DNA of 64,000 bases, taken from contig JBCDCH010000014.1 of the NCBI GenBank assembly GCA_039182125.1, forward strand, positions 1-64,000, in the 5' to 3' direction. Each line of letters opens with the position of its first letter. The stretch's first letter is position 1. Of the stretch, positions 1-64,000 are shown in pieces. The stretch is from Planctomycetota bacterium. GTDB lineage: Bacteria > Planctomycetota > Phycisphaerae > Tepidisphaerales > Tepidisphaeraceae. The position numbers and the translations under genes were made by a program. The notes under the pieces were generated by a model. The model did not search any database, was not told the origin of the DNA, and saw only the letters and a list, made by a program, of their open reading frames with translations.

Positions 1-202
1 CGGCCGCGGACCAGAGCGGTGACACGAAACCACCGGCCCAAACCTCGTCTTGAAAAACAGCGACCGGGCTGTCTCGCGAACCGTGATGGGAAGTACGCCC
101 GGAATCGGTCAGCCTCCTATTGCGGGCCATCAGTAGCCGCAATTCGATGAATGTTCGGAGTTTCGCTTGTCTTCGGGGCCGACTGCGATTGTGATAACAC
201 CA

Positions 203-1345
203 ATGGCTCAATCGACACCGAGGTTGGTGGACATCGCCGAGCGATGCGGGACGTCGGTGACATCGGTGTCGAGGATACTGCGCAATCAACGGCTCGAGGA
301 ATACAGCCAGGACACACAAGACCGCGTCCGCAAAGCCGCGGCCGAGCTCGGCTGGCGGCCCAACCTCATCGTCCGCGGCATGCGGACTGGTAAGACCCAG
401 ACCATCGGTGTCTTCATCGCCCCGTACGACACCTTCTGGACCGGCGTGCTCTTTGGCGTTCACGACACGCTGCTCGAATCGGAGAAGGTTCCGCTCGTGC
501 TCTGGCCCCACGCGCTGGTCCATCCGACACTCGACCCACACGATGCCAACCAACGCCCGGAAACCGTCTCGGCCAACAGCGACGAACGTCTGATCTTTTC
601 CACCGGCAGCCAATCACTGACCGGATCGCCCGTCGATCCGACCGGCTCGGCCCGACGAGAACTGGATCGCATCAACTACCTCGAAGACCGGCGGGTCGAC
701 GCGATCATCTCCTGGCCCCTGCAAGAGGACAACGCACGTCAACGGCTCGCGATGCTCAGCAACCGCGGTTGGCGTGTCGTGATGATCGACGACCGACTGC
801 CCGACGCCGAGTCGGCCCTGTTCGTCGGGATGAACGAACCGGCAACGATGAAACTAATCGCCGAGCATCTTCGAAAGCTGCAACACCAAACCATCGGGTT
901 CGTCGGCTACGACCGTGATACGACCTGGTCCCGGCAACGCCGGGAGGCTTTCCTGGAGGTGTTCGGCCCGGACGCCCCGATGGTGAACCTCGTTGTCGAC
1001 AACGACGACGTGCAGGACGAAGCGATCCGGATGCTCCGCGAACGGCCGGACATTACCGGCATCGTCGCCGGCAGCGACCACATGGCTCGCCATGTCTGCC
1101 GGGCGGCACTTCGGGTCGGGCGGTCAGTGCCGGGAGATCTTTCGGTCGTCGGCTATGGCAACGACCTTTACGGCCGGGGCGACGTACCACTGACCACGAT
1201 CGACCAACGCCCGTACGATTTGGGCAAAGCGGCGGCCGATTTGGGCATTAACCGAACCGGCGATGCGTCGTCCGATGTCCTTTTTGTCGGTCAACTGGTG
1301 GAACGGGCCTCGACATCAATGCGAGGCGTCGGCGGTAAATCTTGA
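203..1345 (+). CDS. LacI-family transcriptional regulator
   Basis: DNA-binding regulator of about 380 residues. The N-terminus carries a LacI-type helix-turn-helix ([19 protein letters not shown], roughly residues 8-26), a hinge region ([12 protein letters not shown]) and then a periplasmic-binding-protein-like effector domain that opens with [10 protein letters not shown] and includes GFVGYDRD and [10 protein letters not shown]. The ATG at 203 is preferred because it places the HTH right at the N-terminus, as in the family; a TTG at 167 is also in frame and no clear Shine-Dalgarno decides between them. It heads the plus-strand gene series that includes secreted proteins and sulfatases. A perfect palindrome lies 64 bases after its stop, which suggests that it represses the next genes in response to a sugar. 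The inducer cannot be read from sequence. Confidence 0.9.
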
Positions 1346-1381
1346 CACGGCCAGAATTTCGGGCATTTTTCGGCACGCCCG

Positions 1382-1392
1382 GGAGAATCTCC
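1382..1392. repeat. Short inverted repeat upstream of the pseudopilin gene
   Basis: GGAGA-A-TCTCC, an 11-base perfect inverted repeat with one central base, lies 18 bases before the longer palindrome in the same intergenic region. It could be a second regulator site or chance. No T-run follows it, so it is not a terminator. Confidence 0.3.
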
Positions 1393-1409
1393 GGCTTTTC
1401 GGCTTTCCC

Positions 1410-1429
1410 CTACACAAATGATTGTGTAG
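1410..1429. promoter_or_regulatory. Palindromic operator candidate (LacI-type)
   Basis: The sequence reads CTACACAA-ATGA-TTGTGTAG: two perfect 8-base inverted arms around a 4-base centre. It lies 64 bases downstream of the LacI-type regulator gene and 20 bases before the pseudopilin start, where a bound repressor would block transcription. Length and symmetry fit LacI-family operators, although the central CG common in that family is absent. No T-tract follows it, so a terminator is less likely. The left arm contains TACACA, which could serve as part of a -10 element overlapped by the operator. Confidence 0.6.
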
Positions 1430-1449
1430 ACTTCTCCGAAGGAGTTTCC

Positions 1450-2310
1450 ATGGCTCAAAGCACCCCAACCCACCAGCAATCCACCGGGTTCACACTCGTC
1501 GAACTGCTCGTGGTCATCGGCATCATTGCCCTGCTCATCTCCATTCTGCTGCCAAGCCTTCAACGAGCCCGTGCCTCAGCGGTCGTCGTGGCCTGCCAGA
1601 GCAACATCCGCCAACTCGCCACCGGCGTCTCGCTGTATGCCGTCGAGTACGAGAATGGCATCCCGCCCGGGATTCGCACTAGAACAACGCCGAGCTTTGC
1701 CGTCTTGAACCGATTTGAAAACCCAGTCGCGCCCAATGCTCGCTTCCGCAGCGCGGCCCGCTGGCACCGGGACTATATCATGCCGGTTCTGACCGACGAG
1801 ACGCTCCAGATCAACGACAAGGGTTGGGCACGCTGGCTCGAGATCGCCAACGACTCGATCTACACCTGCCCACGCGGCCGAGACCGCCCAAACTCGTTCG
1901 TCGAGAGCGAGCCGGGCGTGTTCAATCCCTGGAAATCGGGCTATGCGATCAATGGCACGCTCGGCATCGACAGCGACGAATACGAGGCCGTGACGCAGAG
2001 CCCGACATCGACGCTCAACATCAACACACTGCGCGGCAGCTTCAAGCGTCTGACCGCCGTCAAGAACGCCTCGGAAACGATGCTTCTCATCGAGTCCGAG
2101 TCTGAAAACGAAGACGCTTGGCGTATGCAGCAGGGCAGTCTCGAACAGCCCTTCAAGTTCGCCGGACTTCCGCACCTTGAAAAGAACACCATCGCTTATG
2201 CCGACGGGCACGCCCAGACGATCGTGTTCGACGACATTCCCAATCCTGACCCGACCCCAGAAGAAGCCCGCGAGCAAATCCGCTGGGAAGGCTTCTGGCT
2301 CGGCGACTAA
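1450..2310 (+). CDS. Pseudopilin-like protein with prepilin cleavage signal and H-X9-DG C-terminus
   Basis: Secreted, membrane-anchored pseudopilin-like protein of 286 residues. The N-terminus has the type IV prepilin peptidase signal [12 protein letters not shown] (cleavage expected after Gly13), followed by the usual hydrophobic helix. Near the C-terminus, His, nine residues, then Asp-Gly ([15 protein letters not shown]) gives the H-X9-DG motif of a family greatly expanded in planctomycetes. The ATG at 1450 is preceded by GAAGGAG at good spacing, which rules out an upstream TTG in frame. It follows the LacI-type gene and the palindrome. The family is thought to use the type II secretion or pilus machinery, but no individual function is known. 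Confidence 0.9.
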
Positions 2311-2325
2311 TCTCAATACGCGAGG

Positions 2326-2348
2326 CCATGACTGATGGTCAGTCGTGG
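2326..2348 (+). other. Intergenic hairpin between the pseudopilin and PEP-CTERM genes
   Basis: CCATGACTGA-TGG-TCAGTCGTGG can form a 10-base-pair stem (one G-T wobble) with a three-base loop, 15 bases after the pseudopilin stop and 36 bases before the next start. Only a loose T-rich stretch follows, so it is a weak terminator, an attenuator or an mRNA end-protecting stem. The downstream gene has its own strong Shine-Dalgarno. Confidence 0.45.
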
Positions 2349-2384
2349 ATTTACCCTTTGTTACGTTTAGCACTTGGAGGAAAC

Positions 2385-3305
2385 ATGCTCAAGAACATCC
2401 CACTCTCTGCCGCAGTTGCGGCAACGTTCGGCCTTGCCGCGATCTCCCACGCGGCGACTCTTGCCAGTGATTCGTTCATTGTTGGCCCGGCTGATCCCGG
2501 CAACGACGCGGCCGGGATCTATACGGTCGGCTCCACCATCGAAGGCACGAACCCTGACACGTTCGGCTTCGGACCGACAAACAACTGGGGCGCCGATGGA
2601 GGAACCTATGTTGCTGACGCGGCGGGCCTGACAATCAATGGTCTGGGTGGTGGTGGTGCGGTCATCGCCACCAACACGGCCGGTAATTTCGACCAAAGCG
2701 GACGTCTGATCACCGCTGACGCTTCAGCCGTTACCGACAGCCTATTCGTCGGCGTATTGATGAACCGCAGTGAAACCATGGTTGGCGGCTCCCCGACGGG
2801 TTTGAATGAGTTTCTCACCTCCGCCTTCCTTGGCCGCGTCGGTAGCGAAGGTGGTGGCCCGATGGAGTTCGGTATTATTGGCGACGATTTTGGTGTTAAT
2901 GTCAATACCACAGGCGGTAACGTTGTTTCACGCACGACCGGTAGCCTCTACACCGCCGACACGACGGTTCTGCTCGTGCTGCGTGTGGATATCAATGATG
3001 CCGAGGGTGACGACGATAATTGGTCTTTGTTCGCATTCAACGAGGGTGACACGATCCTTGAGTCGGCCACTCCTGTACTAACCGGTACGGCCCAGCTTTG
3101 GGATGCTGATACGAACTTCGGGCCAGGTGCGATTCGTTTTGTCGAAAATGAGCCTGGCACTCTTGCTGGAACCACCTCGTTCACCTTCGACGAGTTCCGT
3201 GTCGGAACCACTTTTGAATCTGTGGTTCCCATCCCTGAACCCACGGCCGCTTTGAGCGTTCTCGGTGGCCTCGGCATGCTCGGCATGCGTCGTCGGCAAC
3301 GCTGA
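2385..3305 (+). CDS. PEP-CTERM sorting domain protein
   Basis: Exported protein of 306 residues. It has a signal peptide (MLKNIPLSAAVAATFGLAAISHA) and ends in the PEP-CTERM tripartite signal: Pro-Glu-Pro (IPEP), a hydrophobic stretch (LSVLGGLGMLGM) and a basic tail (RRRQR). This is the substrate signature for exosortase/archaeosortase-type processing, which links proteins to the envelope or exopolysaccharide. The body is rich in beta-type segments and has an acidic loop, RVDINDAEGDDDNW. GGAGG at 2376-2380 sets the ATG at 2385. The next gene is a paralogue without the sorting tail. Because it sits between the regulator and the sulfatases, it may bind the glycan target; this is inference. Confidence 0.85.
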   Translation: MLKNIPLSAAVAATFGLAAISHAATLASDSFIVGPADPGNDAAGIYTVGSTIEGTNPDTFGFGPTNNWGADGGTYVADAAGLTINGLGGGGAVIATNTAGNFDQSGRLITADASAVTDSLFVGVLMNRSETMVGGSPTGLNEFLTSAFLGRVGSEGGGPMEFGIIGDDFGVNVNTTGGNVVSRTTGSLYTADTTVLLVLRVDINDAEGDDDNWSLFAFNEGDTILESATPVLTGTAQLWDADTNFGPGAIRFVENEPGTLAGTTSFTFDEFRVGTTFESVVPIPEPTAALSVLGGLGMLGMRRRQR

Positions 3306-3330
3306 TCACCCGCTAAGTTTCAACCTCCAC

Positions 3331-3367
3331 AGCCCGGCTCCCGCTTCACCGGGAGCCGGGCTTTTTC
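3331..3367 (+). terminator. Rho-independent terminator after the PEP-CTERM gene
   Basis: A 13-base-pair GC-rich stem (AGCCCGGCTCCCG paired with CGGGAGCCGGGCT) with a six-base loop is followed by TTTTCT. It lies 25 bases after the PEP-CTERM stop and separates that gene from its paralogue and the sulfatases, which then need read-through or their own promoter. Confidence 0.9.
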
Positions 3368-3386
3368 TACCCATACCCGCCAAGCC

Positions 3387-4187
3387 ATGAACCGCATCTC
3401 CTCCATCACCCTTCTCTGTTCCACGCTCGTCGGCGCGACAGCCGTCGCAACGGTCGGACTCGAATCAGACCAGCTCATTCTGCGCGAGTCGTTCGACGCG
3501 GCCATGTACGACGCGGGACGCTTAGACCAACAGGCACCGGAAGTAACCGGCTTCGACACGGAGCGTGGCTGGTACGTGCAAAACTTTGACGCACGCATTG
3601 TTCCTGACGATGGCCTTGAATACGAAGGGCTCCCCAGCCAGCCAGGCTGCCTGCGCCTCACCACGCGAAACAGACAGTTTGCACAGACCGGTCGGCTGAT
3701 GTCCGCCGAACTCCCCGCCGACGCGGATCAGCTGTTCATCTCTTACCTTGTCAGGCTCGACGACAGCCAGCGGGGCATCATTGCGATGAATGTCGGCCGC
3801 GAGGACGAGGTCAAGGGGCCGCTGGACTTCGGATTGTCCGACGGCCAGCCGTTGCTGCGGTATCAGACGACGGGTGACCCCGAATCCGCTTCGGCGAGTG
3901 AAACGGCCGTTGCTGTCGGCGAGACCGCCCTGCTCGTACTCCGCGTCGACATCGACCCGGCCGACGGTGATGACGACACCATCCGTTTTTTCGTCAACCC
4001 GGAATCAGACAGCGAGCCCGCCGACGATGATGCGGTGATCGAGGTGACCGGCCGGATCTGGCACGAAAGCAGCGAGTTTGGATCGTTGCAGCTGCGTCGC
4101 CAGAAGTCCGTCGACGGAGAACTTACCCGCACCGTTGTCGACGAACTGCGGATTGCTTCGACCTACGCTGGTTTGTTTGCCGAGTAA
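3387..4187 (+). CDS. Secreted protein, paralogue of the preceding PEP-CTERM protein
   Basis: Protein of 266 residues with a likely signal peptide (MNRISSITLLCSTLVGATAVA) and no recognised enzyme motif. It shares a body plan with the PEP-CTERM protein before it: TALLVLRVDIDPADGDDDTIRFF here matches TVLLVLRVDINDAEGDDDNWSLF there, and QTGRLMSAELPADADQLFISYL here matches QSGRLITADASAVTDSLFVGVL there. It ends at FAE with no PEP, hydrophobic segment or basic tail, so it should be periplasmic or released rather than anchored. The conserved D-x-x-D/E-G-D-D-D loop could bind calcium. It lies 19 bases upstream of the first sulfatase and is probably co-transcribed with it. Confidence 0.7.
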   Translation: MNRISSITLLCSTLVGATAVATVGLESDQLILRESFDAAMYDAGRLDQQAPEVTGFDTERGWYVQNFDARIVPDDGLEYEGLPSQPGCLRLTTRNRQFAQTGRLMSAELPADADQLFISYLVRLDDSQRGIIAMNVGREDEVKGPLDFGLSDGQPLLRYQTTGDPESASASETAVAVGETALLVLRVDIDPADGDDDTIRFFVNPESDSEPADDDAVIEVTGRIWHESSEFGSLQLRRQKSVDGELTRTVVDELRIASTYAGLFAE

Positions 4188-4206
4188 CCCCCTACCAACC
4201 CACCCG

Positions 4207-5715
4207 ATGATCAATCGACTTCTTCTTGCCGTGACAGCCTGCGCCGGATCGCTGTTCGGGTCCACCGCCCTTGCGGATGAACTCCCGGAACGACCAAACA
4301 TCCTTTTCATCGCCATTGACGATCTTCGCCCGGACTTGGGAGCGTACGGCAATGAACTGATCCACAGTCCAAACATTGATGGGCTCGCCGAGTCGGGCGT
4401 TCGGTTTGACCGGGCATACTGCCAACAGTCGCTCTGCGCTCCTTCGCGCACCAGCCTTATGACGGGGCTGCGGCCGGGTGTTCCTGGCGTCAACGCCACC
4501 GACTCCCGAGACAAGAAAGTCATTGATCGCGTCGTCGCCGAGGCACTCACGCTCCCCGAGTACCTGCGATCCGGCGGTTACACGACGCTCTCGGTCGGGA
4601 AGATCTTTCACACCTATGACACGCAAGGGGAAGGTGCTTGGGACAAGCAACTTCGTCCCGGTGGCGGCAGTTATCAACTCGAGAGCAACCGGGAAGCCGA
4701 ACGACGCCAGCGTGAGAAGATCAAGGAAGAAGGCTCGTCGGCACGTTGGCGATATGGCCGGGGCAACGCCGCCGAATCCGCTGACGCACCGGACGAAAAC
4801 TACCAAACCCATCGCATCACCACCCGGGCGCTCACACTCCTCGACGAGCACATGAACGAGGATGCCGACGAACCGTTTTTCCTGGCCGTCGGCTACCACA
4901 AACCGCACCTGCCGTTCGTCGCGCCCAAGAAGTACTGGGATCTCTACGACCGTTCGGAGATCACACTGCCATCACGCGATGAGCCTGACGGAGCACCGGA
5001 GTATTCGCTGGTACCAAGTTGGTACGAAATGCGGCTCTACGGCGATGTTCCCCGCAACCGTTCGAGGAACGTCAACGATGCCAAGACCCTGGAGTACATC
5101 CACGGGTACTACGCCTGCATCAGTTTCGTGGATGCACAAGTCGGGCGGCTCATGGATGACCTTAAAGCACGCGACCTGCTCGACAACACCGTCGTCATCC
5201 TTTGGAGCGACCACGGGTTCAAGCTCGGCGACTACGGCGACTGGTCGAAGTACACCAACATGGAAATCGACACGCGCGTACCGTTGATCGTCGCCGGGCC
5301 GGGCGTCTCGTCCGACGACAGCGACGCGCTGGTCGAGCTGATCGACCTTTACCCGACGGTCGCGGAGCTGGTCGGGATGAGCGTGCCGGAGCATGTTCAG
5401 GGAACGAGCTTCGTGCCGCTGCTGAGCGAGCCGAGTACGCCGTGGAAGCGTGGTGCCCTGTCGTACTACGACCGTCGCAACCCCGACGGCGAAGGCTTCA
5501 GCATTCGCACCGAACGATACCGCTACACCGAATGGCGTGACTTCGAGACCGGCGAAGTGTTGGCTCGCGAGTTGTACGACCAAGCCGACGGCCCGATCGT
5601 CGACCGCAACCTCGCCGACGACCCTGCCTACGCCGAAATCGTCGCCAAACACGCCGCATTGCTGGACGCTGGCTGGGAAGCACTCGTCCCAACGACCGCC
5701 GTGGAGGCTCACTGA
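4207..5715 (+). CDS. Secreted sulfatase, iduronate-2-sulfatase-like
   Basis: Type I formylglycine sulfatase of 502 residues that hydrolyses sulfate esters on glycans. It has a signal peptide (MINRLLLAVTACAGSLFGSTALA) and is expected in the periplasm or outside the cell. The active-site Cys77 lies in C-A-P-S-R (77-81), and metal ligands are likely at IDDLRPD (37-43) and WSDHG. The DDLRPDLGAYG start and VGKIFHTYD (GKIFH in place of GKWHL) are typical of the iduronate-2-sulfatase-like branch. The C-terminal region ends in the usual ELYDQ...NLADDPAY segment. The stop overlaps the next start by one base (TGATG), which suggests translational coupling with the GH130 gene. The natural substrate is not determined. 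Confidence 0.93.
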   Translation: MINRLLLAVTACAGSLFGSTALADELPERPNILFIAIDDLRPDLGAYGNELIHSPNIDGLAESGVRFDRAYCQQSLCAPSRTSLMTGLRPGVPGVNATDSRDKKVIDRVVAEALTLPEYLRSGGYTTLSVGKIFHTYDTQGEGAWDKQLRPGGGSYQLESNREAERRQREKIKEEGSSARWRYGRGNAAESADAPDENYQTHRITTRALTLLDEHMNEDADEPFFLAVGYHKPHLPFVAPKKYWDLYDRSEITLPSRDEPDGAPEYSLVPSWYEMRLYGDVPRNRSRNVNDAKTLEYIHGYYACISFVDAQVGRLMDDLKARDLLDNTVVILWSDHGFKLGDYGDWSKYTNMEIDTRVPLIVAGPGVSSDDSDALVELIDLYPTVAELVGMSVPEHVQGTSFVPLLSEPSTPWKRGALSYYDRRNPDGEGFSIRTERYRYTEWRDFETGEVLARELYDQADGPIVDRNLADDPAYAEIVAKHAALLDAGWEALVPTTAVEAH

Positions 5716-6752
5716 TGCACACACCGACCGACCCCGCACTGACCGCTTCCACCGGCCCGAAGCTAATCGCATCGGCGTTGCCGAACATGCCTTGGCAAGA
5801 ACGCCCGGCCGGTGACAACGAGCCGATGTGGCGTCATGCCGCCAACCCGATCATCGACCGACGCCCTTTCCCCGGTGCGGATCGCGTTTACAACTCGGCC
5901 GTTGTCCCTTGGAAAGGCGGCTTCGCGGGTGTCTTCCGCAATGACGGCCGCAACGGGTTGCCGTTCCTCCACGTCGGCCGTAGCGCCGACGGTCTCGCCT
6001 GGGACTTCGATCACGAGCCGATCCTGTTCCGCCAGGCCGACGGCTCGATCAAGCAAGGTTCGGCCGACTACGGCTACCAGTACGACCCGCGCGTCGTACC
6101 CATCGATGGCCGGCAATACGTCATCTGGTGCAACGACTTCCATGGCCCGACCATCGGACTCGGCTACACCGACGACTTCGAAACGTTCCACCAACTCGAA
6201 AACGCCTTCGTTCCGTTCAACCGAAACGGCGTGCTGTTCCCGCGCAAGATCGACGGCGACTACGTCATGCTCAGCCGACCGTCCGACAGCGGCCACACGC
6301 CCTTCGGCGACATCTATCTGAGCCGAAGTACCGACCTGATCCACTGGGGCCGACACCGCTACGTCATGGGCGCGAGCGGTCCGGGCTGGTGGCAGAATCT
6401 CAAGATCGGCGCGGGTCCCGCACCGATCGAGACCTCGGCCGGCTGGCTGCTGTTCTACCACGCCGTCACCAAGCTGTGTAACGGACTGGTCTACAGCATG
6501 GGCGTCGCGCTGCTCGACCTCAACGAGCCGGACAAGGTGCTCATGCGTGGCGACGGGTATGTGCTCACGCCGGAGATGCCGTACGAGACAACCGGGCTGA
6601 CGCCAAACGTGATCTTTCCGTGCGCCGCCTTGTGCGACGGCGAAACCGGCCGGATCGCGGTTTACTACGGCGGCGCAGACACTTTCACCAACGTCGCGTA
6701 TACCCGGATCGAGTTGATCCTCGATTGGCTCGAAGTTCATCGCATTCGTTGA
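5715..6752 (+). CDS. GH130-family glycoside phosphorylase/hydrolase
   Basis: Five-bladed beta-propeller enzyme of 345 residues resembling glycoside hydrolase family 130, which holds beta-mannoside phosphorylases and related hydrolases. Recognisable segments are the early NPII and NSAVVPW, YDPRVVPIDG, NGVLFPRKIDGDYVMLSRPSDSGHTPFGDIYLS, KIGAGPAPIET, and IAVYYGGADT near the end. No signal peptide is seen, so it should act in the cytoplasm on imported oligosaccharides. That fits phosphorolysis, but hydrolysis cannot be excluded. It is coupled by a one-base overlap to the preceding sulfatase. It is the only glycan-cleaving enzyme in the sulfatase cluster and points to a mannose-containing or similar beta-linked target. 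Confidence 0.85.
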   Translation: MHTPTDPALTASTGPKLIASALPNMPWQERPAGDNEPMWRHAANPIIDRRPFPGADRVYNSAVVPWKGGFAGVFRNDGRNGLPFLHVGRSADGLAWDFDHEPILFRQADGSIKQGSADYGYQYDPRVVPIDGRQYVIWCNDFHGPTIGLGYTDDFETFHQLENAFVPFNRNGVLFPRKIDGDYVMLSRPSDSGHTPFGDIYLSRSTDLIHWGRHRYVMGASGPGWWQNLKIGAGPAPIETSAGWLLFYHAVTKLCNGLVYSMGVALLDLNEPDKVLMRGDGYVLTPEMPYETTGLTPNVIFPCAALCDGETGRIAVYYGGADTFTNVAYTRIELILDWLEVHRIR

Positions 6753-6787
6753 CACCGTGGCCAACACTCCACAAAGTCCTCACCAAC

Positions 6788-8569
6788 ATGATCCGACCAA
6801 TCCTGCATCGTGCGATCGCTTCGATTGCATTTGTTTCCATTTGCGGCTCGGCCGCCCTGGCCCAGTTCACCCGAGAAGATCTCCGCGACGGCAAAGACCG
6901 CCCCGCCAAGACCGCACTCGAACGCGCGGCCGAACGCAACGCCAATCGCATCAACGACGCCGAAGAAGCAGGCCAGCCCAACATCATCTTCTTCATCGTC
7001 GACGACCAGTATCGCGAACGGATCAACCAACTCCCCGAAGGCCGCAACGACGACGGCTCGCCGGCCAACTACACCCCAACGCTCGACCGGATGGCCGAGC
7101 AGGGCGTCATCCTCGACGGCATGCACGTCCCGTCGGCGGTCTGCATCCCGACGCGGTTCAGCGCGCTCACTGGTACCTACGGCAGCCGCGCGACCAACGA
7201 CGAGATGCGGAAACGCTTCGCCCTGCATGGATTTCCACCGACCGGACAGAACACCCACATCCTCCCGGGCGAGACACGCACGATCGCCCACCTTCTCAAG
7301 GAAGCCGGCTACGTCACTGGCATGGTCGGCAAGAACCATGTCGTCGAAGTCAAGGGCTTTAAGCGATCACGTCACGACGAGGACATCAACGACCCGACCG
7401 TCGCAAAACGTCTCATTGATAATCAGGATAAAGTCCGCCGAGCATTTCACGCATCGGGTTTCGACTATGCCGAACGGCTCTACCACGACAACCTCCACCC
7501 CAACGGCCCCGGTGCACTGCTCGCGCACAACCTCGACTGGATCACCGAGGGCGCGCTGGAGTTCATCGAAGACAACCACGAGAAACCGTTCTTCCTGTTC
7601 TACTCCAGCACGCTTCCGCACGGTCCGAACGCGCCACGCTACTCGTGGCGGGCCGATCGCCGCATCACGCCGATCGGCATGCTCGACGAGCCAGTGAAAA
7701 TCCTCGCGTCGCAGTGGGACATCACCAAAGCCCTTGAAAACGCCGGCATCGAAGACGATCACCGCGGCAACGGTGTCTGGATCGACTCGGCCATGGCCGC
7801 TCTCGAGGCCAAGCTCGAGGAGTTCGGAATCGCCGACAACACCATCATCATCTACTTCAACGATCACGGCGTGGAAGCCGGCAAAACGTCGGTGTTCCAG
7901 GGCGGCATGCAGACATATTCATTCGTCTACGGCCCCGACCGCTGGATCGAGGGTGAGCGCCGTGAAGATGCGCTGATCAGCAGCGTCGACCTCGCACCGA
8001 CGATGCTCGCCTGGGCCGGTGCCGACCCTACCGTGCATGCCGCGACCCTCGACGGCGTCAGCGCCGCCCCGGTCATCAGCGGCCAAGTTCAAGCCACACG
8101 CACGTCGGTCTACGGCGAGATCGGTTACTCCCGCTCCATCCGCATCGGCGACTGGAAGTACATTGCCCTCCGCCCGTCACCCTACATCGAGGACATGAGC
8201 CTCGAAGACCGGCAGGCCATCCTCGACAAGTGGTTCGCCCGCCGTGACGCGATGGGCCGACGCCGGGAAGCCAACGAAGCGACCGACCCGTTCCCGCACA
8301 TCATGGACATCCCCGGCGGCGTCGACAACACCTGGGGCCCGATGCGCAAGCACCCCCACTACTTCGACCGCGACCAGCTTTATAACCTCGCCGAAGATCC
8401 CAACGAACAGGTGAACCTCGCGGCCGACCCGGCCTACGCCGATATTCTCGCGACGCTCCGCCTCGAACTCGCCGACCAACTTGCCGACCTCCCCGGCCAG
8501 TTCGGAGAGTTCCCCGGCAACGGTACCCCCGCACCGGACATGCCGGACACCGACCAATCAAGCCGATGA
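6788..8569 (+). CDS. Secreted sulfatase (CIPTR active site)
   Basis: Sulfatase of 593 residues with a signal peptide (MIRPILHRAIASIAFVSICGSAALAQ) and then an Ala/Arg/Asn-rich stretch before the catalytic domain, which begins at PNIIFFIVDDQ (64-74). Formylglycine precursor Cys119 sits in C-I-P-T-R (119-123). GMVGKNH supplies the GKxH element and YFNDHG the metal-binding DHG. A longer than usual insert (residues about 190-290, EVKGFKRSRHDEDIND onward) and a C-terminal extension set it apart from its two neighbours. ATG 6788 is chosen because it opens the signal peptide. The gene ends in an ATGA overlap with the next sulfatase, so the two are co-translated. The substrate is unknown. Confidence 0.92.
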   Translation: MIRPILHRAIASIAFVSICGSAALAQFTREDLRDGKDRPAKTALERAAERNANRINDAEEAGQPNIIFFIVDDQYRERINQLPEGRNDDGSPANYTPTLDRMAEQGVILDGMHVPSAVCIPTRFSALTGTYGSRATNDEMRKRFALHGFPPTGQNTHILPGETRTIAHLLKEAGYVTGMVGKNHVVEVKGFKRSRHDEDINDPTVAKRLIDNQDKVRRAFHASGFDYAERLYHDNLHPNGPGALLAHNLDWITEGALEFIEDNHEKPFFLFYSSTLPHGPNAPRYSWRADRRITPIGMLDEPVKILASQWDITKALENAGIEDDHRGNGVWIDSAMAALEAKLEEFGIADNTIIIYFNDHGVEAGKTSVFQGGMQTYSFVYGPDRWIEGERREDALISSVDLAPTMLAWAGADPTVHAATLDGVSAAPVISGQVQATRTSVYGEIGYSRSIRIGDWKYIALRPSPYIEDMSLEDRQAILDKWFARRDAMGRRREANEATDPFPHIMDIPGGVDNTWGPMRKHPHYFDRDQLYNLAEDPNEQVNLAADPAYADILATLRLELADQLADLPGQFGEFPGNGTPAPDMPDTDQSSR

Positions 8570-10098
8570 ATATCGCTCTGATCAAAAGTTGGCTCCTCAT
8601 CACGGTCGGCTTGAGCCTTGCGATGGCTTCCCGCGCTGGAGCACTGCCAGCTCAATCCAAGCCCAACATCGTCGTTTTCACCGTCGACGACATGGACTTC
8701 ACGTCGGTCAACGCTTTCGGCAACCCGATGGCCGGGCTCACGCCGAACATCGACCGCTTGGTAGCCGAAGGAACCAACTTTCCCAACGCACATGTGTCCA
8801 CGCCCGCCTGTGCCCCCTGCCGGCAAAGCATGATGACCGGCAAACATCCGCACGCCAACGGGTCGTATGGGTTTGTCCGCATCGATCCCGACGTCGTCTC
8901 GCTCACGGACCTGCTCCGCGAACAAGGCTATTTCGCTGGCTCGATCGGCAAGGGCGGTGCTTACGGCGGCTTCGAATGGGATGCGTTCGTCGACTTCACG
9001 CCTGACTACGGCCGCAATCCGCAAGGCTACGTCGAAGCTGCGCGGGTGATGCTGGATAAAGCCGCACAAAAGGACGGTCCGTTCTATCTCGGCATCAACA
9101 CGACCGACCCACACCGCCCGTTTGCGGCTTCCGATCAGGAACGCAACTACATCGAATACCGCCGCCGAAACCACCCTGACTGGGACAATCCACCGGCCCC
9201 GGTTTTTCCCGCGTTTACCACCGCCGAGGATGCGTATGTCATCCCCTATGTGCCCGACTTGGGGCCGGTCCGACGTGAGCTGGCCGAGTACTACACGAGC
9301 GTGCGCCGGGCCGACCACACCCTCGGACTTGTTCTGGACCTTCTTGACAAAAGAGGTCTGCTCGACGACACGCTTTTCGTGTTCTTCAGCGATCACGGCG
9401 CATCGCTGCCGATGGGCAAGAACAACCTCTTCAAGCATTCGACGCAAACGCCCCTGATCCTTCGTTGGCCCGGGCATGTGCCTGGCGCGACGTCTCGCGA
9501 TGCCCCCATGGTCTCGACGCTCGACTTGATGCCGACGCTTCTTGAAGTCGCGAATGCACCCACGCCCGATGATCTCAATGGCCGCACCCTTTGGCCCTTG
9601 ATTCGCGGCGATGATCAAACCGATCGCGACGCGGTGCTGACCACGAACAACTTCAAACAGCCGGGCCGCATCGTTTACCCAAGTCGCGCGGTGACCACAC
9701 CGCGATACTCATACATCGTCAACTTCTGGGCGGACGGCCGGAGGAAGGACACCGAGAACATGCAGGGCCGATCGATGCAAGCGATCGAGAAAGCCGCCGA
9801 GCAGACCGGACGAGAAGACTTGGAAGCGTATGTCGAGTTCGCGCGCTACCGCCGGGTAGGCGACGAGCTGATTCGCGAAGAAATCTACGATTTATCGCGT
9901 GATCCCTGGAGCCGACGGAATCTGATCGACGATCCCGAGTACGCGAAAGTCAAGGACGATCTGCGGAAGAAGATGGAAGCCCGAATGAAGGCGAGTAACG
10001 ATCCATTGCTCGATGCATTTTTGGCCGGCGGCAGCTTCCCCAAGTGGTGGGACGACCCGAGCCAGATGCGGGCTCGCAACTTCAAACCAATACACTGA
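8566..10098 (+). CDS. Secreted sulfatase with atypical active-site motifs (CAPCR, GKGG)
   Basis: Sulfatase-family protein of 510 residues with a signal peptide (about residues 1-25). The catalytic domain starts at PNIVVFTVDDMDF. The formylglycine motif reads C-A-P-C-R (82-86), with a second cysteine where Ser/Thr/Ala is usual. The normally conserved GK-x-H segment reads GKGGAYGG (129-136), so its histidine is missing. DPHRPFA, FFSDHG and a Lys-rich KNNLFKHSTQTP segment resemble sulfamidase-like sulfatases (N-sulfoglucosamine sulfohydrolase branch). It overlaps the upstream sulfatase gene by four bases. It may have an unusual specificity or reduced activity. The fold assignment is firm; catalytic competence is uncertain. 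Confidence 0.87.
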   Translation: MNIALIKSWLLITVGLSLAMASRAGALPAQSKPNIVVFTVDDMDFTSVNAFGNPMAGLTPNIDRLVAEGTNFPNAHVSTPACAPCRQSMMTGKHPHANGSYGFVRIDPDVVSLTDLLREQGYFAGSIGKGGAYGGFEWDAFVDFTPDYGRNPQGYVEAARVMLDKAAQKDGPFYLGINTTDPHRPFAASDQERNYIEYRRRNHPDWDNPPAPVFPAFTTAEDAYVIPYVPDLGPVRRELAEYYTSVRRADHTLGLVLDLLDKRGLLDDTLFVFFSDHGASLPMGKNNLFKHSTQTPLILRWPGHVPGATSRDAPMVSTLDLMPTLLEVANAPTPDDLNGRTLWPLIRGDDQTDRDAVLTTNNFKQPGRIVYPSRAVTTPRYSYIVNFWADGRRKDTENMQGRSMQAIEKAAEQTGREDLEAYVEFARYRRVGDELIREEIYDLSRDPWSRRNLIDDPEYAKVKDDLRKKMEARMKASNDPLLDAFLAGGSFPKWWDDPSQMRARNFKPIH

Positions 10099-10203
10099 CG
10101 AGCCCGTCGAAACGGTCGCGTCCAGCAACCTGAGCAAGCTTGCCGACATTTGCGGCAACGCATGAGCATGGTGGCGAGAAGCCCACTCGGGTAACTTGTC
10201 GGC

Positions 10204-11631
10204 ATGGCCCGGCCGAACCTACTCGTGATCCTCATGGACGACTTGGGCTGGGCGGACCTGGGTTGCTACGGCAGCACGTTTTACGAGACGCCGCGTCTCG
10301 ATCGACTCGCGGCCCAAGGGGTTCGGTTTACCGATGGCTACGCCGCGGCACCGGTGTGTTCGCCGACCCGAGCGAGCCTGCTCACCGGCCAGTACCCCGC
10401 GCGGCTCAACCTCACGAACTTCATCCCTGGCAATGCGACCGGCAAACTCGCCGGGCCACCCTTTCGCCATCATCTGCCCGATGGGGCCGTGACCATCGCC
10501 GGCCTCCTGCGTGACGCCGGCTACCGCACCGGCCACATCGGCAAGTGGCACCTGGGCAATCCCCGCAACGGCCACGGGCCGCTCGACGCCGGTTTCGACC
10601 GCAACATCGCCGGCTGTAGTCGGGGGCTTCCCAACAACGGCTTCTTCAGCCCCTATGGCATGCCCGCCGAGGCCAACCTGCCCGATGGTCCCGATGGCGA
10701 GTACCTCACCGACCGCCTGACCGACGAGGCGATCGACGAACTCCACGCCGCGGCCGACGACAACCGTCCGTTCTTCATGCACCTGAGCCACTACGCCGTG
10801 CATGTCCCGATCCAGGCACCCGAACCGCTCGTCGAAAAGTACCGGACCAAGGCCGAGCGTCTGGGCCTCGACCGCGCGGACGTGATCGTGCCCGGCGAAC
10901 ACTTTCCGACACGTCACAAAGCAGACCAACGCATCGAACGCCGCATCATCCAGAGCGATCCGGCCTACGCGGCGATGGTCGAGAACATGGACACCAACAT
11001 CGGCCGACTCCTCGACGCGCTCGATGAACTCGGCATGGCCGACGACACGCTGGTGCTTTTCACCAGCGACAACGGCGGACTGGCTACCGCTGAGGGTTCG
11101 CCGACGTGCAACGCACCGCTGAGCGAGGGCAAGGGCTGGACGGCCGACGGCGGCCTGCGTGAGCCGTTCATCATGCGCTGGCCGGGCGTGACGCCGGCGG
11201 GTGCCGAGTGCGGCGTGCCGGTGACGACGCCGGACATCCTACCGACCTTCGCCTCGGCAGCGGGGATGGAGCTGCCGGAGGATCTTCCGATCGATGGCGA
11301 GAGCCTGCTGCCGTTGCTGCGGTCGCCGGAGGTCGCATTCGATCGCCCCGGCATCTACTGGCACTACCCGCACTACAGCAACCAGGGCGGAACACCCAGC
11401 AGCGCGATCCGTGCCGGGCGTTGGAAGCTCATCGAGTTTTACGAGGATGACCGCGTCGAGTTGTACGACCTCGCCACTGACATCGGCGAGGCCCGCGACC
11501 GGGCTGCCGACGAGCCGGACATCGCTGCCGACCTGCGTCGGCGTTTGCAAACATGGCGGGCCTCGGTCGACGCCCGGTACCCCACACCCGCGCTCCCGCC
11601 CGCTCCGCCGCTCCACACCCGGCCCGAATGA
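10204..11631 (+). CDS. Sulfatase lacking a signal peptide
   Basis: Complete type I sulfatase of 475 residues. The protein begins directly with the first catalytic strand (MARPNLLVILMDDLGWADLG), so no signal peptide is visible and it should be cytoplasmic unless the true start is missed. The active site is C-S-P-T-R (52-56), GHIGKWHLG covers residues 111-118, and FTSDNGG supplies the metal site. The motif pattern resembles N-acetylhexosamine-6-sulfatase or arylsulfatase A-like enzymes. It is separated from the third sulfatase by about 105 bases that contain no clear terminator, so it may belong to the same transcript. A cytoplasmic sulfatase would finish desulfating imported fragments; that role is inferred. 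Confidence 0.9.
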   Translation: MARPNLLVILMDDLGWADLGCYGSTFYETPRLDRLAAQGVRFTDGYAAAPVCSPTRASLLTGQYPARLNLTNFIPGNATGKLAGPPFRHHLPDGAVTIAGLLRDAGYRTGHIGKWHLGNPRNGHGPLDAGFDRNIAGCSRGLPNNGFFSPYGMPAEANLPDGPDGEYLTDRLTDEAIDELHAAADDNRPFFMHLSHYAVHVPIQAPEPLVEKYRTKAERLGLDRADVIVPGEHFPTRHKADQRIERRIIQSDPAYAAMVENMDTNIGRLLDALDELGMADDTLVLFTSDNGGLATAEGSPTCNAPLSEGKGWTADGGLREPFIMRWPGVTPAGAECGVPVTTPDILPTFASAAGMELPEDLPIDGESLLPLLRSPEVAFDRPGIYWHYPHYSNQGGTPSSAIRAGRWKLIEFYEDDRVELYDLATDIGEARDRAADEPDIAADLRRRLQTWRASVDARYPTPALPPAPPLHTRPE

Positions 11632-11640
11632 GTCTCCCGG

Positions 11641-11668
11641 TTGATTCGCACCTGCCCGGTCCTATCGT
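11641..11668 (+). promoter_or_regulatory. Promoter for tRNA-Val
   Basis: TTGATT at 11641-11646 and TATCGT at 11663-11668, 16 bases apart, resemble sigma-70 -35 and -10 boxes. The expected start point falls a few bases before the tRNA 5' end at 11681. Assigned from spacing and similarity only. Confidence 0.5.
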
Positions 11669-11680
11669 TGGGGCCGCACC

Positions 11681-11756
<76 letters not shown>

Positions 11757-11762
11757 TTCCCC

Positions 11763-12932
11763 GTGAAAACGCTTACCGTCATCGACTCGTCCGTGGCGTT
11801 TGACCCGCCGCGGCCGGCGTCCGTGGCGGGCCTGTACGTACATGTCCCGTTCTGTTTTCACAAGTGCCACTACTGCGACTTCTATTCGATCACGCGGCAG
11901 ACGCCGGCGCGGATGTCGGCGTTCGTGGATCGACTGCTCGTCGAAGCCGACGGATACGCGGGGCTCGGCGTCGATACGATCTTCTTCGGCGGGGGGACAC
12001 CATCGCTGCTTCCGCTTGACGACATGCGTCAACTCTTGGTCGGGCTTGGCGAACGGCTCGATCTCTCGGCCGTGCGGGAGTGGACCGTCGAAGTCAATCC
12101 CGCGACCGCCGACGGTACCTACCTACGCATGATGCGAGATCACGGCGTCGATCGCGTGTCGTTCGGGGCACAGTCCTTCGACCGCGACGACCTGGCGAAT
12201 CTCGAACGACACCATGATCCCGATGACGTCCCACGGAGCGTCGAGTTGGCGAGGTCGGCCGGGTACGAACGTTGGTCGATCGACCTGATCTATGCGGTGC
12301 CGGGGCAGACTTTGGCCTCGTGGGAGAGGACGCTTGCGGCGGCGTTGGAACTTCGACCGCGACACCTCTCGTGTTACGGACTGACCTACGAGCCCAACAC
12401 GCCGCTGGGTGTGCGGCAACGGTTGGGGCAGGTCGACGCCGCGGAGGAGTCGCTCGAGTTGCAGATGCTCTGGCACACGCGCCGAACGCTCACCGATGCG
12501 GGACTGCCGCCGTACGAGATTTCCAACTACGCTGCACCCGGCCACGAGTCGCTCCACAATCTCCACTACTGGCACGGCGAGAACTACATCGGCCTGGGCC
12601 CGTCCGCCGCGAGCCATGTCGACGGCACCCGTTGGCGTAACGCGCCGCACATCGGCAAATGGGAACGCGGCATCGATACCGTCGGCCACGCTGCGATCGA
12701 CGCCGAACGCCTCGACAGAGACGCCCGGGCATCCGAACGCACCTGGCTCGCCCTACGCACCGCGGCCGGGCTGTGTTGGGACGAACTCGACTTGCGACAC
12801 TCGCACGCCGACACGATCGACATGCTCACCAAGCGTGGCCTGCTGGTCGCGGACGAAGACGGCATGCGACTAACCGACACAGGCATCCCCTTGGCCGACG
12901 CGATTGCCGCCGAGTTCTTCGGTGACGACTAG
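11763..12932 (+). CDS. hemW: Radical SAM heme chaperone HemW
   Basis: Radical SAM protein of about 389 residues, formerly annotated as oxygen-independent coproporphyrinogen III oxidase-like. The iron-sulfur cluster motif C-x3-C-x2-C is seen in VPFCFHKCHYCDF, followed by the SAM-binding FFGGGTPSLL, VEVNPATAD, VSFGAQSFD, and a HemN_C-type C-terminal domain (GLGPSAASHVDGTRWRN). Lack of the extra N-terminal Cys and the spacing favour HemW, which delivers heme to respiratory enzymes, over HemN. Upstream in-frame codons lie inside the tRNA gene, so translation must start after it. GTG 11763 is the earliest sensible start, and GTG 11793 or 11823 are alternatives. No Shine-Dalgarno settles it. Confidence 0.88.
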   Translation: MKTLTVIDSSVAFDPPRPASVAGLYVHVPFCFHKCHYCDFYSITRQTPARMSAFVDRLLVEADGYAGLGVDTIFFGGGTPSLLPLDDMRQLLVGLGERLDLSAVREWTVEVNPATADGTYLRMMRDHGVDRVSFGAQSFDRDDLANLERHHDPDDVPRSVELARSAGYERWSIDLIYAVPGQTLASWERTLAAALELRPRHLSCYGLTYEPNTPLGVRQRLGQVDAAEESLELQMLWHTRRTLTDAGLPPYEISNYAAPGHESLHNLHYWHGENYIGLGPSAASHVDGTRWRNAPHIGKWERGIDTVGHAAIDAERLDRDARASERTWLALRTAAGLCWDELDLRHSHADTIDMLTKRGLLVADEDGMRLTDTGIPLADAIAAEFFGDD

Positions 12933-12995
12933 AAAATCGGACGTCCCTGTTCTTTCCAACTTGCCCCGCTTAACACCGAATCGGACGTTCCGGGT

Positions 12996-13529
12996 ATGTC
13001 CGATCCGAATCAAGTTGCCGGTCCGTTTGTCCGAAGGTGGCTGCTCGTCGTCGCGATCGGGCTGGTGTTCGTGTGGGGTTGGTGGTCGACGCAAACGCTG
13101 CGTAACGCCGAGTACGCCAATGCCGTCGCCACCGAGGCGCTGGCCGCGGAGATGCGGCTGCGAGACACGCAACACGTACAGACCCGGCAACAGCAGGCGC
13201 TGGTCCGCCGGGCAAGCCTGATCGACGCCCTCGCCGAGACCACGCCCCGCTCCGCGATCCTGCGGGCCCTCGGCAACGCGTTGCCGACCGGTGTCGCGCT
13301 CGAACAGCTTCGGCTCTCAACCCAGCGACAAAACACCGACGACGCGACACGCCTGGATTACGACGTGAGCCTCGCCATCGTCGGCCGGGCTGACACGACG
13401 CGTGAAACCTCGGCCTTCATGTCCCGGCTGCGCACCTCGCACCTGTTCAGCGACGAAGGCGGATTGCGCGTTGTGCCCACGGACAAAGTGCGATTCGAGG
13501 CCGAACTCGATGTGGAGGTGGGGTTGTGA
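12996..13529 (+). CDS. PilN/GspL-like assembly protein
   Basis: Single-pass inner-membrane protein of 177 residues. A short cytoplasmic N-terminus is followed by one TM helix (WLLVVAIGLVFVWGWW), a helical stretch and an alpha/beta C-terminal domain containing ILRALGNALPTGVALEQLRL, the signature of PilN-like (Fims) proteins in type IV pilus and type II secretion inner-membrane platforms. It overlaps the next gene by four bases (GTGA). The PilM/GspL actin-like partner is not adjacent. Assignment rests on topology, one motif and gene order. Confidence 0.6.
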   Translation: MSDPNQVAGPFVRRWLLVVAIGLVFVWGWWSTQTLRNAEYANAVATEALAAEMRLRDTQHVQTRQQQALVRRASLIDALAETTPRSAILRALGNALPTGVALEQLRLSTQRQNTDDATRLDYDVSLAIVGRADTTRETSAFMSRLRTSHLFSDEGGLRVVPTDKVRFEAELDVEVGL

Positions 13530-14089
13530 AACACACGAAAAAGCCGCTCGCCGGAACGCTGGGCGTCAGCCCGAACACGCAAGTCGCCGTCGCGGTCGTA
13601 CTCATCCTGACCTCGGTCTGGTGGTTCGGCATCCGTGTCGCGGACCAACGACGAGCCGCCCTTTTACACGAGGAAGCCCGCATGCGTGACCACCTCGACG
13701 AACTTCGAGAGACCCACAGCCGGCCCTCCCCCGATGCCGCTCGGCCTGGTGAAGTTGACCACGCGTTACGGCTGGTCAACGACGCCCTGCCGGCGGAGCG
13801 GGAGTCGCAAACGCTCGTCGACGAGCTGGTCACGCTGGTGAAAAGGCACGGTCTGAACATGGAAAGCTGCGCCACCGCACCGATGCGTCGCGAGCCAGCC
13901 TTTAGCGAACTGCCCCTGACACTCCGCCTGCTGGGAACGTTCGACGCGTTCTACCAGTTCCTGCTCACGCTCGAGGCCTCGCCGCAGGTCATGCGCGTTA
14001 CCGGACTCGATCTGAGGAAGGTCAAAGAGCCCAATGAGCCGATGCTGGTGAGAATGGAGTTGAGTTTGTTCTTCCGGCCCGACGATTGA
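13526..14089 (+). CDS. PilO/GspM-like assembly protein
   Basis: Inner-membrane protein of 187 residues with one TM helix near residues 18-37 (VAVAVVLILTSVWWFGI), a coiled-coil stretch and a ferredoxin-like C-terminal region (LRLLGTFDAFYQFLLTLEASPQVMRVTGLDLRK) typical of PilO/GspM. It starts at GTG 13526, inside the end of the PilN-like gene, with GGAGGTGGGG as ribosome-binding site, so the two are translationally coupled. It should pair with the PilN-like protein to form the membrane platform of a pilus or secretion system, which would match the pseudopilin gene elsewhere in the window. Confidence 0.65.
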   Translation: MKHTKKPLAGTLGVSPNTQVAVAVVLILTSVWWFGIRVADQRRAALLHEEARMRDHLDELRETHSRPSPDAARPGEVDHALRLVNDALPAERESQTLVDELVTLVKRHGLNMESCATAPMRREPAFSELPLTLRLLGTFDAFYQFLLTLEASPQVMRVTGLDLRKVKEPNEPMLVRMELSLFFRPDD

Positions 14090-14112
14090 TCGACCGAGGG
14101 AGAAACATCGCC

Positions 14113-14673
14113 ATGGATCAGGCGCACGAACGAACGACGGATCAAGTTGGCAATACCGCGCAACGGACCGGCCGAATGTCGGTCCGTCGGCTCACGGTCG
14201 TTGCGGCGTTGCTCACCATCACGGCTGGCTGGCTTTCGTACCACCTCGTCGGTGGACCGACACCGGCGTCGGGAACGTACGTCGCCGTGCCCGTCGAGCC
14301 GCTGCCGCAGTGGGACCGACAGCAACTCGACGTGCAGACCCGCACCGTACTCGCCGACTGGCCGACGATGCTCAACGACGCGCCGACCGTGCGGAACAGG
14401 CTGGCGATCCGCGCGAACCTTTTCGAAGCCGCCCGTACTCGCCAGATCGCCGGCGACCACGACGAGACCGCCCTGACCGCCGCGACGTTCATCCGCGTCC
14501 AGAGCATCATCGCGGTCGGCAACGATCTCCGCTGCACGATCGACGGCAAGCTTTACCGCACGGGCGATACGTTCACTGTCGAAGGCGTGAGCTTCGAGCT
14601 GGTCGCCGTCGGCACGACCGACATCGAAATCGCCACCGATGACGCGACGTTCAAAGTCCCCGTCCGACTGTGA
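14113..14673 (+). CDS. GspB/MshK-like periplasmic assembly protein
   Basis: Membrane-anchored protein of 186 residues. It has one N-terminal TM helix (LTVVAALLTITAGWLSY), a Pro-rich linker and a small beta-rich C-terminal domain (SIIAVGNDLRCTIDGKLYRTGD...VSFELVAVGTTDIEI) that resembles the GspB/MshK type II secretion or pilus assembly domain. ATG 14113, preceded by GGGAG, is preferred over TTG 14086, which overlaps the upstream stop. It forms a three-gene unit with the PilN- and PilO-like genes. Moderate confidence; no enzymatic motif is present. Confidence 0.55.
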   Translation: MDQAHERTTDQVGNTAQRTGRMSVRRLTVVAALLTITAGWLSYHLVGGPTPASGTYVAVPVEPLPQWDRQQLDVQTRTVLADWPTMLNDAPTVRNRLAIRANLFEAARTRQIAGDHDETALTAATFIRVQSIIAVGNDLRCTIDGKLYRTGDTFTVEGVSFELVAVGTTDIEIATDDATFKVPVRL

Positions 14674-14714
14674 CTTTCCGAAACTGCCCTGACCGATTCC
14701 GCTAATATGGCACT

Positions 14715-15869
14715 GTGAAGTATGCCTACGGCGAGTTCGACGGCGAGGAGTTTCCGACACCGGATTCGCTCTTCGACACCGGCAATCTCATGGACTTCCT
14801 GCTCCAGCACGGCGAGGACGCCCTCGACGCGCTGCAGAACATGATGGAGTCCCAGGAAGATCCGAACATCCAGGACCTGATCGATCAGTTGATCAAGGAA
14901 GGCATGCTCGACAAGGACGGCAACGGCAAACTCCGCATGACGCCGCGGGCCGTGACGCGGATGCAACAGAAAGCGCTGGAGGAAGTGTTCAAGAACCTCC
15001 AGCGTGGCCAGCGCGAGGGGCATGAAAAGACCACCCCCGGACACGGCGGCGAGCGGATCGACGGCACCAAGGTCTACCAGTACGGCGACCCGGTCTCCGA
15101 AGTCGATCTACACCAGACGATCCACAACGCCCTGCAGCGCCGTGGCCTGCCGCAGTCCGGTCAACGCATTGCCTTCGACGAGCGTGATATGGAGTTGCAC
15201 CTGCACGAAGGCCTGACCTCCTGCAGCACGGTCGTGCTCATCGACCAGTCGGGCAGCATGATGCGCTACGGCCGGTACCTCTCGGCCAAGAAGGTCGCCC
15301 TGGCGATGCAGGCGCTGGTGCGACAAAGGTTCCCGCAGGACACGATCGACTTCGTCGGTTTCTACAGCGGCGCACAGCGGGTGCCGGAGATGCAGTTGCC
15401 GCTGCTCATGCCCAAGCCGGTGACGATCTACGACAGCACGGTGCGGGTGCGGGTGCCGAAGGACCAGCTCGACGCCGGGCCGCAACACTTCACCAACCTG
15501 CACATGGGTCTGCAACTCGCACGACAGATCCTGCGACGCCGCGGGGCGGAGAACAAGCAAATCTTCATCATCACCGACGGCCAGCCGACCGCCCACGTCG
15601 AGGGCGAGTTCGTCTACCTGCTCTACCCGCCCGACCCGCGCTCGACGGCGGCGACGCTCAAGGAGGCGTTGCTCTGCACGAAGCAGGATTGTCGCATCGC
15701 CACGTTCGCGCTGGTCGAGGACTACTGGGGCATGGACTGGGTGGGTTTCGTCGACCAACTCGCCAAGCTCACCAAGGGCGTGGCGTTCTACACATCCTCG
15801 GGCGAGCTCTCCAACTGCATCATGGAGAGCTACCTCGCCGGACGAAAGACCAAGTCTTATCTGGGCTAG
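14715..15869 (+). CDS. VWA-domain protein of unknown function
   Basis: Cytoplasmic protein of 384 residues with no signal peptide. The N-terminal 170 residues are helical and charged; the C-terminal half is a von Willebrand A domain with the MIDAS metal-binding motif DQSGSM, a conserved Thr in FTNLHMGL and Asp in IITDGQPT. The family usually works with a MoxR-type AAA ATPase to load metals or remodel proteins, but no such gene is adjacent. Start codon is GTG 14715. The neighbours are a pilus-like trio upstream and bamA downstream on the same strand, which do not indicate a function. Confidence 0.8.
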   Translation: MKYAYGEFDGEEFPTPDSLFDTGNLMDFLLQHGEDALDALQNMMESQEDPNIQDLIDQLIKEGMLDKDGNGKLRMTPRAVTRMQQKALEEVFKNLQRGQREGHEKTTPGHGGERIDGTKVYQYGDPVSEVDLHQTIHNALQRRGLPQSGQRIAFDERDMELHLHEGLTSCSTVVLIDQSGSMMRYGRYLSAKKVALAMQALVRQRFPQDTIDFVGFYSGAQRVPEMQLPLLMPKPVTIYDSTVRVRVPKDQLDAGPQHFTNLHMGLQLARQILRRRGAENKQIFIITDGQPTAHVEGEFVYLLYPPDPRSTAATLKEALLCTKQDCRIATFALVEDYWGMDWVGFVDQLAKLTKGVAFYTSSGELSNCIMESYLAGRKTKSYLG

Positions 15870-15884
15870 CCCCCACCAGTCGCT

Positions 15885-15912
15885 TTGACACGCGCGCGCG
15901 GCCCTTTACACT
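15885..15912 (+). promoter_or_regulatory. Promoter upstream of bamA
   Basis: A perfect TTGACA (15885-15890) and TACACT (15907-15912, four of six -10 bases) are 16 bases apart, 34 bases before the bamA start. This would drive the bamA-ompH-lpxD unit. Assigned from sequence similarity. Confidence 0.65.
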
Positions 15913-15946
15913 TCTCGCCACCTTGCGTGGACGCCCTCTACATCGA

Positions 15947-18328
15947 ATGGTCCGGAAGTCGGCAGCCCTTGTGGTTTGCGGCATGCTGTGCCTTCCGGCA
16001 TACGGACAAGACGCGGCCGAGCCGGCGCTCCCGCCCGTTCCCGCCGCCGCCGCGAGCGAGTTCGACAACCGTCCCATCCGAACGGTCACCATCCAGGGCA
16101 ACCAACGCGTCTCCGACGAGACCATCCTCAACCTCATCCGAACCGACGTTGGTACGCAGTTCGATCACCTCACGGTGCAGGAAGACTACCAGCGGCTCGA
16201 CGCGACACGTCGCTTCCGCTCGGTCACGGCCGACGTCGTGCCGACCGCCGACGGCGGCGTCGACGTGGTGTTCATCGTAAGCGAGCTTCGGCCGATCGAG
16301 TCCATCACGTTCCGCGGCAACCGCGCCGTCGACGACGAAACACTCCGCAGCCTGGTCGATCTCAACCCCGGCGAAGCGGTCGACCAGTTCCGAATCTCGT
16401 TGGCCCAACAGTCGATCGAGACGTTCTACGAGGCGCGGAACTTTCCGTTGACCCGCGTCTCCGTGGACGCACAGGCGGCCGCCGACACCGGCGAACTGGT
16501 CTTCACCATTAACGAAGGTCCCAACGTCCGCGTCCGCAACATCGACTTCATCGGCAACGAATCGTTCAGCGAAGACGCGCTCAAGAAACAGATCCGCTCG
16601 CGCACGTGGATTCCGCTGCTCCGCCGGGGCACGTTCGACGAAGACGCGATCGAGGACGACGTGGCACTGCTGGTGCGGTTCTACGAGAGCAAGGGGTTCT
16701 TCGACGCGAAAGTCGGACGCCGGCTCAGGTTCAGCGCCAACCAACGTGAGGTGCAGGTGGAGTTCCTCGTCGATGAGGGACCGCGTTACACGATCGACGC
16801 GATCCGCTTCGTCGGGAACAACATACAAGGCGAGCAGCAACTGCGTGAGTTGCTCAAGGCCGAGCCCGGTATGGCCTACGACGACGCGCTCATCCGCCGG
16901 GACGTGCGGCGTGTAGTCGAGAGCTACGCCCCGTTCGGCCGGCTCTTCGACCCGCAGTCCAACGATCCCGACTACCTGCAGGTCACCGCGCGGCCGCAGT
17001 ACAAGCTAGAGCCCGGCAGCGTCGATCTTGTCTTCGAGATCAACGAGGGCGAGCCCTTCCGTGTCGGCAACGTCATCGTCCGAGGCAACCGTAAAACCCA
17101 GGACAAGGTCGCCCTCCGTGAACTCCGCTTGGCACCGGGCGATTTGTACGACACGAAGGTTCTGCTCCAGGCCAACGAACGCCTGCTCTCGGTTCCGAGC
17201 TTCGCCGACGTGCGGATCACGCCGGTGGGCAAAGACCCGAACTTCCGCGACCTCATCGTGGAAGTCGAGGAAGCGCAAACCGCGACGGTCGGATTTGCTG
17301 CGGGCGTGAACTCCAACGGCGGCTTCGGCGGCACCATCTCCTACACCCAACGTAACTTCGACATCACCAACGTGCCGGGCAGTTGGGACCAAATCCGACG
17401 CGGCGAAGCCTTCACCGGTGCGGGCCAAACCCTCTCGATCCGCATCGAGCCCGGCGACGAAACGACCAACGCCTCGATCCTCTTCACCGAGCCCTACCTT
17501 TTCGATCAGCCCTATTCGCTGACGACCGAGGCCTTCATCCGCAACCGCAGCCGAACGGAGTTCAACATCGGCCGCTCCGGCGCTCGGATTACGCTCGGTC
17601 GCTTCCTCGACGAGGACCGCGTCTATTCCATCTCCGGCACCGCCCGCATCGAGGACGTCGATATCTTCGACATTCCCGACGAGGAAATTCGCGCCTTCGA
17701 GATTCTGGCAGAAGAGGGCAACACCACGCTCGACAGCCTCAGCGTGCTCTTCCGCCGAAACACGACCGACAGCCGGTTCGTACCCACCACCGGCACGATC
17801 CTGACCGCCGGTGCCGACTTCTACGGCTTACTCGGGGGCAACGAAAACTTCCAGCGCTACACCGCCACCTTCGACTGGTTCATCCTGCTCAACGAAGACC
17901 TGCGTGACCGCAAGACCGTCTTCCGCGTCGCGACCGATGTAGGCTTCATCACCGGTGACGCGCCCTTCTTCGAGCGATTCTTCGAGGGGGGCATCCGAAG
18001 TGTCCGCGGCTTCGCCTTCCGCGGCATCTCCCCCCGATCGGGCCCCGACGACGACCGCATCGGCGGCGAATTTTCGTTCGTCGGCACCGCCGAAATCGAG
18101 TACCCGCTGCTCTCGGATGCACTGCGCGGCGTCGCGTTCGTTGACTTCGGCACCAACGAAATGGGCGTCGACTTCGACGGCATCCGCACCGCCGCCGGAG
18201 CCGGCGTACGCCTGACCCTGCCGGTCTTCGGCCAGGTGCCCATCGCCATCGACTTCGGATTCCCGATCACCAGCGAGGAAGAGGACGACATCCAACTGGT
18301 CAGTTTCTCGCTCGGGTACATTCCTTGA
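15947..18328 (+). CDS. bamA: Outer membrane protein assembly factor BamA
   Basis: Omp85-family outer-membrane insertase of 793 residues. A signal peptide (about residues 1-20, ending AYGQ) is followed by five POTRA domains with the recurrent xIxGN signature at about 43 (VTIQGN), 117 (ITFRGN), 196 (IDFIGN), 283 (IRFVGN) and 373 (VIVRGN). A 16-strand barrel covers residues about 450-793, with the conserved VRGF of loop 6 in SVRGFAFRG. It folds and inserts beta-barrel proteins. The ompH/skp-like chaperone and lpxD follow directly, the classical envelope operon order, and confirm a Gram-negative outer membrane with lipid A synthesis. A good promoter lies just upstream. Confidence 0.96.
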   Translation: MVRKSAALVVCGMLCLPAYGQDAAEPALPPVPAAAASEFDNRPIRTVTIQGNQRVSDETILNLIRTDVGTQFDHLTVQEDYQRLDATRRFRSVTADVVPTADGGVDVVFIVSELRPIESITFRGNRAVDDETLRSLVDLNPGEAVDQFRISLAQQSIETFYEARNFPLTRVSVDAQAAADTGELVFTINEGPNVRVRNIDFIGNESFSEDALKKQIRSRTWIPLLRRGTFDEDAIEDDVALLVRFYESKGFFDAKVGRRLRFSANQREVQVEFLVDEGPRYTIDAIRFVGNNIQGEQQLRELLKAEPGMAYDDALIRRDVRRVVESYAPFGRLFDPQSNDPDYLQVTARPQYKLEPGSVDLVFEINEGEPFRVGNVIVRGNRKTQDKVALRELRLAPGDLYDTKVLLQANERLLSVPSFADVRITPVGKDPNFRDLIVEVEEAQTATVGFAAGVNSNGGFGGTISYTQRNFDITNVPGSWDQIRRGEAFTGAGQTLSIRIEPGDETTNASILFTEPYLFDQPYSLTTEAFIRNRSRTEFNIGRSGARITLGRFLDEDRVYSISGTARIEDVDIFDIPDEEIRAFEILAEEGNTTLDSLSVLFRRNTTDSRFVPTTGTILTAGADFYGLLGGNENFQRYTATFDWFILLNEDLRDRKTVFRVATDVGFITGDAPFFERFFEGGIRSVRGFAFRGISPRSGPDDDRIGGEFSFVGTAEIEYPLLSDALRGVAFVDFGTNEMGVDFDGIRTAAGAGVRLTLPVFGQVPIAIDFGFPITSEEEDDIQLVSFSLGYIP

Positions 18329-18410
18329 CGTCCGAGCTCGTTCCGATGGCCGCGTGCTTTTGTTGATACCGGCTGCACTTTCGGGGGAGGGTCCATACAC
18401 TTACCGGACC

Positions 18411-19025
18411 ATGACGAAGAACCGCCCGTTGATTGCCGTTTCTTTGCTCGCCGCGCTGCTTGCTGCCGTGCTCGTCGGGCGGGAATCGGTGGCCCAGAAC
18501 GCCGCCCAGCCCTCCACGGCGGTCGCGATCGTCGACCTGCCCCGCGTGTTCCGCGAAAACCAGTTCGTCCAGAACATCAACACCCGCCTCGCCGGTCGCG
18601 AACAGGAACTCGGTGCCGCACTCAAGGCACGACAGGATCAAATCCGCGCCCTGGGCAGTTCGCTCGAGATGCTCGCCGTCGGCTCCGACGAATACAAGGC
18701 CAAGCGGTCCGAGTTCATCAAAGCCCAGGTCGATCTCCAGGCATGGCAAAACTTCGAGCAGGTGCAGATCCAGAACGAACAGCGTGAACTGCTCGCACAG
18801 GTGCAAGGCAAAATCGAGGAAGCCATCGCCGAGGTCGCCCGGGCACGCGGCGTCCAGGTCGTACTCTCAAGCGACCCGTCACTCCCCGAAAATCTCGGCC
18901 AGCTCTCGCCGCAGCAACTTCAGCAGTTCGTTCTGAGCATGCGTATGCCTTACCACGACACCACGCTGGACATCAGCGCAGACGTGATCGCCAGGATCGA
19001 CGCCAACTTCCAAGCGGCCGAGTAA
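18411..19025 (+). CDS. OmpH/Skp-family periplasmic chaperone
   Basis: Periplasmic chaperone of 204 residues for unfolded outer-membrane proteins. It has a signal peptide (MTKNRPLIAVSLLAALLAAVLVGRESVAQ), then VAIVDLPRVFREN, the strand and helix that open the Skp fold. A long charged coiled coil (about residues 60-140) supplies the tentacles, and AIAEVARARGVQVVLSSD closes the body. A C-terminal extension (about 150-204) is longer than in Escherichia coli Skp. The ATG at 18411 starts the signal peptide. It sits between bamA and lpxD as in many Gram-negatives. Confidence 0.9.
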   Translation: MTKNRPLIAVSLLAALLAAVLVGRESVAQNAAQPSTAVAIVDLPRVFRENQFVQNINTRLAGREQELGAALKARQDQIRALGSSLEMLAVGSDEYKAKRSEFIKAQVDLQAWQNFEQVQIQNEQRELLAQVQGKIEEAIAEVARARGVQVVLSSDPSLPENLGQLSPQQLQQFVLSMRMPYHDTTLDISADVIARIDANFQAAE

Positions 19026-19030
19026 ACGAC

Positions 19031-19948
19031 ATGATGACGGTTGCGGAAATTGCCGCGCTGATTGGCTGCACGACACCGCCCGGGGCGGAGTCCGAGCGCG
19101 TCGTACGAGCGCCCAACACCCTCGAACATGCCGGGCCCGACGAGGTCGCCTTGCTTGGGAGCCAGCGGTACGTCCACCTGCTCGAGACAACGGGTGCCGG
19201 CGTGGTTATCGCGGCCGACAGTGTCGAACTACCCACCCGTGCGCAATCGCCCGTGGTGCTGCGGGTCGCGGACGCAGAAGCCGCGTTTCATTCGGTGGTC
19301 CGCCAGTTCGCCCCGCCCCGCGCAACGGGCGTACACCCGTCGGCCGTCGTCGACGCATCGGTGGTGATGGGAAGTGACTGCTACATCGGCCCGAACTGCT
19401 ACGTCGGCCCCGGCACGATCCTCGGCGATCGCGTCACGCTCCAGGCCAACGTCGTGATCGGCACCGACGGGTTCGGCTATCGCTGGGACGGATCCGCCCA
19501 CGTTCGCGTCCCGCACCTCGGCCATGTCGAGATCGGCGACGATGTGGAGATCGGGGCCAACACCTGTATTGACCGCAGCAAGTACGCCGCCCAGCCGACT
19601 GTCATCGGTACGGGCACCAAGATCGACAACCTTGTCCAAATCGCCCACAACGTCCGCATCGGGAAGCACTGCATCATCGTGAGCGGGACGGGCATCGCCG
19701 GATCGACCACGGTCGGCGACGGTGTCGTGTTCGCGGCCCATGTTTCGGTGCGGGACCACATCACGATCGGGGATGGTGCGGCCTTCTCGGCCCGCGCGGC
19801 CATCGCCCAAGACGTCCCGCCGGGCGCGCACCTTGGTGGCATGCCGGCCGTCAACCACCGAAATTTCCTCCGTACCGCCATCTTACTCGAGAAGCTCCCC
19901 CAGATGTTTCGGGACATCAAGGCGCTCAAGAATCGGCCGGACGAGTAG
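19031..19948 (+). CDS. lpxD: UDP-3-O-acylglucosamine N-acyltransferase LpxD
   Basis: Third enzyme of lipid A biosynthesis, 305 residues, which transfers a 3-hydroxyacyl chain from acyl carrier protein to UDP-3-O-acylglucosamine in the cytoplasm. A small N-terminal uridine-binding domain is followed by a left-handed beta-helix of hexapeptide repeats (VHPSAVVDASVVMGSDCYIGPNCYVG onward). The catalytic histidine lies in NLVQIAHNVRIG, and NTCIDRS fits the family. It ends in a helical segment. It is slightly shorter than the usual roughly 340 residues. It starts five bases after the chaperone gene and closes the bamA unit, converging with fabI. Confidence 0.95.
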   Translation: MMTVAEIAALIGCTTPPGAESERVVRAPNTLEHAGPDEVALLGSQRYVHLLETTGAGVVIAADSVELPTRAQSPVVLRVADAEAAFHSVVRQFAPPRATGVHPSAVVDASVVMGSDCYIGPNCYVGPGTILGDRVTLQANVVIGTDGFGYRWDGSAHVRVPHLGHVEIGDDVEIGANTCIDRSKYAAQPTVIGTGTKIDNLVQIAHNVRIGKHCIIVSGTGIAGSTTVGDGVVFAAHVSVRDHITIGDGAAFSARAAIAQDVPPGAHLGGMPAVNHRNFLRTAILLEKLPQMFRDIKALKNRPDE

Positions 19949-19972
19949 TTCGGTCTCACCGGCCGTGATGAT

Positions 19973-20779
19973 TTACAGCCCGACCTGCCGGAAGCCGGCG
20001 TCTACATAATGGCATTCACCGGTGACGCCGCTACTCAGATCGCTGAGCAGGTAGAGCGCGGTCTTGCCGACTTCGTCGCCTTCGATGTTGCGTTTGAGCG
20101 GTGCCTTGCGTTCGGTGTGCTCGAACATCTCGTCGATGCCGCCGACGGCCATGGCGCTGAGCGTGCGGACCGGGCCAGCGGAGAGGCTGTTGACACGGAT
20201 GTTCTTCTCGCCGAGCTCGAAAGCGAGGTATCGGGCGGCCGACTCCAGCGCGGCCTTGGCAACGCCCATAACGTTGTACCCGGGAACAGCTTTCTCGCTG
20301 CCGAGGTAGGTCAGCGCGATGACACTGCCGCCATCGCTCATCAGCGGCGCGGCCGCACGGGTCAGCCCGATCAACGAGTACGCCGAAATGTCCAACGCCT
20401 GGGCAAACACGTCACGCGGTGTCTCGAGAAACTTGCCCTTCGCGAGGTAAGTGCGGTCCGCGAACGCCAGCGAATGCACGAGGAAGTCGATCTTGCCGAA
20501 CCGCTTACTGGCAGCATCAAAGAACTCGGCGATGGACTCGTCCGAGCCGACGTCACAGCCGTGCAGGAAGTAGTCGTCGGGGATGCCGTCAATCGCCTCG
20601 ATCGCCTTGCGGGCACGCCGTTCCATCTTTTCGTTCGCCGACAGAAAGCCGTACCCGACGTCGGCACCATGGCTGACACATTGCTGCGCGATATGCCATG
20701 CGATCGAGCGATCGTTGGCGATGTTCAGGACGAGTCCGGTTTTACCGGCGAGGAGGCCGTTGGCGGTCGGGGTGGACAT
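19973..20779 (-). CDS. fabI: Enoyl-ACP reductase FabI
   Basis: NADH-dependent enoyl-[acyl-carrier-protein] reductase of 268 residues, the last step of each fatty acid elongation cycle. The cofactor segment reads LVLNIANDRSIAWHIA, and the catalytic tyrosine and lysine lie in YNVMGVAKAALE. SLSAGPVRTLSA and the terminal GECHYVDAGF are classical FabI features distinguishing it from other short-chain dehydrogenases. It is the last gene of the minus-strand run and converges on lpxD with 24 bases between stops. Confidence 0.96.
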   Translation of the reverse strand: MSTPTANGLLAGKTGLVLNIANDRSIAWHIAQQCVSHGADVGYGFLSANEKMERRARKAIEAIDGIPDDYFLHGCDVGSDESIAEFFDAASKRFGKIDFLVHSLAFADRTYLAKGKFLETPRDVFAQALDISAYSLIGLTRAAAPLMSDGGSVIALTYLGSEKAVPGYNVMGVAKAALESAARYLAFELGEKNIRVNSLSAGPVRTLSAMAVGGIDEMFEHTERKAPLKRNIEGDEVGKTALYLLSDLSSGVTGECHYVDAGFRQVGL

Positions 20780-20839
20780 CCGTGGAACCTAGACAACCGC
20801 TGCCGCGAATCAAGCACGGCCACGCGATTGGCCAACACG

Positions 20840-21280
20840 TCAATCGAGAGCGTAACGCGCCTTCCAACTTGGCGGGATCGGGAGTCGAAGTCCGTAGAGA
20901 TAGCGAATGAGTTGACCGTGGTGGGCCGATTCATGTTCGAGCAGGGCAAGGGCAAGTTCGATCCGTGCCGAGTCGAGTTCGGCCCCTTCGCCGAGTGCAT
21001 CCATCACCGCGTTGGCCGAGCCACGCAGCGCATCGGCAACCGTTCCCGGGTCGCTGACGTCCTGGAGCGAGCAGGCAAACCCTTCCCACTGACCCGAGCG
21101 GATTGCCCGGGCATAACTCTCACGTGCCCCCACGACACACCAAAACTGCTCGCCGATCGTGTTGGAAGCCAGGCCGGGCAGCTTGTGCATTAACGCATCC
21201 GGCGGGATCGACTCGACGAGGTCGCCGTAAAGCCCAAAAGCCTGGCCGAGACGCTTCCGAAGGATGTCGGTCCAAGCCAT
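20840..21280 (-). CDS. DinB-like four-helix protein
   Basis: Protein of 146 residues with the all-helical layout of the DinB/YfiT metalloenzyme superfamily. The C-terminal metal-ligand motif is HESAHHGQLIRYLYG. The first ligand position, normally a His early in helix 2, is not clear here (TIGEQFWCVVGARESY), so metal binding may be altered. Members are often thiol-dependent transferases or of unknown function. It follows the small coiled-coil gene by 11 bases and precedes fabI by 60. Confidence 0.75.
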   Translation of the reverse strand: MAWTDILRKRLGQAFGLYGDLVESIPPDALMHKLPGLASNTIGEQFWCVVGARESYARAIRSGQWEGFACSLQDVSDPGTVADALRGSANAVMDALGEGAELDSARIELALALLEHESAHHGQLIRYLYGLRLPIPPSWKARYALD

Positions 21281-21291
21281 GGGCGACCATC

Positions 21292-21480
21292 CTAATCGTC
21301 GTCGTCGAGTTCGGCTATCCGACGCAACATGGCCAGTTCGTTGAGCACGTTGCGGAGGTCGTGCTCGAGCTTGGTCGGGTCGGTGCAGCCGATGAGCTGG
21401 GCGTAGCGTTGTTCCCGTTCGCGTAGACGTTCGATCTCGCGGCGTAACTCGGCTTCGGTCATGTCGGCTGTCTCTTGCAT
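21292..21480 (-). CDS. Small coiled-coil protein of unknown function
   Basis: Short protein of 62 residues, almost entirely predicted helix and highly charged (TEAELRREIERLREREQRY, then LRNVLNELAMLRRIAELDDDD). The composition suggests a coiled coil and a cytoplasmic location. It is 11 bases upstream of the DinB-like gene and probably co-transcribed with it. I do not recognise the family. Confidence 0.55.
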   Translation of the reverse strand: MQETADMTEAELRREIERLREREQRYAQLIGCTDPTKLEHDLRNVLNELAMLRRIAELDDDD

Positions 21481-21567
21481 GGGAGCCCGCCCTGCGGGAA
21501 AGCTAACGATGGATCGGCTTACTTGAGAACCCGTAAAGAAGTTTCAATCTCTTCGCAACCGGCAGAT

Positions 21568-22749
21568 TCAGTCCAACGCATAACAGAGCAGCGTCGGCAG
21601 CAAATCTCGTGCATCAAAATGCCACTCGGCGATTTGGCGTGCTGCGGTCGCATGGCGTTGGGGGTCCGACAGGATGGTCCGAACAGCCGCAGCGGCCTCA
21701 GCAATATCCGCGAAAGCAAGGAGGCCCTCGCCGGTCGGTAGATGCTGCTCGAAGCCCGTCGACTGCGTCACGACAGGCCGACCCGACGCGAGGTAGCACG
21801 CCGAGCGGTCGCTGAACCAGCCGCAATGACTGCCCGCGTAAATCTGCTTGGCCGGCGTCAACTCCGCCAGACTGGCACCGATGTAGCCGCCGTATGCGTC
21901 AAGCGACAACGACGGCTCGGTCGGATCCGTGAACGTCCAACCACGGTCCGCAAACGCCTTGGCCACGTCGCCCGGCACCTTTGACATGGCCGGCCGATAG
22001 CTGGCGGGTACCCGATCCGGTAGGTCTCGCAAGGACAGCCAGCCCGGGGCTTTGCTGCTGAGGAATCGGCTGCCGGCAACATCGACGTGTCGATCGGAGT
22101 CGTGGTCCCATTGGCCGACGGTCGTGAACGCCCCGTCGTTCGGCACCGGCGTGACCGGCCATTGGTCCAGCACGATCGGCTGGCGTGTCGGGAACCAGTC
22201 GAGCCCGTGCGTCGGCACGTCACAGCCGGGCGTGCCAAGGTTCGTCCCGAACGTCGCACGGCGGTCGAAGTCACGCCAGTACGTGTCGAACTCCGCATCA
22301 CGGGGCATCTTGCCTTGCGTGTAGACGGGGTCGGTGTCGATGCCGAGCGTGCGACGGGGTCGAGGGCGTGACGCGTGCCACGGCGTAACCCCGCTGACAG
22401 AGATGTACAGGTCGGCCGACTTGATCGCGTCGTGAAGCTCACGTTCGTTCAAGCCAAAGTGCGTCAGTTCGCCCGGGCCGGTGTGGCGACTGACATAGCA
22501 CCACGGAATCTCCAGCCCGACAGCCGCGAAGCATCGCCGCAGATACGCGATCCCGTAGCTCGGGTCCGCTTCGGTGGCGAACGTCATCGGGTTGTACGGC
22601 ACCGCGAACGCCCCACTGTCTTCGAGAAACGTCACCCGATGCCCGAGACGGGCCAAGCCAAGCAGATAATGCAGGTGATGCCAAGTCATCCCCGCCAGTG
22701 GCAGTCCGACGATGTACCCACCGACGACGATGTTGAGCGAAGCGGTCAT
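21568..22749 (-). CDS. Glycosyltransferase (GT-B type), paralogue of the next upstream gene
   Basis: Protein of 393 residues that looks like a GT-B glycosyltransferase. The N-terminal domain opens with IVVGGYIVGLPLAGMTWHHLHYLLGLARLGHRV. The C-terminal donor-binding part holds CGWFSDRSACYLASGRPVVTQSTGFEQHLPTGEGLLAF, the usual position of the nucleotide-sugar site. No signal peptide or TM segment. It has the same length as its neighbour and aligns along the whole chain, so the two arose by duplication. It overlaps that gene by four bases (ATGA), and an ABC exporter and a GT2 fusion lie upstream, suggesting sequential sugar addition to an exported glycan. Donor and acceptor are unknown. Confidence 0.75.
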   Translation of the reverse strand: MTASLNIVVGGYIVGLPLAGMTWHHLHYLLGLARLGHRVTFLEDSGAFAVPYNPMTFATEADPSYGIAYLRRCFAAVGLEIPWCYVSRHTGPGELTHFGLNERELHDAIKSADLYISVSGVTPWHASRPRPRRTLGIDTDPVYTQGKMPRDAEFDTYWRDFDRRATFGTNLGTPGCDVPTHGLDWFPTRQPIVLDQWPVTPVPNDGAFTTVGQWDHDSDRHVDVAGSRFLSSKAPGWLSLRDLPDRVPASYRPAMSKVPGDVAKAFADRGWTFTDPTEPSLSLDAYGGYIGASLAELTPAKQIYAGSHCGWFSDRSACYLASGRPVVTQSTGFEQHLPTGEGLLAFADIAEAAAAVRTILSDPQRHATAARQIAEWHFDARDLLPTLLCYALD

Positions 22750-23927
22750 GACTGGATCGCGTCGAGCATCGGCGGCAACACCCGGTCCGGCGCGAGGTGC
22801 TCACGGGCGAAGTCGTAGGCGGCGGCGCGGTGGGTCGGAAGGTCCGCTTGCATCTCGGCCAGCGCTTCGGTCGCTTCGGCCATCGTCGTGAACGCCCGGC
22901 AACCCGGGCCGCTGGGGAGGTACTTGCTCCAGCCGGTTTCCTGCACGACCGCCGGCCGGCCGGCCGCGAGGTAGCACGCGGTCCGGCAGCTGAACCACCC
23001 GCTGCGCGTGGCGACGTACACGTTCTTCGCCACCGACCACTCGCCGACGCTTGTCGCGATGAAGTCCTGATAACTCTCGGGCATGAGCGTGGCTTGCTGT
23101 CCGTCGAGGAAGTCCCAGCCAAGACCGCCGATCTTTCCCGGGTCGAACTGGTGTCCCGCCACCGCCATGCGGAGCGGCACGTCGGTCCGGCTCGGCAGCG
23201 TCTCGAACTTCTCGAACTCCGGCACCTTCTGCCCGTAGTCCACGCCCTGCCAGGTGAGCTTCCCCTTGAAATATCCCCACGTCATGATCGTCGTCCATGG
23301 CGCTCCGGGCTTGGGCGCGGGCAAAGCTTTCCATTGCGGCAACGTCACCACGCAACGCGTCGGCTTCCAATCGATGCCGCAACGAGGGATCAGGCAGTCG
23401 TCGGCGTAGAGGTTCTCCGCATACGTCAGATGCACGTCATGCGCCCGCACCGTGTCGGCCCAGCGGTCGACGTTCTCGCTCCACGTCGGCTTGGTTTCTA
23501 GGACGATCTGGTTGTAGCCGGGGTCGGTGTCGAGGAAGACACGCTTACATTGCGGGCCGAGGTTGTCGGGCAAAAAGCACGCGCCGCTGACGTTGAGATA
23601 GACGTCGGCCGTGCGGCAGACCTCGTCGAACGCCGCCTTGCTCATGCCAAAGTGCTTGTCATGCAGGAGCACATAGCACCAGCGGTCGGCCAGGTGCGGC
23701 GCGTGGCGTTCGAAGAAGCCCCGGATGAAATCGACGGTGTAGCTCGGATCGTCGACAGGATAGTTCTTGCGCGGATCGTGTGGCCAGACCCACGTGTCCT
23801 CGTGGTAGTACACCTCATGCCCAAGCTCGGCCAGACCGAGGACGTAGTGGAAGTAATCCCACGCCACCCCGCCCAACGGATACTGGCCGACAAGCCCGCC
23901 GACGATGATGCGCAGGCGTGAGGTCAC
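22746..23927 (-). CDS. Glycosyltransferase (GT-B type)
   Basis: Paralogue of the following gene, 393 residues. The opening IIVGGLVGQYPLGGVAWDYFHYVLGLAELGHEV matches its partner nearly residue for residue, as does SGWFSCRTACYLAAGRPAVVQETGWSKYLPSGPGCRAF in the donor-binding half. The middle region (about 120-260) differs more, as expected for different acceptors. It overlaps the downstream gene by four bases and the upstream DUF2283-like gene by four, so translation is coupled through the operon. Cytoplasmic. The GT-B call comes from domain layout and motifs, not a database match. Confidence 0.75.
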   Translation of the reverse strand: MTSRLRIIVGGLVGQYPLGGVAWDYFHYVLGLAELGHEVYYHEDTWVWPHDPRKNYPVDDPSYTVDFIRGFFERHAPHLADRWCYVLLHDKHFGMSKAAFDEVCRTADVYLNVSGACFLPDNLGPQCKRVFLDTDPGYNQIVLETKPTWSENVDRWADTVRAHDVHLTYAENLYADDCLIPRCGIDWKPTRCVVTLPQWKALPAPKPGAPWTTIMTWGYFKGKLTWQGVDYGQKVPEFEKFETLPSRTDVPLRMAVAGHQFDPGKIGGLGWDFLDGQQATLMPESYQDFIATSVGEWSVAKNVYVATRSGWFSCRTACYLAAGRPAVVQETGWSKYLPSGPGCRAFTTMAEATEALAEMQADLPTHRAAAYDFAREHLAPDRVLPPMLDAIQS

Positions 23928-24217
23928 GCGGCGAGTTTCTCCAGCTGCCCCAGCTCGCCACTTGGCATCGGATCAACCCCGAGTTCACCGAGTAGTTCCA
24001 CAAGGTCAGCGACCACCGTCGCGTCGAAACGGAGAATCTCGACACCGAGCGGCTGACCGTCCGCATTGAAATCAACGACAAGCCCCGCGCGCATTTCCTT
24101 TGTGTTGGCCGACTTGTCTGCCCTATGCGATTCAAGATACAGGTATCCCGCGTACGGTCGGCCACGCATGAAGGAGATCGTCATCTCCATCGGTCGCATT
24201 GGTGAAATCGTCCTCAT
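23924..24217 (-). CDS. DUF2283-like small protein
   Basis: Protein of 97 residues whose core, AGYLYLESH...AGLVVDFNADGQPLGVEILRF, matches the pattern of DUF2283 proteins (short beta-rich proteins with a V-x-DYDADG-x-x-GIEIL core). Such proteins are often encoded beside DUF4258-like proteins and have been suggested to act as toxin-antitoxin-type pairs. That is family knowledge and is not shown here. The DUF4258-like gene lies seven bases upstream, and the downstream glycosyltransferase starts inside the end of this gene. Start may be ATG 24217 or an internal Met. Confidence 0.6.
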   Translation of the reverse strand: MRTISPMRPMEMTISFMRGRPYAGYLYLESHRADKSANTKEMRAGLVVDFNADGQPLGVEILRFDATVVADLVELLGELGVDPMPSGELGQLEKLAA

Positions 24218-24224
24218 GGCTTAA

Positions 24225-24476
24225 TCATACCGCAAAAGTCGTCACGACTTCGATCGCTTCGATGTTCTCTTGCGGCTCGACCACGATCCGCCATGCTCGA
24301 CCATTCATTGTGGTATGTAGCCTTACGCGACCAGGGTACGGGTCGAAGCTCCAACCGTCGGCGCGCTCGGCCATGTCTCGGATGTCCAACTCGCTGATGT
24401 CACGCGAGGCCATCCGCTTCACCACATGCGGCGACATCACAAGCTCCCAATCCCACCAATACGGCGCGTCCCGCAT
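24225..24476 (-). CDS. DUF4258-like small protein
   Basis: Protein of 83 residues. The sequence MSPHVVKRMASRDISELDIRDMAERADGW, then GRVRLHTTMNGRAWRIVVEP and IEAIEVVTTFAV, follows the DUF4258 plan (His-x-x-x-R at the start, small beta sheet at the end), a family distantly like RelE/mRNA interferase folds. ATG 24476 overlaps the ABC transporter stop by one base (TGATG); a GTG one codon upstream is possible. It sits within the polysaccharide operon together with the DUF2283-like gene, so it is likely expressed with it. Toxin activity is only a family suggestion. Confidence 0.6.
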   Translation of the reverse strand: MRDAPYWWDWELVMSPHVVKRMASRDISELDIRDMAERADGWSFDPYPGRVRLHTTMNGRAWRIVVEPQENIEAIEVVTTFAV

Positions 24477-26254
24477 CACTCCTCCTCCAGACGCAGCTGG
24501 TGTCTCGCCATCTGCCAGTAGACGCCGCGCTTCTCCAGCAGTTGCTCGTGGGTGCCCTGTTCGACGATCCGGCCGGCGTCCATGACGTGGATCACGTCGG
24601 CGTCGAGCACCGTGCTCAGGCGGTGGCTCACGACGATGATGGTGCGCTGGCGCTTGAGGCCGATGAGCGTGTCGTTGATGCGCTGCTCGTGGACAGCGTC
24701 GAGGGCGCTGGTTGGCTCGTCGAGGACGACGATCGGGGCTTCGGTGAGCAGGGCACGGGCGATGGCGATGCGTTGGCGTTGGCCGCCGGAGAGGTTGCTG
24801 CCTTGCTCGCTAATCGTCGTCGCGTAGCCGTCAGGCATCGCGTCGATGAAGTTGGCCGCCCCGGCGAGTTCGGCGGCCCGGCGGATGTCTTCGTCGGTCG
24901 CGTCGGGGCGGCCGTAGGCAATGTTCTCCGCGACACTCGTCGGCAAGATCGGGTTCTCTTGCAGCACCAACGCCACATGCCGGCGGACATCGTGAACACG
25001 CACGTCGCGCATGTCGTGATCGTCGAGCAACACCCGCCCGCCGACCGGATCGTGGAAACGTGGCAGCAGATTGAGCAGCGTCGTTTTACCCACCCCGCTG
25101 CTGCCGACGAACGCCACCATTTGCCCCGGCTCGACGGTGAAGCTCACGTCGTTGAGTACCAACTCGCCGTCGCCATAGCGGAAGTCGACGCCTTCGAAAC
25201 GCAGCGTCCGCGGCCGCGTCGTCAACGCCTGAGCGTCGGGCAGATCGGAGATGATCGGGTCACGGTCCAACACCTCGAACACGCGCTCCACGCCGACCCC
25301 CGCCGACTGCAAACCGGCGGTCGAGCCCGACAGCTTGCTCAGCGGATCGTACAGCTGACCGAGGTAGCTGATGAAAAGCCAAAGCGTTCCGACGGAGATG
25401 CCGTCGTTGATCGCGCTGAGTCCGCCGAAGAGAAACATCGCGGTCGAGCCGACGGCGATGATCACGCCCAGCACGAGCCAGTACATGATCTCCTGCCAGT
25501 GCAGCCGCAGCGACGCGTCGATGTAGGTCCGGACGGTGTCGCCGAAACGTGCGTGCTCATCGCCCTGCCGGTTGAACGCCTGCACCAAACCGACCGCCGA
25601 GAGTGAGCGTTGGATCTGCGTCGTCAGGTTCGTGTCGGCTTCCTTCTGGGCGACGTTGTACTTCTTGAGCACGTTGCCCCACTTGGTGATGACGAGAAAC
25701 AGCGCCGGCACGATCGCCAGCGAGATCAGCGTCAGCTTCCAATCGAGGTTCAGCATGATCACGAGCATCACGACGAGCGTGAGCACGTTGACCAGCGCCC
25801 CGGTCGCGACGCCCAGCACGCCGTGGAAGCCGTGGGTGTCGTAGCTGAGCCGGTAGATCGCGTCACCCTGCGGCTGTGACTTGTGGTAGCCGAGCGAGAG
25901 TTGTTGGAGTTTCTGGAACAGGTCCAGCTGCACGCGCGTCCGGCCGCGGTAGCCGATGAGGATGTTGAGCTGCGCTTGGACGGTGCGGATGATCTCGTTG
26001 CCGAGGCGCAGCACGAGCATCGCCGCCGTGAGGGTGACGACCATCGCCGTCGTCTTCTCGCGCGGCACCCAGTCGAACAGGCGATACACCCAGCCGCGTG
26101 CCGAGTCGTCCTCGTTCATCACGTTGAAGAAGATCGCAATCGGCACCGGCGAGAGCAGGCCGAGCAACACCATCGCGGCAATGAGCACGAAGCTCAGCAG
26201 GATCTTCCCCAGATCATCGCGGTAGTAAGCCAGCGCCCGCCGATAGGTGTTCAC
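24476..26254 (-). CDS. ABC exporter, fused permease and ATPase (MsbA-like)
   Basis: Half-transporter of 592 residues that works as a homodimer. Six TM helices occupy roughly residues 15-310. The nucleotide-binding domain (about 345-585) has Walker A GSSGVGKTT, a Q-loop (LVLQENPILP), signature LSGGQRQRIAIARAL, Walker B IVVLDEPTSALD and an H-loop (VVSHRL). It resembles lipid A or polysaccharide-lipid flippases. It overlaps the GH-GT2 fusion gene by four bases and the DUF4258-like gene by one, so it is part of a compact operon and probably exports the product made by the neighbouring glycosyltransferases. Confidence 0.92.
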   Translation of the reverse strand: MNTYRRALAYYRDDLGKILLSFVLIAAMVLLGLLSPVPIAIFFNVMNEDDSARGWVYRLFDWVPREKTTAMVVTLTAAMLVLRLGNEIIRTVQAQLNILIGYRGRTRVQLDLFQKLQQLSLGYHKSQPQGDAIYRLSYDTHGFHGVLGVATGALVNVLTLVVMLVIMLNLDWKLTLISLAIVPALFLVITKWGNVLKKYNVAQKEADTNLTTQIQRSLSAVGLVQAFNRQGDEHARFGDTVRTYIDASLRLHWQEIMYWLVLGVIIAVGSTAMFLFGGLSAINDGISVGTLWLFISYLGQLYDPLSKLSGSTAGLQSAGVGVERVFEVLDRDPIISDLPDAQALTTRPRTLRFEGVDFRYGDGELVLNDVSFTVEPGQMVAFVGSSGVGKTTLLNLLPRFHDPVGGRVLLDDHDMRDVRVHDVRRHVALVLQENPILPTSVAENIAYGRPDATDEDIRRAAELAGAANFIDAMPDGYATTISEQGSNLSGGQRQRIAIARALLTEAPIVVLDEPTSALDAVHEQRINDTLIGLKRQRTIIVVSHRLSTVLDADVIHVMDAGRIVEQGTHEQLLEKRGVYWQMARHQLRLEEE

Positions 26255-28965
26255 GAACCGGCCTCCCCACCGCGCGCGAGTTCCGCATCGCTCGGCGACG
26301 TCTTGTCGAAGCCCCCCGCGCCGGCTGATGGCGAGATCGGCTCCGCACGCATGGCCGGCTCTGGGTCATCCTTCCGCGCGTCTTCATCCACCGGCCAGAA
26401 TCCCGCCTTCATCGCGGCCGTGTCGACCATGCCCAAAATCGGCCCGCGCACCTTCCACTTGTTGAACAGGAACAGCGCCCACCACGTGAGCGGGATCAAC
26501 ACCGCCGGGCGACTGAACGGCCAGAGCAGCAGCAAAAGCAACGCCGACAACACCAACGACCCGGCGAAGAGCACCTTGCCGAATCCGCTGGGTCGAATGT
26601 CCATGCGCAGCCGCGTGAGCATGCCCGCCGCGTGGTGCTCGGTGACGCTGGTGAGTTGCACCTTCACGTACCGGCTGCCGTAGATCTCCATGTCCCAGCC
26701 GGCCCAGCCCGAATCGACGCGCATCTTCAGTCGTGCCTTGCGCCCCTCGGCGGCGATGCGTTCGAGCAGCACATGACGATCGTGCTCGGTCGACCAGTAC
26801 TGCAACACCCGACGGTCGCCGGGGGCGAAGGGGAACTTCTGCACGCGTCGATGGGCACGGGCTTCCTGGGTGAGCTCCTTCTCCTTGAGCCGAACGGTGT
26901 AGCGGGCGGCGCCGCGGGTGATCGGCTGACGCCAGTGCAAGTACGCGATGAGCGGCTTGGTCCAGATCGACGCGTGCTGCGGCCGGGGTGCCTGCCACGC
27001 CGCGACGATGGCCAACACGATCGGCACGCAGAACATCCCGAGCGCCACGTACACCAACGGCAGAAACGCCGCCGACAACAGGAAAACGAACGCGGTGAGC
27101 AGGTGCCACTCGACGCTCTGCAACAGCTGCGCGACAAGCGACACGGGTCGGCGGTAGATGGTTTGGAAAAGCCCGGTCCCCCAGACGCCGTGGTAGATGA
27201 CGTCCTTGCCGACGCGCACGCCGATATCAGCCCCGTAGATGCGGCCGCGCCAATGGGCGCTGCCGAGCGTGTTGAAGCGGTCGGGGTGCTTGAACTTCAG
27301 CAGCGCCTCGGCCTCGCCGTAGCCGCGCTGTTGCTTGAGGTACGCTTCGATGGAGTTGCGGCGGTAGTGCCAGACTTGCGCGGCCGACGCGAAGCCGATC
27401 GAGCCGCCGGCGTTCTGCAAACGCCAGATGAAGTCGACGTCGTCGCCGGCCTTGCGGAACTGCGAGTCGAACCCGCCGACGTCCAACGCCGCCCAGCGGT
27501 AGAACGCCATGTTGCAGCCCGGCACATGCTCGGCGGTGCGATCGTCGATCATCACGTGCGTCGGCCCACCCGGCGAAAGCCCCACGCAGTCCGCAACCCA
27601 TGAGCCTTCATCCGGGATCAAGTTCGGCCCGCCGATGCCGACATGGTCGCTGCGCGTCAGATGCAGCGCGATCTGGTACAGCCAATCCTCGTCGGCCTCG
27701 CAGTCGCTGTCGGTGTAGACGATGATCTCGCCCTCGGCCGCCTCCATGCCGACATTGCGCGCGACGCTCAGGCCCTTGTTCGTCTGCTTGATGTTCCGCA
27801 CCCAGGGGAACTTGGCGAGGATGTCTTGCGTGTGGTCGGTGCTGCCATCGTCGACGAAAACGACTTCGTAGTCCGGGTAGTTGATCCGCTCCATCGACGC
27901 CAGGCACGACTCGACGGTGCTCGCGCCGTTGTAGCTGCAGACGATGACGCTGATCTTCGGCAGCTCGATATCGGCCGTCTGCGGAGCACGGCGGAACGCG
28001 TCGGCGACCGCTGCAAACGCCGGCTTCTCGATCCGCTTGCCGTCCTCACCGACCTCGGCTCGCGTGCAACCAAAGAGCCAATCGTCCACGCGATAGCCGT
28101 GCGTGAACCAGTCATCGGTGAAGGCGAAGACGAACCCGCCGGCCAGACCTTCCTCGTACATCGCGGCAAGCTGTTGTCCGAGCCGATCGGCCTGCTCCTG
28201 CTCGTCGGCTTCGCGGAAGGTATCGACGCCGTACTCGCCGAGCACCAACGGCTTCTCGCCCGCGATGTGCTGAAGCCGCGCGAGGTACCGGCGAAACGTC
28301 TCCGGCTCATGCAGATAAACGTTGTACGTCACGAAGTCGATCGCGTCGGACGTGAGGTACTCGGTGCTCGGGAAGTTGGCGAAGGTCACCAGGCACGCCG
28401 GCGCGATCGCCTTGACCTCCGCGACCAAGTCATCGAGGAACGCGCTGATCCGCTTGGCACGCATGAAGCGCACCATGTCGGCCGGGATCTCGTTGGCGAT
28501 CGAGAGCGCAAAGACGGCCGGGTGATTTCCACACCGCTCTGCCGCCTCGCGCATCGACGCCTTGGCCGACTCGACGACTTCACGGTCGCTGATCGCCTGG
28601 TTCTTCGGCCAGGCCACGTCGACTAGCAGCTTCATCCCCAGCTCATCCGCCAGCGCCATCAACCAGCCCGGCGGGATGTGATACACCCGCACGCAGTTGG
28701 CCCCGCCGTCGCGCATCTGCACGAAGTCCCGCCGCGTCTGCTCCGGGTCGGGCAGCGGATCGCCATCGGCGTTGGGTTCGAACGGCCCGTAGGTGAACCC
28801 CTTGATGTACCACTTGGCATCGCCGAGCCTAAAGAACTTGCCATCAAGCCGGACCCGATTGGTCACCGGCTCGGCGACGCGCTTGCGGCCGGTGGCGGAC
28901 CGCTCGGAAATTATCGCCGACGCGGCGGGATCGCGCACGGCGGGCTCGGCTTCGGACACACTCAT
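26251..28965 (-). CDS. Glycoside hydrolase-like TIM barrel fused to a GT2 glycosyltransferase
   Basis: Protein of 904 residues with two enzymatic modules. Residues about 38-325 form a (beta/alpha)8 barrel like GH2/GH5-type clan A hydrolases: acid/base Glu in SIANEIP (N158-E159) and nucleophile Glu in VLGEYGVD (E244). Residues about 335-550 are a GT2 domain with VDDGSTD (371-377), the metal-binding DSD at 419-421, and AGDDVDFIWR as the catalytic-base region. Several TM helices follow (about 595-660 and 775-815), with a PilZ-like or unknown stretch between (RVDSGWAGWDMEIYGSRYVKV). ATG 28965 is chosen because upstream in-frame Met codons lack support. The fusion suggests synthesis and trimming of the same polymer at the membrane. 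Confidence 0.85.
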   Translation of the reverse strand: MSVSEAEPAVRDPAASAIISERSATGRKRVAEPVTNRVRLDGKFFRLGDAKWYIKGFTYGPFEPNADGDPLPDPEQTRRDFVQMRDGGANCVRVYHIPPGWLMALADELGMKLLVDVAWPKNQAISDREVVESAKASMREAAERCGNHPAVFALSIANEIPADMVRFMRAKRISAFLDDLVAEVKAIAPACLVTFANFPSTEYLTSDAIDFVTYNVYLHEPETFRRYLARLQHIAGEKPLVLGEYGVDTFREADEQEQADRLGQQLAAMYEEGLAGGFVFAFTDDWFTHGYRVDDWLFGCTRAEVGEDGKRIEKPAFAAVADAFRRAPQTADIELPKISVIVCSYNGASTVESCLASMERINYPDYEVVFVDDGSTDHTQDILAKFPWVRNIKQTNKGLSVARNVGMEAAEGEIIVYTDSDCEADEDWLYQIALHLTRSDHVGIGGPNLIPDEGSWVADCVGLSPGGPTHVMIDDRTAEHVPGCNMAFYRWAALDVGGFDSQFRKAGDDVDFIWRLQNAGGSIGFASAAQVWHYRRNSIEAYLKQQRGYGEAEALLKFKHPDRFNTLGSAHWRGRIYGADIGVRVGKDVIYHGVWGTGLFQTIYRRPVSLVAQLLQSVEWHLLTAFVFLLSAAFLPLVYVALGMFCVPIVLAIVAAWQAPRPQHASIWTKPLIAYLHWRQPITRGAARYTVRLKEKELTQEARAHRRVQKFPFAPGDRRVLQYWSTEHDRHVLLERIAAEGRKARLKMRVDSGWAGWDMEIYGSRYVKVQLTSVTEHHAAGMLTRLRMDIRPSGFGKVLFAGSLVLSALLLLLLWPFSRPAVLIPLTWWALFLFNKWKVRGPILGMVDTAAMKAGFWPVDEDARKDDPEPAMRAEPISPSAGAGGFDKTSPSDAELARGGEAGS

Positions 28966-29052
28966 GCGGCTAGGTATCGTAGACAATCCGCCCGCGACTG
29001 AGCACATCAACCGAAAAGCCGACAACTGCCCCCGAGTCATGACTTGGCACCA

Positions 29053-30552
29053 TCACCCGGCGAATCCTGCGGTCGAGTCCGAATTCATGTCCCCAGGGAA
29101 GTTTTCTCTGAACCAATGACCGATCAGTCGATCGATTGATTTCTCGCTTTTGGCGTCGAAGGCGGTGACATGAGTGAACTCCCCACATCCGCGGGCCCGC
29201 AGCACGGCGTAGTTCTCGTTAAAGTCCGTGACACACTCGGCATCGAGCAACACCAGCAGGGGCTTTTCCTGACCGTCGAGGTAGCCGAACTCGTGGCCCA
29301 TGCTCGGGGTGATCGAAGCATGAACGTCGCCGTTGTTCCGGGGCCGGGTCACGACCATGATGCCGCCGTCGGCGATCCACAGGCGGGATGTCACTTCATT
29401 GTACGGCGAACGGCCCTGCACGATGTCAACGGTCGCTTCGACCGGGTCGGCCCCCAGATCCGCGAGCACCTTCTTGATGCGTTCGAACAGGCGGTTGGTC
29501 TGCTGGCAGAGGTCGACGTCGAAGAATCGGCGTGAGAGAAAGATCTTGCGCCGCTTGGCCGAATACTTGCGCTCGGCCGATTCGATGAAACCGCGAAACT
29601 CCTTGCGTGCTTCGACCGGCTTGATCCAGCGGTTCGCCTTGCGGGCGACAGGATTGAGCTGCGGTTCGGTCGGGCCGTCCCATCGCACGATGTTGGTCGC
29701 GAACTGCTTGGCCGCTCCGCTTTCTCGCAACAGCGCCGAAAGCCGTGCTTGCGTGAACTCCGACGCCTGCTCCACCCCGTCCGGCTCACAGACCGCGATG
29801 AGGCTGGCAAGCCCGCTGCGCATCCCGCCACGCCGCAGCAGCGCCGAAAGAATGTTCGCCTTGGCCTCGAACAGGCATCCCAGGATCGCGTCGAGCGCGC
29901 CGGGCTCGTCCTCATGCTGAATCGCAACGGTCCGCGCGCCCTTGAGCGGGAACACCAGACGCAGCAACCGCCGCTCGGTGTCTGAGCAGATCACCGCGGC
30001 GTTGAGGTCGACCTTGTCGGCGCCGTCGGGAAAGTGCTCGCGGATCTGCTCCCGCCAGTCGTTGTCGGCCGGGAGTTGGACCCACCCGTCCTGGAGCGAC
30101 GCGATCGTCCGCCACGCCAGGTCCAGCGACGGTCCGTGCTCCATCACCTCCCAGCCTTCCGCGGCCGATATCGTCTCCACGTCCGGGTCGGCCGGGTTGA
30201 TCAGCTGAAGCACCATCGTCAACTCATGACGGGCCCCGCTCGCGACGGTCGCCGCCTCCGCCAGGGCAATGTTGTACGAATGGGACTTGGGCAGGTTGTC
30301 GCGGATCGCCCCGGGGCTCTCGGCGGCTGAGATTTTCACCGTCGCGATCTTGTCCAGTTTCATCAGGTCCAGCACTGACACCACCAGGTCGCCCACCGGA
30401 CGACCGTTCTCGGCACGCTCTAGACCGACACGCACGTCCGTGCCTGTCATCAGTCCCAACGCCCCACGGTGGTACCACGGCACCGGCAACAACTGCTGGC
30501 CACGCGAATCCGCGCGGTGCTTCAACTCGACCAAGCCACTCAAGATCAACAT
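29053..30552 (-). CDS. Protein with ACT-like regions and a C-terminal TIR-like domain
   Basis: Protein of 499 residues, no signal peptide. Residues 55-120 and especially 207-265 (RTVAIQHEDEPGALDAILGCLFEAKANILSALLRRG) look like ACT-type ligand-binding modules. Residues about 334-482 (KIFLSRRF...ADLGADPVEATVDIVQGRSPYNEVTSRLWIADGGIMVVTR...MGHEFGYLDGQEKPLLVLLD) have the order of strands and helices of TIR-like nucleotide-binding domains, with E421 in GHEFG as a catalytic Glu candidate. ATG 30552 is preceded by AAGGGG. It leads the polysaccharide gene run, 87 bases upstream of the fusion gene, and is divergent from a metallophosphoesterase. A regulator or stress sensor is plausible. The TIR call is tentative. 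Confidence 0.5.
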   Translation of the reverse strand: MLILSGLVELKHRADSRGQQLLPVPWYHRGALGLMTGTDVRVGLERAENGRPVGDLVVSVLDLMKLDKIATVKISAAESPGAIRDNLPKSHSYNIALAEAATVASGARHELTMVLQLINPADPDVETISAAEGWEVMEHGPSLDLAWRTIASLQDGWVQLPADNDWREQIREHFPDGADKVDLNAAVICSDTERRLLRLVFPLKGARTVAIQHEDEPGALDAILGCLFEAKANILSALLRRGGMRSGLASLIAVCEPDGVEQASEFTQARLSALLRESGAAKQFATNIVRWDGPTEPQLNPVARKANRWIKPVEARKEFRGFIESAERKYSAKRRKIFLSRRFFDVDLCQQTNRLFERIKKVLADLGADPVEATVDIVQGRSPYNEVTSRLWIADGGIMVVTRPRNNGDVHASITPSMGHEFGYLDGQEKPLLVLLDAECVTDFNENYAVLRARGCGEFTHVTAFDAKSEKSIDRLIGHWFRENFPGDMNSDSTAGFAG

Positions 30553-30753
30553 GGCAACCCCTTCGACGGCTGGAGACACAGCGCCCGGCGAGCGGTCCCG
30601 AGATCGGACCGGCGAGTAACCACCTGGCACCCGGAACACTCATACTGAGCCCCGGCGTCACGTGCAAAACCGCCCGAAACTCGCCACATCTGCACGATCC
30701 GGCATTTGGCCAGCTCGATTGACGCCGATGCATGCGTGCGCAACACTGCCCGA

Positions 30754-31659
30754 ATGAGCGACTGGGCCGACGTTTCGGATGTGACCGCGGACGAGGTGAG
30801 TGAGACCTTCGAAGCAGCGCGCGACGAGCTCATGCTCGATCCCTATCGCGACGGGCAGGTGGTACGCCTGCAAGAGAATGCCGAACTCTGGGTCACCGGC
30901 GACCTGCACGACCAGCGGACTAACTTTTCCAAACTGCTGGCCACCGCTGACCTGGGCGACAACCCACGCCGGCACCTGCTGCTGCACGAACTCATCCACG
31001 GCAGCTACTTCGATCCCAACGGGGCCGAGGATAGCTGGAAGATGCTCTACCGAGCCGCCGAGCTCAAGTGCGACTTTCCCGAGCAGGTTCACTTCATCCT
31101 CGCCAACCACGACCTGGCCCAGATCTTCGGCGAGGGCATCATGAAGGCTGGCCTCAGCGTCTGCGAGGCCTACACCAAGGGCATCAAGAACCACTTCGGC
31201 GAGACCGGCGGCGCCCTGGTCGAGTCGGTCATGACCGAATTCTTCCTCGCCCTGCCACTGGCGGTCAGCACGCCGGGCGGGACGTTCGTCTGCCACTCGC
31301 TGCCGCAGGACGAACAGATCGATGACTTCGACTACACGGTGTTCAAACGCGAACGGCTCAAGAAGCCGGACTACCAGCGTCGCACCGGCCCGGCCTACCA
31401 GCTCATCTGGGGCCGCAACATGTCGCCGGCCACCACCGAGAAGTTCGCCGAGAACGTCGGTGCCAACGTCATCATCACCGGCCATCAGCCCCAGGACAGC
31501 GGCTTCATGGTCAACGGCGACAAGCACCTCATCATCGCCTCCGACCACGCCCAGGGCGTGCTCCTGCCGATCGACTGCGGCGAGAAGTACGAGATGGCCG
31601 ACCTGGTCAGCAAGATCACCCGCTTCGTCGCGATCGATCCGGAGACGTTCGGGAAGTAG
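30754..31659 (+). CDS. Calcineurin-like metallophosphoesterase
   Basis: Cytoplasmic phosphoesterase of 301 residues. Metal-ligand motifs occur in order: GDLHD (49-53, GDxH motif), LANHDL (116-121, an N-H-D with Ala for Gly), CHSLP (about 180) and ITGHQPQ (241-247), followed by ASDHAQG. These are the marks of binuclear metallophosphatases acting on phosphoproteins or small phosphoesters. ATG 30754 is chosen because the fold begins shortly after. It stands alone, divergent from the ACT/TIR-like gene with about 200 bases between, and its stop lies seven bases from the convergent permease stop. Confidence 0.85.
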   Translation: MSDWADVSDVTADEVSETFEAARDELMLDPYRDGQVVRLQENAELWVTGDLHDQRTNFSKLLATADLGDNPRRHLLLHELIHGSYFDPNGAEDSWKMLYRAAELKCDFPEQVHFILANHDLAQIFGEGIMKAGLSVCEAYTKGIKNHFGETGGALVESVMTEFFLALPLAVSTPGGTFVCHSLPQDEQIDDFDYTVFKRERLKKPDYQRRTGPAYQLIWGRNMSPATTEKFAENVGANVIITGHQPQDSGFMVNGDKHLIIASDHAQGVLLPIDCGEKYEMADLVSKITRFVAIDPETFGK

Positions 31660-31666
31660 CTCGACG

Positions 31667-33199
31667 TCAGTCCTTCTTGAGCTTCGGATCGATCGCGTCG
31701 CGGACCGATTCGCCGATGAGGATGTAGCTGAACACGGTCAGGAAAATCGCCAGTCCCGGGAAAATCGCAATCCACCAGCTGAAGCCGGTGCCGGTCTCGC
31801 GAGCTTGGTTGAGCAGCTGACCCCAAGACGGGTCCTTGGCTTCGAGGCCGAGGCCGAGGAAGCTCAGCACGGACTCGAGCAGGATGGCGGCCGCGATGCC
31901 GAAGCTGGCGTTGACCAACACCGGCGCGACGCCGTTGGGCAACATGTGACGAAACAGGATCGACCGAAGCGGCAGCCCAAGCGCTCGACCGGCCTGCACG
32001 AAGTCCTGGCCACGAAGCCGCAGGAACTCGGCGCGCACAAACCGTGCGTCCGCCGTCCATGTCATCAGCCCGATCGCGACCATCATCAGCCAGATGTCCT
32101 TACCGAAGAACTGCGTCACGATCAGCAGCACGATCAGCACCGGCACCGCCTGGAGGATCTCGATGAATCGCATCAGCACCAAGTCGACGATCCCGCCGAA
32201 GTAGCCCATCACCGCGCCAACGAAGATGCCAATGAGCGAGGAGATGCCGGTCGCGATGATGCCGATCGCAAGTGCGACGCGCGTGGCGAAAATCATCCGG
32301 CTGGCCATGTCCTCGCCGTTGATCGTCGTGCCGAGCCAGTGGTTGGTCGGAAACTCCGCCGACACTTCGTCGGCACCCCACCACGGCGCGATCTTCCGTG
32401 CGTCGCCCAAATCACGCAGGCGATCGTTTGGGCTGAACGGAATCGGGGCATTGATGACCCAGTCGATCTGTTCACGCTGCTCGGCCTGGCGCCACTGCTG
32501 GAGCCGGGCCAGGCGCGGCGGGTTGGTCGGGTTGACCGCGAACCAAACGACGATCGGCAACAACACCGCGACCAGCGCGGCCGCCGCACCGAGGCGAACC
32601 TTCGCCGACCACGCCCTCATCGTCAGCCACGGCAGCGTCGCAACCAACGCCAGCAACGCCAACACACCGGCCGCCGGCCAGCGATGTTCCAGCGGGTCTT
32701 CGGCAAGCGCGCCGTTCAAGAGCCGTTCGTGATTCGCCAGTTCCCAAAGCTCGGTCCACCAAAGCGTCAGTCCGCTTACGAAGAACACGGTCGCGAACGC
32801 ACCAAGTCCGATGCCGAACGTGAGTCGACGAACAAACTTGTGAACGATCACCAGCGTCGCCACCACCCCGAAGAGGATCAGCAACAGCACGTCGATGTCC
32901 GTCAGCCCGCGCAGCAACGGCGACTCCCACGCGCCATCGCGTCGCAGCAGGAACGGCCGACTGTTGGCGATCAGCGGCGCGAACACCGCGATGAGCAGCA
33001 GGAACACGATCCACACCGCACCGACCCGCGCACCGATCTTGCGGAACGTCTCGGAAAAAACGTTGGCCAACAGCGACCGCGTCGGCGGCTCGTCCGGCGG
33101 GGGCTCGGTCGGCGGAAGCTCCTTGCCGTAGTCCGCCACGGGCTGGACCGACGACGCCTCCGCCGCGACCGCGCGATAAAGACGGATGAACTCAGTCAT
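31667..33199 (-). CDS. ABC peptide transporter permease, OppC type, with long N-terminal insertion
   Basis: Inner-membrane permease of 510 residues, well above the roughly 300 usual for OppC/DppC. The first TM helix (VGAVWIVFLLLIAVFAPLIANS) is followed by about 200 residues carrying four extra hydrophobic helices and a charged linker. The standard BPD_transp_1 domain then starts near residue 300 with RVALAIGIIATGISSLIGIFVG and contains the EAA loop ALGLPLRSILFRHMLPN. It overlaps the upstream OppB-type gene by eight bases. It is the last gene of a six-gene run. No ATPase subunit gene follows: the next gene is convergent. Confidence 0.88.
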   Translation of the reverse strand: MTEFIRLYRAVAAEASSVQPVADYGKELPPTEPPPDEPPTRSLLANVFSETFRKIGARVGAVWIVFLLLIAVFAPLIANSRPFLLRRDGAWESPLLRGLTDIDVLLLILFGVVATLVIVHKFVRRLTFGIGLGAFATVFFVSGLTLWWTELWELANHERLLNGALAEDPLEHRWPAAGVLALLALVATLPWLTMRAWSAKVRLGAAAALVAVLLPIVVWFAVNPTNPPRLARLQQWRQAEQREQIDWVINAPIPFSPNDRLRDLGDARKIAPWWGADEVSAEFPTNHWLGTTINGEDMASRMIFATRVALAIGIIATGISSLIGIFVGAVMGYFGGIVDLVLMRFIEILQAVPVLIVLLIVTQFFGKDIWLMMVAIGLMTWTADARFVRAEFLRLRGQDFVQAGRALGLPLRSILFRHMLPNGVAPVLVNASFGIAAAILLESVLSFLGLGLEAKDPSWGQLLNQARETGTGFSWWIAIFPGLAIFLTVFSYILIGESVRDAIDPKLKKD

Positions 33200-34448
33200 A
33201 GCTCACCCGCGGGTCAGCGATCGCGTACAGCACGTCGGCGATCAGGTAACTCATGATCGTCAGCAGCAGCGTGACCACCGTCAAACTCAAGAACAGCTCC
33301 TTGTCCTGGCGCAGCAGCGCCTCAATGACCAGTCGGCCCATGCCGTCGATGGTGAAGATCGTCTCGACCACCACGCTGCCGGTGATGACCGCCGGCAGCA
33401 GTGCCGCGAGGAACGTGATGATCGGGCCCAGTGCGTTACGGAACGCATGCCGCCAGACCACCACCCGCCCGGGCAAGCCCTTGGCACGCGCGGTGCGAAC
33501 GAAGTCGGCGTTGAGCGTTTCGAGCATGCTCGTCCGGCTCAACTTCGACAGGTACGCGAACTGCGTGTAGGTCAGGCAAAGCACGGGCAACACCAGGTGC
33601 CACATCGAATCGAGCAGGAAACCGGGCCGGAAGTTCGCTGTGCCCCAACCGGTTGGAAAGAACGGTTGCTGCTCGGCTTCGAGGCTCGAAAGCCCGGCCG
33701 CGGGGAACCATTGAAAGTACTTGTCGTTGGCGAGGAAGCCGATCGCCAGCACGCCGGCCCAGATGATCGGGATCGAGAACAGAGCGAGTAGGGTCGAGCC
33801 GCTGACGATGTCCTGCCAACCGCCGCGATGACGGGCGGCCCACACGCCGGTCAGGATGCTGATCGAAAGCGCCAGCGGGATCGACAACGCGTTGAGCAAC
33901 AGCGTCACCGGCAGGCGTTCCTTGATCAGTTCGGAGGTCGGACGTTTGAGCACGATGCTGTAGCCGAGGTCGCTGCCCTTGAACGGGTTGGTGCCCCACA
34001 GCAGGTCGCCGGACTCGATGCCGAAGTCGATCTCGCCGTCGGCGCGGGCTTTTTGCTCGATCTCATCGACGGCGTCGATGAGAGCGTCGCCGTCCAAGTC
34101 CGGGTCGTCGGCCTGCAGTTCGTTTTCGACCGTCGCGCGCCAGGCGCGTCGCTCGGCCCGCGCGTCGATCGCCGCCGGGTCGTCGAAGGGCACCGCCGTG
34201 ACACCCACCGGCGAGACGTTGTTCAGCCAACGCAGGTACTGCTCGAAGAACGGCTTGTCCAAGCCGAAGCGGGCGTTGATATACGCCTCCCGCTCGGCGC
34301 GGGCACCGGGGGTCATCTGGCCGTCGGGCGGGAGGATCGAATCCTCGATGCTCACCGGCGAGAAATGCATCAACGCGAACACCAGCAACGTCGCCCCCAG
34401 CAGCGTCGGGATAAACAACAGGATGCGGCGGACGATGTAGTTGAGCAT
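33192..34448 (-). CDS. ABC peptide transporter permease, OppB type, with insertion
   Basis: Permease of 418 residues against about 310 for typical OppB/DppB. It opens with MLNYIVRRILLFIPTLLGATLLVFALMHF, the standard first helix. A soluble insert of about 90 acidic residues follows (WRATVENELQADDPDLDGDALIDAVDEIEQ), then the rest of the permease domain with KGLPGRVVVWRHAFRNA as the EAA loop. The acidic insert faces the periplasm and may contact the binding protein. The gene follows the TM-anchored substrate-binding gene by 52 bases and overlaps the OppC-type gene. Confidence 0.9.
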   Translation of the reverse strand: MLNYIVRRILLFIPTLLGATLLVFALMHFSPVSIEDSILPPDGQMTPGARAEREAYINARFGLDKPFFEQYLRWLNNVSPVGVTAVPFDDPAAIDARAERRAWRATVENELQADDPDLDGDALIDAVDEIEQKARADGEIDFGIESGDLLWGTNPFKGSDLGYSIVLKRPTSELIKERLPVTLLLNALSIPLALSISILTGVWAARHRGGWQDIVSGSTLLALFSIPIIWAGVLAIGFLANDKYFQWFPAAGLSSLEAEQQPFFPTGWGTANFRPGFLLDSMWHLVLPVLCLTYTQFAYLSKLSRTSMLETLNADFVRTARAKGLPGRVVVWRHAFRNALGPIITFLAALLPAVITGSVVVETIFTIDGMGRLVIEALLRQDKELFLSLTVVTLLLTIMSYLIADVLYAIADPRVSYD

Positions 34449-34500
34449 CAGGACGGATCAGGCGGACCGGCGACGAAGACCACGCGACGAACAGCAGCCA

Positions 34501-36504
34501 CTACTGCGTGCGTTGCTGCATGGTCTGGGGGATGTACCACGGGATCACGCCGCCATTGAGGTACTCGTAGTTCAGGCCCGCCGGCGCGGTCTCGACGTTC
34601 TTGACCCGCTTGTTGAACAGACGCAGCGCTTGGCGGTTAAGCAGGAAGGTGTAGGGCTGATCCTCGTGAAGGATGCGGTGTACCTCGTGCCACTTGGGAT
34701 AGCGTGCCTTCGGGTCGATCGTGGTGCGAGCGTCTTCGATAGCGGCATCCAAGCGTTCGGAACGATAGCCGGTACGATTGTCGCCGCCGACCTTGGCTTG
34801 GTCGGAGTGGAAGATCTGGTACGGGTCGGATTCGGGCGTGCTGCTCCAGCCGAGCGTCACCGCCTCGAACTCACTCTTCTTGAGCCGATCGACCAGCACA
34901 GGCCAGTCGGCACGCTCAAGATTCATCAGCACGCCACCCTCGGCGAGGTTGTCTTGGATCGAGAGGACAATCTTCTCGGTGAACTGACTGCCGCCTGGGT
35001 AGAGAAGGTTGAACTCCAACGGCGTCCCATCTTCGTTTTCGAGAATTCCGTCGCCGTCGCGGTCCTGCCAACCAATCGACTCAAGTAACTCCAACGCCGC
35101 ACCGATGTCGTAGGGCCAGGGCTCGATCCCCGGGTTGCTTTGCGGTCCAGTGGGCGCGAAAGGACCATCGGCAACCGTGGCGTAACCCTTGTAGAGCTCG
35201 TCGGCCAGTCGCTGACGGTCGATCATCATCGTCATCGCCCGACGCAGCATCGGGTCGGCGAAGATCGTGTCGATCTCTTCGTCACTCTCGCGCCGGAGCT
35301 GATTCCAGCCGATGTAGGTGTACCCGCCGTACGGCGTGTCGTAGTTGAGCGGATACCCGATCTCCTGAATGTCCGAGTCAGCCTTGAGATCGTCGAAGTT
35401 CTCCGGCGTCGCGGCGTAGCGGTCGAGTTGGCCGTTGCGGAACATCACTTCCTCGGCCGCCTCTTCCTGCACTTGGCGAAAAATCATCCGGTCGAACGTC
35501 GTGGGCTTGCCCCAGTAGCGCGGATTACGCACCAGCACCACGTCTTCGGCTGGGGTCCAAGTCTCCCAATCACGCAGCATCATCGGCCCACTGCCCACCA
35601 ATAGACCAAGCTCTTCGTTGTACTGCGTCGGCGAATACGTCTCGTAAATGTGCTTGGGAAAAACAAGCTGCCCGCCAACGGCAGTGAAGTTCAGGAAGTA
35701 CGGCTCGTTGAACTTGAATTGGACGGTCCGGCTGTCCAGCGCTTCGTAGCTCTCAAGCTTGTCGAGGTACGAGCGGTGCCGATCGGCTTGGATTTCGGGG
35801 TTGAGAATCCAGTCGAACGTGAACACGACGTCCTCCGCCGTGAGCGGCTCGCCGTCGGAGAAGCGCAGGCCGTCGCGCAGGTAGAACGTCATCGTCAACC
35901 CGTCGTCGCTGATGTCCCACCGCTCGGCCAGCCGAGGCTCGAACTCCAGTGTGATCGGATCACGCTGGGCCATGCTCTCCTGCACGATCAGCTCGATCCA
36001 TGTCTGGTACACGTCAGAGGCGACCAGCGGGGTGAGTCGACCGATTTTGGTGCCGAAGTTGTCGAGGAACCAGCCGCCGCGGGCGAAGTCGGGCATCGCC
36101 TCGGCTTCTTCGAGCAGGGCAAACGTCGCGTCGCCGTCGAACTGGGCCGACTGCTGAGCGACCTCGGCGGGATCGACATTGGGGTCTTCGGTGTCGCCGC
36201 TGTCCACCGCTTCGGTGATCTGCTCGGTGCCGGAGGTGCCGTCGCTCGGTAGCAGCGCCGCACCGCCCTGCAGAGCCGTCGGGTCGATAACGCGGATGGT
36301 GCCGTTGCGGGTCTCGGCGAGCAGGGTGTCGAGCTTCTGGCCGAGCTGGTTCAGGTCCTTGGCGAGGATCTCGTTCTGCCGATCCAGACGGGCGACGGTG
36401 TCGAACTGGCGATCGAACTGGAGCATCGCCAACACGACCGCGACGAGCACGACGGCGATCAGGCCGAACAGAAAAAAGTCTTTGACGCCGAATCGGTTTT
36501 CCAT
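34501..36504 (-). CDS. Membrane-anchored ABC substrate-binding protein (SBP_bac_5)
   Basis: Peptide/oligosaccharide-binding protein of 667 residues. Unlike the lipoprotein encoded upstream, it begins with an uncleaved TM helix (FLFGLIAVVLVAVVLAML) and then a short coiled coil (VARLDRQNEILAKDLNQLGQKLDTLL), so the binding domain stands on a stalk. The SBP_bac_5 domain covers about residues 115-660, with typical blocks WDISDDGLTMTFYLRDGLRFSDGEPLTAEDVVFTF, and LRRAMTMMIDR. It is paired with the OppB- and OppC-type genes downstream as the second of two tandem transport modules. Confidence 0.88.
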   Translation of the reverse strand: MENRFGVKDFFLFGLIAVVLVAVVLAMLQFDRQFDTVARLDRQNEILAKDLNQLGQKLDTLLAETRNGTIRVIDPTALQGGAALLPSDGTSGTEQITEAVDSGDTEDPNVDPAEVAQQSAQFDGDATFALLEEAEAMPDFARGGWFLDNFGTKIGRLTPLVASDVYQTWIELIVQESMAQRDPITLEFEPRLAERWDISDDGLTMTFYLRDGLRFSDGEPLTAEDVVFTFDWILNPEIQADRHRSYLDKLESYEALDSRTVQFKFNEPYFLNFTAVGGQLVFPKHIYETYSPTQYNEELGLLVGSGPMMLRDWETWTPAEDVVLVRNPRYWGKPTTFDRMIFRQVQEEAAEEVMFRNGQLDRYAATPENFDDLKADSDIQEIGYPLNYDTPYGGYTYIGWNQLRRESDEEIDTIFADPMLRRAMTMMIDRQRLADELYKGYATVADGPFAPTGPQSNPGIEPWPYDIGAALELLESIGWQDRDGDGILENEDGTPLEFNLLYPGGSQFTEKIVLSIQDNLAEGGVLMNLERADWPVLVDRLKKSEFEAVTLGWSSTPESDPYQIFHSDQAKVGGDNRTGYRSERLDAAIEDARTTIDPKARYPKWHEVHRILHEDQPYTFLLNRQALRLFNKRVKNVETAPAGLNYEYLNGGVIPWYIPQTMQQRTQ

Positions 36505-36536
36505 GAGTGGCTTCCGTTACGAGATACTGACCAAAC

Positions 36537-37541
36537 TCAAATCTTCGCGGCTTCGCGCTTGGGGTCAAACAAATCCCGCAAGCCGTCACCGAGGAAGTTT
36601 AGGGCAAGCAGCGTCACCGCCAAAAGTGCGCACGGAAACACCAACTGCCACCATGTACTGCGGAATGGGTTGAACGCGTTGTCGAGCCCTTCGGACGCCA
36701 GCGAACCCCAGCTGGGCAGCGGCGGGACGACGCCGATGCCGAGGAAGCTGAGGAAACTTTCTTGCAAAATCGCCTGCGGCACCGTCAGCGTCGCGTACAC
36801 GATGATCGGCCCGATGAGGTTGGGCAGCAGGTGCCGACGGAAAATGCGGAACGGCGAAAGCCCGGCGGCACGCGACGCTTCGATGAACGGCTGCTCCCGC
36901 AGGCTCAGCGTCTGGCCACGCACCACCCGCGCCATCGTGAGCCAGCTCACCAAGCCGATCGCGAGGAACATCACCGCCAGCGATGCCGCCGATGAAGGGG
37001 AGCGGAAGAACCCGACCGATTCGAAGAGCGCTTCGAGCGGGCCTTGGAGGGCGACCTTGAAAAGGATGACGAGCAGGATGTACGGCAAGCCGTACATGAT
37101 GTCGACGAACCGCATGAGGGCCGCGTCGACCTTGCCGCCGGCGTAGCCCGCGAGGAGCCCGACACCGCAGCCGAGCACGACGCTGATCGCCGCGGCTGCG
37201 ATGCCGACCGCGAGCGAGATCACCCCGCCCAGCAGCGTGCGCGCGAGCATCGAGCGTGACTCGGCGTCGTAGCCGAAGATGCCGATGAGCCCCTGCCCGC
37301 CTTCGAGCGGCGCGGCACTGGGCGGAACGCTTACCTGGCCGTCGTAGTAGAACGCCGAGTCCTGCATGAACAGCGTCCACGGCAACGTCACCACGCAGAT
37401 CAACGCGATCACCAGCAGCACCCCTCCGCCGATGAGCACGCGATTGGACCGCAGCGCCTGCCGCCAGATCGAGTCGGGCGCGGCGGCGCGTTGGTCACGC
37501 TGGTAGTCGACGTCGGCCGTTGCGGGCGCGGGTGCCGTCAT
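36537..37541 (-). CDS. ABC peptide transporter permease, OppC type
   Basis: Permease of 334 residues, normal length for OppC/DppC. A short cytoplasmic N-terminus precedes the first helix (RVLIGGGVLLVIALICVVTLPW), then the permease domain with SLAVGIAAAAISVVLGCGVGLLAGY and the EAA loop ASRAAGLSPFRIFRRHLLPN. The C-terminus DGLRDLFDPKRE is the usual OppC ending. It overlaps the OppB-type gene by four bases (ATGA). Together with the upstream lipoprotein it completes the first transport module. Confidence 0.92.
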   Translation of the reverse strand: MTAPAPATADVDYQRDQRAAAPDSIWRQALRSNRVLIGGGVLLVIALICVVTLPWTLFMQDSAFYYDGQVSVPPSAAPLEGGQGLIGIFGYDAESRSMLARTLLGGVISLAVGIAAAAISVVLGCGVGLLAGYAGGKVDAALMRFVDIMYGLPYILLVILFKVALQGPLEALFESVGFFRSPSSAASLAVMFLAIGLVSWLTMARVVRGQTLSLREQPFIEASRAAGLSPFRIFRRHLLPNLIGPIIVYATLTVPQAILQESFLSFLGIGVVPPLPSWGSLASEGLDNAFNPFRSTWWQLVFPCALLAVTLLALNFLGDGLRDLFDPKREAAKI

Positions 37542-38530
37542 GACGCACCCCCGACGCTGATGCGAGGATCAACCACGCTGTAGAGCACGTCGACCACGAG
37601 GTTGAGCGTGAGCAGCAGGATGGAAAAGACCATGACAGTACCGAGGATCATGGGCTGATCGCGTGACTGGACGGACTCAATGAAGAAGGTGCCGAGGCCG
37701 GGGAGTTGGAAGATCTTTTCGACGACGAACGAGCCGACCAGCACGTTGGCGGTCGCGGGGCCGAGGAAGCTGAGCACGGGGAGCAGACCGTTGCGCAGGG
37801 CGTGTTTGAAGATGACCTTGATCCGGCTCACGCCCTTGGCCCGGGCGGTGCGGACGTAGTCGTTGCCGAGCACGTCGATCATGCTCACGCGGGTCAGGCG
37901 TGTGATGTACGCCATCGGCAGGAGCGAGAGCGCCGCGGCCGGGAGAATCATGTAACCGAGGTAATCGAAACACGCCGCGAGGAACGGGAACGACGAGTCG
38001 TACGCGTCGAGGTTCGCAAAGCCCCGCGTCGGCCAGCCGCCCTGCGGGAAAACTTCAAAGTTGTAGGTCAGCCCGGTGATCAGCGTCGCCGCCACCACGA
38101 AGCTCGGCAGGCTCACGCCGATGAGCGCGACCGTGAGCGAAAGGAAGTCGATCACCCCGCCCCGCCGAACCGACGCGAGCGTCCCGATGCCCACGCCCAT
38201 GAACGTCGCGAAGATGATCGCCAGCGTCCCGACCGCCAGCGACACCGGCAACGCGTCGGCGATGATCTCGTTCACCGTCGTCCCCGGCCGCGAAAAGCTC
38301 GGGCCCATCTCACCCTTGAGCATGTTGACCGGGTACGTTGTGAGAAAGTCCCAGCTGCTGGTGACGTTGTATTTTTCCTTGAGCGCTTCGACACGCTCGG
38401 GATCGTTGCGTTCCGACTGGGCGGAAAACGGATCACCCGGCGCGACCCACGCGAGCAGAAACGTAACCAAGTAGATGATCGCCAGGATCAACGGAAACTG
38501 GGCGATGCGAATAGCGAGAAATCGGGCCAT
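37538..38530 (-). CDS. ABC peptide transporter permease, OppB type
   Basis: Permease of 330 residues with the OppB/DppB layout: an N-terminal helix (MARFLAIRIAQFPLILAIIYLVTFLLAWVAPGDPF), a periplasmic segment, then the permease domain with EAA loop AKGVSRIKVIFKHALRNGLLP. The C-terminus VLYSVVDPRISVG is standard. It lies 34 bases after the substrate-binding lipoprotein gene and four-base overlaps the OppC-type gene, so the order is binding protein, OppB, OppC. Confidence 0.92.
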   Translation of the reverse strand: MARFLAIRIAQFPLILAIIYLVTFLLAWVAPGDPFSAQSERNDPERVEALKEKYNVTSSWDFLTTYPVNMLKGEMGPSFSRPGTTVNEIIADALPVSLAVGTLAIIFATFMGVGIGTLASVRRGGVIDFLSLTVALIGVSLPSFVVAATLITGLTYNFEVFPQGGWPTRGFANLDAYDSSFPFLAACFDYLGYMILPAAALSLLPMAYITRLTRVSMIDVLGNDYVRTARAKGVSRIKVIFKHALRNGLLPVLSFLGPATANVLVGSFVVEKIFQLPGLGTFFIESVQSRDQPMILGTVMVFSILLLTLNLVVDVLYSVVDPRISVGGAS

Positions 38531-38564
38531 GAAGGTGAGGGATGCGAGGCTTGAACCGAATCAG

Positions 38565-40391
38565 TTACTCGGCATCAGCAGCCGCACCGTCATTGCCGTT
38601 ACTCGCGCCGGGACCCGTTGACCGTGGCGTTTCGACCGCTTTGAGCATCACCATGTTTCGCGGGTTCATCGGGATGCCATCGACCGCAGGGTTCTTGATG
38701 AAGGTGTTGACGTAGTGGTAGATCGGCATGATCACCGCTTCGTCGATGAGTAGCTGCTCGGCCTGGGCGTAGAGGTCCAGGCGGGCCTGGGGATCGATCG
38801 TTTGGGCGGCCTCGTTGCAGAGGCGGGCGTATTCCTCGCTGACCCAGCCCGGCGTGTTGTTGAGCGAGTCGGGCATGAACATGTCGGTGAAGGTCGTCAC
38901 GTCCATGTAGTCGCCATACCAGCTACCACGGCTGATCGCGAACTCGCCGGCACGCAGGCCGTCTCCGGCAATGGCACGCATCTCGTCAGTCTCGGCGTAC
39001 TCGGGCTTGTAGCGGACCTTGAACTGGGCCATCTCGACCGGGTCCAAGTCGAACTCGATGCCGAGCTTCTCGCGCCACTGGCGGGCGAGGTTCTGGGCGA
39101 TCTGCTCGTGGTCGCCGGTGCCGGTGTTGTAGAACAGCTTGAGCCGGGGGAAACCCTCGCCATTGGGGTAGCCGGCCTCGGCGAGCCACTTCTTCGCCTG
39201 CTCGACGTCGTAGTCAATGCCGGTCGGGTGGTTGTAACCGTCAAAGTAATTGGCGTTCTGCGGGATGAACGTCGTCGCGACCATCTGATCCATGCGGACG
39301 ATGGTGTCGACGATCTCCTGCTTATCGACCGCGGCCGAGAGGGCCTTGCGAACCAGCACGTCAGAGATCGGGTTGTCGGTTCCGTCGGCGAGTTGGGGAT
39401 CGGTGTTGAACGACCAGAAGTATGTGCCGAACGCCGGACCCACCAGCAGGTCGTCGCGGCCGGACTGCCGCATGTCGTAGGCGAACTGGCCGGGGATGTC
39501 GGTGAGCCAGTCGATCAGGCCGTTCTCGTAACGCTGGAACGCGAGGTTGTGCTCGATCGGCGAGATGCTGCGAACCGTGCGGCTCTTGACGTTTTCGGCA
39601 TCCCAATAGTGCTCGTTCATCACGAGCGTCTGGCCCTGCTTCTGGTCGTTGCGGTCAAGCTTGTAGGCACCGTTGGTGACCGGGCCGTCCGCGGTCGGCT
39701 GCCACCAGTTGTCGGCGTACGTCACACGGCCCTTGTCATCGACTTCCTTGAACGGCTCCATCGACGCCTCGTGCATCGGCCAGTAGACCGTGAACGTGAG
39801 CAGGTCCGGGAAGAACGCGACCGGGCGGGTGAGGTTGACTTCGAGCGTGCGGTCGTCGATCGCCCGCATGCCGAGCATCGACTCATCGGCCATGTCGGGG
39901 CCACCTTCGCGGTAGGTCTCGGAATACTCCTTGGCACCGACGATGTACTTCTCGACGAGGTAGCTGTAGTAGCCGGCCTCGTGAAGGTGCCGTTTCCACG
40001 CGAAAATGAAATCGCCGGCGACGACAGGGTCGCCGTTGTTCCACTTGGCGTTGTCCTTGAGCGTGATGGTCCAGGTCTTGAAATCCTCGGAGTGCTCCAC
40101 GCTCTCGCCCACGCCAAGGACCGGCTCGAGCGTCGCGGCGTCGAGGCGGTAGATGCCTTCCCACATGCCCTGAGCGATGCGGATGTCCTGCATCCAGGAC
40201 ATCTGGTTGGGATCGAGCTGGGTGACTTCGCCGCGATTGGCAAAGACGAACTCGGCCTCGGCATCCGGATTGATCTCGGGGCCGGCGAATTCCGCCGAAT
40301 CGTCACACCCCACCACGGCAACCAGTGCCGCCACGGACAGGAAGCTCGAAGTGACAAGCCGGCGGCACGATACGAAAGTGGGTCTGCTCAT
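38565..40391 (-). CDS. Peptide ABC transporter substrate-binding lipoprotein (OppA-like)
   Basis: SBP_bac_5 protein of 608 residues. A lipoprotein signal peptide ends in a lipobox-like VVGC (Cys near residue 29), so the mature protein is acylated and periplasmic. The binding domain includes VFANRGEVTQLDPNQ, WTITLKDNAKWNNGDPVVAGDFIFAWKRHL (typical of the OppA group, as is NAKWNNGDPV) and VRKALSAAVDKQEIV. ATG 40391 starts the signal peptide. First gene of the six-gene transport run. Peptides are the family's usual ligand, but oligosaccharides are possible. Confidence 0.92.
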   Translation of the reverse strand: MSRPTFVSCRRLVTSSFLSVAALVAVVGCDDSAEFAGPEINPDAEAEFVFANRGEVTQLDPNQMSWMQDIRIAQGMWEGIYRLDAATLEPVLGVGESVEHSEDFKTWTITLKDNAKWNNGDPVVAGDFIFAWKRHLHEAGYYSYLVEKYIVGAKEYSETYREGGPDMADESMLGMRAIDDRTLEVNLTRPVAFFPDLLTFTVYWPMHEASMEPFKEVDDKGRVTYADNWWQPTADGPVTNGAYKLDRNDQKQGQTLVMNEHYWDAENVKSRTVRSISPIEHNLAFQRYENGLIDWLTDIPGQFAYDMRQSGRDDLLVGPAFGTYFWSFNTDPQLADGTDNPISDVLVRKALSAAVDKQEIVDTIVRMDQMVATTFIPQNANYFDGYNHPTGIDYDVEQAKKWLAEAGYPNGEGFPRLKLFYNTGTGDHEQIAQNLARQWREKLGIEFDLDPVEMAQFKVRYKPEYAETDEMRAIAGDGLRAGEFAISRGSWYGDYMDVTTFTDMFMPDSLNNTPGWVSEEYARLCNEAAQTIDPQARLDLYAQAEQLLIDEAVIMPIYHYVNTFIKNPAVDGIPMNPRNMVMLKAVETPRSTGPGASNGNDGAAADAE

Positions 40392-40477
40392 GGCGATGAC
40401 GAACGGTAAACCACACGAGCTTGCCGTTCCAGTATGAATACGGAACAACACGGCCGTGGTTCGGATTCAGAAGGCGT

Positions 40478-41638
40478 TCACTCGCCGGCAGGCAGTTCGC
40501 CGGGCACGCGGAGGTCGGGATATGCCGTCGAGAGGTCGCCGATCAGCGCGTCGACCAGCGGTTGGACCTGCGAAGGCGGGGTCTGGCTGCGGACATTGCT
40601 GGCAAGGGTCTTGGCCGATTCCCTGGCCTCGTTCAGCTTGGCCGGCTGGGCGACGAAGCTGGAGAAGGGGAAGAACCCGCCGCCGACATTGTCGATCAAC
40701 GTGTTAATCCGGCCACGCTCGGCAGCATTCTCCGGGATCAGGTTCTGCTTCTGGGCCAGCACGAGCAAGTCGGCCAGTGCTTGCGCCACCCGCTGCTCCC
40801 GGTCGCCAAGGTTACGGACGACGTCTTTGTCGGTGAGGAACATCGTGGCGGTCAGCTCCGGCTCGGCCGTGTCGGGCAAGCCGTCGACGAACTCGGGCAA
40901 CCGGGCTTCGACCAACTCGAGCACACCGTCAACGAGCAGCGGAACCGCGGCCCGAAGTTCGTTGCTGCCGTTGAGCCCTTGCGGTCCGTTGACCATGCCG
41001 ACCTGAAGCGACTCGTGTACGGCGAGCAGGATCGCCGGTTCGTCGCTGAATCGCTCGGTGGCCGACACCAACTCCTCAACAAGCAACACGCCGTCGGGCT
41101 GACGCACCATCGTTGCGAGCAGCACCGGCAGGACACCTTCGGCGGCGCGGATGCCGTGGATCGCGATTGCCTGATTGTCGGACTTGACCGCAGTGAGCAC
41201 GGGCTCGAGCAGGTCACCGCTGCGCGACTTGGTGGCCGCCTCGTGCAACACGATCGCGGCGTTGATCTTGGCCAAGGTGTTATCGCCACTGATCGCGGCG
41301 TTCAACGGCCCGGCCAAGGCGGAGCCGTAGGCACGCAGGAACGCGTCCGACGGCGACGGGCTTCCGCCGAGCTCCGCCAAGAGCTTCGCACGCGCGCCGG
41401 CGACAGTTGCGGGGTCGGCCAAGGCCGCGACCTCGTCGCCGACGAACTGGTTGATCGCCGCATTGTTCGACGTGGTGTCGGGGTCCGACCGGACCGAGGA
41501 AGAAAGCTGCGCACCGGCCGTCCCGGCGAAGCACGCCGAGACCAGCAGTGCTGCGGCAACGGTCCGACGGATACAACTGTGACGATGTCCGGCAAGGCGG
41601 TGGTTCAACACGATCTCCGGGGAGGTTGGTCGGGCCAT
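40478..41638 (-). CDS. Secreted helical-repeat (HEAT-like) protein
   Basis: Protein of 386 residues with a signal peptide whose hydrophobic core is TVAAALLVSACFAGTAGAQ. The mature part is almost all helix, with repeated pairs such as NTLAKINAAIVLHEAAT, NQAIAIHGIRAAEGVLPVLL and EPAILLAVHESLQVGM, which suggest HEAT or ARM-type repeats. No catalytic motif is seen. ATG 41638 is the likeliest start, though the signal peptide would then have a long N-region. It lies 86 bases upstream of the lipoprotein gene on the same strand and may be co-transcribed. Function unknown. Confidence 0.6.
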   Translation of the reverse strand: MARPTSPEIVLNHRLAGHRHSCIRRTVAAALLVSACFAGTAGAQLSSSVRSDPDTTSNNAAINQFVGDEVAALADPATVAGARAKLLAELGGSPSPSDAFLRAYGSALAGPLNAAISGDNTLAKINAAIVLHEAATKSRSGDLLEPVLTAVKSDNQAIAIHGIRAAEGVLPVLLATMVRQPDGVLLVEELVSATERFSDEPAILLAVHESLQVGMVNGPQGLNGSNELRAAVPLLVDGVLELVEARLPEFVDGLPDTAEPELTATMFLTDKDVVRNLGDREQRVAQALADLLVLAQKQNLIPENAAERGRINTLIDNVGGGFFPFSSFVAQPAKLNEARESAKTLASNVRSQTPPSQVQPLVDALIGDLSTAYPDLRVPGELPAGE

Positions 41639-41926
41639 GGCAGCGTGCCATGGCGGTCGCGAGCGACCCCGGCACACGCCCGTACAGGTCGTGCCGAAAC
41701 CGCATTTTCGCAAGGCACGGACGCTAAACGCCGCTGCCGGGGGTGTCAAGCCGGGCGGACCCTGATGTCGCTACCGGCGACCAATCCCCGTCGTGATCGG
41801 CAGCCCACGTTCCTATCGGACACCCATCGGCAGACACGGTCGCCGCGCCACACCCATCTGCAAAACAGGCGGCGCGAAACGCAAATCACCCCCACGTCGA
41901 CGATCCGCCGCCAATGATCCCTCGCC
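41639..41926. other. Divergent intergenic region upstream of rex
   Basis: About 288 bases between the helical-repeat gene (minus) and rex (plus). It must hold promoters for both directions. I see no repeat, RNA gene or clear Rex-type operator (TTGTGAA-N6-TTCACAA) in it. Confidence 0.4.
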
Positions 41927-42562
41927 TTGCCCGACGACCCGTTGCCCACATCCGTTGCCACCCCGATGGTTCGTCGGCTCACGCTCTACCTGCGCGAGCT
42001 CGAAGCGCTGGCGTTGCAACGGGAAGCGACGGTATCGAGTCGGGTACTCGGGGCCGCGTTGTCGCTCACCGACGCGCAGGTCCGCAAGGATCTGGCCGCG
42101 TTCGGGCAGTTCGGCCAGCCGGGCGTCGGGTATCGCGTCGACGACCTCATCCACCGCTTGCGTGGGATTCTCGGGACCGACCGCCAGTGGAACGTGCTCC
42201 TCGCCGGGGCCGGCAACATCGGGCGGGCGTTGCTGACGTACAAGCCGTTCGAAACCAAGGGCTTTCGCATCGTCGCGGTCGTCGACTCGGATGCGGGGAA
42301 GATCGGCAAGTCGCTCGGCGGCGTCGAGATTCACGACCCCGCACGCATCAACCCGTTGGTCGAAACCCACGACATCACGCTCGGCATTCTCGCGGTCCCC
42401 GCCACCGCCGCGCAACGCACCGCCGACGCGTTGGCCAACGCCGGCGTCCGCGGCCTACTCAACTTCGCCCCGACCACCCTACAAACGCCCGATGACGTCT
42501 TCGTCAACAGCGTCGACCTCGTCGGCCAGATGGAACAACTGGCGTTTCGTGTGAAGGGCTAA
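41927..42562 (+). CDS. rex: Redox-sensing transcriptional repressor Rex
   Basis: NADH/NAD+-sensing repressor of about 211 residues. The N-terminal winged helix includes SRVLGAALSLTDAQVRKDLAAFGQFGQPGVGY, the Rex hallmark. The Rossmann domain follows with VLLAGAGNIGRALL for NAD(H) binding, and the family's C-terminal swap helix closes it (VNSVDLVGQMEQLAFRV). TTG 41927 gives a full-length N-terminus; ATG 41966 would cut 13 residues and still keep the fold. No Shine-Dalgarno decides. It stands alone between two minus-strand units, and its targets are not visible here. Confidence 0.92.
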   Translation: MPDDPLPTSVATPMVRRLTLYLRELEALALQREATVSSRVLGAALSLTDAQVRKDLAAFGQFGQPGVGYRVDDLIHRLRGILGTDRQWNVLLAGAGNIGRALLTYKPFETKGFRIVAVVDSDAGKIGKSLGGVEIHDPARINPLVETHDITLGILAVPATAAQRTADALANAGVRGLLNFAPTTLQTPDDVFVNSVDLVGQMEQLAFRVKG

Positions 42563-42591
42563 GACCGTTTCATCAACCTGGGTTTGAACGT

Positions 42592-45500
42592 CTACGCCTC
42601 CACCACCACGCTCGTCGCTTCGCTCGCCGTATCGTCGGCATCGAGGGCGATGACCTGGTAGTAGTACGTCTGGCCGTCGACGACGTCGGTGTCGTTGAAG
42701 AACGAGATGTTCAGGTTGAAGCCGGTGATGTTGGTGTACTGGCCGTTGGGCGTGGTGGCACGGAAGACCGCGTAGCGGTCCTGCGGCTGATCGGCCCAGT
42801 CGAGGAAGACACCATCGCCGGTCGAGTAGCCGCCGAGATTGCGCGGCACTTCCGGCTTGTCGCTGGGCTTGACGTTCTGGATCAGATAGAGGTTGTCGTT
42901 GTAGTCGTAGTTGATCCCGGCGAAGTCCATCGACATGAGATAAGTGTCGGGGATGCTGCGGCCCTCGCGGTCACGGGCGGGGTAGAACCGCATGTGGTGC
43001 CCGAACCCGCCGCCGCCTTGCTCCTGAACGTTGAGCGCGGAGTCGGACGACTCGTTCTCGACGCGCAGGCCGAAGACGGTCGAGCCAGGGTCGAAGGTCG
43101 CGATCGCCGGATCGGTGGAACCGAACAAGCGCGGCTGGAACGACTGCGACCATGCCCCGTCCATGCGGAGGATCTCGTTGTTCTGACTCGTGTTGTTCTG
43201 CGGGAACCAACGCAAGCGATTCGCATCGCCCTGCATGTGGTAGGCGGCGAGTTGTTGCACGCGGACCGGCAGTTCCTCGTCGGCCTTCTCCCAGTAGAAG
43301 CTGAGCACTTCCTCGCCGATGGCCTCGACCCGGCCGCCGCCGTTGAGGTCTTGGCCGGCGAAAGCCGTGACGGTGCTGAAGCCGTAGACGTCGAACATCG
43401 TCTGGAGCGTCGGCTCCTGGCTGACGAAGCTGCTGTTGTCCTCGGAGTCGCTCTGGCTGTAGCCGGCGAGTTGCACACGCGGGAACGGCTCGTCGGCGTC
43501 GTTGGTGCTGAACTCGACGAAGCCGTTGAGCCGGGTGATCGTGCCGCTCGCGGTGAACTGGATCAGCACGTCCTCGAACCCGCCGGGGCCGACGGTGAAG
43601 CTGCTGTCGGAGAGGAGCGTGAACTGGCCCTGCACGTTGACGTTGGAAACGACGAGGTTGGCGTCGCCGGTGTTGCGGACGCGAACCTTGGCGGTGTCCT
43701 TGAACTCGTTGGGAATGACCGGATCGAGCCCGGCCGTGTCGATCCGACTGAACACCAGGCGATTGCTGTACGGCTGGCCGTCAAGGTTGTCGAAGCCGAT
43801 CTCGGGGCCGCTAGTCAGCACCGGCTCGACGTTGCGGAGGATCATGACCGCGTCTTGGAAATCACTCGGGAAGCCGGCGTTGGTCGACTCCTCGAACACG
43901 ACCACGTAGGCATTGGGCACGACGGTGCCGTTGCCGTCGACTAGCGGGTAGGTCTTGACCTTGTCCTTGAACGCATTGTCGGGCTCCCAGAAATTGAGCG
44001 TCGACTCACTGAAGATCACGCGGGCCTGCCCGTCATCGACGAACTTGTTGAAGCGACCGACCACGCCGAACTCCTCGGACGTGATGCCCTGACCGAAGAC
44101 GAGGCTGTCGACGTTGAACTTCTGCGGGCCCTGGATTTTGACGTTGACGGTCTGGTCGTCGCCCTCGGTGGTGCCGTTGATGAACCTGGCGGTCTGCGGG
44201 CTGCCGGGCGAGTAGATGCCGTACTCGGTGGGCCGGCCGGAGTCGGGGCCGAAGCCCGCGAGCGGGACGATGCTGACCGGGCCGGGGCCGGCCTTGCGGA
44301 AGCGGTCGGCGTTGATGTCGTCATTCGCACCGGTGATCGTCAATGCCGAGGTCGTCGGATCGCTGTCGCCGGTCTCGAGGTCGAACTCGTACAACTCGAA
44401 GAGCTGTTGCAACGACGGCTCGTCGCTGCCGCCCTCGGCCTTGGTCACCAAGCCGCGCAGGTTCACCGCGACCTCGCCGGCGTTGGTCGCGCTCGAGCGG
44501 ATGATGAGCGTGTCGGTGAAGATCGCGCCCGCGGCATCACCCGCGTCAGGATTGAAGTTCAACGGCAGATCCGCCCCCTCGCCGGGGTCGACGAAGATCG
44601 GATCGCTGAGTGCCGGCAGTTCGAACTTCGACCCGCTGCCGCCGAGGAGCGAAAGCCCGTCCGTCGGGATCAACAGCGGCTCGGTGCCGTTGTTGAAGAT
44701 GGTGACCTGCGACGGGTTCTGCACGCCGCTGCCACGCGGGTCGTTGATGAACGAACGCTTGGGCGCGCTGATGACACCGCCCGTCTCCACCGGACGCAGG
44801 AGCGTGAGCGTCTGCCCGCCGTACTCGGCGACGTAGAGGTTGCCGTTGTCGAGGTCTTCGGTGACGTCGAGCGGATCGACGAAGCCGGTCAGGCCGGGGA
44901 TACCCGCCTGAACCGACGCGACGCCGCCGGAGTTGTTGGGCCGCACCGCGAGCAAGTCGTCGCCGCCGGAGTAGCGGGTCACCAACAGTCGTCCCTGCAG
45001 CGCGCCGCCGAAGGTGTTGGATTGGTATTCGATGGTGCCGTTGGGGCTGAAGTTGTTGCCGAAGGAGAAAATCGGCTCGGCGAAGTTCACATCGGGCTGA
45101 GTACCGACCGGATACTCGGGGACGAACTCCCACGCGTCGGGTCCGGAGGTCGGGTTGCCGCCGAAGCTGACGAACTCGCCGCGGGTCGGGTTCGGGTGGC
45201 CGTAGTAGCTGCCCTGCTCGATGCGGTAGAGCGTGTCGGGCTGGGTGTTCGCGGCGTTGGTCACGCCGGTGATCGGTCCGCCGGTGTAAGGCTGGCCGTC
45301 GATCCGCGTGCCGTTGAAGACGCCGTTGGAACTAGGCGTGTTACCGCCGGCGGCACTTCCGTTGTTCGCGCCGTAGAGATTGCCGTTGGAGTGCCAGACA
45401 AGCTCATAGATGTTGCGGAAGCCCGTGGCATAGATCTGCACCGGGGCCGACGGATCGAACGGGTCGTACGGGTCCGCGACCCCCTCGGTGGTCACGTCGA

Positions 45501-47202
45501 GCGGGCCGTCACCGCTGATGAGGCGGGCTTCGAGCGCGTCGGTATCCGCGACGAGCACCGATGCGGAGAGCAGCCGCTCGGGCCGATTGCCCCACGCCGC
45601 GTCGGGCGCGCCGAACGCGGTGTTGCCGGCCTGCGGGATGTACAGCTTGCCGTCGGGGCCGAAGTCGGGCTGGTTGGTCAGGTGGTCACGGATCGAACGC
45701 GGGAAGCCGACCACGACGTCGTCGACGGTTTCCAGGAACGAACCGGTCAGGCGCGTGAGCTTGCTGGTGAAATCGGGCGCGTTGACGATGTTGGTTACGG
45801 TGTGCGTGACCCACGCGATCGGATTGGCCGGCGTCGAGCGCGGGTCCCATTCCAGCCCGGTGATCAGCCGGGCCGCACCCTCGGCATCGCGCAGGCTCGT
45901 GATCGTCTGCCGGGCACTGAGCGTGCCGTCGGATTCGATGTCGTAGCGGAAGATGAACCCGTCGAACGTCGTCCCCCAGAGCCGGCCGTCCGGGCCGACG
46001 CTCACGCTCGTCCACTGCCGGCCGTCGACGTTCTGCAGCTCGACCTTCTCGAACGCGATATTCAACGGCACCGGCGTCGCCGTCGCGCCGGTCGTGAACG
46101 TGCTGGTGAACGGCACCATCTGCAGGCCGTCCTCGTCGAGCACACCTGCGGTGATGCGGAAGGTGTAGTTCGTGTTGGCGTCGAGCAGCGCGCTGGGCGT
46201 GAGGACGATCGCGTCGCCACCGCCGGTCGTGTTGACCGCGGCGGGGACTTTTACGTTGTCGCTCGTGCGGATCAGTTCCACCGTGTCGCTGTTGACCGTC
46301 GCGACATCGAGGCCCGAATCGATCAAGTTCAGCCCGGTCGTGGCGATGAACGCGTCACGCAGCACGTCGGTCGCGGTGTTCTCGGGGTTGATCCCGGCAA
46401 CGGTCGGCCGACTGTTGCTCACCGACTCGATCTTGAACTGGTCGAAGTCGGCGGTGATCGGCGTGCCGTTGTTCTTGTGGATGACGAGCAGCCCGGCACG
46501 GGCCTCGTCGCGGAAAAAGCTGTCGCGCTGAGCACCGGTGAAAGTAACGCTGCCGGGGACGGTCTGGAGCGCGCCGCCATCGATGCGGTACGCGGCGGTG
46601 AACTGCCCCGCCGCCGGGTCGCCGGTGAGGATCAGCTCCAAGCTCGTGGTGATCGTCGCGGTGTCGATGCCGACGGTCAGACCCGAAAGCCCGTTCTGGT
46701 GGAAGATGCCGCTGCCGGTGTCCTGCTCGTCGAGGAACTGGATAACCTCGTTGCCGTTGACGACGCCGACGACGAGCTTGAGGTAGTTGTCCTGGGAAGG
46801 GCCGAAGAGAATGCCGGCCTGCTCGTTGGCGACGTTGATGTAGCCGAGCGGGCCGCGGATGGTGGTGGAGATCTGGAACGTGCCGGCCGAGGCGTCGAAC
46901 TGCGTTTGCAAACCGTTGGCGAGCGTGTTGTCTTCGCGGTAGTTGCCGCCAAACGCCGCGTCGCCACGGCTGGTCAGCGACAGGATGCCGGCCGTCTGCT
47001 TGATGTCGATGAGGCTCGGCTCGTACTCGTCGCCGGCGGTGTTGCCCTGCACCACCGTGAACCCGGTCCCCTGCCCGTCCTTGTCGACCACGCCGCCACG
47101 AAAACGGTCGAAGTCGAGGACATACGGCAAATCCTGCACCATGCCGGCGAGAAGCTGGCGGGGTTCCAGGGACTCAACGAAAGAACGGATGGGAGTGCTC
47201 AT
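42592..47202 (-). CDS. Giant secreted modular protein with LEPRQLLA N-terminal motif
   Basis: Protein of 1536 residues. It opens with a planctomycete LEPRQLLA motif (residues 13-20), which marks large extracellular proteins in this phylum. Then, approximately: a beta-rich lectin-like domain (25-255), a Big_5-type Ig-like domain (265-375, NPENTATDVLRDAFI...TFTTG), a beta-propeller of the sorbosone/PQQ dehydrogenase sort (385-800, GLEWDPRS, FGPDGKLYIPQAGNT), a choice-of-anchor D/HYDIN-type domain (825-915), two unassigned beta regions with a second HYDIN-like stretch (960-1440), and a C-terminal fibronectin III-like domain (1450-1536). Probably an envelope or adhesion protein. Divergent from proS with 153 bases between starts. 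Confidence 0.8.
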   Translation of the reverse strand: MSTPIRSFVESLEPRQLLAGMVQDLPYVLDFDRFRGGVVDKDGQGTGFTVVQGNTAGDEYEPSLIDIKQTAGILSLTSRGDAAFGGNYREDNTLANGLQTQFDASAGTFQISTTIRGPLGYINVANEQAGILFGPSQDNYLKLVVGVVNGNEVIQFLDEQDTGSGIFHQNGLSGLTVGIDTATITTSLELILTGDPAAGQFTAAYRIDGGALQTVPGSVTFTGAQRDSFFRDEARAGLLVIHKNNGTPITADFDQFKIESVSNSRPTVAGINPENTATDVLRDAFIATTGLNLIDSGLDVATVNSDTVELIRTSDNVKVPAAVNTTGGGDAIVLTPSALLDANTNYTFRITAGVLDEDGLQMVPFTSTFTTGATATPVPLNIAFEKVELQNVDGRQWTSVSVGPDGRLWGTTFDGFIFRYDIESDGTLSARQTITSLRDAEGAARLITGLEWDPRSTPANPIAWVTHTVTNIVNAPDFTSKLTRLTGSFLETVDDVVVGFPRSIRDHLTNQPDFGPDGKLYIPQAGNTAFGAPDAAWGNRPERLLSASVLVADTDALEARLISGDGPLDVTTEGVADPYDPFDPSAPVQIYATGFRNIYELVWHSNGNLYGANNGSAAGGNTPSSNGVFNGTRIDGQPYTGGPITGVTNAANTQPDTLYRIEQGSYYGHPNPTRGEFVSFGGNPTSGPDAWEFVPEYPVGTQPDVNFAEPIFSFGNNFSPNGTIEYQSNTFGGALQGRLLVTRYSGGDDLLAVRPNNSGGVASVQAGIPGLTGFVDPLDVTEDLDNGNLYVAEYGGQTLTLLRPVETGGVISAPKRSFINDPRGSGVQNPSQVTIFNNGTEPLLIPTDGLSLLGGSGSKFELPALSDPIFVDPGEGADLPLNFNPDAGDAAGAIFTDTLIIRSSATNAGEVAVNLRGLVTKAEGGSDEPSLQQLFELYEFDLETGDSDPTTSALTITGANDDINADRFRKAGPGPVSIVPLAGFGPDSGRPTEYGIYSPGSPQTARFINGTTEGDDQTVNVKIQGPQKFNVDSLVFGQGITSEEFGVVGRFNKFVDDGQARVIFSESTLNFWEPDNAFKDKVKTYPLVDGNGTVVPNAYVVVFEESTNAGFPSDFQDAVMILRNVEPVLTSGPEIGFDNLDGQPYSNRLVFSRIDTAGLDPVIPNEFKDTAKVRVRNTGDANLVVSNVNVQGQFTLLSDSSFTVGPGGFEDVLIQFTASGTITRLNGFVEFSTNDADEPFPRVQLAGYSQSDSEDNSSFVSQEPTLQTMFDVYGFSTVTAFAGQDLNGGGRVEAIGEEVLSFYWEKADEELPVRVQQLAAYHMQGDANRLRWFPQNNTSQNNEILRMDGAWSQSFQPRLFGSTDPAIATFDPGSTVFGLRVENESSDSALNVQEQGGGGFGHHMRFYPARDREGRSIPDTYLMSMDFAGINYDYNDNLYLIQNVKPSDKPEVPRNLGGYSTGDGVFLDWADQPQDRYAVFRATTPNGQYTNITGFNLNISFFNDTDVVDGQTYYYQVIALDADDTASEATSVVVEA

Positions 47203-47355
47203 CTGAAAAAATCGGGGGGATCGGCCGGCAAACGCCGTTGCAGCGTTTGTCTACAGTGTCGGCCGCTGGCAGGTTCCAACACCAACCGTAGGCTCTCCCC
47301 TGCGGCGGTTACATGGAAGACGCCGCCACGGTCTCATTCTTACAAGGTTCATTTC

Positions 47356-49149
47356 ATGCGCTGGTCGCAATCGCTCATTCCGACGCTCAAGCAAGATCCC
47401 GCCGACGCGGTCATCCCCTCCCACAAGCTTCTGGTCCGGGCCGGGTTCATCCGCCAGCTCACCGCCGGCGTTTACACGCTCTTGCCATTGGGGCTCCGCT
47501 CGCTCCAGAAGGCTGAGCAGGTCGTCCGCGGGGAGATGGACGCGGCGGGCGCGGTTGAACTGCGTATGCCGACCTTGCAGCCGATGGAGCTCTGGCGCCA
47601 GACCGGCCGCGACGTGTCCTACGGCGAGAACCTCTTCCGCCTCGAAGACCGCCACGGCACCGAAAACGTCCTCGGCCCCACGCACGAGGAAGTCGTCACC
47701 TCCGTCGTCAAGGACGCGGTCAGCTCCTACAAGCAGCTCCCGCTCAACGTCTACCAGATCCAGACCAAGTTCCGCGACGAGTTCCGCCCGCGGTTCGGCC
47801 TGCTGCGCGTGCGCGAGTTCACGATGAAGGACGCGTACAGCTTCGACGTCGACCTGGCCGGCCTCGACGCGGCGTACGACAAGATGTACGCGGCCTACGA
47901 GAAGATCTACGCCCGATGCGGGATCGAGGTGATGGCCGTCGAAGCCGAGTCCGGCCCCATCGGCGGCAACGCCTCCCACGAGTTCATGGCCCCCTGCGAC
48001 GTCGGCGAAGACACGATCCTCGTGTCCGACAAGGGCAACTACGCCGCGAACGTGGAGAAGGCCGGCATCGGCGAGCGCGAGTGGACCTTCGACGGCGAGC
48101 CGACGGGTGAGCTGGAAGAAGTCCACACCCCCGGCATGCCCGGCATCGAAGAAGTCGGCAAGTTCATGAAGGTCAAGCCGAAGAACATGCTCAAGACGCT
48201 GATCTTCGAAGCAGATTGCGGCAAGGGCAACGAACATACCGCCTGGATGAATACGGTATTGGTGCTCGCAGTGGTTCGAGGGGACCAAGAGGTGAACGAG
48301 GCGAAACTGCTTTCTGCCGCGAAGATTGCGAGCCCAGACATCCGCGCAATGCGACTGCTGCCGGATGAGCGTAAAGGGGACTTGCCGATTGGGTTCGTCG
48401 GTCCGCACATCCTGCAAAGAGACCCGCAGTCGGCCGCCGAGGGCGGGCTTCTCTTGGTTGATCCCGATGCGGCTCAAGATGGGTTCTGGACCGTCGGGGC
48501 AAACAAAGTCGACCATCACGTCAAACACTTCAACTGGAAACGCGACTGCATCGATCCGCTGATGTCGGCAAAACGGCGCGTGCATGTCGCGGACATCCGC
48601 AACGCCCACGCTGATGACCCGTCGCCGCTGAACGACGGCGGCACGCTTGCCGAGCGCAAGGGCATCGAGCTTGGCCACGTCTTCAAGCTCGGCACCAAAT
48701 ACTCCGACGCGCTCGATGCGCAGGTGCAGACCGAGTCGGGCGAGCGGGTGCCGATGATCATGGGGTGCTACGGCATCGGCGTGGGTCGCATCCTCATCGC
48801 CGCCGTCGAGCAGGGCCACGACGACCGCGGCATCGTCTGGCCGACCGCCCTCGCGCCCTTCACCGTCGTCATCACGCCGATCAAGTACGACGGCGAGATG
48901 AAGACCGTCGCCGACCAGCTCTACGCCGACCTGCAGGCGAAAGGCATCGACGTCCTCCTCGACGACCGCGACGCGCGGCCCGGCAGCAAGTTCGCCGACG
49001 CCGACCTCATCGGCATCCCCCACCGCATCACCGTCGGCGACCGCGGCCTCGCCGAAGGCGTCGTCGAACACAAACGCCGCGGCGACAAGGACGCCACCAA
49101 CGTCCCCGTCGCCGACATCGTCGATGTGATCGCCAACGCACTGAAGTAA
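47356..49149 (+). CDS. proS: Prolyl-tRNA synthetase, bacterial type
   Basis: Class II synthetase of 597 residues that charges tRNA-Pro. Motif 1 is around GEMDAAGAVELRMPTLQP, motif 2 in TKFRDEFRPRFGLLRVREF, and motif 3 in CYGIGVGRILIA. The INS editing domain lies between motifs 2 and 3 (about residues 220-405) and marks the bacterial type. An anticodon-binding domain closes the chain. AAGG stands before ATG 47356. Within the INS domain, about 48196-48560, codon choice shifts to gca, gat, gta, aaa, ttg and aga codons that are rare in the flanks. A REPIN-like element follows the stop. Confidence 0.96.
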   Translation: MRWSQSLIPTLKQDPADAVIPSHKLLVRAGFIRQLTAGVYTLLPLGLRSLQKAEQVVRGEMDAAGAVELRMPTLQPMELWRQTGRDVSYGENLFRLEDRHGTENVLGPTHEEVVTSVVKDAVSSYKQLPLNVYQIQTKFRDEFRPRFGLLRVREFTMKDAYSFDVDLAGLDAAYDKMYAAYEKIYARCGIEVMAVEAESGPIGGNASHEFMAPCDVGEDTILVSDKGNYAANVEKAGIGEREWTFDGEPTGELEEVHTPGMPGIEEVGKFMKVKPKNMLKTLIFEADCGKGNEHTAWMNTVLVLAVVRGDQEVNEAKLLSAAKIASPDIRAMRLLPDERKGDLPIGFVGPHILQRDPQSAAEGGLLLVDPDAAQDGFWTVGANKVDHHVKHFNWKRDCIDPLMSAKRRVHVADIRNAHADDPSPLNDGGTLAERKGIELGHVFKLGTKYSDALDAQVQTESGERVPMIMGCYGIGVGRILIAAVEQGHDDRGIVWPTALAPFTVVITPIKYDGEMKTVADQLYADLQAKGIDVLLDDRDARPGSKFADADLIGIPHRITVGDRGLAEGVVEHKRRGDKDATNVPVADIVDVIANALK

Positions 49150-49222
49150 AGCCCACGCCTTCAGGCGTGGGTCGGCAGTTGCGCAGGGTCGGGCAGACCC
49201 ACGGCTGAAGCCGTGGGCTTTC
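49148..49222. repeat. REPIN-like element: two inverted REP hairpins
   Basis: Hairpin one is CCCACGCC-TTCA-GGCGTGGG (49152-49171). Hairpin two is CCCACGGC-TGAA-GCCGTGGG (49198-49217). The outer flanks are AAAGC and GCTTT, so the second unit is the reverse complement of the first apart from a paired C/G exchange that keeps the stem. Such paired REP units are typically mobilised by TnpA-REP (RAYT) transposases; none is in the window. It may also terminate proS. Confidence 0.75.
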
Positions 49223-49244
49223 GGTTGGCGCGTACGATCGCGCC

Positions 49245-49922
49245 ATGTTCGCTAGCGCCCCGCCGCAGGTCGTCGACAACGCACGCAATCAGTTCCACAT
49301 CCTGATCGAGACCGTGTCCGATCCGAACTGGTGGATCAACAAGGCGGCGGCGATCGGGCTCATCCTCGGCGTGCTGCTCGCGGCGGTCATCATCGCACGC
49401 CTGCTCCAAAAGGTCATCAACGAAGTCCGCGACGCCCGCAAGCTCCCCGACAGCGTCGTGCTGCCGATCCGACGGTTCGTGCGGTATGTCGTCTACCTGA
49501 TCGCGTTGCTGCTGGTCTTGCAGTGGTTTGGCGTGCCGATGCACTCGATCTGGGCGGCGCTCAGCGCGGTGGCCGCCCTGGTCGCGATCGGGTTCGTCGC
49601 GGTGTGGTCGGTGCTGTCGAACATCAGTTGCTCGGTGATGCTGATGATCTTCAAACCGTTCCGCATCGGCGACCGCATCGAACTGGTCGAGAACGCCGCC
49701 GGGCCCAACGTCGTCGGGCAGGTGGTCGACCTGACCATGATGTACGTCGTCATCCGCGAGGAAACCGACGACCCCGCCCGCGACGGCAGCACGATCCAGA
49801 TCCCCAACAACCTGTTCTTCCAAAAGACCATCCGCCGCACCGAGAGCAAGACCGGCGTCAACCTCGAAGACCACATCGAAAAGCACGGTCTGGTCGGCTT
49901 CAGCGAAGACGCGAAGGCGTGA
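49245..49922 (+). CDS. Small MscS-family mechanosensitive channel
   Basis: Membrane protein of 225 residues with the MscS core. Three TM helices are visible (AAAIGLILGVLLAAVIIARLL, YVVYLIALLLVLQWFG and the pore helix region AVAALVAIGFVAVWSVLSNISCSVMLMI), then the beta domain (FKPFRIGDRIELVE...GQVVDLTMMYVVI) and IQIPNNLFFQKTIRR. The chain ends soon after, without the large vestibule domain of E. coli MscS, so this is a minimal form. It would release solutes under osmotic downshock. It follows proS and converges with the ferredoxin reductase gene. Confidence 0.88.
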   Translation: MFASAPPQVVDNARNQFHILIETVSDPNWWINKAAAIGLILGVLLAAVIIARLLQKVINEVRDARKLPDSVVLPIRRFVRYVVYLIALLLVLQWFGVPMHSIWAALSAVAALVAIGFVAVWSVLSNISCSVMLMIFKPFRIGDRIELVENAAGPNVVGQVVDLTMMYVVIREETDDPARDGSTIQIPNNLFFQKTIRRTESKTGVNLEDHIEKHGLVGFSEDAKA

Positions 49923-49938
49923 GTAAATCTCACACCCC

Positions 49939-49972
49939 CATGTCATCCTGAGCGCAGTCGAAGGATGACATG
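49939..49972. repeat. Intergenic palindromic repeat (GAGCGCAGTCGA core)
   Basis: Perfect 11-base arms CATGTCATCCT and AGGATGACATG enclose GAGCGCAGTCGA. It lies between convergent genes (the MscS-type channel and the ferredoxin reductase). The core resembles that of the long repeat at 58686-58786 (GAGCGCAGCCGA), so both belong to one dispersed family. It may also act as a bidirectional terminator stem. Confidence 0.7.
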
Positions 49973-50012
49973 GTTAAGCGTGCTTCAGGCACGATTCGTT
50001 CGACGGCGAGGA

Positions 50013-50834
50013 TCACCAGTACTTCTCGTGGTGGATGTTGCCGTCGGGGTTGTTCTTTTTCTGGTACGTCGTGAAGCCGCGTTGGTGCAGGTCGTGCTCG
50101 ATGTCTTCGATCATCTGCGGGTTGCCGCAAAGGAAGACCTGGCAGTCGGCCGGGTCGAGGTCGATGCCGGCGAACTGGCGGAAGTTCTTGGTCTCGATCG
50201 CGACGTTCACCCGGCCACGCAGACCCTTCCAGTCGTTGCCCGGCTCGTCCGGCTCCCGGCTGCACGTCGGGATGTAGCGGACCGTCGGATCATCGCCGAC
50301 CACCGCCTCGAGCTCGCGGCGGTACCCGAGGTCGTTGCACTTGCGCGTGCCGTGGATGACGGTGTAGGTCTTCCAGCGATCCTGCCCGCGGTAGTGGTTG
50401 AGCATCGACATGAAGGGCGCGAGCCCGGTACCGGTGGAGATGGTGACGATGTGCTGATCGCGGGGCAGGTGCTCCATCGTGAAGGTGCCCTTGCACTTGG
50501 GCCCCATCCACAAGCCGTCGCCCTCTTGCAGCGCCCACATCTTCGGCGTGAACGCCCCGTCCTCGACGAGCGCGACGTAGAACTCGAGGAAGCGCCGCTC
50601 GCTCGGCGGCGAGGCGATCGAGTAGGGCCGAAGCCAGAACCGACCGAGGCCCTTCTTCGCTTGCTGCTCCGTGTCATCCTCCGCCGGCGGCAGGCCGAGT
50701 GTCGCGTACTGACCGGGCAGAAAGTCGGGCGCCTCGCCCTTCTCGGGCGCGACACGGATCACGCACAACTCGGGCGTGAGGTCTTCACGGCCGACGACTT
50801 TCGCGTTGAACAGGGCTTCGTCCGCTGGATTCAT
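50013..50834 (-). CDS. Ferredoxin-NADP reductase
   Basis: Flavoenzyme of 273 residues that moves electrons between NADPH and ferredoxin or flavodoxin. The FAD-binding segment RPYSIASPP (R-x-Y-S) and the NADP domain with ISTGTGLAPFMSML, HGTRKCNDLGYRREL and VFLCGNPQMIEDIE are those of bacterial Fpr-type reductases. The C-terminal DGNIHHEKYW ends in an aromatic residue as in Fpr. ATG 50834 is the natural start; a longer in-frame stretch upstream overlaps the GH1 gene and is rejected. It follows the GH1 gene by 19 bases on the same strand. Confidence 0.92.
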   Translation of the reverse strand: MNPADEALFNAKVVGREDLTPELCVIRVAPEKGEAPDFLPGQYATLGLPPAEDDTEQQAKKGLGRFWLRPYSIASPPSERRFLEFYVALVEDGAFTPKMWALQEGDGLWMGPKCKGTFTMEHLPRDQHIVTISTGTGLAPFMSMLNHYRGQDRWKTYTVIHGTRKCNDLGYRRELEAVVGDDPTVRYIPTCSREPDEPGNDWKGLRGRVNVAIETKNFRQFAGIDLDPADCQVFLCGNPQMIEDIEHDLHQRGFTTYQKKNNPDGNIHHEKYW

Positions 50835-50853
50835 GGGCCGGGATAGTAGCGGC

Positions 50854-52206
50854 CTACCCGTCGAGCGCGCCGCCGTTGCTTTCGATGATCTTCGCATACC
50901 ACTTGTACGAGTCCTTCGGGATGCGCTGCTGCGTCTCGAAGTCGACGTAGACGATGCCGAACCGCATGCGGTAGCCCTCGGCCCATTCGTAGTTGTCGAG
51001 CACGGACCAGTGGAAGTACCCGGCGATGTCGACGTCGTCGGCAGCGGCTCGTTTGAGCGCACGCAGGTAACGGGTGATGAAATCGACCCGCGGGGCATCA
51101 TGGACCTCGCCGTCGACGTGGACCCAGTCCATGCTCGCGCAACCGTTCTCCGTGACGTAGACCGGCAGGCCGTACCGCTCGTTGAAGAGCTTCGGGCCCC
51201 AGTACAGCACTTCGGGCGTGACGGCCCAGTGGAACATCGTGATCGGCCCGCCGACGGGGAATGGCACCGGCTTGGGACCGTCGTCGGTCGCCTTGATCGT
51301 CGGTCCTTGGTAGACGTTGACGCCAAAGAAATCGAGCGGCTCGTGGATGACGCGAGCGATATCGTCCTCGAAGCCGGCGGGCAGGTGCTTGCCGAGAAAT
51401 GCCAGACCGTCATCGGGATATGCCCCCTGGATCGCCGGGCCGCTGTACCAGGTGTCGGACCAGATCCAACGCTTGGGCTCGCAGGTGAACATGAACCGGC
51501 GAGCGGCTTCGATGTCCTCGGGGCTGTCCGATGCTGCGGCAGCAACTGGGCTGGTCGGGGCGAAGCCGACGCGAGCGTCGTCGACCTTTTCACGCAGCAC
51601 CTTCACCGCGCGGCCGTGCGCCATGAGCGTGTGATGCGCCGCGATGACGAGTTCGCTGTCGGGCAGCTTGATCCCGGGCGCGTGCTCACCGGTTTGATGC
51701 CCGAGCCCGAGGAACACCTGCGGCTCATTGAGCGTGAACCAATTCTTCACTCGGTCGCCCAATGCGTCGGCGATGTGCTCGACGTACTCGGCGAACCAGT
51801 CGGCCGACGCGCGGTTGAGCCAGCCACCCTTGCGGAAGGCCCACATTGGCATGTCCCAGTGGAAGAGCGTCGCCCAAGGCGTCACGCCTTTGGCCAGCAG
51901 CGCATCGGCAAGTCGGTCGTAGTAGTCGAGACCGGGCTTGTTGAGTTGACCGTCATCGCTCATCACGCGCGGCCAGGCGATGCTGAAGCGATACGCCTTC
52001 GCACCCAGGTCGGCCATGAGTTGGGCGTCTTCTTCGTAACGGTTGTACTGATCGCAGGCGACCGAGCCGTTATGCTCCTCGAACACTTTGCCGGGCCAAG
52101 CGGCATGCATGTCCCACACGCTCGGCACACGTCCGTCGGTGTGCCCGCCCTCGACTTGATACGACGCAGCGGCCACGCCCCAGAGAAAGTCTTTCGAGAA
52201 GCTCAT
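50854..52206 (-). CDS. GH1-family beta-glucosidase
   Basis: Retaining glycosidase of 450 residues with the family 1 layout. It opens with FLWGVAAASYQVEGG, has the acid/base Glu in TLNEP (residues about 158-162), and the nucleophile Glu in VTENG (about residue 350). WSVLDNYEWAEGY, which lines the aglycone site, is also present. No signal peptide, so it is cytoplasmic and cleaves imported beta-glucosides or beta-galactosides. It lies 20 bases downstream of the NPCBM-type gene on the same strand, and the ferredoxin reductase gene follows. Confidence 0.95.
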   Translation of the reverse strand: MSFSKDFLWGVAAASYQVEGGHTDGRVPSVWDMHAAWPGKVFEEHNGSVACDQYNRYEEDAQLMADLGAKAYRFSIAWPRVMSDDGQLNKPGLDYYDRLADALLAKGVTPWATLFHWDMPMWAFRKGGWLNRASADWFAEYVEHIADALGDRVKNWFTLNEPQVFLGLGHQTGEHAPGIKLPDSELVIAAHHTLMAHGRAVKVLREKVDDARVGFAPTSPVAAAASDSPEDIEAARRFMFTCEPKRWIWSDTWYSGPAIQGAYPDDGLAFLGKHLPAGFEDDIARVIHEPLDFFGVNVYQGPTIKATDDGPKPVPFPVGGPITMFHWAVTPEVLYWGPKLFNERYGLPVYVTENGCASMDWVHVDGEVHDAPRVDFITRYLRALKRAAADDVDIAGYFHWSVLDNYEWAEGYRMRFGIVYVDFETQQRIPKDSYKWYAKIIESNGGALDG

Positions 52207-52226
52207 GGACCGCGAGTGTAGACCGC

Positions 52227-53348
52227 TCAGCGTTTCAGAAAGGTTGGCTCGAGCCAGAGCAGCTCGTCCTGCACGTCGAAGTTCTCACCGTAATCAACCT
52301 CGAGCGTCAGTGACGAACCGCCCGCGATGTCGAGATCGAGGCGGACCGCAACGGCGGACGTGACGTTCCGTGCTTCGTGGATCGACACGCCGTCGAGCAA
52401 CACACGCACCGAGACGTCACCGAGCGGGCGATGGCCGGGGGCAAGTTCGTAGCCGAACCGCAGATGGGTGAACCCTTCAGGAATGTCGAAAGTCAACGTG
52501 CTTCGGGGCCGAACACGCAGGTTGCGTTCTTCGACGAGATAAGGAACCGTCGTACCGGCATCGGACGCGGCGAGGTACGGCGTCATCGTCGCGTCGGTCG
52601 GCGTGAGATCGCTGACGAAACGCACCGGGCCCCCGACTTGCTCGATCTGATCGAGCCAGCTTTTCGAAATCGGTGCGAACGGCTCCGCCGGCGACCCCTC
52701 GGGGCGGCGGATCGTCAACCGCAAAGCGCCGCGCTCGATCGTCACCGCCGAGACCGGATAGGCCCAACCGCCGCCGAGGTGAACGAGGTAGCGTCCCACA
52801 TCCGGAGTTGGCCCGAGCGGCGCGAGTTGCAGCCGGGTCACCGTGGCGAGTTCGACGGCGATGGTTTGACCGTCGTCGGTTTGGATCGTGGCTTGGTCGG
52901 CGTCGAGTTCGAGCACGACGCCACGGAGCACATCATCGTTGGCCAGCCGGAGCACGTCGGTCGCACTGGGCATGCTCGGCAGTGACTGTCCGTACGGCAC
53001 CATGCCCGCGATGGCCGAAAGATCGACCGCGATCTCGCCGACGTTCGCGTCATCGAAGTGCAGCGTTTCGCCGACGGTCTCGATCGGTCGGCCGACCAGC
53101 CTGCCGCCGCCACGCAGGTGCAACGCGAACGTCCCACGCCGGGCATCGAGAGCGGGCGAGGTCCGATCGACACGCACGATCTGATCCCACGGGATGACGG
53201 TTGCCGTGTCGATGCTGACGCCGGCTTCGGGGTCGATCTTCAGAATCTCGGCGTCGATGGAACTGCCGTCGGTCTGAACCACACGCAACTGCGCGAACAC
53301 GGTAACGGGCAGCGACAATGCGAGCGCGATGGCAAGGGCAACACGCAT
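52227..53348 (-). CDS. Secreted protein with C-terminal NPCBM-like domain
   Basis: Protein of 373 residues with a signal peptide (MRVALAIALALSLPVTVFAQ). The first 240 residues are repeated small beta modules of the type LRVVQTDGSSIDAEILKID and DDVLRGVVLELDADQATIQTDDGQTI, read as SH3/PilZ-like or SmpA-style strands. The last 130 (PYLAASDAGTT...FRFGYE-type region through VSVRVLLDGVSIHEARNV and VRLDLDIAGGSSLTLEVDYGEN) resemble the NPCBM carbohydrate-binding fold. It overlaps the upstream repeat-protein gene by one base. Probably periplasmic; ligand unknown. Confidence 0.65.
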   Translation of the reverse strand: MRVALAIALALSLPVTVFAQLRVVQTDGSSIDAEILKIDPEAGVSIDTATVIPWDQIVRVDRTSPALDARRGTFALHLRGGGRLVGRPIETVGETLHFDDANVGEIAVDLSAIAGMVPYGQSLPSMPSATDVLRLANDDVLRGVVLELDADQATIQTDDGQTIAVELATVTRLQLAPLGPTPDVGRYLVHLGGGWAYPVSAVTIERGALRLTIRRPEGSPAEPFAPISKSWLDQIEQVGGPVRFVSDLTPTDATMTPYLAASDAGTTVPYLVEERNLRVRPRSTLTFDIPEGFTHLRFGYELAPGHRPLGDVSVRVLLDGVSIHEARNVTSAVAVRLDLDIAGGSSLTLEVDYGENFDVQDELLWLEPTFLKR

Positions 53349-54427
53349 CAGCTTCCCGGCCCTTTCCCGCTGAACACCGGCAAGTAACGGTTGGGCATTT
53401 GCAGGATGATCAACGCCATCGACGTGGCGTACTCGTCGTTGACCTCGCCGGACCACGCGCCGCTGGTGGCGTTCTGGTTGGCGAGGAGTTCTTCGCGGAT
53501 GGCCGGGAACCACTGCGCCCACCACTCGCCGCCGGCGAGGAAGGCGGCCTGGGCGGCGTAGTAGTGGCCGTAGTAGTAGTGTGCCTGACGACCGCCCCGG
53601 CCCTGGCCGGGGATGTTGCGGAGCAAGTACGCCAACGCCCGCTCGACCTCCGGGCCTTCGCTGATGCCCGCGTAGTACAGACTCGCGAGCCCGGCAGCGC
53701 TGCGGGGAAACGCGCTGCTGCCGTGCGCACGCCCGGCGGCGAGCATGTACGAAAAGCCGCCGTCGGCAGTCTGGCATTTTTTGACGTACTCGACCGCGCG
53801 GTCGATCACTTCGGCGTCGACGTTGATCCCTGCATCACGCGCCGCACGCAACGCCATGATCTGGCAAATCGTGACGGAAACGTCCGCGTCGACCGGGGCC
53901 GGTTGGTAGCGCCAGCCGCCTTCGTGGTTCTGGGACTTCTCGATGAGCTTGACGGCGTCCTTGAGCACCTCCTTGATCCGCGGGTCGCCGGTCATGCCGT
54001 AAACCTCGCCAAGGAAAAGCGCGGCAAAGCCATGGGAGTACATCACGCCGTGAGCATTCTCGGCGCTAAGCAGACCGGACGGCTGGGCGGTGTCGAGGAT
54101 GTAATCAACGGCGCGGGCGACGTTGTCGCCGTAAATGCCCCGACCCGGCAGGTTGCCGGCGGACATGAACGCCAACGCGGCCAGCGAAGTAATAGCGCTC
54201 GATGCGCCGACACCACCACGCGCACCGAACGAACCGTTGTCGTTCTGCCGGGTGGACAGGTAGGCCAATCCACGCTCGATCGCACGGCGCGCTTCGGGCG
54301 TGATCTCTTCACCGGTGATGGGGTCGAATCGTTCCTGGCCGTTGCCGGGCAACGGGGCTTCCTGAGCCAGCGCGGGAGATGTCAGTAACGCCGCGGCCAG
54401 CAACGGTGAGATCGGGAGGTTCCGCAT
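53348..54427 (-). CDS. Secreted terpene-cyclase-fold (squalene/prenyltransferase repeat) protein
   Basis: Protein of 359 residues with a signal peptide (MRNLPISPLLAAALLTSPALAQ). The mature part has repeats of the squalene-cyclase/prenyltransferase alpha-alpha barrel: RAIERGLAYLSTRQNDNGSFG, AVDYILDTAQPSG, KLIEKSQNHEGGWRYQP and YVKKCQTADGGFSY, each ending in the GxW/F-type QW motif. No DxDD catalytic motif is seen, so an enzyme role is doubtful. Such proteins often lie beside DUF4175/Bat genes in planctomycetes. It starts in a TAATG overlap with the DUF4175 stop, which shows coupling. Confidence 0.8.
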   Translation of the reverse strand: MRNLPISPLLAAALLTSPALAQEAPLPGNGQERFDPITGEEITPEARRAIERGLAYLSTRQNDNGSFGARGGVGASSAITSLAALAFMSAGNLPGRGIYGDNVARAVDYILDTAQPSGLLSAENAHGVMYSHGFAALFLGEVYGMTGDPRIKEVLKDAVKLIEKSQNHEGGWRYQPAPVDADVSVTICQIMALRAARDAGINVDAEVIDRAVEYVKKCQTADGGFSYMLAAGRAHGSSAFPRSAAGLASLYYAGISEGPEVERALAYLLRNIPGQGRGGRQAHYYYGHYYAAQAAFLAGGEWWAQWFPAIREELLANQNATSGAWSGEVNDEYATSMALIILQMPNRYLPVFSGKGPGS

Positions 54428-57400
54428 TATTCGCCCTGCGCTTTCTCGTTGAGGCCTCTGTAATAGTCACGAACCAACTGTTCGTAGGCCGGCAGTGTTT
54501 GGTCGTCGGTGCCTTCGATAACGGCTTGGCGCTGGCGTTCGGTGAGTTGGCCCCACTCGTTGACGGCGCCGGCGATGTCGCCGCCGGTAACGGCTTCGCC
54601 GACGTCCATCTCACGCGTGCCGTCAGTGCTGTCCTCGGCGTTGCCCTGGGCGGCGGCGTTTTGCTGGGCGTTGGCTTGTCCGCCTTGCGGCTGCCCTTGA
54701 TTGGGCTGGGCCGCTTGCTGCTCGCCGCCTCCGCCGCCCTGCTGTTGTTGCTGTTGCGACTGCTGCTCGCGAGCTTGTGCGATCAGGTCGTCGAAGTCGA
54801 GCTGGATACGACGCTGGATGATCTGCGTCGTCTTACCCGGGTCGTGGTTGATCGCGAGGCGTTGGCGGCTGCGGGCCATCCGGTCGCCGATGCGATTGAC
54901 CTGTTTTTCCTGGGCGTTTTGGCCTTCGTTACCGCCGAGCAACTCGGCCATGAGCTCGTCGTCCTCGACCTCCTGCTCGGTGACTTCCTCGGGCAGTTGG
55001 TCGCGATTGTCCGGTTCGGGACCGAGTTGCATCTCGCCACGGGAGGCTTTCCGCAAGAGCTCGTCGAGCAGGTTACGCATCTCGCCCTGACGTGCCCCGA
55101 GGCGTTCGAGTTCGCCTTCATTACGGGGCTCGATCGCGGCCTGTTCGATCGTCGCGTCGTTGACCGTTTGCTGAATCGACTGCAAAAGCTTCAGCTCGGT
55201 CACGGTTGGGAAGGACGGCTGATCGCCACCGCCGCCGCCTCCACCACCACCGCCCTGCTGGCGTTGCTCGAACTCCTGTTCCCGTGGCTCCTGCTTGAGG
55301 TTCTCGATCATCGCGTCCAACTGCGCGATCACCGTCGCCTGCTGGGCCTGCGTGCCGGCGGCGGTGTCGGAGTCGGCGAGCTTTTGCTTGACGGCGTTCA
55401 TGCCGTCACGGACCTGGTTGGCGGTCCAGACGTAGACGACACCACCGAGGCCGGCGAGGTCGCTGCTGATGCCGTTCATCGAATCGGCAAGCTTGCCCTG
55501 ACCGGCGGGCATCCGCGTCAACTCCAAGCGGTCGGCGCGGTTGAGTTCACCGGCGACACGCTTGGCCTCCAGCTCGGCGGTCCGCTCGTTGATCGCGATC
55601 TGATCGGTGCGCGTTTGGATCAATCGCTGTCGGATCGCGTCGCGTTGCTGTTGGGCGACCTGTTCGTCGACCTCGTTCTTCTGTTCGTCGAGCAGCGTCT
55701 TGGCTTCACGAAGCGAGGCGAGGGCTTCGTCCATCGACGGGTAGGCGCCGGGCAGGTCGCGGTCGCGGAGCATGATGATCGCACGCTCCATGCGGCCGGC
55801 GGCACGGGTCAGCTTGGCCGCGACTTCGCCGCCGTTGCGTTGCTCCTCGGCGTCCTTGGAGATCGACCGCGTGTTGCGTTCGGTCTGCTGCTGCGACTGG
55901 GAGAGGATGTTGGCGTCGAGGCGATCGGGCGGGACGGGATTGCCCTCGGCGTCGAGGCGTTCGGCGGTCGCGAGCAGTTCGGCGACGACCTCTGCCGCGA
56001 CGGCTTCGAGCCCCTCGGCACCACGCAGGGCGAGGTTGTCGACGTTGTGCCCGGCCTGCCGACGGATGAGCGTCGCGACCTGTTCCTGCAACTCGGCGAG
56101 CTTGCGCTGCATGCGGGCGAGTTGCTGCTTCTCGGCCTCCTTGAGATCCCTGAGGATCATCTCCATGCCGAGCTCAACCTGCTGCTGGTTCTGCTGGGCC
56201 TGTTGGCCGGCGTTCTGCTCGGTTTGCTCGGCGGCTTCCTGCTGCTGCTGGGTGACGTTGCGGCGTTGAGCGGTCTGGGCGGCCTGCTGCATCGCCTCGG
56301 ACGCCTCGGGGTCCGACTGCTTCATCTGCTCGGCCATCTTCTCCATCTGCTCGATGGCCTTCTGCGTCTGCTCGGCGACCTCGCGTTGCTGCTCCGCGGC
56401 GGCGTCGAGTTTTTCCTGCGTGTCTTCCCCGACATCGGCGCGGTCCTTGCCGCGCTCCTGGTTGACGGCTTCGCGCGTGGCCTGGGCGGCTTCGCGTTGC
56501 TTATCGAGGAGGTTTTCAAGTTGTTCGATCGCGCCGCGCAGCGAGCCGATGTTTTCCATCTGCTGGATCGCGTCTTCCAGTTGAGCGACGGCCTGCTGTT
56601 GGGCTTGGCCGGCGTCTTCGAGGGCTTGTTCGCGGCGTGGCTGGGCGGCCTTCTCGGAGGCGGCCGTGGAGAGTTCACCGGTCGCCTCCTTCATCGGCTC
56701 TTCCGCCGCACGCTCGAGCTTCTCGGCAACGGTCTCGGTCAGATCCGTAAGATCCTCGTCTTCCGACGCGTTCTCTTCAAGGCGGTCTTGCAGTTCCTGC
56801 ACCTGCTGGGCCAGTCGCTTGGCGGCACCGGCGGCGGCGCTTTGGTCGCGCACCAGGCGTTTGGCCGTTGCCTGGTCCGCTTCGTCGAGCTCCTGCTTGT
56901 CGCGCGTGTCCTGGGCGAGGTCGCTGGTCTCCTGCCGGGTGCGTTCCTGTCGGCCGCGCACGGCGGAGACCTGATCGCGGATTTGACGCAGGTCGTCGAT
57001 GATCTCGTTGGAGAGGTCTTCTTGCGAAATGATCGTGATGCGGAGCTTACCGGAGAGCGCGGGTGCGTGGCGGGAGCCGGCGCGTTCGTAGTTGTCCTGG
57101 GCGGCGAGTTGGTACTCGAGCACGTCGCCGGGTTCGAGGTCGGCCCCGTCGAGATCGGCAGGCTTCCAGTCGTGGACGAGGCGGAAGCGCACGCCGGTGT
57201 CGCCGCGCTGGGAGCGGGTCCAACCGACGCCGTCGACCGGCTCGGCCTCCGCGACCAGCGGCACCACCCAGTCCACCGGTTCCTCGTCGGGGCCGCCCAG
57301 CTTGCGAACACGCAGCTCGACACCGTCGAAGCCATAGTCGTCCTCGGCAGCAGCGATCAACGGCACCGTCGTGTCGGCGGTGCGGCGCTCGTTGCGGCGG

Positions 57401-58626
57401 GGCTGCTCGATCACGATCGTCGGCGACTGGTCGGGGCGAACCAACAGCCCATACTCGCCGACGGCGCTGTTCTTGAACCCGTCGGCATCGGTCGCGTTCA
57501 CCCGGAAGCGCAGCGAATCCTCGGCGACGAAGCTAGCCGTCGCGGTGTTGCCGTCGAGCACCCAGGGCAACTCGGGCAGCTGCGTCTCGCCCAGCGGCAC
57601 GAGGTCGATCATGTCGCCGAGCTGTTTGTTGAAGGCAACGCGGAGCGTGACCGACGACCCCTGGCCGACGACGGCGGTGCCGCGGGCGAGGTCGAAGGTC
57701 TTCTCATCACGGCTCGGCACATACGCCGGCGGCGTCGCGACGGCCGACACCGACTCGACCCGCAGGCGCGGCACGATTTGCACCGGCGCGAGCGTCGCCT
57801 CGGCATCGCCGGCCTCGACGCGGATGTTCAGCGGGGCCGCGGTGTCGCCGTTGACCAAGCGGGTGTCGAGGGTTGCGGCGTAGCGGTTGCCATCAATGCG
57901 TTCGAGGAAGACCTCGCGTTCCTGGCCATCGCCGGTGCGGTACTTGGCGATCGGGCGTAGGTCTTCGCGGTCGCCCTTGTCGACGGTGATTTCGACCATG
58001 ACCCGTTGGCCGGCGGGGACTTTCTCGGGCAGCGTGGCGGGCAGACCGATGACCTGCTGGGTCGGCCAGTCGGCGGCGTCGAAGGGCGTGAACAGGCGCG
58101 ACGCGATGATGCCGCGATAGGTTTGGCCGATGAGGACGGCCCCGAGCACCAGCACCAGCAACGCCGCGACGCCGCCCGTGAAGGTGAAGAGTGCGGGCTT
58201 GGGTTGGATGACCTGGGAGAAGTTGACGTGGGCCGCGATGTCGCCGGCCTGGGTCATGACTTTGCTACGCATCCGCTCGGAGCCGACCTTGTCCTGGGTC
58301 GTCGCGAAGTTCACGGCAGAACGCAGGCGATCGTCGAACTCGGGGAAGACCGTCTCGACCCGCCCGGCCATGTCCGAAAGCGTCACCCGCTCCGACGCCG
58401 GCTTGACGATGAAGCGGTAGCCGACGTAACCGAGCAACACGAACGAGCCGAGCAGCAGCACCATCCGCGGGATCGCCGCCAGGTCGAGGAAGTAGTCGGC
58501 GGCGACGACGAACAGCGACGCCCCGGCAAACGCCGCCAACAGCAACCCGAGCCCGTAGACCAGGCTCAGCGCCTTGGCCTTCTGCCGCAGCGATTCCAGG
58601 ACGTCGATGAGTTGCTGGACGGGCAT
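54427..58626 (-). CDS. DUF4175-family giant membrane protein
   Basis: Protein of 1399 residues. Two N-terminal TM helices (ALSLVYGLGLLLAAFAGASLFVVAA and IPRMVLLLGSFVLLGYVGYRFIV) and a third near residue 150 (FTFTGGVAALLVLVLGAVLIG) precede a periplasmic beta-rich region (about 175-530) and then a very long Gln/Glu/Ala-rich coiled coil (about 540-1330, for example EQQREVAEQTQKAIEQMEK). The layout matches DUF4175 proteins found with Bat/VWA genes. A mechanical or stress role in the envelope is likely but unproven. It is followed by the repeat-protein gene, overlapping by one base. Confidence 0.85.
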   Translation of the reverse strand: MPVQQLIDVLESLRQKAKALSLVYGLGLLLAAFAGASLFVVAADYFLDLAAIPRMVLLLGSFVLLGYVGYRFIVKPASERVTLSDMAGRVETVFPEFDDRLRSAVNFATTQDKVGSERMRSKVMTQAGDIAAHVNFSQVIQPKPALFTFTGGVAALLVLVLGAVLIGQTYRGIIASRLFTPFDAADWPTQQVIGLPATLPEKVPAGQRVMVEITVDKGDREDLRPIAKYRTGDGQEREVFLERIDGNRYAATLDTRLVNGDTAAPLNIRVEAGDAEATLAPVQIVPRLRVESVSAVATPPAYVPSRDEKTFDLARGTAVVGQGSSVTLRVAFNKQLGDMIDLVPLGETQLPELPWVLDGNTATASFVAEDSLRFRVNATDADGFKNSAVGEYGLLVRPDQSPTIVIEQPRRNERRTADTTVPLIAAAEDDYGFDGVELRVRKLGGPDEEPVDWVVPLVAEAEPVDGVGWTRSQRGDTGVRFRLVHDWKPADLDGADLEPGDVLEYQLAAQDNYERAGSRHAPALSGKLRITIISQEDLSNEIIDDLRQIRDQVSAVRGRQERTRQETSDLAQDTRDKQELDEADQATAKRLVRDQSAAAGAAKRLAQQVQELQDRLEENASEDEDLTDLTETVAEKLERAAEEPMKEATGELSTAASEKAAQPRREQALEDAGQAQQQAVAQLEDAIQQMENIGSLRGAIEQLENLLDKQREAAQATREAVNQERGKDRADVGEDTQEKLDAAAEQQREVAEQTQKAIEQMEKMAEQMKQSDPEASEAMQQAAQTAQRRNVTQQQQEAAEQTEQNAGQQAQQNQQQVELGMEMILRDLKEAEKQQLARMQRKLAELQEQVATLIRRQAGHNVDNLALRGAEGLEAVAAEVVAELLATAERLDAEGNPVPPDRLDANILSQSQQQTERNTRSISKDAEEQRNGGEVAAKLTRAAGRMERAIIMLRDRDLPGAYPSMDEALASLREAKTLLDEQKNEVDEQVAQQQRDAIRQRLIQTRTDQIAINERTAELEAKRVAGELNRADRLELTRMPAGQGKLADSMNGISSDLAGLGGVVYVWTANQVRDGMNAVKQKLADSDTAAGTQAQQATVIAQLDAMIENLKQEPREQEFEQRQQGGGGGGGGGGDQPSFPTVTELKLLQSIQQTVNDATIEQAAIEPRNEGELERLGARQGEMRNLLDELLRKASRGEMQLGPEPDNRDQLPEEVTEQEVEDDELMAELLGGNEGQNAQEKQVNRIGDRMARSRQRLAINHDPGKTTQIIQRRIQLDFDDLIAQAREQQSQQQQQQGGGGGEQQAAQPNQGQPQGGQANAQQNAAAQGNAEDSTDGTREMDVGEAVTGGDIAGAVNEWGQLTERQRQAVIEGTDDQTLPAYEQLVRDYYRGLNEKAQGE

Positions 58627-58685
58627 GGGGGCTCCTTGATACCAAAATACAGACGGGCAAACCCGCGAAATGTTACGTCGAAGTT

Positions 58686-58786
58686 GTCATTCCGAGCGCA
58701 GCCGAGGGATCTAGCACCGGACACCGACCGCTCGAATCAGCCGCCGGGCGTCCGGTGCTAGATCCCTCGGCTGCGCTCGGGATGAC
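58686..58786. repeat. Long inverted repeat with 37-base arms
   Basis: Arm one (58686-58722, starting GTCATTCCGAGCGCAGCCGA) and arm two (58750-58786, ending CTGCGCTCGGGATGAC) are reverse complements over 37 bases with one mismatch, separated by 27 bases. It occupies the gap between the VWA and DUF4175 genes, both minus strand. Its core resembles that of the repeat at 49939-49972. As RNA it would form a very stable hairpin that could lower read-through into the DUF4175 gene. Confidence 0.85.
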
Positions 58787-58806
58787 GGAGGTTGAGTCTT
58801 CATCGT

Positions 58807-61158
58807 TCACAACATCCCCGCCATCTTTCGGCCGACCCACTCGGCGGTGATCAACAACACGAACAACACCAACGCGATCGGGGCGTCCCACAACGCCTGT
58901 TCCATGCGGATCGGCACCGACCGGGCGGCGCTGGTCAGCAACTGCGGCAGTCGATCCAGCGCGTCGGCCAGCGGCACGACTTCGCCGCCGGTCTCGCTGG
59001 CGAGTGCGGTCGACGCTTCGACATCGACCTGCGGCCGGGCGAGCTCCAACGTCGGGGCTTCCACCTGGATCGACACGCCGGCCCCGGCGGCTTGCGGCAG
59101 ATCGTTCAGTTCCGCGGCGTAGGTTCCGATGCCGTCGGCGGTGAAGGTCGCGACGAACGTGTCGGGGCGGTTCTCCTGTTGGCGGAGCGTGAGTTGTCGG
59201 ACGGCCACGCCGTCGCTGTCCTTGACGTTCACCCCGATGCTGTCGCCGAGTTGCGAAAGCAGGCCGCCGTCGAGGGCGCGGAAGCTCACGGTGACCTGCT
59301 CGCCCAGCGCGTAGGCCGGCCGGTCGGCGTCGAAGGTGTAACGGCGTTGGCCGAGCTTTCGGCCGCGGGCGAGGTAGCGGAGGTTCTGCACCCAGTACGT
59401 GTTGAAGACGGCCTCGCCGGTGTAGTACCGCCAACGCCAAGAGTCGTCGATTGCGGCGAAAAGCGTCCGACCACTGCCGTAGCGCCCGCCGATGAGCAGC
59501 GGTGCCGGCTGGCCCGAGGGGGCTTGGGCGGTCGGGTGCTGGGCGAGGACCTGCGCGACGCCGGGCTTGGCCTCGATGCCGCGAACGTACCAGAGCGACT
59601 CGGGCAGGTCGTTCTCGAGGTAGCGTTGATTCTGCTCGCGGTCGGCGAAGAAGCGGAACATGCCGAGCTGTTCACCGGCGGCGGTGAGGACCGGGCGGTA
59701 GCCCTCGGTGATCGTCGTGCCCTGGGCGAAGGCGAAGCTGGCGACCTCGGTCACGTCGACCGGCAGCACTTGTTCGATCGGCGTGCCGATGTACTCCTGC
59801 GGCGAGTACCTCGGCCCGGCGAGCATGCCGAACCCGCCGCCCTTCTCCGCGACGTACTCACGGATGAGTTGAAGCTGGAAGTCACTGAACTGGATCGGGT
59901 CGACGTCGCCCAGGAGGATCACGTCGTACTCGAGCATCTCGTCCATGCTCTCGGGAAAACGGCGGACCGGATTGTTGCCGCCCTGCGGGAAGCCGGGGTC
60001 GGCGCTGTAGAGCAGCACCGAAAGCTCGACGGTCTTGTCGCGGGTCAATTCCTGTTTGAGGTAGCGAAACTCCCAACGCGGATAGCCATCGACGTAGAGC
60101 ACGGCGATCGACGCGTCGAGCACCTCGATCCGCAGCGGCCGGCGGTTGTCGTCCTCGGTCAGTTCGCCGACGAGCGGGACGGCTTCGACGAGAAGGTCGA
60201 GCGTGCCGACCTGGTCGGTCTTGATCTGCAAATCGGTTTCGAGCGGCTCGCCGGGTTCAGGGTTGAGCGTGGTCCGGGCCGGGCGTCCGTCGGGGCCGGC
60301 CTGGACGACGCCCGTGGCACGATCGACGAGTTGGAGCGTGACCGGCTCGCCGGCGGGAAGATTGTCGGCACGCAGGTCGACGGCGATGTTGACGATGTCG
60401 CCGGCGAAGGCGGTTTCCTGGGCGCTGACCGACACGACATCAAGGTTGGCCGGCGGCGTCGGGGAGCCGACGGGGACAGGGAGGATCTGCACCCCCGCGT
60501 CGCGAAGCTGATCGAGCAGCGCCGTGTCCGCTGCCCGGGGCGTGTCCTGGAAATCGCTGAGCACCACGACGCCGGCAAGGTTCCGCCCCGCAAGCTCCCG
60601 CTCCACCGCACGCACCGACGGCGTCACCTGCGTCGCCCCGCCGGTCGGCTCCAGGGTCGCGAGTTGGTCGGTGTCGGTGTTCACCGCCGAGTCGTCGAAG
60701 CGGAACAACTCGACCTGATGGGTCTCGGCCAGCGTCGGCAGCAATTGCTCGATCAGCTGGTTGGCCGCGGCGAAGCGGGTCGGTCGGGCCGGGTCGGTCG
60801 ATTCGCCCACGTCCCGCACCGACATGCTCGACGAGTCGTCGACCATCACCGCCACCACGCTCGGCTCCTCGCGCGTCTGCGTCAGGGTCAAGACCGGACG
60901 ATTGAGCAGCGTGATCAACAGCAGGAGCAACGACAGACGCAACCCGCCGAGGATCAGCTTGGTCGATCGCTTGCGTCCTTCGCGTCGGTAGATCCACACT
61001 ACCAACGCAACCGCGGCAACAACGAGCACCGCGTTGATCAACCCATGACCGACCGTCGACCCGCCCGGCCAAGCCGGGTTGAAGTCGAACGACAAGTCCC
61101 CCTCACGACCGAGGAAGCCGCCATCGAGTCCGAGGAGAATTTCGAGCAGTCGTTGCAT
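58807..61158 (-). CDS. Bat-type membrane protein with VWA and GATase1-like domains
   Basis: Protein of 783 residues. Two TM helices (INAVLVVAAVALVVWIY and LRLSLLLLLITLLNRPVL) precede a VWA domain with MIDAS motif DDSSSM (about residues 106-111), VVVLSDFQD and an Ig-like domain (about 260-345). Residues about 350-560 (IAVLYVDGYPRWEFRYLKQEL, YDVILLGDVDPIQFS, GGGFGMLAGPRY) resemble a class I glutamine amidotransferase-like fold used as a scaffold in this family. One more TM helix lies near the C-terminus (APIALVLFVLLITAEWVG). It forms the operon with the BatA-like gene 12 bases upstream. Confidence 0.85.
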   Translation of the reverse strand: MQRLLEILLGLDGGFLGREGDLSFDFNPAWPGGSTVGHGLINAVLVVAAVALVVWIYRREGRKRSTKLILGGLRLSLLLLLITLLNRPVLTLTQTREEPSVVAVMVDDSSSMSVRDVGESTDPARPTRFAAANQLIEQLLPTLAETHQVELFRFDDSAVNTDTDQLATLEPTGGATQVTPSVRAVERELAGRNLAGVVVLSDFQDTPRAADTALLDQLRDAGVQILPVPVGSPTPPANLDVVSVSAQETAFAGDIVNIAVDLRADNLPAGEPVTLQLVDRATGVVQAGPDGRPARTTLNPEPGEPLETDLQIKTDQVGTLDLLVEAVPLVGELTEDDNRRPLRIEVLDASIAVLYVDGYPRWEFRYLKQELTRDKTVELSVLLYSADPGFPQGGNNPVRRFPESMDEMLEYDVILLGDVDPIQFSDFQLQLIREYVAEKGGGFGMLAGPRYSPQEYIGTPIEQVLPVDVTEVASFAFAQGTTITEGYRPVLTAAGEQLGMFRFFADREQNQRYLENDLPESLWYVRGIEAKPGVAQVLAQHPTAQAPSGQPAPLLIGGRYGSGRTLFAAIDDSWRWRYYTGEAVFNTYWVQNLRYLARGRKLGQRRYTFDADRPAYALGEQVTVSFRALDGGLLSQLGDSIGVNVKDSDGVAVRQLTLRQQENRPDTFVATFTADGIGTYAAELNDLPQAAGAGVSIQVEAPTLELARPQVDVEASTALASETGGEVVPLADALDRLPQLLTSAARSVPIRMEQALWDAPIALVLFVLLITAEWVGRKMAGML

Positions 61159-61170
61159 CCGTGTGCGACC

Positions 61171-63327
61171 TTATCCCTTGCTATGTCCAAACTTCAGGGC
61201 CATCCAGGTTTCGGCGGCGACCAGGCCGAGCACGCTCAGTAGCAACGGCCAGCCGAAGTCGTTGTTCGTCGTTTCCAAACCAACCTCGCTATCGACGTCG
61301 GCGAAAGTCAGTTCGATCCCGCCCAGCGCGTCACGCAACGCCGCCTCGTCGAGCCGGCGGATGTCGCTTTCCTGAGCCGGCATGTTCGCGGCGATCGGAT
61401 AGGTCGCGGTGCCGACGTCCAACGTCAGCATGCCGGGCCGTTCGATCGGTTCGCTACGCCAGACACCGTCGTCACCGCGATCGAGCAATGACGAATCGCC
61501 GTCGGCCGTTCGTAGCATGGGCGTTTCCGTCACCCGCACCGCCGCCGGGAGAACCAACGGCTCCCCCACCTCGACGTTAAGCCAACGATCCCCGCCGCCG
61601 GCCGACTTGGACAGCAACTCATGGATGAGACTGACGAACACCGGCTTGGAAATCAGCGTGTTCCACTCGCCATCGGCGTAGGCGGTTGACGTGGCAAGCG
61701 TCACGACCCGGCCGCTGCCGACGCGATGGGTGAGGATCAGCGGATCGGCAGCGCGATCGGCTTCGGGCTGCAATGACAGCACGGTCTCGGCAGTGTCGAC
61801 GCTTGGCGTGATGCGGAAGTACTGCGAGACGGTCGCCGTATCGAGACCGCTGCGGCTCACACGTGAAAATGCCGCGAGGAACGGATGAAGCACGTCGTTA
61901 GGATCGAAGTCCACGCGACGCCCCACACCGTCCACGCGGACGAGTTGGACGAGCCCGCCGGGCAACAGACCACGACCGCCGAGGGTTTGGTTGTAATCGT
62001 CGATGTCGACCTGACCGCCGAGGAACACGAACAATGTGCCGCCGGTCTCGACGTACTTTCGAAGTGCGTCGGCTGCGGCATCGGAGATATTGCCGACATC
62101 GGCGAGGTACACGGCCCGGTAGCTACCGAGCACCTGGGCTTCGAGTTCGAGATCGCTGATGAGTTCGGTGCGAACGTAACTGCGGGTGTCGGTGCCGGGG
62201 GCGGCATCATCGAACGGCGGCGCGAGCGCCGTATCGAGCACCGCCCCGCTACCCGAGAGTGCGTCGATGCCACGTCGGCCTTCGACGATCAACACTGGCA
62301 ACGCCGCCGCGACATCGATCACCCCACGCCGAACATCGTCGGCCGGCAACGGATCGCCGCCGGTCACCAGCACCTCCAGCACGTGCCGCCCGCCGTCGGC
62401 GAGGTTGGGCGAAACCAGCACCGACTCGCCGGTCGGCGTCGGTGAAATCACATTGGTCGTGAGCGGCAACGACTGGCCATCGAGCCGGGCGACGACATCT
62501 GCGGTGCCGACGTTACCGAAGCCGCGTAGCTCGGCGTCGAGGGTGTTGTTGAAGCCGCTACGGATCAGGCCGGCGGACGTGCCCAGATCGGCGACGGCGG
62601 TGTTCGTCGGCGCGACATCGGCCACGTCGTGATGCACGATGTCGGTGAACGTCTCGGCCAACGCCGGGGCCAGCTCTGGAAGGCGATTGTCCGACCACGC
62701 CCCCTCCGCCGCATCGGTCACCAAATGGAGCACCCGCGTCGGCTCATCCGATGCGAACGTGCCGAGTTCCATGGCCGCGGAGAACGCTCCGTTCAAATCG
62801 GTCCCGGCAAAGCTCACTTCCGCATCGGCCATGGCGTCGAGCGCGGCGGTCAGATCGAACGTCGGCTCACCGAAGAGCAACCGCGCCGAACCGCCGGTCG
62901 TCACGACGGCAACCCGTTCGCCGCCGGTGTCGAGCCGATCGATGATGCGGCGAACGACGTCCTTGGCCCGCTCGAAGTTGGTCGTTCCGTCGGTTCGTTG
63001 GTAACGCATCGAGCCGGAGGTGTCGAGCACGATCACGTGCAACCCCGACGGCCGACCGGCGAGCTGGGCGAGTGTTCCGTCGCCACACCCCATCGGTCGG
63101 GCGAGTGCCATTCCGATCAACGCCACGATCGCGCAACGGGTGAGCAACAGCAGCCACGACTCGAACCGCAGCCGCTTGCGATTCTTCTTCATGGCCTTGA
63201 GCAGAAACTCCATCGCCGCCCACTTCACCCGCTTGAACCGTCGGCGGTTGAGAATGTGAATGATCACCGGAATCGCGACCAGCGCGACACCGAGGATGGC
63301 GAAGATGGGGTTGAGAAAACTCATCAA
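61171..63327 (-). CDS. BatA-like protein with aerotolerance N-terminal domain and VWA domain
   Basis: Protein of 718 residues. The N-terminus (FLNPIFAILGVALVAIPVIIHILNRRRFKRVKWAAMEFL) is the BatA/aerotolerance regulator TM domain, and a second helix follows (WLLLLTRCAIVALIGMALARP). A VWA domain begins at HVIVLDTSGSM (MIDAS DTSGS, about residues 100-105). A beta-rich middle and a GATase1-like region (SYRAVYLADVGNISDAAADALRKYVETGGTLFVFLGG) follow, with a TM helix near the end. It is preceded by a small protein gene with a four-base overlap. These genes normally function with a MoxR ATPase and DUF58 protein, the latter at the window edge. Confidence 0.88.
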   Translation of the reverse strand: MMSFLNPIFAILGVALVAIPVIIHILNRRRFKRVKWAAMEFLLKAMKKNRKRLRFESWLLLLTRCAIVALIGMALARPMGCGDGTLAQLAGRPSGLHVIVLDTSGSMRYQRTDGTTNFERAKDVVRRIIDRLDTGGERVAVVTTGGSARLLFGEPTFDLTAALDAMADAEVSFAGTDLNGAFSAAMELGTFASDEPTRVLHLVTDAAEGAWSDNRLPELAPALAETFTDIVHHDVADVAPTNTAVADLGTSAGLIRSGFNNTLDAELRGFGNVGTADVVARLDGQSLPLTTNVISPTPTGESVLVSPNLADGGRHVLEVLVTGGDPLPADDVRRGVIDVAAALPVLIVEGRRGIDALSGSGAVLDTALAPPFDDAAPGTDTRSYVRTELISDLELEAQVLGSYRAVYLADVGNISDAAADALRKYVETGGTLFVFLGGQVDIDDYNQTLGGRGLLPGGLVQLVRVDGVGRRVDFDPNDVLHPFLAAFSRVSRSGLDTATVSQYFRITPSVDTAETVLSLQPEADRAADPLILTHRVGSGRVVTLATSTAYADGEWNTLISKPVFVSLIHELLSKSAGGGDRWLNVEVGEPLVLPAAVRVTETPMLRTADGDSSLLDRGDDGVWRSEPIERPGMLTLDVGTATYPIAANMPAQESDIRRLDEAALRDALGGIELTFADVDSEVGLETTNNDFGWPLLLSVLGLVAAETWMALKFGHSKG

Positions 63328-63734
63328 TATCCCGTAGTGATCTTCACGATTTCAGGGCCGCCGGGCATGCGGTGGACCTCGGCTACATAATCCCAGCCGA
63401 TCTCATCTTCCGACGTTGTTCCGATGCGAAACCAAACCTTGGTACAGAACTCGTCGGGGACATCGGGACCGACGATCACGAGGTCACGCTTGTCCGGCCC
63501 CCGTTGAGTGACTCGGGCGGTGAACTCGGTGGTCGCGTCCAGTCCGAGGTGGCTCAGCATCGCACCACCAACAGCTTCGATGAATGCTTCCCGAGTTTGA
63601 TAAGCCGGGTCAACAGGTATCTGTGCCACACCGAGCCGTTGCCCGATCGAGTACTCACCGTAAGCGACCACCGCAGCAGTACCACCAAGGAACACCACGG
63701 CAACCATCGCCAATCCCACGACGACCTTCTTCAT
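63324..63734 (-). CDS. Small membrane-anchored protein in the Bat operon, unknown
   Basis: Protein of 136 residues with one N-terminal TM or signal helix (VVVGLAMVAVVFLGGTAAVVA). A short alpha/beta domain follows (EAFIEAVGGAMLSHLGLDATTEFTARVTQRGPDKRDLVIVGPD), with no motif that I recognise. It overlaps the BatA-like gene by four bases and the DUF58 gene by four, so it is firmly inside the operon. Its position between DUF58 and BatA is unusual, because these normally adjoin. Function unknown. Confidence 0.7.
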   Translation of the reverse strand: MKKVVVGLAMVAVVFLGGTAAVVAYGEYSIGQRLGVAQIPVDPAYQTREAFIEAVGGAMLSHLGLDATTEFTARVTQRGPDKRDLVIVGPDVPDEFCTKVWFRIGTTSEDEIGWDYVAEVHRMPGGPEIVKITTGY

Positions 63735-64000
63735 GTCGTTACCCTCAGCCGGTCCGACCGGCGTGCAAGGAAGGTGCTGATCGCAACGTCCAACGGCTCG
63801 CCACTATCGAAGCGCTCAAAGTCGATGCCCATGCGGCGGCAACGGTGGGCGAGTTCGTCGGTGTGTTCCTGCATCTGCTGGAGGTACGCATCCCGCAGGG
63901 CACGCGGTTCGGCCAACAGTTCGCCGGCTTCCTCCAAACCCTCGAACATCGTCACGTCCTCGAACGGAAACTTCACCTCCTGTGGGTCCATGACTTGGAG
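63731..64000 (-). CDS. DUF58-family protein, C-terminal part (cut by window edge)
   Basis: Only the last 90 or so residues are visible, and the reading frame stays open to position 64000. The segment (QVMDPQEVKFPFEDVTMFEGLEE...LRDAYLQQMQEHTDELAHRCRRMGIDFERFDSGEPLDVAISTFLARR) matches the end of DUF58 proteins (FPFE, Arg-Tyr region, PLD..I..FL..R). DUF58 proteins form the Bat/MoxR unit with VWA proteins and are linked to envelope stress. The real start lies outside the window. Confidence 0.8.
   Translation of the reverse strand, partial: LQVMDPQEVKFPFEDVTMFEGLEEAGELLAEPRALRDAYLQQMQEHTDELAHRCRRMGIDFERFDSGEPLDVAISTFLARRSDRLRVTT

Follow-up and report, generated by a model that had tools for sequence, protein, structure and literature searches.

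In a 4.13-Mb draft genome of the planctomycete class Phycisphaerae we found a gene whose 499-residue product, P0001, joins a tandem pair of ACT units to a C-terminal domain that, on the evidence of sequence profiles, is moderately well supported as TIR/NDT-like. The tandem ACT assignment has good support, both for unit 2 and for the fold of the pair. We infer, as a tentative reading that falls a little short of an even chance, that P0001 is a single-chain, metabolite-gated TIR-like N-glycosidase that would act on NAD or a related nucleotide; its ligand binding, gating, catalysis and substrate are all predictions. The full architecture was found in one Phycisphaerae genome, and because the claim rests on one protein P0001 is presented here as a lead and not as a family. 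Searches of the open-access literature yielded no published ACT-TIR fusion.

Architecture of P0001

The gene lies on contig 14 of the draft genome, which supplied the window (the whole stretch of DNA that was analysed, 64,000 nucleotides). The features of the gene are as follows:

29053..30552, minus strand: P0001, tandem ACT plus TIR/NDT-like domain, 499 aa (ORF call and start codons of relatives)
30376..30495, minus strand: conserved N-terminal element, aa 20-59, with the pattern PxPWxxRxxLGLxTGTxV (the strongest block shared with relatives)
30091..30348, minus strand: ACT-like unit 1, aa 69-154 (AlphaFold beta-alpha-beta-beta-alpha-beta order at low to moderate confidence, PDB matches and weak ACT-family matches)
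29698..29934, minus strand: ACT-like unit 2, aa 207-285 (Pfam in the relative L030, profile and fold search)
29101..29550, minus strand: predicted TIR/NDT-like domain, aa 335-484 (eight-protein HMM, hhalign, and Nuc_deoxyrib_tr as best Pfam family)
29290..29292, minus strand: triplet for E421, the Glu of GHEFGY and candidate catalytic residue (invariant column)

An earlier note on this DNA, made from the letters alone, had placed an open reading frame on the minus strand at 29053-30552, and this frame does encode 499 residues. The start is the ATG at 30552, and an equivalent Met opens the three relatives described below (the four N-termini read MLILSGL, MPVSGDL, MQVSGDL and MFVLGDL). Its GC3 is 0.82 and its codon-position GC is typical of the local genes. 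The same note had read the protein as an ACT region followed by a TIR-like region; both halves are supported, with the correction that the ACT units number two. The unit it had recognized, at about residues 207-265, is confirmed by Pfam scores at the same place in L030 and by the fold search, and the one it had overlooked occupies residues 69-154.

The Pfam ACT score of P0001 itself is modest (E=0.045). At unit 2 the Chloroflexi relative L030 scores 1e-5 for ACT_4 and 3e-5 for ACT, slightly short of the Pfam cut-offs, and a profile search gives a hit to the ACT domain of phosphoglycerate dehydrogenase (E=0.026). Unit 1 shows weak ACT-clan matches in the three relatives, each scored separately. 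An AlphaFold model computed from a four-sequence alignment with no template contains two beta-alpha-beta-beta-alpha-beta units in series (residues 69-154 and 207-285). Its pLDDT is about 70-86 at residues 40-70 and 145-283 and only about 46-60 over residues 70-140, so that unit 1 is less sure than unit 2; a single-sequence model of the whole protein has a pLDDT of 37.6, too low for use. The top PDB matches of the four-sequence model are almost all ACT proteins, mostly tandem ones, led by 2nyi, SerB2, the GcvR-like 1u8s, BT0572 and aspartate kinase (E-values of 2e-5 to 1e-3), and the tandem matches cover both units over about 220-230 aligned columns.

Ahead of the ACT units, residues 20-59 are predicted by AlphaFold to form a strand-helix-strand-strand arrangement. 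This segment possibly represents an AbrB/MazE-like hairpin, which we offer as a lead only: the AbrB profile match, with ranks of 1, 2, 14 and 332 in a set of about 4004 sequences that contained shuffles, is weak, and Pfam does not register it.

Relatives of the two-ACT module

A survey of 41 related genomes returned no match to P0001 beyond the home genome. A class-wide search recovered one relative, in genome G275, and a search around it added another in G397; a profile of the shared N-terminal module, run against a species-level genome collection, returned these two together with L030 from Chloroflexi. Within genus g204, two of the three genomes have the module. As only these relatives were returned, and L030 ends after the ACT region, the module is rare, spread over two phyla and equipped with differing endings. 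L030 (JAQBZW010000017.1, 5995-6984) is a complete stand-alone two-ACT protein of 329 residues that bears the same N-terminal 'PLPWYHRAPLGFKTGT' block and has no C-terminal domain.

The proteins of G275 and G397 (L029 and L028) carry a conserved C-terminal domain of about 175 residues that is 30% identical between them and corresponds to no Pfam family. In both genomes the module gene adjoins that for GAPDH. A shared TIR-like C-terminus in G275 and G397 was considered and is not supported, since these C-termini align neither with a TIR profile nor with P0001: hhalign gives them 0.2% probability against TIR profiles and 0.4% against P0001. The only similarity between P0001 and the G397 C-terminus is a 16-residue 'HVTAFD' stretch (Z=4.4).

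The C-terminal domain

Within the whole protein the C-terminal half is matched by no family of Pfam, NCBIfam or PADLOC, TIR_2 included, and it shows no pairwise similarity to canonical TIR_2 members. When the domain is searched in isolation, the sole family listed among the 24736 of Pfam is Nuc_deoxyrib_tr (PF05014), at an E-value of 0.21 that is far short of the cut-off. To this may be added the evidence of a reference set of eight real TIR/NDT-like proteins, fetched with a consensus of a TIR-like subfamily with an E-I-G-Y motif, which itself matches TIR_2 (8e-13), CAP12-PCTIR_TIR (2.5e-7) and Nuc_deoxyrib_tr (4e-7) in Pfam. As this consensus was composed after P0001 had been viewed, the choice of the set was not blind and selection bias is possible.

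An HMM of the eight proteins, with the consensus excluded, gives residues 327-490 of P0001 a score of 19.3 bits, with an E-value of 8e-5 in a set of about 2000 sequences; the best of 2000 shuffles reaches 12.6 bits. In leave-one-out rebuilds of the HMM, P0001 ranks first each time, at 16.0-24.9 bits and ahead of all shuffles. Among 1213 ORFs from all the loci and the window, every ORF that outscores P0001 sits in a TIR/NDT locus, including two that had not been expected and, when inspected, turned out to be TIR/NDT-like; the top score of an unrelated ORF is 7.5 bits. Comparison of the C-terminal half with the TIR/NDT-like profile by hhalign gives 72.9% (P=3e-5), and a profile built from six members of the reference set matches the PDB NADases Cat1, AbTIR and SARM1. 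When 23 domains from TIR_2 loci are made into a profile, it fails to recognize P0001 (rank 57 of about 2000). The similarity of P0001 is to the TIR/NDT-like branch of 'Q-E-I-G-Y' motifs and not to canonical TIR_2. The profile test supports the earlier note's call of a TIR-like region at 334-482, which Pfam and PADLOC do not.

The Glu that the note had singled out, E421, is present and falls in the column of the family's invariant Glu: E421 and G423 are the only invariant columns in the nine-sequence TIR/NDT-like alignment. The sequence around it in P0001, PSMGHEFGY, is unusual and lacks the Trp of the W-V-x-x-E pattern that several of the reference proteins show. In TIR NADases the catalytic residue is a conserved Glu at the same position, which NDT-type enzymes have as well (PMC13174449, PMC11204291). 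Modeling gave low confidence over this half: the pLDDT is mostly under 40 in the four-sequence model and stays below 50 throughout in both models. A PDB match to thymidine kinase (E=0.21-0.81) was taken as chance.

Searches for relatives of the domain covered several collections. In 392 genomes of the phylum they gave only short or unrelated ORFs, judged to be chance; in 268 genomes an enlarged profile recovered many TIR-like proteins, none of them close to P0001. A tblastn search of plasmids and phages returned nothing, as did scans of viral contigs (IMG/VR) for which P0001, its ACT module and a pair of TIR alignments served as queries. A weak TIR_2 match elsewhere in the window (48883-48999), inside the C-terminal part of a prolyl-tRNA synthetase-like frame, was dismissed as chance. 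Two genomes each carry a pair of adjoining TIR-like genes (loci L095, on G103:C318, and L071). At a further locus (L040) a 280-residue plus-strand ORF encodes a second NDT/TIR-like protein beside a TIR_2 gene on the opposite strand.

Genomic context

The gene for P0001 is flanked by two others, which we do not count as parts of its system:

26251..28965, minus strand: fusion of a glycoside hydrolase (GH) with a GT2 glycosyltransferase, opening a conserved glycan operon (Pfam; kept in the family without P0001)
30706..31659, plus strand: metallophosphoesterase, divergent neighbor (Pfam PF00149, 1e-8)

The mechanical ORF start of the GH-GT2 gene is 29040; the true start is probably 28965, judging from where alignments to relatives begin, which would leave about 87 bp after P0001. 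This gap could hold the glycan operon's own promoter. The GH-GT2 gene is followed by an ABC exporter and then by more genes, including two ORFs of 393 residues, one of them glycosyltransferase-like by Pfam. The GH-GT2 fusion is kept in most genomes of the family, with 57-66% identity in most members.

In six relatives the metallophosphoesterase gene is directly divergent from the GH-GT2 gene, with an estimated 160-394 bp between the start codons; in the home genome the distance is 1665 bp. Because the two flanking genes adjoin in these relatives, P0001 is most simply explained as a gain in the home lineage, inserted upstream of an unrelated glycan operon. The earlier description of the gene as heading the operon holds only for position, P0001 being inserted upstream of the glycan operon that the family conserves. 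No defence genes were found beside P0001, its neighbors being transport, glycan and other housekeeping genes, and PADLOC, run on the domain and five neighbors, gave no match beyond a shared ABC ATPase and a weak partial match to BrxA.

Proposed function and alternatives

The usual ligands of ACT domains are amino acids. In the mechanism that we tentatively favor, the tandem ACT half of P0001 would bind a small ligand and/or dimerize the protein, and the ligand-induced change would travel via the linker (residues ~286-334) to the TIR/NDT-like domain, where E421 would serve to cleave the N-glycosidic bond in NAD or in a related nucleotide. The gene would have been acquired or formed in the home lineage and set upstream of the unrelated glycan operon.

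The most likely alternative, which we nevertheless consider somewhat unlikely, is a ligand-responsive regulator of the GcvR type, in which the TIR/NDT-like domain would be a catalytically dead binding or oligomerization module and the AbrB-like N-terminus might bind DNA. The resemblance of the tandem ACT half to the GcvR-like 1u8s would fit such a protein, as would the AbrB-like N-terminal pattern, with which the predicted secondary structure agrees, and the completeness of L030 without any C-terminal domain; that the G275 and G397 C-termini are not recognizably TIR-like would be expected if activity were unselected. However, P0001 retains E421 and G423, the sole invariant positions of the reference proteins, and the AbrB match is weak and invisible to Pfam. 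Improbable, in our estimate, is a further reading, that the C-terminal half is an unrelated alpha/beta domain, matched by the profile through chance or through the selection of the reference set. It would account for the lack of an above-threshold Pfam match, of a confident model and of homologs in our searches, and for the failure of the canonical TIR_2-locus profile; yet P0001 beats all 2000 shuffles with the full and every leave-one-out profile, no unrelated ORF scores near it, and when the domain is searched by itself the one family that Pfam lists, out of 24736, is of the same superfamily.

A role in abortive infection, in which the ACT pair would sense a metabolite linked to infection and NAD depletion by the TIR-like domain would kill the cell, we regard as improbable. 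The distribution is patchy, with P0001 in one of the 41 genomes of the first survey and the module in two of three g204 genomes, and the gene is a clean gain between two conserved ones, both of which a defence gene might display. Among the TIR proteins of bacteria, many serve as defence effectors (PMC11204291, PMC13174449). Against this role stand the PADLOC result (across the domain and five neighbors, nothing beyond the shared ABC ATPase and the weak, partial match to BrxA), the transport, glycan and other housekeeping functions of the neighbors, the lack of plasmid, phage or IMG/VR relatives in our scans, the native composition of the gene, and the location of the module gene beside GAPDH in other Phycisphaerae.

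The partners known for bacterial TIR enzymes are mainly defence sensors. If the metabolite-gated N-glycosidase reading of P0001 is true, ACT gating would tie NAD cleavage to the levels of amino acids or other metabolites, suggesting a housekeeping or stress role, and P0001 would reveal a divergent TIR-like branch overlooked by TIR profile libraries. The broader idea that P0001 stands for a new class of metabolic-sensor TIR enzymes, in which ACT sensing of the amino-acid type would directly control the cleavage of NAD or nucleotides within one polypeptide and a two-ACT module would swap output domains between lineages, is unlikely in our estimate.

Comparison with known systems

The GcvR-like 1u8s, SerB2 and BT0572, which are among the top structural matches in the PDB, have two consecutive ACT units like the N-terminal half of P0001; unlike P0001, no TIR/NDT-like domain is described for them. 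On the side of the C-terminal half, the nucleoside 2-deoxyribosyltransferases (PF05014) are the sole Pfam family for the isolated domain, though only at E=0.21. Their nucleophile sits in a similar E-x-G-Y motif, and they are normally small, stand-alone enzymes. The DUF4062/Swarozyc TIR-like NADases resemble P0001 in having a divergent TIR-like domain, a single conserved Glu and accessory domains; P0001 differs in giving no Pfam match to DUF4062, and the available text of the source mentions no ACT partner for Swarozyc (PMC13174449). From the TIR NADases P0001 differs in being passed over by TIR_2 and in having a tandem ACT pair as its partner instead of a known defence sensor. With AbTIR, Cat1 and SARM1 (TIR_2/CAP12-PCTIR_TIR) it nonetheless has in common the strand signature and the invariant Glu-x-Gly, and the reference profile matches the structures of these enzymes.
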